Shown here piece by piece: positions 1-11,558 of a stretch of 11,558 nucleotides of DNA (position 1 is the stretch's first letter; every line of letters starts with the position of its first letter). The notes beneath the pieces were generated by a model. The model made no database searches. It was not told the DNA's origin and saw only the letters and a list, made by a program, of their open reading frames with translations. This stretch comes from Lentzea sp. (GTDB lineage: Bacteria; Actinomycetota; Actinomycetes; Mycobacteriales; Pseudonocardiaceae). The DNA is taken from NCBI GenBank assembly GCA_030146905.1, contig JASLAV010000603.1, positions 1-11,558 on the forward strand. Reading direction: 5' to 3'. The translations under genes were made by a program, and so were the position numbers.

Positions 1-2
1 TC

Positions 3-251
3 GTGGGCCTGGCCGCGGGGCCGTGGCTGGGGACGGTCGCGCTCATCGCGGTGCTGGTGGTGGTGCGCGTGGTCGCGTGGGTGCGCGGTGACTTCGTCCT
101 GGGGCGGGCGTTGTCGTTGTTCGCGGTGCTGGAGCTGGGGCCGGTGGTGCTGATGCTCCTCAGCGGGACCGAGGTCGCGGTCGTGGTGGCCCTGGTGGTG
201 GCGCTGGTGATCAGTGCGGTGGCGCCGGTGAGGAAGCCGCAGTTCTCGTGA
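3..251 (+). CDS. C-terminal part of a membrane protein (5' end outside window)
   Basis: The frame is open from the window edge to a TGA, giving 82 residues. It is almost entirely hydrophobic: one segment at about residues 8-27 (VALIAVLVVVRVVAWV), a short polar turn (RGDF), then two further hydrophobic stretches at about 35-53 and 58-73, and a basic tail ending in RKPQFS. This is the pattern of two or three membrane spans at the end of a small integral membrane protein. A GTG sits at the first codon, but no ribosome-binding site can be seen because the window begins there, so the gene is most likely truncated rather than this short. No family is recognisable. It runs toward the MFS gene on the other strand, and the two are separated only by the hairpin at 255-290. 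Confidence 0.6.
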   Translation: MGLAAGPWLGTVALIAVLVVVRVVAWVRGDFVLGRALSLFAVLELGPVVLMLLSGTEVAVVVALVVALVISAVAPVRKPQFS

Positions 252-254
252 GGT

Positions 255-290
255 CCTGTGTGGCGGCGCTGAACAGCGCCGCCACACAGG
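255..290. terminator. Bidirectional hairpin terminator between convergent genes
   Basis: Positions 255-270 and 275-290 are perfect reverse complements (16 bp, starting CCTGTGTGGCGG), with a GAAC loop. It lies 4 bp after the stop of the upstream gene and 7 bp before the stop of the convergent MFS gene, so it can serve both. There is no U-tract on either side, which is common for actinomycete terminators. Confidence 0.85.
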
Positions 291-296
291 TGGGTG

Positions 297-1706
297 CTAG
301 ACGAGGGCGGGTTCTTCGTTGCCGACGGCCTTGATGGCCCTGCGGACCGGCACGAAGATCAGCAGGACGAAGCCGGCGACGAAGAAGATGATCAGGGCGA
401 GGATGGCGGGGCGCAGGCTGCCGGTGGCCTGGCCGACGCCCGCGAACACCAGCGGGCCGAGCCAGCTGGTGGAGCGCTCGCCGACCTCGTAGAGCGAGAA
501 GTACTGCGCCTCGCGGCCGGGCGGCACCATCTGGCTGAACAGGCTGCGGGACAGGGCGTTGGTGCCGCCGAGCACGATGCCGATGCCCGCGGCGACGAAG
601 TAGAACTGCGTCTCGTCGCCGGCTTCCACGAAGAACGCGGCGGTGATCACGACGATCCACACGAGCAGTGAGCCGAGGATCGTCTTCTTGGCGCCGACGC
701 GCTTGGCGACGAAGCCGTGCAGCACGCCGCCGATGAAGGCGACGAACTGGACGATCAGGATGACCGTGATCAGCGTCTGCTGGTCGAACTTCAGCTCGAC
801 GCTGCCGTACTGCGCGGAGACGTTCGCGACCGTGGCGATGCCGTCGGTGTAGATCAGGTAGGTGCCGAGGAACGCGAGCGTGAGCGGGAAGGCCTTGGCC
901 TGCCTCAGCGTCGAGCCGAGCTCCTTGAAGCCGGCGGAGACGACCGAGGCGCCCTGTTCGCGGCCGTGCGGGTTCCGGTGCTCGGTGAGGGCGCGCAGCG
1001 GGATGATCGTGAACGCGGCCCACCAGATGCCGGAGATGACGAACGCGATGCGCGCGGCGTCGCCCGAGCTGATGCCGAGGGAGTCGGCGGAGAGCGTGAT
1101 GCCGAGCTGGATGGCGAGGGCGACGCCGCCGCCGAGGTAGCCGAAGGCCCAGCCGCGGCTGGACACGGCGTCGCGTTCGTCGGGTGTGGCGATCTCGGGC
1201 AGGAAGGCGTAGTAGACGACGACGCTGGAGCCGTAGCAGATGTTGGCGATGATGAAGAGGAAGACGCCGAGCTTCCAGTTGGTGCCTTCGACGGTGGCGA
1301 GCGCGATGGTGGTCGCGGAGCCGGTGAAGGCGAAGAAGGCGAGCATCTTCTTCTTGTTCTGGGTGCGGTCGGCGATGGCGCCCATGACGGGCAGCACGAG
1401 GACCTGGACCACGGTCGCGATGGAGAGCAGGTAGCCCCACAGCGAGCCGGAGGGGAACTGCAGGCCGAGGATCGTGACGTCGCAGTGGTCGAACGCGTTG
1501 TCGTTGGCGCACGGGTTGGCGCCGTTGAGCGCGGTGTCGGCCTTGGCGGCGTTGGTCGCGATGCTCGTGAGGTACAGCGAGAGGAAGACGGTGATCACGG
1601 ACGTGGGGAACACGGAGTTCGCCACGTCGTACCAGACCCAGCCGCGCTGTTCCTTGCGACGGCTGGTGGTGTTGGCGTCGGCGGCGTCGTCGCCCTTGAC
1701 CTTCAT
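297..1706 (-). CDS. Atg22/UMF1-family MFS transporter
   Basis: A multi-spanning permease of about 470 residues in the Atg22-like branch of the major facilitator superfamily, acting in the cell membrane. The family signature is seen throughout: RGWVWYDVANS at the N-terminus before the first span, GAIADRTQNKKKM (MFS motif A) after span 3, LPEIATPDERDAVSSRGWAFGYLGGG in the middle, IYTDGIATVAN, and GGTNALSRSLFSQMVPPGREAQYF near the end. An extracellular loop contains two cysteines (PCANDNAFDHC) that could form a disulfide. Substrate is unknown; fungal Atg22 exports vacuolar amino acids and bacterial members are mostly uncharacterised. It lies downstream of a glycerophosphodiesterase gene, so salvage of polyols or phosphodiester products is a reasonable inference. 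The start is uncertain: ATG 1706 is listed, but ATG 1742 gives 12 more residues. Neither has a good ribosome-binding site, and the inverted repeats at 1713-1754 fit better as a leader. Confidence 0.92.
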   Translation of the reverse strand: MKVKGDDAADANTTSRRKEQRGWVWYDVANSVFPTSVITVFLSLYLTSIATNAAKADTALNGANPCANDNAFDHCDVTILGLQFPSGSLWGYLLSIATVVQVLVLPVMGAIADRTQNKKKMLAFFAFTGSATTIALATVEGTNWKLGVFLFIIANICYGSSVVVYYAFLPEIATPDERDAVSSRGWAFGYLGGGVALAIQLGITLSADSLGISSGDAARIAFVISGIWWAAFTIIPLRALTEHRNPHGREQGASVVSAGFKELGSTLRQAKAFPLTLAFLGTYLIYTDGIATVANVSAQYGSVELKFDQQTLITVILIVQFVAFIGGVLHGFVAKRVGAKKTILGSLLVWIVVITAAFFVEAGDETQFYFVAAGIGIVLGGTNALSRSLFSQMVPPGREAQYFSLYEVGERSTSWLGPLVFAGVGQATGSLRPAILALIIFFVAGFVLLIFVPVRRAIKAVGNEEPALV

Positions 1707-1712
1707 GTCGGC

Positions 1713-1754
1713 GGACTGTACTTGTCCGGACAGTCGTCCCATGACCGACTGTCC
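1713..1754 (-). promoter_or_regulatory. Clustered inverted repeats between gdpD and the MFS gene
   Basis: GGACAGTCG (1728-1736) and CGACTGTCC (1746-1754) form a perfect 9-bp dyad with a 9-nt spacer. The central arm can instead pair across GACTGT (1714-1719)/ACAGTC (1730-1735), and TGTCCGGACA (1723-1732) is itself a perfect palindrome. The element begins 6 bp after the phosphodiesterase stop and covers the upstream candidate start of the MFS gene. It may be an operator with repeated half-sites, a terminator, or an RNA switch with alternative stems. The sequence does not decide between these. Confidence 0.6.
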
Positions 1755-1760
1755 AAGCTG

Positions 1761-2522
1761 TTACCAGCTGTTGCGCGACCGGAGAACTTCGCGCAAGACG
1801 TCGGGCCTGTCGGTCACCAGGCCGTCGACTCCGAGGTCGAGCAACGCGCGCATGTCGGCCTCGGAGTCGATCGTCCACACGTGCACTTCGAGGGCCCTGC
1901 GGTGGGCGGCTTGGACGAACTTCCTGTCGACGACGGTGAGGCGTCCCTGGTTCACCGGGACTTGGGCGACCTGGCCGCGCACGGCGAGTCCGGCGAACGG
2001 GATGCGTCCCGCCGCCCACAGTGCGCCGGCGGAGCGGGGTCCCATGGAGGTGAGCAGGTCGGGGCCGCCCTGGCGGCGCAGCCGGGCGAGGCGGTTGTCG
2101 GAGAAGCTCGCGAGGCAGACCCGCTGGAGCGCCTTGGCCTTGCGCAGCAGGGCGAGGATCGGTTCGACCGCCCTGTCGGACTTGACGTCGATGTTGAAGA
2201 ACGTCTCGGGCAGTTCCTCGAGGACGTCGGCGAGGCGGGCGACGGGTTCGCGGCCGCCGACGCGGGCCATCCGGACCTCCGTCCACGGCAGTTCGGCGAC
2301 GCGGCCCTGGCCGTCGGTGGTGCGGTCGAGCGTGTGGTCGTGGTGCACGACGACCTCGCCGTCGGCGGTGGCGTGGACGTCGGTCTCGATGTAGCGGTAG
2401 CCCTCCTGCACGGCGCGGCGGAAGGAGCTCAGCGAGTTCTCCATTCCGGTGAGGTCGTCGACGTGCCAGCCGCGGTGGGCGAAGGCGCGGGGCCGCGGTC
2501 CTGCGAGGTACGGGTGGGTCAC
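1761..2522 (-). CDS. Glycerophosphodiester phosphodiesterase (GDPD family)
   Basis: Hydrolyses glycerophosphodiesters to glycerol-3-phosphate and an alcohol. The product is 253 residues, the usual size of a cytoplasmic GDPD, with no signal peptide. Catalytic elements are present in order: AHRG (His16, Arg17), MENS, the metal-binding ETD (Glu46, Asp48), HHD (60-62), FNIDVKSD in the middle, and the C-terminal VWTIDSEADMRALLDLGVDGLVTDRPD, typical of the TIM-barrel end. The GTG at 2522 was chosen because homologous proteins begin close to xHPYLAGPRPRAFAHRG; an upstream GTG at 2579 follows a GAGAGA stretch and would add 19 residues. The open frame continues further upstream but through an AT-rich tract that looks like promoter. 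The MFS gene follows closely in the same direction, so they are probably cotranscribed. Confidence 0.93.
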   Translation of the reverse strand: MTHPYLAGPRPRAFAHRGWHVDDLTGMENSLSSFRRAVQEGYRYIETDVHATADGEVVVHHDHTLDRTTDGQGRVAELPWTEVRMARVGGREPVARLADVLEELPETFFNIDVKSDRAVEPILALLRKAKALQRVCLASFSDNRLARLRRQGGPDLLTSMGPRSAGALWAAGRIPFAGLAVRGQVAQVPVNQGRLTVVDRKFVQAAHRRALEVHVWTIDSEADMRALLDLGVDGLVTDRPDVLREVLRSRNSW

Positions 2523-2579
2523 GGGGCCGAGTCTGCCTGGTGGGGATGGCTCCGGGGTGGACAGTGGGTGGCGTGCCAC

Positions 2580-2658
2580 TTTCTTCTTTCTCTCTATTAT
2601 TTCAGTGTGGATCAAAATCAATACCACACCAGGTCGTCGTGTGCAGGAAAGATCCACA
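2580..2658. promoter_or_regulatory. AT-rich divergent promoter region with TGTGG half-sites
   Basis: The only clearly AT-rich stretch in the window. On the minus strand, TATTGA is followed 16 nt later by AATAAT, a fair -35/-10 pair for the phosphodiesterase gene. GTGTGG (2605-2610) and CCACAC (2624-2629) form a dyad with a 13-nt AT-rich spacer, and TGTGGATC (2606-2613) recurs inverted as GATCCACA (2651-2658). This suggests an operator with three half-sites; the protein that binds it is unknown. Confidence 0.45.
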
Positions 2659-2675
2659 TTCCCAAAACGCAAGGG

Positions 2676-2728
2676 AACCGGGAGAGACCCTCCGGGCATC
2701 GAAGGTGTGAGGACACCGGGCAGGGGAG
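2676..2728 (+). other. Hairpin-rich leader upstream of the Cys4 gene
   Basis: Two adjacent stems can form in a rightward transcript: CCGGGAG/CTCCGG (about 2678-2695, one bulged G) and the perfect GGTGT/ACACC with a GAGG tetraloop (2704-2717). They are followed by AGGGGAG, a good ribosome-binding sequence, 6 nt before a TTG at 2735. The GGGAGAG...CATCGAAGG order recalls the glycine aptamer core, but the obligatory CUCUCAGG part is absent, so no riboswitch class is assigned. Confidence 0.25.
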
Positions 2729-2920
2729 AAGTCGTTGAAGCGCGAACAACCGCAGCAGCCGCACCGCCACAAAACGACGCAACGTGGTCAAACCTCACCC
2801 GAAACCAACACCACCGGTCGGACCGGTACTGTCCGGGTCCCTACGAAGGTAGTGCTTTCTGGCGCGTCGCTGGAGGTCAACCGCCGTCATTCGCTACCGT
2901 CGCGCGCCATGGAGCGGTCC

Positions 2921-3250
2921 ATGGAGGCGGATGAGCCGAGGCACTGTGCGTGGTGCGGGAGGCGGTTGCCGGGGAGTGGACGGATCGGGCGGCCGAGGCG
3001 GTACTGCGCTCAGCCGTGCCGGCAGCGCGCTTACGAACGCAGGGCCGCGTTGCAGCGGGGTGGTCTTCCCGAGGACGCGGTGGTGCTCTCGACCGCGGAG
3101 CTGGCTGACCTGCAGGACAGGTTGTTCCAGCTGCGGTGTGCCGCGGAGGACGTGGTGACGGCGGCGCAGGACGGGGCGGAGAACGAGGAGCTGAGGAAGC
3201 TGGCGGCGGAGCTGGTGGAGTCGGCGAAGGGGTTGGAGCGGCTTCGGTAG
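2921..3250 (+). CDS. Small Cys4 (putative zinc-binding) protein with helical C-terminus
   Basis: A 109-residue protein. The first third carries C9-x2-C12, then C29-x3-C33 followed by RQRAYERR, a treble-clef-like Cys4 arrangement that I recognise as common in short uncharacterised actinobacterial proteins. It probably binds zinc, with a basic RPRRYC stretch suggestive of nucleic-acid contact. Residues from about 52 on are heptad-like and charged (AELADLQDRLFQLRCAAEDV, then a Leu/Glu-rich helix ending in LERLR), consistent with a coiled-coil dimer. ATG 2921 was chosen because GGAG (2911-2914) sits 6 nt before it; ATG 2909 and TTG 2735 are in-frame alternatives. It lies 63 bp ahead of the cyclic-di-GMP gene in the same direction, so cotranscription is plausible. 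The function is not known. Confidence 0.82.
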   Translation: MEADEPRHCAWCGRRLPGSGRIGRPRRYCAQPCRQRAYERRAALQRGGLPEDAVVLSTAELADLQDRLFQLRCAAEDVVTAAQDGAENEELRKLAAELVESAKGLERLR

Positions 3251-3293
3251 CCGTTCGGGCCACTGCGAACCAACCGGCGTAGCGGGTTGCTTA

Positions 3294-3310
3294 CGTCCGG
3301 TGATCGGACG
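3294..3310 (+). promoter_or_regulatory. Inverted repeat just before the GGDEF-EAL start codon
   Basis: CGTCCG (3294-3299) and CGGACG (3305-3310) are perfect reverse complements with a 5-nt spacer, ending 3 nt before ATG 3314. No Shine-Dalgarno is visible here, so it could be an operator over a leaderless start or an RNA hairpin at the ribosome entry site. If translation began at TTG 3287 the repeat would lie in coding sequence. Confidence 0.35.
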
Positions 3311-3313
3311 ATC

Positions 3314-5323
3314 ATGACGCGCGTGATGTCCTACTGCCGCACGGTTCTGGACCGGGCGGGTGTCGGCTATGCCGTGACGGATGCGCGCGGAAACCTGTTG
3401 TGGTGCAACCGCGCGATGGGTGCTGTGCTCGGTGTTCCGGTGGAGCAGGCGTACGGGCGGTCGTTGCCGGCGCTGCTGCCGGGTGCGCCGGAGGTGCCGG
3501 CGCCGGCGAGGGAAGTGCTGGTGCCGGGGCCGAAGTGGCTCGAGGTGCGGTGTTCCCGGCTGGGTGATGACCTGATGTACGAGGTCGTGGACGTGTCGGC
3601 GTGGCGTGATCGTGAGTTGACGGTGACGCAGGAGGCGGACGCGTTGCGGCGGGCTCAGGCGCTGGGGCGCATGGGTACGTGGGAGTGGGCGATCACCGAG
3701 GACCGGGTGACGTGGTCGGACACGTTGCTGGAGATGTTCGGGTTCGAGCCGGGGACGGCGTTCGACTTCGAGTTGTACTCGCGGCTGGTGCACCCGGATG
3801 ACCTGCCGATGATCGAGGAGACGCTGGACGCGGCGTTGAAGACGGGGTCGGTGTTCACGTACACGCATCGGATGTTGCGCCCGGATGGCAAGGAGCGCGT
3901 GTTCGAGTGTTTCGGTGAGGTCGTCGTGGGTGATGACGGGACGCCGTTGCGTGCGTTGGGGACGGCGCATGACGTGACGCAGTCGTCGCGGGTGCACGAC
4001 GAGCTGGTGAGGATGGCGGAGCAGGATCCGCTGACGGGGTTGCCGAACCGCAGGGCGTTGACGCGTGCGCTGGAGCAGGAGCTCGCGAACGGTGTGTCGG
4101 GTGCTTTGCTGGTGTTGGACCTGGACAACTTCAAGGACGTCAACGATCTGCGTGGTCATGCGGTGGGTGACCGGGTGATGCGGATGCTGGCGTCGGCGTT
4201 GCAGTCTCGTCTGGGTGACAGGTTGATCGCTCGTCTGGGTGGTGACGAGTTCGCGGTGGTGTTGCCGGGTGCGTCGCCGAAGGACGCGTCGGCGGTGGCG
4301 GACGGGTTGCGGGACGCGGTGGCGGGTTTTCCGCTGGCGGGGACTGGTACTCCTGCGCGGATCACGGTGAGCACGGGGCTGGCGGAGTTCGGTCCTGGTG
4401 ATTCGTGGGAGTTGGTGCTGGCGAACGCGGATTTGGCGTTGTACGCGTCGAAGGCGGCGGGCCGGGATCGGGTGACGGTGTACGAGCCGAACCATTACGC
4501 GGACACGGTGAAGCGTGTGAGTGTGCTGGATCGGTTGCGGGCGGCGTTGGCGGGTGGCGGTCTGGCGTTGCACGGGATGCCGATGGTGGAGCTGGCGACG
4601 GGTCAGACGCTGGGGCATGAGTTGTTGTTGCGGTTGGAGGATGGTCAGGAGCCGTATTTGGGTCCTGCGGACTTCTTGCCGGTGGCGGAGCGGTCGAACC
4701 TGATCCTGGAGGTCGATCGGTGGGTGTTGACGACGGCGATCGACGCGTTGGTGGCGGAGCCGGATTCGCGGTTGCGGTTCAACGTGAACGTGTCGGGGCG
4801 GACGTTGGAGGATCCTGACTTCGGTGATTTCGTGTTGGACAAGCTGGGGTCGGCGGGGGTGGCTCCCGGCCGGTTGGGGTTGGAGATCACGGAGACGGCG
4901 GCGGTGACCAATTTGGACGCCGCGGTGGCGTTGGCGACGCAGCTGCGGAGTTTCGGGTGCCGGATCACGTTGGACGACTTCGGGTCGGGGTTCGGGTCGT
5001 TCGTGCACTTGAAGCACTTGCCGATCACGGGGATCAAGATCGACGGTGAGTTCGTGAAGGGGATCGAGACCAACGACGCGGATGCGGTGCTGGTGTCGGG
5101 GATCGTGCAGATCGCGAACGGGCTGGGGTTGTCGGCGGTGGCGGAGTGGGTGGAGCGGCCGTCGCAGGTGGAGGCGTTGCGCCGGTTGGGTGTGCGGGTG
5201 GGGCAGGGTTTTCACCTGGGCAGGCCGGTGCCGTTGCGTGATGTGGTGAGTGCGGAGCGCATGCCGCCGAATGGCGCATTGTCGTCTCGGGTGGTCGGAG
5301 CAGAGGATGGTGCGCGCTCCTGA
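3314..5323 (+). CDS. PAS-PAS-GGDEF-EAL cyclic-di-GMP synthase/phosphodiesterase
   Basis: A soluble 669-residue protein without membrane segments. Order of domains: PAS 1 (about 15-95, VGYAVTDARGNLLWCNRAM), PAS 2 with PAC (about 118-225, MGTWEWAITEDRVTWSDTLLEMFG to ALGTAHDVT), GGDEF (about 230-390) and EAL (about 405-650). The GGDEF motif is intact (ARLGGDEF, 309-313), with LDLDNFKDVND supplying the metal Asp, so synthase activity is expected. The inhibitory RxxD is not in its normal place five residues before GGDEF; an RLGD lies one residue too far upstream. The EAL signature is ELL (436-438), keeping the catalytic Glu; NVNVS, LEITE, LDDFGSGFG, IKIDGEFV, AEWVE and GQGF supply the other metal and catalytic residues, so hydrolysis is also likely. 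PAS domains presumably set the balance. ATG 3314 is chosen; TTG 3287 and ATG 3326 are alternatives, none with a clear ribosome-binding site. The VOC gene starts 15 bp after the stop. Confidence 0.93.
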   Translation: MTRVMSYCRTVLDRAGVGYAVTDARGNLLWCNRAMGAVLGVPVEQAYGRSLPALLPGAPEVPAPAREVLVPGPKWLEVRCSRLGDDLMYEVVDVSAWRDRELTVTQEADALRRAQALGRMGTWEWAITEDRVTWSDTLLEMFGFEPGTAFDFELYSRLVHPDDLPMIEETLDAALKTGSVFTYTHRMLRPDGKERVFECFGEVVVGDDGTPLRALGTAHDVTQSSRVHDELVRMAEQDPLTGLPNRRALTRALEQELANGVSGALLVLDLDNFKDVNDLRGHAVGDRVMRMLASALQSRLGDRLIARLGGDEFAVVLPGASPKDASAVADGLRDAVAGFPLAGTGTPARITVSTGLAEFGPGDSWELVLANADLALYASKAAGRDRVTVYEPNHYADTVKRVSVLDRLRAALAGGGLALHGMPMVELATGQTLGHELLLRLEDGQEPYLGPADFLPVAERSNLILEVDRWVLTTAIDALVAEPDSRLRFNVNVSGRTLEDPDFGDFVLDKLGSAGVAPGRLGLEITETAAVTNLDAAVALATQLRSFGCRITLDDFGSGFGSFVHLKHLPITGIKIDGEFVKGIETNDADAVLVSGIVQIANGLGLSAVAEWVERPSQVEALRRLGVRVGQGFHLGRPVPLRDVVSAERMPPNGALSSRVVGAEDGARS

Positions 5324-5338
5324 TCCCCGCCTGATGGG

Positions 5339-5986
5339 ATGTCCGTGTCGTCTTGTGGTGTGCGTCGTCTTGAGTTGAGTGTTGCCGAGCCTGAGTTGTC
5401 GGTGGATTTTTTCGCCGGTGTTCTGGGGTGGACGGTGATCGCGGAGCCTGGTGGGTCGTTCTCGGGGTGGGTGGGTGATCGGCTCGCGGTGAACGTGGTC
5501 GCGGGTGGGGATGGGTGGCGTGTTGTGTTCGGCGGGGATGGTCCTCGGGGGTTGAGGGGGAACTCCTCTGTGGACTCGGGGCGGGTGTTGCACGGTCCAT
5601 GGGCGCCGCCGCCGCGTCATGGTGAGCCGTGTTGGGTGGAGTGGGTGTCGTCGTCGCGGGGTGATGACGAGTTCTGGGTGCGGGAGCTGGGCTGGGAGGT
5701 CGCTTCCGGGGGTCTTTTCACGTCGTCTCGTCATGGTGATCCGCGGGTGGTCGCGGGTGTGGCGTCCGGGGACGGGTCGTCGGCCGGCTGGGGTGTGTTC
5801 TTCGCTGTCGAGGACGTTCGGGTGGCGTGTGCGCGGGTGTCCGAGTTGGACGGTGTGGTGGTGTCGCCGCCGTTGTCGTCGCCGGTCGGGTTGGTGGCGT
5901 CGATCTCGGGTCCTGCGGGCGGGCGGTGCGCGCTGGTGGAGCGGCCGGTGGTGTGGGGTGGGGGTTTGGCCGGTCAGGGTGTGTAG
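5339..5986 (+). CDS. Two-domain VOC (glyoxalase/bleomycin-resistance fold) protein
   Basis: A 215-residue protein with two VOC half-repeats. The first begins VRRLELSVAEPELSVDFFAGVLGWTV; the second begins GEPCWVEWVSS and continues EFWVRELGWEV, closing with GVFFAVEDVRVACARVSEL and ISGPAGGRCALVE. GEPCWVEW plus ELGW resembles the mycobacterial Cfp30B (Rv0577) group, where the second repeat opens GAPCW. The protein is shorter than that group's roughly 260 residues, with a compressed first repeat and Ser/Gly-rich linkers. I cannot identify a full set of metal ligands, so enzymatic activity is uncertain; members may bind small hydrophobic or electrophilic molecules. ATG 5339 follows the cyclic-di-GMP gene by 15 bp with only a GGG before it, suggesting translational coupling. 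Its last 13 bp overlap the end of the WYL regulator gene on the other strand. Confidence 0.82.
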   Translation: MSVSSCGVRRLELSVAEPELSVDFFAGVLGWTVIAEPGGSFSGWVGDRLAVNVVAGGDGWRVVFGGDGPRGLRGNSSVDSGRVLHGPWAPPPRHGEPCWVEWVSSSRGDDEFWVRELGWEVASGGLFTSSRHGDPRVVAGVASGDGSSAGWGVFFAVEDVRVACARVSELDGVVVSPPLSSPVGLVASISGPAGGRCALVERPVVWGGGLAGQGV

Positions 5987-6942
5987 CGGGTGGCGGTCGC
6001 GGTGGCGCGCTGGTGCAGGGCGTCGCGCAGCCACTGGGGGCTGAGGGCTTCGGCGTGGGTGGAGAGTTGCCAGAGCGCCCATTCGGCGTGGCGCCGGTCT
6101 TGGAAGGTGACGTCGAGCAGTAGCCGTCCGTCGGTTGCGGTGTTCTCGGTGAGGACGGCCAGTGCGGTGGCGAGGAGGTCGTCGCGTCGTGCGGGGTCGA
6201 GGCTCAGGTGGACGGTGACCTGGTCGCCTTCTGTGCGGAAGCGGGTGCCGCGTTCCTGCCAGGCTTGGCCGAGGTCGACGTGGTCGGGGCGTTGGGCGGG
6301 TTCGTCGAGTTCGTGTGCGGCCAGGACGCGGGAGAGCCGGTAGGTGCGGTCGGCGCCGTCTCTGGTGGCGAGCAGGTAGCCCTGGTCGCGGACGGTGACG
6401 AGGCCGATGGGGTCGACGGTGCGCCAGTGGGCCGGCTGGTCGGTGGCGGCGTAGTGGATGCGGAGTTTGTGTCCGGCGAAGACGGCGCGGCGGATTTCGG
6501 TGATGGTGGTGTCGGGGAGTTCTTCTGCTGTGGTGCGGCGGGACAGCAGGTCGGTGTGGGGGTCGATGAGCAGGCGGCGGGCGACGCCGGTGGCGGTGTG
6601 GCGGTGGGTGTCGGGGAGTGCGTCGACGACTTTGAGCATGGCGGAGGCGAGGGCGGAGCCGAGGCCGAAGGCGTGGGTGCCGCGGCGGGATCCGGCGATG
6701 AGCAGGGCGAGTGCTTCGTCGTGGGTGAGGCCGGTGAGTTCGGTGTGGAAGCCGGGCAGCAGTGCGAAGCCGCCGTGGCGGCCGCGTTCGGCGTAGACGG
6801 GGATGCCGGCGGCGGAGAGGGCGTCGATGTCGCGCAGGACGGTGCGGGTGGAGACTTCGAGTTCGCGGGCGAGTGCGGTGGCGGTCTGGCGGCCGCGGTG
6901 GCGCAGTAGCAGGACCAGTGACACCAGCCGGTCGGCGCGCAT
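5974..6942 (-). CDS. HTH-WYL transcriptional regulator (YafY/DeoR-like)
   Basis: A 322-residue regulator. Residues 1-58 form a DeoR-like winged helix (MRADRLVSLVLLLRHRGRQ, then TALARELEVSTRTVLRDIDAL) with the wing at GIPVYAERGRHGGFALLPG. A helical linker follows, then a WYL domain at about 150-235 (LRIHYAATD, TVDPIGLVTVRDQGYLLA, TYRLSRVLAAHEL); the W-Y-L triad is here G-Y-L. The C-terminal WCX-type region starts around HVDLGQAWQERGTRF. Such proteins sense ligands through the WYL domain and control nearby genes. The gene is divergent from the Rid-family gene, and the dyad at 6955-6985, 12 bp upstream of its ATG, is the likely operator for both. It overlaps the convergent VOC gene by 13 bp at the stop codons. 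ATG 6942 fits the family N-terminus. Confidence 0.93.
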   Translation of the reverse strand: MRADRLVSLVLLLRHRGRQTATALARELEVSTRTVLRDIDALSAAGIPVYAERGRHGGFALLPGFHTELTGLTHDEALALLIAGSRRGTHAFGLGSALASAMLKVVDALPDTHRHTATGVARRLLIDPHTDLLSRRTTAEELPDTTITEIRRAVFAGHKLRIHYAATDQPAHWRTVDPIGLVTVRDQGYLLATRDGADRTYRLSRVLAAHELDEPAQRPDHVDLGQAWQERGTRFRTEGDQVTVHLSLDPARRDDLLATALAVLTENTATDGRLLLDVTFQDRRHAEWALWQLSTHAEALSPQWLRDALHQRATATATRYTP

Positions 6943-6954
6943 GGGCGGATTCTA

Positions 6955-6985
6955 CGAAATACACGACACAGGGTGTCGTGTTTCG
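6955..6985. promoter_or_regulatory. Probable WYL-regulator operator (long dyad)
   Basis: ACACGACA (6961-6968) and TGTCGTGT (6974-6981) are perfect reverse complements with a 5-nt CAGGG spacer. The symmetry extends outward as CGAA (6955-6958) and TTCG (6982-6985) with a 2-nt bulge on the left. It lies in the 106-bp divergent gap between the WYL and Rid genes, where an autoregulatory site is expected. Assignment to this regulator is inferred from position. Confidence 0.72.
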
Positions 6986-7048
6986 CGGGCAGGGTCCTGG
7001 TCACGGCGGAGTGGCCGCCGGTGGTCGGACGGAGTGGTGGAAGTGGTT

Positions 7049-7444
7049 GTGGAGCGCGCGACGGTCAACCCGTGGCCGTGGTCGGTGGGTTTCGGTTTCA
7101 ACCAGGGTGAGGTCGTGTCGGGGCAGGGCAGGACGGTGTACTGCGCGGGGCAGGCGGCGACGAACGCCGCGGGTGAGCCTGTGCACGAGGGGGACATGGC
7201 GGCGCAGCTGGAGCTGAGCCTGGCGAACCTGGAGGTGGTGCTGGGTGAGGCGGGGATGTCGCTGGGGAACCTGGTGCGGCTGACCGTGTACACGACCGAT
7301 GTGGATCTGTTGTTCGGGCACTACGGGGTGTTGACGTCGCGGCTGGCGTCGGCGGGGGTGGCGTCGGCGATGACGTTGCTCGGCGTGGCGCGGCTGGCGT
7401 TCCCGTCGTTGCTGGTGGAGCTGGAGGGGACCGCGGTGGGGTGA
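7049..7444 (+). CDS. Rid-family (YjgF/YER057c/UK114) protein lacking the RidA arginine
   Basis: A 131-residue small trimeric-type Rid protein. The start region NPWPWSVGFGFNQGEVV, the core TVYCAGQAATNAAGEPVHEGDMAAQLELSLANLEVVL, GNLVRLTVYTTDV and the end ARLAFPSLLVELEGTAV cover the whole fold. Archetypal RidA deaminates reactive 2-aminoacrylate using an arginine in a PARS motif; the equivalent stretch here is ASAMTLLGVARL, with Met where that Arg should be. It therefore belongs to another Rid subfamily and may not hydrolyse enamines. Several in-frame GTGs cluster at 7034-7049; GTG 7049 is chosen because GGAAG (7039-7043) lies 5 nt ahead and the product then begins near NPWPWS as in relatives. 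It is divergent from the WYL regulator and probably controlled through the shared dyad. Confidence 0.9.
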   Translation: MERATVNPWPWSVGFGFNQGEVVSGQGRTVYCAGQAATNAAGEPVHEGDMAAQLELSLANLEVVLGEAGMSLGNLVRLTVYTTDVDLLFGHYGVLTSRLASAGVASAMTLLGVARLAFPSLLVELEGTAVG

Positions 7445-7449
7445 GCTGT

Positions 7450-7486
7450 CCGCTGCCCCGCCGCGGAAACCTCGGCGGGGCGGCGG
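7450..7486. terminator. GC-rich hairpin terminator between convergent genes
   Basis: A 14-bp stem of positions 7450-7463 with 7473-7486 (one G-U type pair in the rightward RNA) and a 9-nt loop. It fills the 46-bp gap between the end of the Rid gene and the end of the PPOX gene and can act in both directions. There is no U-tract. Confidence 0.8.
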
Positions 7487-7490
7487 TGGG

Positions 7491-7967
7491 TCAGGCGTCG
7501 AGCTCGGGTGGGAAGCCGCCGGTGGCGATGGGGCCCCAGCTGTCGATGGTGACGCGGATGAGGGACTTGCCCTGGCGGAGCATGGCGGCGCGGTACTCGT
7601 CCCAGTCGGGGTGTTCGCCCGCGATGCAGCGGTAGTACTCGACGAAGTCCTCCAGCGCCTCCGGCAGGTCGAGGACCTCGGCGGTGCCGTCGAGCTGCAC
7701 GTAGGGGCCGTCGAAGTCGTCGGAGAGCACGCACATCGTGACGGCCGGGTTGCGGCGGGCGTTGCGGGCCTTGGCGCGCTGCGGGTAGGTGGCGATGACG
7801 ATGCGGCCTTGCGTGTCGACGCCGCAGGAGACGGGGGAGACCTGCAGGCCGTCCGTGCTGCCGCGGCGGGTGATCAGGACACCGTGGTGGCGGGTGCGGA
7901 GGAACTCGAGCAGCTGCGGCCGGTCGACGACGTCGGCCGTGGCGATCTTCGGCATGATGTGCAGCAT
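7491..7967 (-). CDS. PPOX-class F420-dependent oxidoreductase (FDOR-B-like)
   Basis: A 158-residue split-barrel flavin/deazaflavin-binding protein. Key stretches: LLEFLRTRHHGVLITRRGSTDGLQVSPVSCGVD, RIVIATYPQRAKARNARRNPAVTMCVL, the barrel strand YVQLDGTAEV, and the C-terminal SWGPIATGGFPPEL. The K-x-RN-x-RR-x-P pattern and the SWGP/TGG end match actinobacterial F420-binding members of the pyridoxamine-phosphate-oxidase superfamily; the substrate cannot be told. ATG 7967 is set by an unusually strong Shine-Dalgarno, AAGGAGGTGA, 8 nt before it. A GTG at 7994 in the same frame would place this element inside the gene. The start codon overlaps that of the divergent hydrolase gene at a shared CATG. 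It is convergent with the Rid gene across a terminator hairpin. Confidence 0.92.
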   Translation of the reverse strand: MLHIMPKIATADVVDRPQLLEFLRTRHHGVLITRRGSTDGLQVSPVSCGVDTQGRIVIATYPQRAKARNARRNPAVTMCVLSDDFDGPYVQLDGTAEVLDLPEALEDFVEYYRCIAGEHPDWDEYRAAMLRQGKSLIRVTIDSWGPIATGGFPPELDA

Positions 7968-8808
7968 GGCACGGTTCACCTCCTTCGACGGCACAGAGCT
8001 CGCTTACCGGGAAGCGGGTGAGGGCGTTCCGCTGATCGTCTTGGCCGGTGGTCCCGGCAGGGCGTCGGAGTACCTGGAGACGCTGGGCGGGCTGGACGCG
8101 TCGCGGCGGCTGGTCGTGCTGGACAACCGGGGTACCGGTGAGTCGGGCGAGCCCGCGGACCCGTTCACCTACCGTCGCGACATGCTGGTGCGTGACGTGG
8201 AGGTGCTGCGCCGGCACCTGGGTGTGGAGCGGGTGGACGTGCTGGGGCACTCCGCGGGTGCGGGGATCGCGATGGGGTACGCGGCGGACTTCCCCGGCCG
8301 GGTGGGCAGGCTGGTGTTGCTGACGCCGGCGTTGCGCAGTGTCGGGTTGTCGCCGGAGCAGGGCGACTGGGACGCGTTCCTGGCGGCGCGTGCCGGTGAG
8401 CCGTGGTTCGCGGACGCGGTGGCGGCGATGGAGCGCAGTGCCGCCGGTGACGACACGGTGGAGAACCGGGTGGCGGCGTCGCCGCTGTTCTACGCGCGCT
8501 GGGACGAGCGGGCGCGGACGCACGCGCTGGCCGAGCTGGGGCAGTGGAAGTACGAGGTGGCGCTGGGCTACAACGCCGAGGGTGCGTTCGTGCCGGGTGT
8601 GCTGCGGCGTGCGCTGGCCGACTTCGACCACCCGGTGCTGGTGTACGCGTGCACGGAGGACCCGATCTCGCCGGTGCGGCGGTGCACGGAGCTGGCCGCG
8701 TTGTTCCCGGATGTCACGCTGCACGTGCACGAGGGTGTCGGGCACTACCCGTGGGTGGAGGAACCGGAGCAGGTCGCGCGGCGCGTCGCGGCGTTCCTGG
8801 ACTCCTAG
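7966..8808 (+). CDS. Alpha/beta hydrolase (proline-iminopeptidase-like, S33 type)
   Basis: A 280-residue cytoplasmic hydrolase. The oxyanion region is GGPG (28-31), followed by VVLDNRGTGES, characteristic of the S33 peptidase/epoxide-hydrolase branch. The catalytic triad is visible: nucleophile Ser96 in GHSAGAG, Asp232 in CTEDPISPV, and His260 in GVGHYPWVEEP. The cap domain (about 125-215) is rich in Trp, Glu and Asp; substrate cannot be predicted, and an aminopeptidase, esterase or lactonase are all possible. ATG 7966 gives the natural N-terminus MARFTSFDGTELAYREAGEG; ATG 7954 and 7957 are in-frame alternatives. No Shine-Dalgarno is visible before any of them, so it may be leaderless. Its start codon overlaps the PPOX start on the other strand, and its stop lies 10 bp from the stop of the convergent cyclase gene. 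Confidence 0.93.
   Translation: MARFTSFDGTELAYREAGEGVPLIVLAGGPGRASEYLETLGGLDASRRLVVLDNRGTGESGEPADPFTYRRDMLVRDVEVLRRHLGVERVDVLGHSAGAGIAMGYAADFPGRVGRLVLLTPALRSVGLSPEQGDWDAFLAARAGEPWFADAVAAMERSAAGDDTVENRVAASPLFYARWDERARTHALAELGQWKYEVALGYNAEGAFVPGVLRRALADFDHPVLVYACTEDPISPVRRCTELAALFPDVTLHVHEGVGHYPWVEEPEQVARRVAAFLDS
7976..7985 (-). promoter_or_regulatory. Strong Shine-Dalgarno of the PPOX gene
   Basis: AAGGAGGTGA on the minus strand is complementary to ten bases of the 16S rRNA 3' end and lies 8 nt before ATG 7967. It fixes the start of the PPOX gene. On the plus strand the same bases encode residues 4-7 of the divergent hydrolase. Confidence 0.85.
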
Positions 8809-8818
8809 GAACGGGTGG

Positions 8819-10072
8819 CTAGAAGGCGGTCGCGGTGGCGACGCGGTCGCGGCCGTTGTTCTTGGCCTGGTAGAGCGCCTCGTCGGCGGCCAGCAGCAGG
8901 GGGCTGAGTTCGGTGGCCGTGTCGGGGAACACCGCCGCGCCCACCGACGCGGTCAGCCCGGTGATGACGCGGTCGTGGCCCAGGCGGTCGACGACGGCGA
9001 TGTGCAGGCTCGCGATCTCGAGCCGGATGCGTTCGGCGGTGGCGCGGACCTCGCCGGTGCTGACGCCGGGCAGCAGCACGGCGAACTCCTCGCCGCCGAA
9101 GCGGCCCACGAGGTCGTAGGAGCGCACGGAGTGCTTCAGGGCGTCCGCGACGGCTCGCAGCACGCGGTCGCCGGCGAGGTGGCCGTAGTTGTCGTTGATC
9201 AGCTTGAAGTGGTCGAGGTCCAGCAGCAGCACGCCGACGGTGGAGACCAGGCGGCGGGCGCGGGCGAGTTCGCGTTCGGCGACGTCGTGCCAGAACGTCG
9301 CGTCGACCAGGCCGGTCTTGGAGTCGGTGCGGGCCGCGACCCGGAACTGCGGCAGCAGCAGGCCCATGTGCAGGGCCAGGACGGTGAGCAGCAGCATCGG
9401 TGTCAGCCACGGCCTGGCGAGCATGATGATCGCGACCCCGGAGCCCAGGCCGACCGAGGCGAGCACGATGAGCACGTCGGAGGCGTTGCCCAGTGCGGTG
9501 CGGACGGGGTTCTGGCGGTTGGTCACGAAGATCGCGGTGACGACCAGCGCGTAGTTGATGAACCAGTACAGGAACCCGGCCGTGACCAGGGTCACCAGGC
9601 CGAGTGGTCCGTCGACGTCCACGGCGCGGCCGGGGAACAGAGCGAGGACGATCTGTGCGGCGGCGCTGCCGAGGACCACGGAGGACGCGGAGAACACTTT
9701 GCGGAAGAGCACGGCGCGGCGTTTGTAGACGCGGAACCACGAGTGGGTGTAGCTGACGATGATCAGCGCCACGAGCAGCGGCATGGGGAGCACGAGGACG
9801 CCGGCGAACAGCCACACGGATTGCATGTGGGCGTGCGGTGAGCCTTCGGCTCCGATCTCGCGGATGCGTTCGATGCCCCTGGCCGCTTCCAGGTGCAGGA
9901 CGGCTCCGCCGGCGAGCAGCAGGAAGAAGGGCCAGTTCAAGGCTTCGGCAGGGGTACGTCGTGCGGTGGCGACCGTGACGAGGGTCGCTGCGGCAACCAC
10001 CGTCACGACGTAGGCCAGCACCACAGGCGGAAGCGACCATAACTTCCACCGGCGCGGGTCGAGCCAAGGCAC
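8819..10072 (-). CDS. Membrane-bound diguanylate cyclase (GGDEF)
   Basis: About 417 residues. The N-terminal half holds roughly seven hydrophobic segments (for example around residues 15-33, 47-63, 86-108, 129-147, 156-183, 197-219 and 223-241), a membrane sensor of no family I can name. The C-terminal GGDEF domain (about 248-417) starts TDSKTGLVDATFWHDVAERE, has LLLDLDHFKLINDNYGHLAGD with the metal Asp, the active-site loop GRFGGEEFAVLLPG (GGEEF 326-330) and the end ADEALYQAKNNGRDRV. RSYD (317-320) sits exactly five residues before GGEEF, the canonical RxxD inhibitory site, so feedback inhibition by cyclic-di-GMP is expected. No EAL domain is present. GTG 10072 is chosen because GGGGGGTGG precedes it and the upstream open frame to GTG 10159 contains a rare TTA codon and runs through possible promoter sequence. 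Confidence 0.9.
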   Translation of the reverse strand: MPWLDPRRWKLWSLPPVVLAYVVTVVAAATLVTVATARRTPAEALNWPFFLLLAGGAVLHLEAARGIERIREIGAEGSPHAHMQSVWLFAGVLVLPMPLLVALIIVSYTHSWFRVYKRRAVLFRKVFSASSVVLGSAAAQIVLALFPGRAVDVDGPLGLVTLVTAGFLYWFINYALVVTAIFVTNRQNPVRTALGNASDVLIVLASVGLGSGVAIIMLARPWLTPMLLLTVLALHMGLLLPQFRVAARTDSKTGLVDATFWHDVAERELARARRLVSTVGVLLLDLDHFKLINDNYGHLAGDRVLRAVADALKHSVRSYDLVGRFGGEEFAVLLPGVSTGEVRATAERIRLEIASLHIAVVDRLGHDRVITGLTASVGAAVFPDTATELSPLLLAADEALYQAKNNGRDRVATATAF

Positions 10073-10154
10073 GCTGCCACCCCCCACACCACCGTCCGGG
10101 AACCAACCACTGTAGCTACCGGGTAACTCGAAGTCGTGGCTCCATGTGGGGGAC

Positions 10155-10193
10155 CTCACCGTGAGTAGTCCTCACTGTATGCAGCCCGGTCAA
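10155..10193. promoter_or_regulatory. Divergent control region with three CTCAC/GTGAG half-sites
   Basis: CTCAC (10155-10159), GTGAG (10161-10165) and CTCAC (10171-10175) form two overlapping dyads, one with a 1-nt and one with a 5-nt spacer. TTGACC reads leftward at 10193-10188, a good -35 for the cyclase gene, although no convincing -10 follows at normal distance. The block lies between the cyclase start and the small repeat-peptide gene, so it could control either or both. Confidence 0.4.
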
Positions 10194-10224
10194 TCACCGC
10201 AGTTCACACGCAACGAACACCCAT

Positions 10225-10229
10225 AGGAG
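10225..10229 (+). promoter_or_regulatory. Shine-Dalgarno of the RPTDW peptide gene
   Basis: AGGAG ends 5 nt before ATG 10235. This is a better ribosome-binding site than most genes in this window have, and it is a main reason to call the short gene. Confidence 0.7.
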
Positions 10230-10234
10230 CAGCC

Positions 10235-10333
10235 ATGATCAACCGTACCTCCGCTGCCGGCCGTCCCGTCCGTCCGACCGACTGGGTGCGCCCCACCGAC
10301 TGGAACCGCCCGACCGACTGGGCCCGCCGCTGA
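10235..10333 (+). CDS. Small basic peptide with three tandem RPTDW repeats
   Basis: A 32-codon gene, ATG to TGA, with AGGAG 5 nt upstream. The peptide has a short N-terminal part (MINRTSAAGRPV), then the hexads RPTDWV, RPTDWN and RPTDWA, and ends RR. It has seven Arg, three Asp, three Trp, no Cys and no membrane or signal segment. The three repeat copies differ in DNA only at third codon positions (CGT/CGC, CCG/CCC), so the amino-acid repeat is kept exactly while the overlapping minus-strand frame changes residues; this supports selection in the plus frame. Each Trp is followed by x-Arg. It does not match any family I know. It could be the precursor of a modified peptide, a short signalling peptide or a small regulatory protein; no modifying enzyme or cotranscribed gene is present, and 95 of its 99 bases lie antisense within the 3' end of the MFS gene. 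Confidence 0.62.
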   Translation: MINRTSAAGRPVRPTDWVRPTDWNRPTDWARR

Positions 10334-11501
10334 GCCACCACAGCACTGCCGCGCCGCTCGCCGCGAGCACGCCCAGTGCTCCGGCGGCGGCGACGACCTG
10401 GTGCACCGCGAGGGTTTCCGCGGCCAGTCCGGCCAAGGCGACACCGACGCCCTGGGAGACCCGCAGTGCGGTGACGGCCAGGCCGAACGCCTGGCCGCGT
10501 GAGGAGTCCGGCACCGCCCGCACGAACCGCGTGTTCGCGGCCAGGTGGTAGGCGCTGGCCGCGCCGGACAGGGCGAACATGCCGAGGCTGACCGCGAGAC
10601 CCGGCCGCAGCGCGGCCGGGACGAGCACCGCGCACGCGGCGATCGCCAGCCACGGCATCAGCCGCAGCTGCCGCCGCTCGTCCAGCCGTGCCAGCAGCAG
10701 CATGCCCGCCGCCGCACCGGCGGCGTAGGCGGCGAAGATCAGTCCCACCCCGGCCGGTCCCGCTCCCAGCCGTGCCGCGTAGGGGGCGGCGAGGGCTTCG
10801 CCGACGATGTAGAAGCCAGAGACGCACGCGAGCGCGACCAGTGCCCGCATCTCCCGGTCGCACCACACCAGGCGGGCGCCGCCCACCAGGTCGGCGGGCC
10901 AGGCCCGTTCGCGCGGGCTGTGCGGAGCGGGCCGCGGCAGCAGGAACACGCCCACGAGCAGTGCCGACACGGCGAACGTCACCGCGTCGGCCAGCAGCAC
11001 CAGGCCCGGTCCGAACCAGGCGACCAGCGCGCCGCCGGTGAGGAACCCGGCGACCTGCGCGGCCTGCGTCACGGTGCCGAGCACAGCCTGCCCGAGCGGA
11101 TAGCGCTCGTCGGGCAGGATCTGCGGCAGCAACGCCGCCCGCGCCGCCCCGTGCGGTGCCCCCGCGAACTGCACCTGCACCAGCAGTGCCGCGAGCACCC
11201 ACAGCGGCACCCCGGGCACCGCCATCAGCACGAGCAGCGCCGCCCGGACCACGTCGGCGGCGACCATGACGTTCCTGCGCGCGAACCGGTCGGCGAGACC
11301 GGAGAGCACAGGCCCGCCGACCAGGTCCGGCAGGAACGTCAGCGCGTAGGTCAGGGCGGTCAGGCCCGTGCTCGCGGTGCGGTCGTAGACGTGCACGGTG
11401 AGCGCGACCCGTGCGAACTGGTCCCCGGCCACCGACACCACGTGCGCCACGAACAGGGCGCGGAACTCGCGGTCGCGAGCGAGCTCGCGGTAGCCGGGCA
11501 T
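10239..11501 (-). CDS. MFS exporter, DHA3/EntS-like
   Basis: A 420-residue permease with twelve predicted spans in two bundles. The N-terminus YRELARDREFRALFVAHVVSVAGDQFARVALTVHVYDRT and MFS motif A, SGLADRFARRNVM, between spans 2 and 3 place it in the MFS_3/DHA3 drug or siderophore exporter branch; the second bundle has the corresponding LLLARLDERRQLRLMPW loop. The substrate is unknown. The transporter fold ends at about AAVLWWLSGG; the remaining roughly 30 residues (PSRSGG, SSRWGA, PSRSDG and a basic end) are a low-complexity Ser/Gly/Arg tail encoded opposite the RPTDW peptide gene, probably a passive consequence of that overlap. ATG 11501 has only a GGAG with a short 3-nt gap before it. 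The gene lies upstream of the cyclase gene in the same direction, but 166 bp and the peptide gene separate them. Confidence 0.92.
   Translation of the reverse strand: MPGYRELARDREFRALFVAHVVSVAGDQFARVALTVHVYDRTASTGLTALTYALTFLPDLVGGPVLSGLADRFARRNVMVAADVVRAALLVLMAVPGVPLWVLAALLVQVQFAGAPHGAARAALLPQILPDERYPLGQAVLGTVTQAAQVAGFLTGGALVAWFGPGLVLLADAVTFAVSALLVGVFLLPRPAPHSPRERAWPADLVGGARLVWCDREMRALVALACVSGFYIVGEALAAPYAARLGAGPAGVGLIFAAYAAGAAAGMLLLARLDERRQLRLMPWLAIAACAVLVPAALRPGLAVSLGMFALSGAASAYHLAANTRFVRAVPDSSRGQAFGLAVTALRVSQGVGVALAGLAAETLAVHQVVAAAGALGVLAASGAAVLWWLSGGPSRSGGSSRWGAPSRSDGRDGRQRRYG
10271..10324 (+). repeat. 18-bp tandem repeat, three copies, coding for RPTDWx
   Basis: Copies at 10271-10288, 10289-10306 and 10307-10324 share CCACCGACTGG or CCGACCGACTGG cores. 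Differences inside the RPTDW codons are two synonymous third-base changes; the sixth codon varies (Val, Asn, Ala). Confidence 0.85.
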
Positions 11502-11521
11502 GCGCTCCAGAATGGATTACC

Positions 11522-11536
11522 GGTCGATCGCCGACC
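11522..11536. promoter_or_regulatory. Short dyad upstream of the MFS exporter gene
   Basis: GGTCG (11522-11526) and CGACC (11532-11536) are inverted with a 5-nt spacer, about 20 bp upstream of the MFS start. ACCGGT occurs at 11519-11524 and again at 11546-11551. This is a possible operator, but arms this short arise easily by chance in GC-rich DNA. Confidence 0.2.
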
Positions 11537-11558
11537 AGAACGCACACCGGTGATCCCG

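What the first reader, a model, noticed from the sequence alone, without database searches (positions are those of the whole stretch)
10235..10333. Unrecognised 32-residue gene encoding three tandem RPTDW repeats
Seen: ATG with AGGAG at 5 nt, three in-frame hexads RPTDWV/RPTDWN/RPTDWA, terminal RR, and a stop. The two differences within the RPTDW codons are synonymous in the plus frame and change residues in the overlapping minus frame. Inference: the gene is translated and the repeat is under selection. Each Trp is followed by x-Arg, so repeated Trp-x-Arg units might be sites for ring formation as in Trp-containing radical-SAM or P450 RiPPs, but no such enzyme is in the window. The peptide could equally be an unmodified signalling or regulatory peptide.
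Basis: partly seen in the sequence, partly recalled or inferred. Interest (0 to 1): 0.8.

Follow-up and report, generated by a model that had tools for sequence, protein, structure and literature searches.

The report
Multi-copy tryptophan micropeptides beside c-di-GMP synthases
The small repeat gene is real and belongs to an unannotated family of tiny bacterial peptides, written in many identical copies beside a membrane enzyme that makes the messenger c-di-GMP, so it may be a private peptide signal for that enzyme.

Summary
In detail: a 32-codon gene with a Shine-Dalgarno site and three RPTDW repeats. It is one member of a wider unannotated family. In the same slot, divergent from a membrane diguanylate cyclase (GGDEF) gene and often convergent with an MFS gene, short genes repeat one xxxW unit (often RxxxW). 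In Pseudonocardiaceae the unit mostly recurs 2-10 times in one small protein (PTDW, PNDW, PSEW, STDW, GNEW, GSEW, DSNW, SNNW). In more distant actinobacteria, and a few Pseudonocardiaceae, it is made by arrays of separate 6-8-codon minigenes, each with its own Shine-Dalgarno site (MRDNTWT x4-8, MRDTTWS x5-12, MRDNNWN x8, MRNHNW x4). Array substitutions fall almost only at third codon positions. Multi-copy units were found at 79 of 95 family-level and 15 of 29 class-level cyclase places examined. Three whole-genome pattern searches that ignored the cyclase matched 41 genomes, each time beside a cyclase of this family. No modifying enzyme is conserved nearby. Best reading (0.45): a self-encoded peptide ligand of an S-component-like c-di-GMP receptor. 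Translation, export and binding are untested. The Trp-x-Arg ring idea is not supported.

The parts
10225..10229 (+). Shine-Dalgarno AGGAG, 5 nt before the ATG
   Evidence: Sequence; CCCATAGGAGCAG(C/T)C is kept with small changes in 7 Lentzea copies
10235..10333 (+). Micropeptide gene, 32 codons and stop; N-terminal MINRTSAAGRPV, three RPTDW boxes, C-terminal ARR
10271..10285 (+). Unit 1, RPTDW
   Evidence: Sequence
10289..10303 (+). Unit 2, RPTDW
   Evidence: Sequence
10307..10321 (+). Unit 3, RPTDW
   Evidence: Sequence
8819..10072 (-). Divergent membrane diguanylate cyclase (S-component-like membrane domain, then GGDEF); start taken as the GTG at 10072
   Evidence: Pfam GGDEF E 2.6e-40; models; fold comparison
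10239..11501 (-). Convergent MFS transporter; only about the first 350 of 420 residues align to relatives, the tail is antisense to the peptide gene
   Evidence: Pfam MFS_1 E 1e-28

Best explanation
The gene encodes a multi-copy peptide ligand for the diguanylate cyclase beside it. Shown by comparison: a family of short genes amplifies one xxxW unit, either as in-frame repeats in one small protein or as arrays of separate minigenes, divergent from one family of membrane GGDEF proteins. [quoted passage not shown] Paralogous cyclases in one genome have different units and would be separate channels. Many copies serve dose.
For: Codon-level selection: window orthologues 107/55 against 15/172 in the MFS frame; minigene substitutions at codon positions 1/2/3 of 0/0/23, 0/0/18, 0/0/16, 0/0/8 in four arrays. 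Own SD at each minigene. Same unit kept through two gene layouts. Link to the cyclase: multi-copy units at 79 of 95 and 15 of 29 cyclase places examined; pattern searches blind to the cyclase matched 41 genomes, each time beside one. Different units at paralogues in one genome (G023, G161, G097, G102). Membrane domain most like ECF S-components, a ligand-binding fold. MFS gene in 18 of 23 regions, and moved to the cyclase's other side in L266. One Lentzea genome, G021, lacks both peptide and cyclase matches.
Against: No expression, export, processing or binding data. No hydrophobic signal sequence by eye, and no conserved protease nearby to cut the polyproteins. 10 of 95 and 10 of 29 cyclase places show no unit. 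MFS is absent from some loci. Foldseek support for the fold is weak (best E 0.41) and the VIA-align Z (12.5 at best) is within the range the tool calls uncertain for helical folds. Unit-cyclase co-inheritance also follows from adjacency alone.
Confidence: 0.45

Rival explanations
1. Cytosolic multivalent regulator: the peptide is neither exported nor cut; its identical boxes bind the cyclase (cytosolic face or dimer) or the MFS protein directly, as adaptor or inhibitor.
For: No secretion signal by eye; several boxes in one chain, in frame in 42 of 43 regions with 3 or more copies, which suits avidity; MFS not always present.
Against: Minigene arrays give separate single-unit peptides, which have no avidity; some loci have one unit only.
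Confidence: 0.22
2. Exported short effector or antibiotic of microcin kind: the MFS pump exports it, and the cyclase times its production.
For: 7-codon genes plus a transporter of the H+ antiporter / EntS-like MFS group (below cut-offs) resemble the microcin C layout (PMC6495379).
Against: No conserved modifying or immunity gene; loci with peptide and cyclase but no MFS (L265, L267, L270); concerted units at each cyclase suggest recognition.
Confidence: 0.1
3. RiPP precursor whose modifying enzyme acts from elsewhere in the genome.
For: Repeated Trp cores are common in RiPPs (recalled); biarylitides show that very small precursor genes exist (PMC13417212, abstract).
Against: No family other than GGDEF and MFS in 6 or more of 23 regions; units vary widely around the Trp; no leader in minigenes.
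Confidence: 0.1
4. Translation-level or RNA device: the ORFs sense tryptophan or charged tRNA, or hold ribosomes, and the peptide itself is irrelevant.
For: Every unit holds one Trp codon; strong SD sites; mini-ORF arrays.
Against: The three residues before Trp are kept within an array by synonymous change; the gene that follows in examined loci is convergent, not downstream; no Rfam match in the window.
Confidence: 0.1
5. Artefact: a chance frame antisense to the MFS tail.
For: In Lentzea the MFS open frame overlaps the gene.
Against: In Amycolatopsis the MFS frame ends before the peptide gene; the plus frame is constrained and the MFS tail is not; the family persists at loci without MFS.
Confidence: 0.01

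Closest known systems
Microcin C precursor gene mccA (MRTGNAN)
   Same: A 7-codon gene for a heptapeptide beginning MR, with an export pump gene in the cluster (PMC6495379, abstract and passages; that the pump is an MFS protein is recalled). The paper reports reiterative translation of such short ORFs, which may apply here.
   Different: One copy, not an array; needs the adenylating enzyme MccB, conserved C-terminal Asn in the major clade; no cyclase partner; no xxxW unit.
Biarylitide precursor genes (18 bp, five residues)
   Same: Minimal genes missed by automatic annotation (PMC13417212, abstract).
   Different: Paired with a cytochrome P450; motifs such as YWH, YVH, YWY; no tandem arrays that I know of.
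Divergent peptide-regulator pairs (Rgg-SHP) and multi-copy pheromone precursors (yeast alpha-factor)
   Same: Small peptide gene beside its receptor gene; several copies of one unit in a precursor (both recalled).
   Different: Receptors there are a transcription factor or a GPCR, not a diguanylate cyclase; no minigene arrays (recalled).
S-component / 5TMR receptor fold
   Same: The cyclase's membrane domain is most like ECF S-components; PMC11109136 links that fold to 5TMR receptors, some fused to GGDEF (abstract and passages).
   Different: No Pfam membrane-domain match in the cyclase at E 1e-3; no peptide partner is described in the passages seen.
E. coli extracellular death factor NNWNN (recalled)
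   Same: Short Asn/Trp signal peptide; MRDNNWN contains NNWN.
   Different: Chance likeness is not excluded; different origin and context.

Membership tests
Diguanylate cyclase (the partner gene) | GGDEF domain with GG(D/E)EF active site | tested here: met
   Pfam GGDEF E 2.6e-40; GGEEF and an RxxD (RSYD) before it, read by eye
S-component / 5TMR-like receptor | S-component membrane fold | tested here: inconclusive
Microcin C-type peptide | Adenylating enzyme (MccB) beside the precursor | tested here: not met
   No family other than GGDEF and MFS in 6 or more of 23 regions; no search with a ThiF model was made
Microcin C-type peptide | C-terminal asparagine | tested here: not met
   Units end in W, T, S, D, A, G, I, P or R; only MRDNNWN ends in Asn
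Biarylitide | Five-residue precursor with a Tyr-containing core and a P450 gene | tested here: not met
   Units hold Trp and no Tyr; no P450 family shared by 6 or more of 23 regions
RiPP in general | Modifying enzyme near the precursor | tested here: not met
   regions of 4.6-19.9 kb; an enzyme elsewhere in the genome is not excluded
Peptide pheromone with cognate receptor | Peptide gene constantly beside a receptor-like gene | tested here: met
Peptide pheromone with cognate receptor | Secretion and extracellular activity of the unit | not testable with these tools
   No hydrophobic signal by eye; MFS in 18 of 23 regions is only suggestive

The most novel reading that the evidence does not exclude
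An unrecognised class of self-encoded, multi-copy Trp peptides (xxxW, often RxxxW) that are the cognate ligands of S-component-like diguanylate cyclases: several private peptide-to-c-di-GMP channels in one cell, whose peptide genes exist as polyprotein repeats in some lineages and as tandem heptapeptide minigene arrays in others.
Probability: 0.45. Interest if true: 0.95.

Novelty: categorically new. Interest (0 to 1): 0.9.

Why it matters
I know of no described peptide ligand of a diguanylate cyclase, and the inputs of most membrane cyclases are unknown (both recalled). Here the candidate ligand is written next to the enzyme, in many copies and in 25 multi-copy tetrads (29 with single-copy ones), so ligand-receptor specificity can be tested directly with synthetic 6-8-mers. 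Tandem arrays of 6-8-codon genes, each with its own ribosome site, are a gene layout I know of nowhere else (recalled), and annotation misses them: the four MRNHNW genes of NZ_CP080522.1 are not in its feature table. In Streptomyces c-di-GMP controls development through BldD (abstract start of PMC4151990), so these could be developmental or population signals in antibiotic-producing actinobacteria.

Tried and rejected
Rejected as kin: Brachybacterium L006 (long repeat ORF); L028, L029 and L031 (RPxDW-x-RPxDW inside 333-aa frames); plasmid hits H3 and H5 (other frames and contexts); other hits not followed. The class-wide search with profile A2 gave nothing I accept as kin apart from G008 itself (next best E 4.7e-4; loci looked at); the profile had lost the gapped linker and cannot see minigenes, so this is a weak negative.

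No result: Rfam on the window, 0 matches; NCBIfam and Pfam on four peptides, nothing near a cut-off. The 10 paper searches listed no paper whose title or abstract start describes this system. Papers opened: PMC6495379 (outline, abstract, passages), PMC11109136 (outline, abstract, passages), PMC13417212 (outline, abstract). All others were seen in listings only; subscription papers are mostly not held. Folds of the membrane part other than ECF S components are not excluded.

Control with caveats (129 upstream regions, a few of them overlapping copies of one locus): xxxW tetrads repeated at least 2/3/4 times in 98/68/47 on the peptide strand, 47/13/3 on the opposite strand, 10/0/0 after triplet shuffle. 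Tetrads ended by other codons reach 20 (GAC), 12 (CTG), 11 (AAC) and 10 (TTC) at 4 copies, because the repeated DNA repeats its neighbours too (Asp precedes Trp in many units). I therefore lean on frame, codon and blind-search results, not on this count.

Corrections: one search failed (pattern too strict) and was redone. In one search L131 was read in the wrong stretch (its PSEW x2 is in L068) and L286/L290 were set aside as short (DKIW x3 and x2); I corrected them by hand. In the tree L286 and L290 were labelled 'none'; L226 dropped out. L196 and L197 were dropped as second copies of L132 and L135. L237 and L238 were found by the peptide pattern and are left out of the class count. Exceptions to identical units: L020/L021 (first box RPSDL), L132 and L142 (first box degenerate), L154 (PTDR, PTEW), L190 (DSHW, DSNW, DVHW), L199 (DVNW, DSNW), L203 (one unit ends WR).

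No census: 95 cyclase places of those listed (a list cut off by the tool) and the 29 loci L198-L226 were examined; further places in both lists were not. Some upstream stretches were cut short by contig ends (L139, L148, L187, L198).

Full report
THE OBSERVATION. The window (no whole genome is held for it) holds at 10235-10333 (+) an ATG-started 32-codon ORF with AGGAG 5 nt upstream and three RPTDW boxes. A scan of the genome collection for RPTDW-x-RPTDW gave 8 loci: six Lentzea, Amycolatopsis xylanica, and a Brachybacterium repeat that I take as unrelated. In the six Lentzea and the Amycolatopsis the neighbours are a divergent membrane GGDEF gene and a convergent MFS gene (Amycolatopsis proteins 58-61% identical). 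Over 7 Lentzea copies plus-frame codon differences are 107 synonymous to 55 nonsynonymous; in the antisense MFS frame they are 15 to 172. The MFS tail varies freely while the peptide is kept.

LENTZEA AND KIN. In the genus 15 of 24 genomes matched the peptide at E up to 0.01, once each. Eight of the other nine carry in the same place a different peptide of six STDW units (L122-L129). The ninth, G021, has no cyclase match at E 1e-50 either; an incomplete assembly is not excluded. Relatives vary the unit: RPNDW, RPNEW, and in other genera RPSEW, RPTEW, RPADW; the boxes of one peptide mostly change together, with exceptions listed under Tried and rejected. Equal contig lengths name some genomes: Kutzneria sp. 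744, Actinocrispum wychmicini, two Actinophytocola, Amycolatopsis nigrescens and A. vastitatis.

AT THE CYCLASE, FAMILY LEVEL. I searched the cyclase in 390 family genomes and read what lies divergent from it. Amycolatopsis and kin have 5-10 PTDW units in proteins of up to 113 aa; others have GNEW x3-7, GSEW x3-4, DSNW x3-7, SNNW x4, DSHW x4. In 42 of 43 regions with three or more copies the copies share one frame; the exception, L195, is an array of separate minigenes. Of 95 distinct places, 75 have at least 2 in-frame copies, 4 at least 2 minigenes, 6 a single copy and 10 none (corrected).

MINIGENE ARRAYS. In class-level genomes the same slot holds separate ORFs of 6-8 codons, each behind an SD-like site: MRDNTWT x4-8, MRDNTWS x5, MRDTTWS x5 (L208) and x12 plus one MRDTTWR (L203; two start with GTG), MRDNNWN x8, MRANSWD x2-3, MRDNHWTP x3 with MRDNHW, MRDVNWT x2 with MRDSNWT x2, MRHTSWS x2, MRSVQWA x2; in the family also MRDKIW x2-4. 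Substitutions between units of one array at codon positions 1/2/3 are 0/0/23 (L205), 0/0/18 (L206), 0/0/16 (L208), 0/0/8 (L204), 0/0/7 (L210), 0/0/4 (L201), 0/0/3 (L207), 12/0/64 (L203, with the WR unit and GTG starts outside the count) and 4/4/10 (L199, two units mixed); L195, L198, L200 and L202 have none. The 24 nt after the stop differ by 3-78% between units; arrays at the low end (L198, L202) are recent duplications. Of the 29 class-level loci 15 have at least 2 minigenes, 4 have one and 10 none.

SEARCHES BLIND TO THE CYCLASE. Patterns that say nothing about the cyclase were run over whole genomes, most of them chosen because they hold it. Adjacent minigene pairs matched 13 of 60 genomes (12 of 32 with a class-level cyclase hit, 1 of 8 family genomes, 0 of 20 without a hit), three TDW units 22 of 40, three NEW units 7 of 32; G161 is in two of these, so 41 genomes in all. 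I compared every matched place: each lies divergent from a listed cyclase and within about 1.1 kb of it. The reversed control patterns gave 0. A cyclase search of the plasmid collection hit four records. The two actinobacterial ones were read and both carry minigenes: Pseudonocardia sp. DSM 110487 plasmid p1 (NZ_CP080522.1) has four MRNHNW at 66275-66496 (-), unannotated, beside WP_255622856.1; Nonomuraea gerenzanensis has one MVRGVTWT, like MLRGVTWI in two class genomes. The other two (Salinivibrio, Deinococcus) match the GGDEF domain only and were not read.

UNIT FOLLOWS CYCLASE. On a quick tree of 77 cyclases the unit changes 31 times for 26 states, 25 being the least possible (no shuffled comparison; several long branches). 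One genome can hold several pairs: G023 STDW and GNEW, G161 PTDW and GNEW, G097 PSEW, PNDW and DKIW, G102 PNEW and PNDW. The GNEW cyclase of Lentzea G023 falls, on a long branch, in a starred clade with GNEW and SNNW cyclases of other genera. This fits ligand-receptor pairing and also plain co-inheritance of neighbours.

NEIGHBOURS. Clustering ORFs of 23 regions (4.6-19.9 kb) gave two families shared by 6 or more regions apart from their antisense shadows: GGDEF in 23 (by construction) and MFS in 18. The five without are L265, L267, L270, L275 and L276; the last is a short contig that does show a partial MFS match (as L217). In L266 the MFS gene lies directly downstream of the cyclase instead of beyond the peptide. 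The remaining clusters shown come from five closely related regions; smaller clusters were not printed.

HOW IT MOST LIKELY WORKS. Shown: conserved multi-copy xxxW units under codon-level selection, tied to one cyclase family. Inferred: the unit is the ligand of the membrane domain, copies give dose, and the MFS protein may export it. That the unit is kept while the layout changes from repeats to minigenes argues that the short peptide itself, rather than DNA, RNA or a folded protein, is what selection preserves. Gaps: secretion, processing, and any direct sign of binding.

NOVELTY. No family model covers the four peptides scanned. A database of 5.8 billion proteins gave 6 and 4 relatives at E up to 1 for two members, without Pfam domains and named, where named, hypothetical or uncharacterized. 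Microcin C and biarylitides are nearest in gene size, pheromone-receptor pairs nearest in logic; the family fails defining features of the first two. Ten paper searches listed no description of it.

Noticed in passing
window 10073-10159: The upstream end of the longer cyclase ORF matches relatives in a different frame from the rest, so this stretch is conserved as DNA, perhaps the shared divergent promoter, and the cyclase probably starts near 10072.
   Followed up: partly
window 3287-5323 (+): A second c-di-GMP enzyme, PAS-GGDEF-EAL, lies about 3.5 kb beyond the end of the cyclase gene in the window.
   Followed up: no
window 7900-8808 (+): An alpha/beta hydrolase with a weak S33 aminopeptidase match lies tail to tail with the cyclase in the window and other Lentzea but was not found by the window's query in Amycolatopsis L004; a peptidase role is a thought, not a result.
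   Followed up: partly
L190: One peptide mixes DSHW x4 with a DSNW and a DVHW box, a possible intermediate between unit types.
   Followed up: no
L262 10218-12872: Two cyclases of this family stand in tandem, the first with MRDNKWSR minigenes upstream.
   Followed up: no
L298 2186-2407 (NZ_CP080522.1 66275-66496): The minigene array and its cyclase lie on a linear plasmid, so the pair may be mobile.
   Followed up: no
L006 (Brachybacterium timonense): A 210-codon open frame of RPTDWS/RPTGWS repeats near the record start, judged an unrelated tandem repeat.
   Followed up: partly
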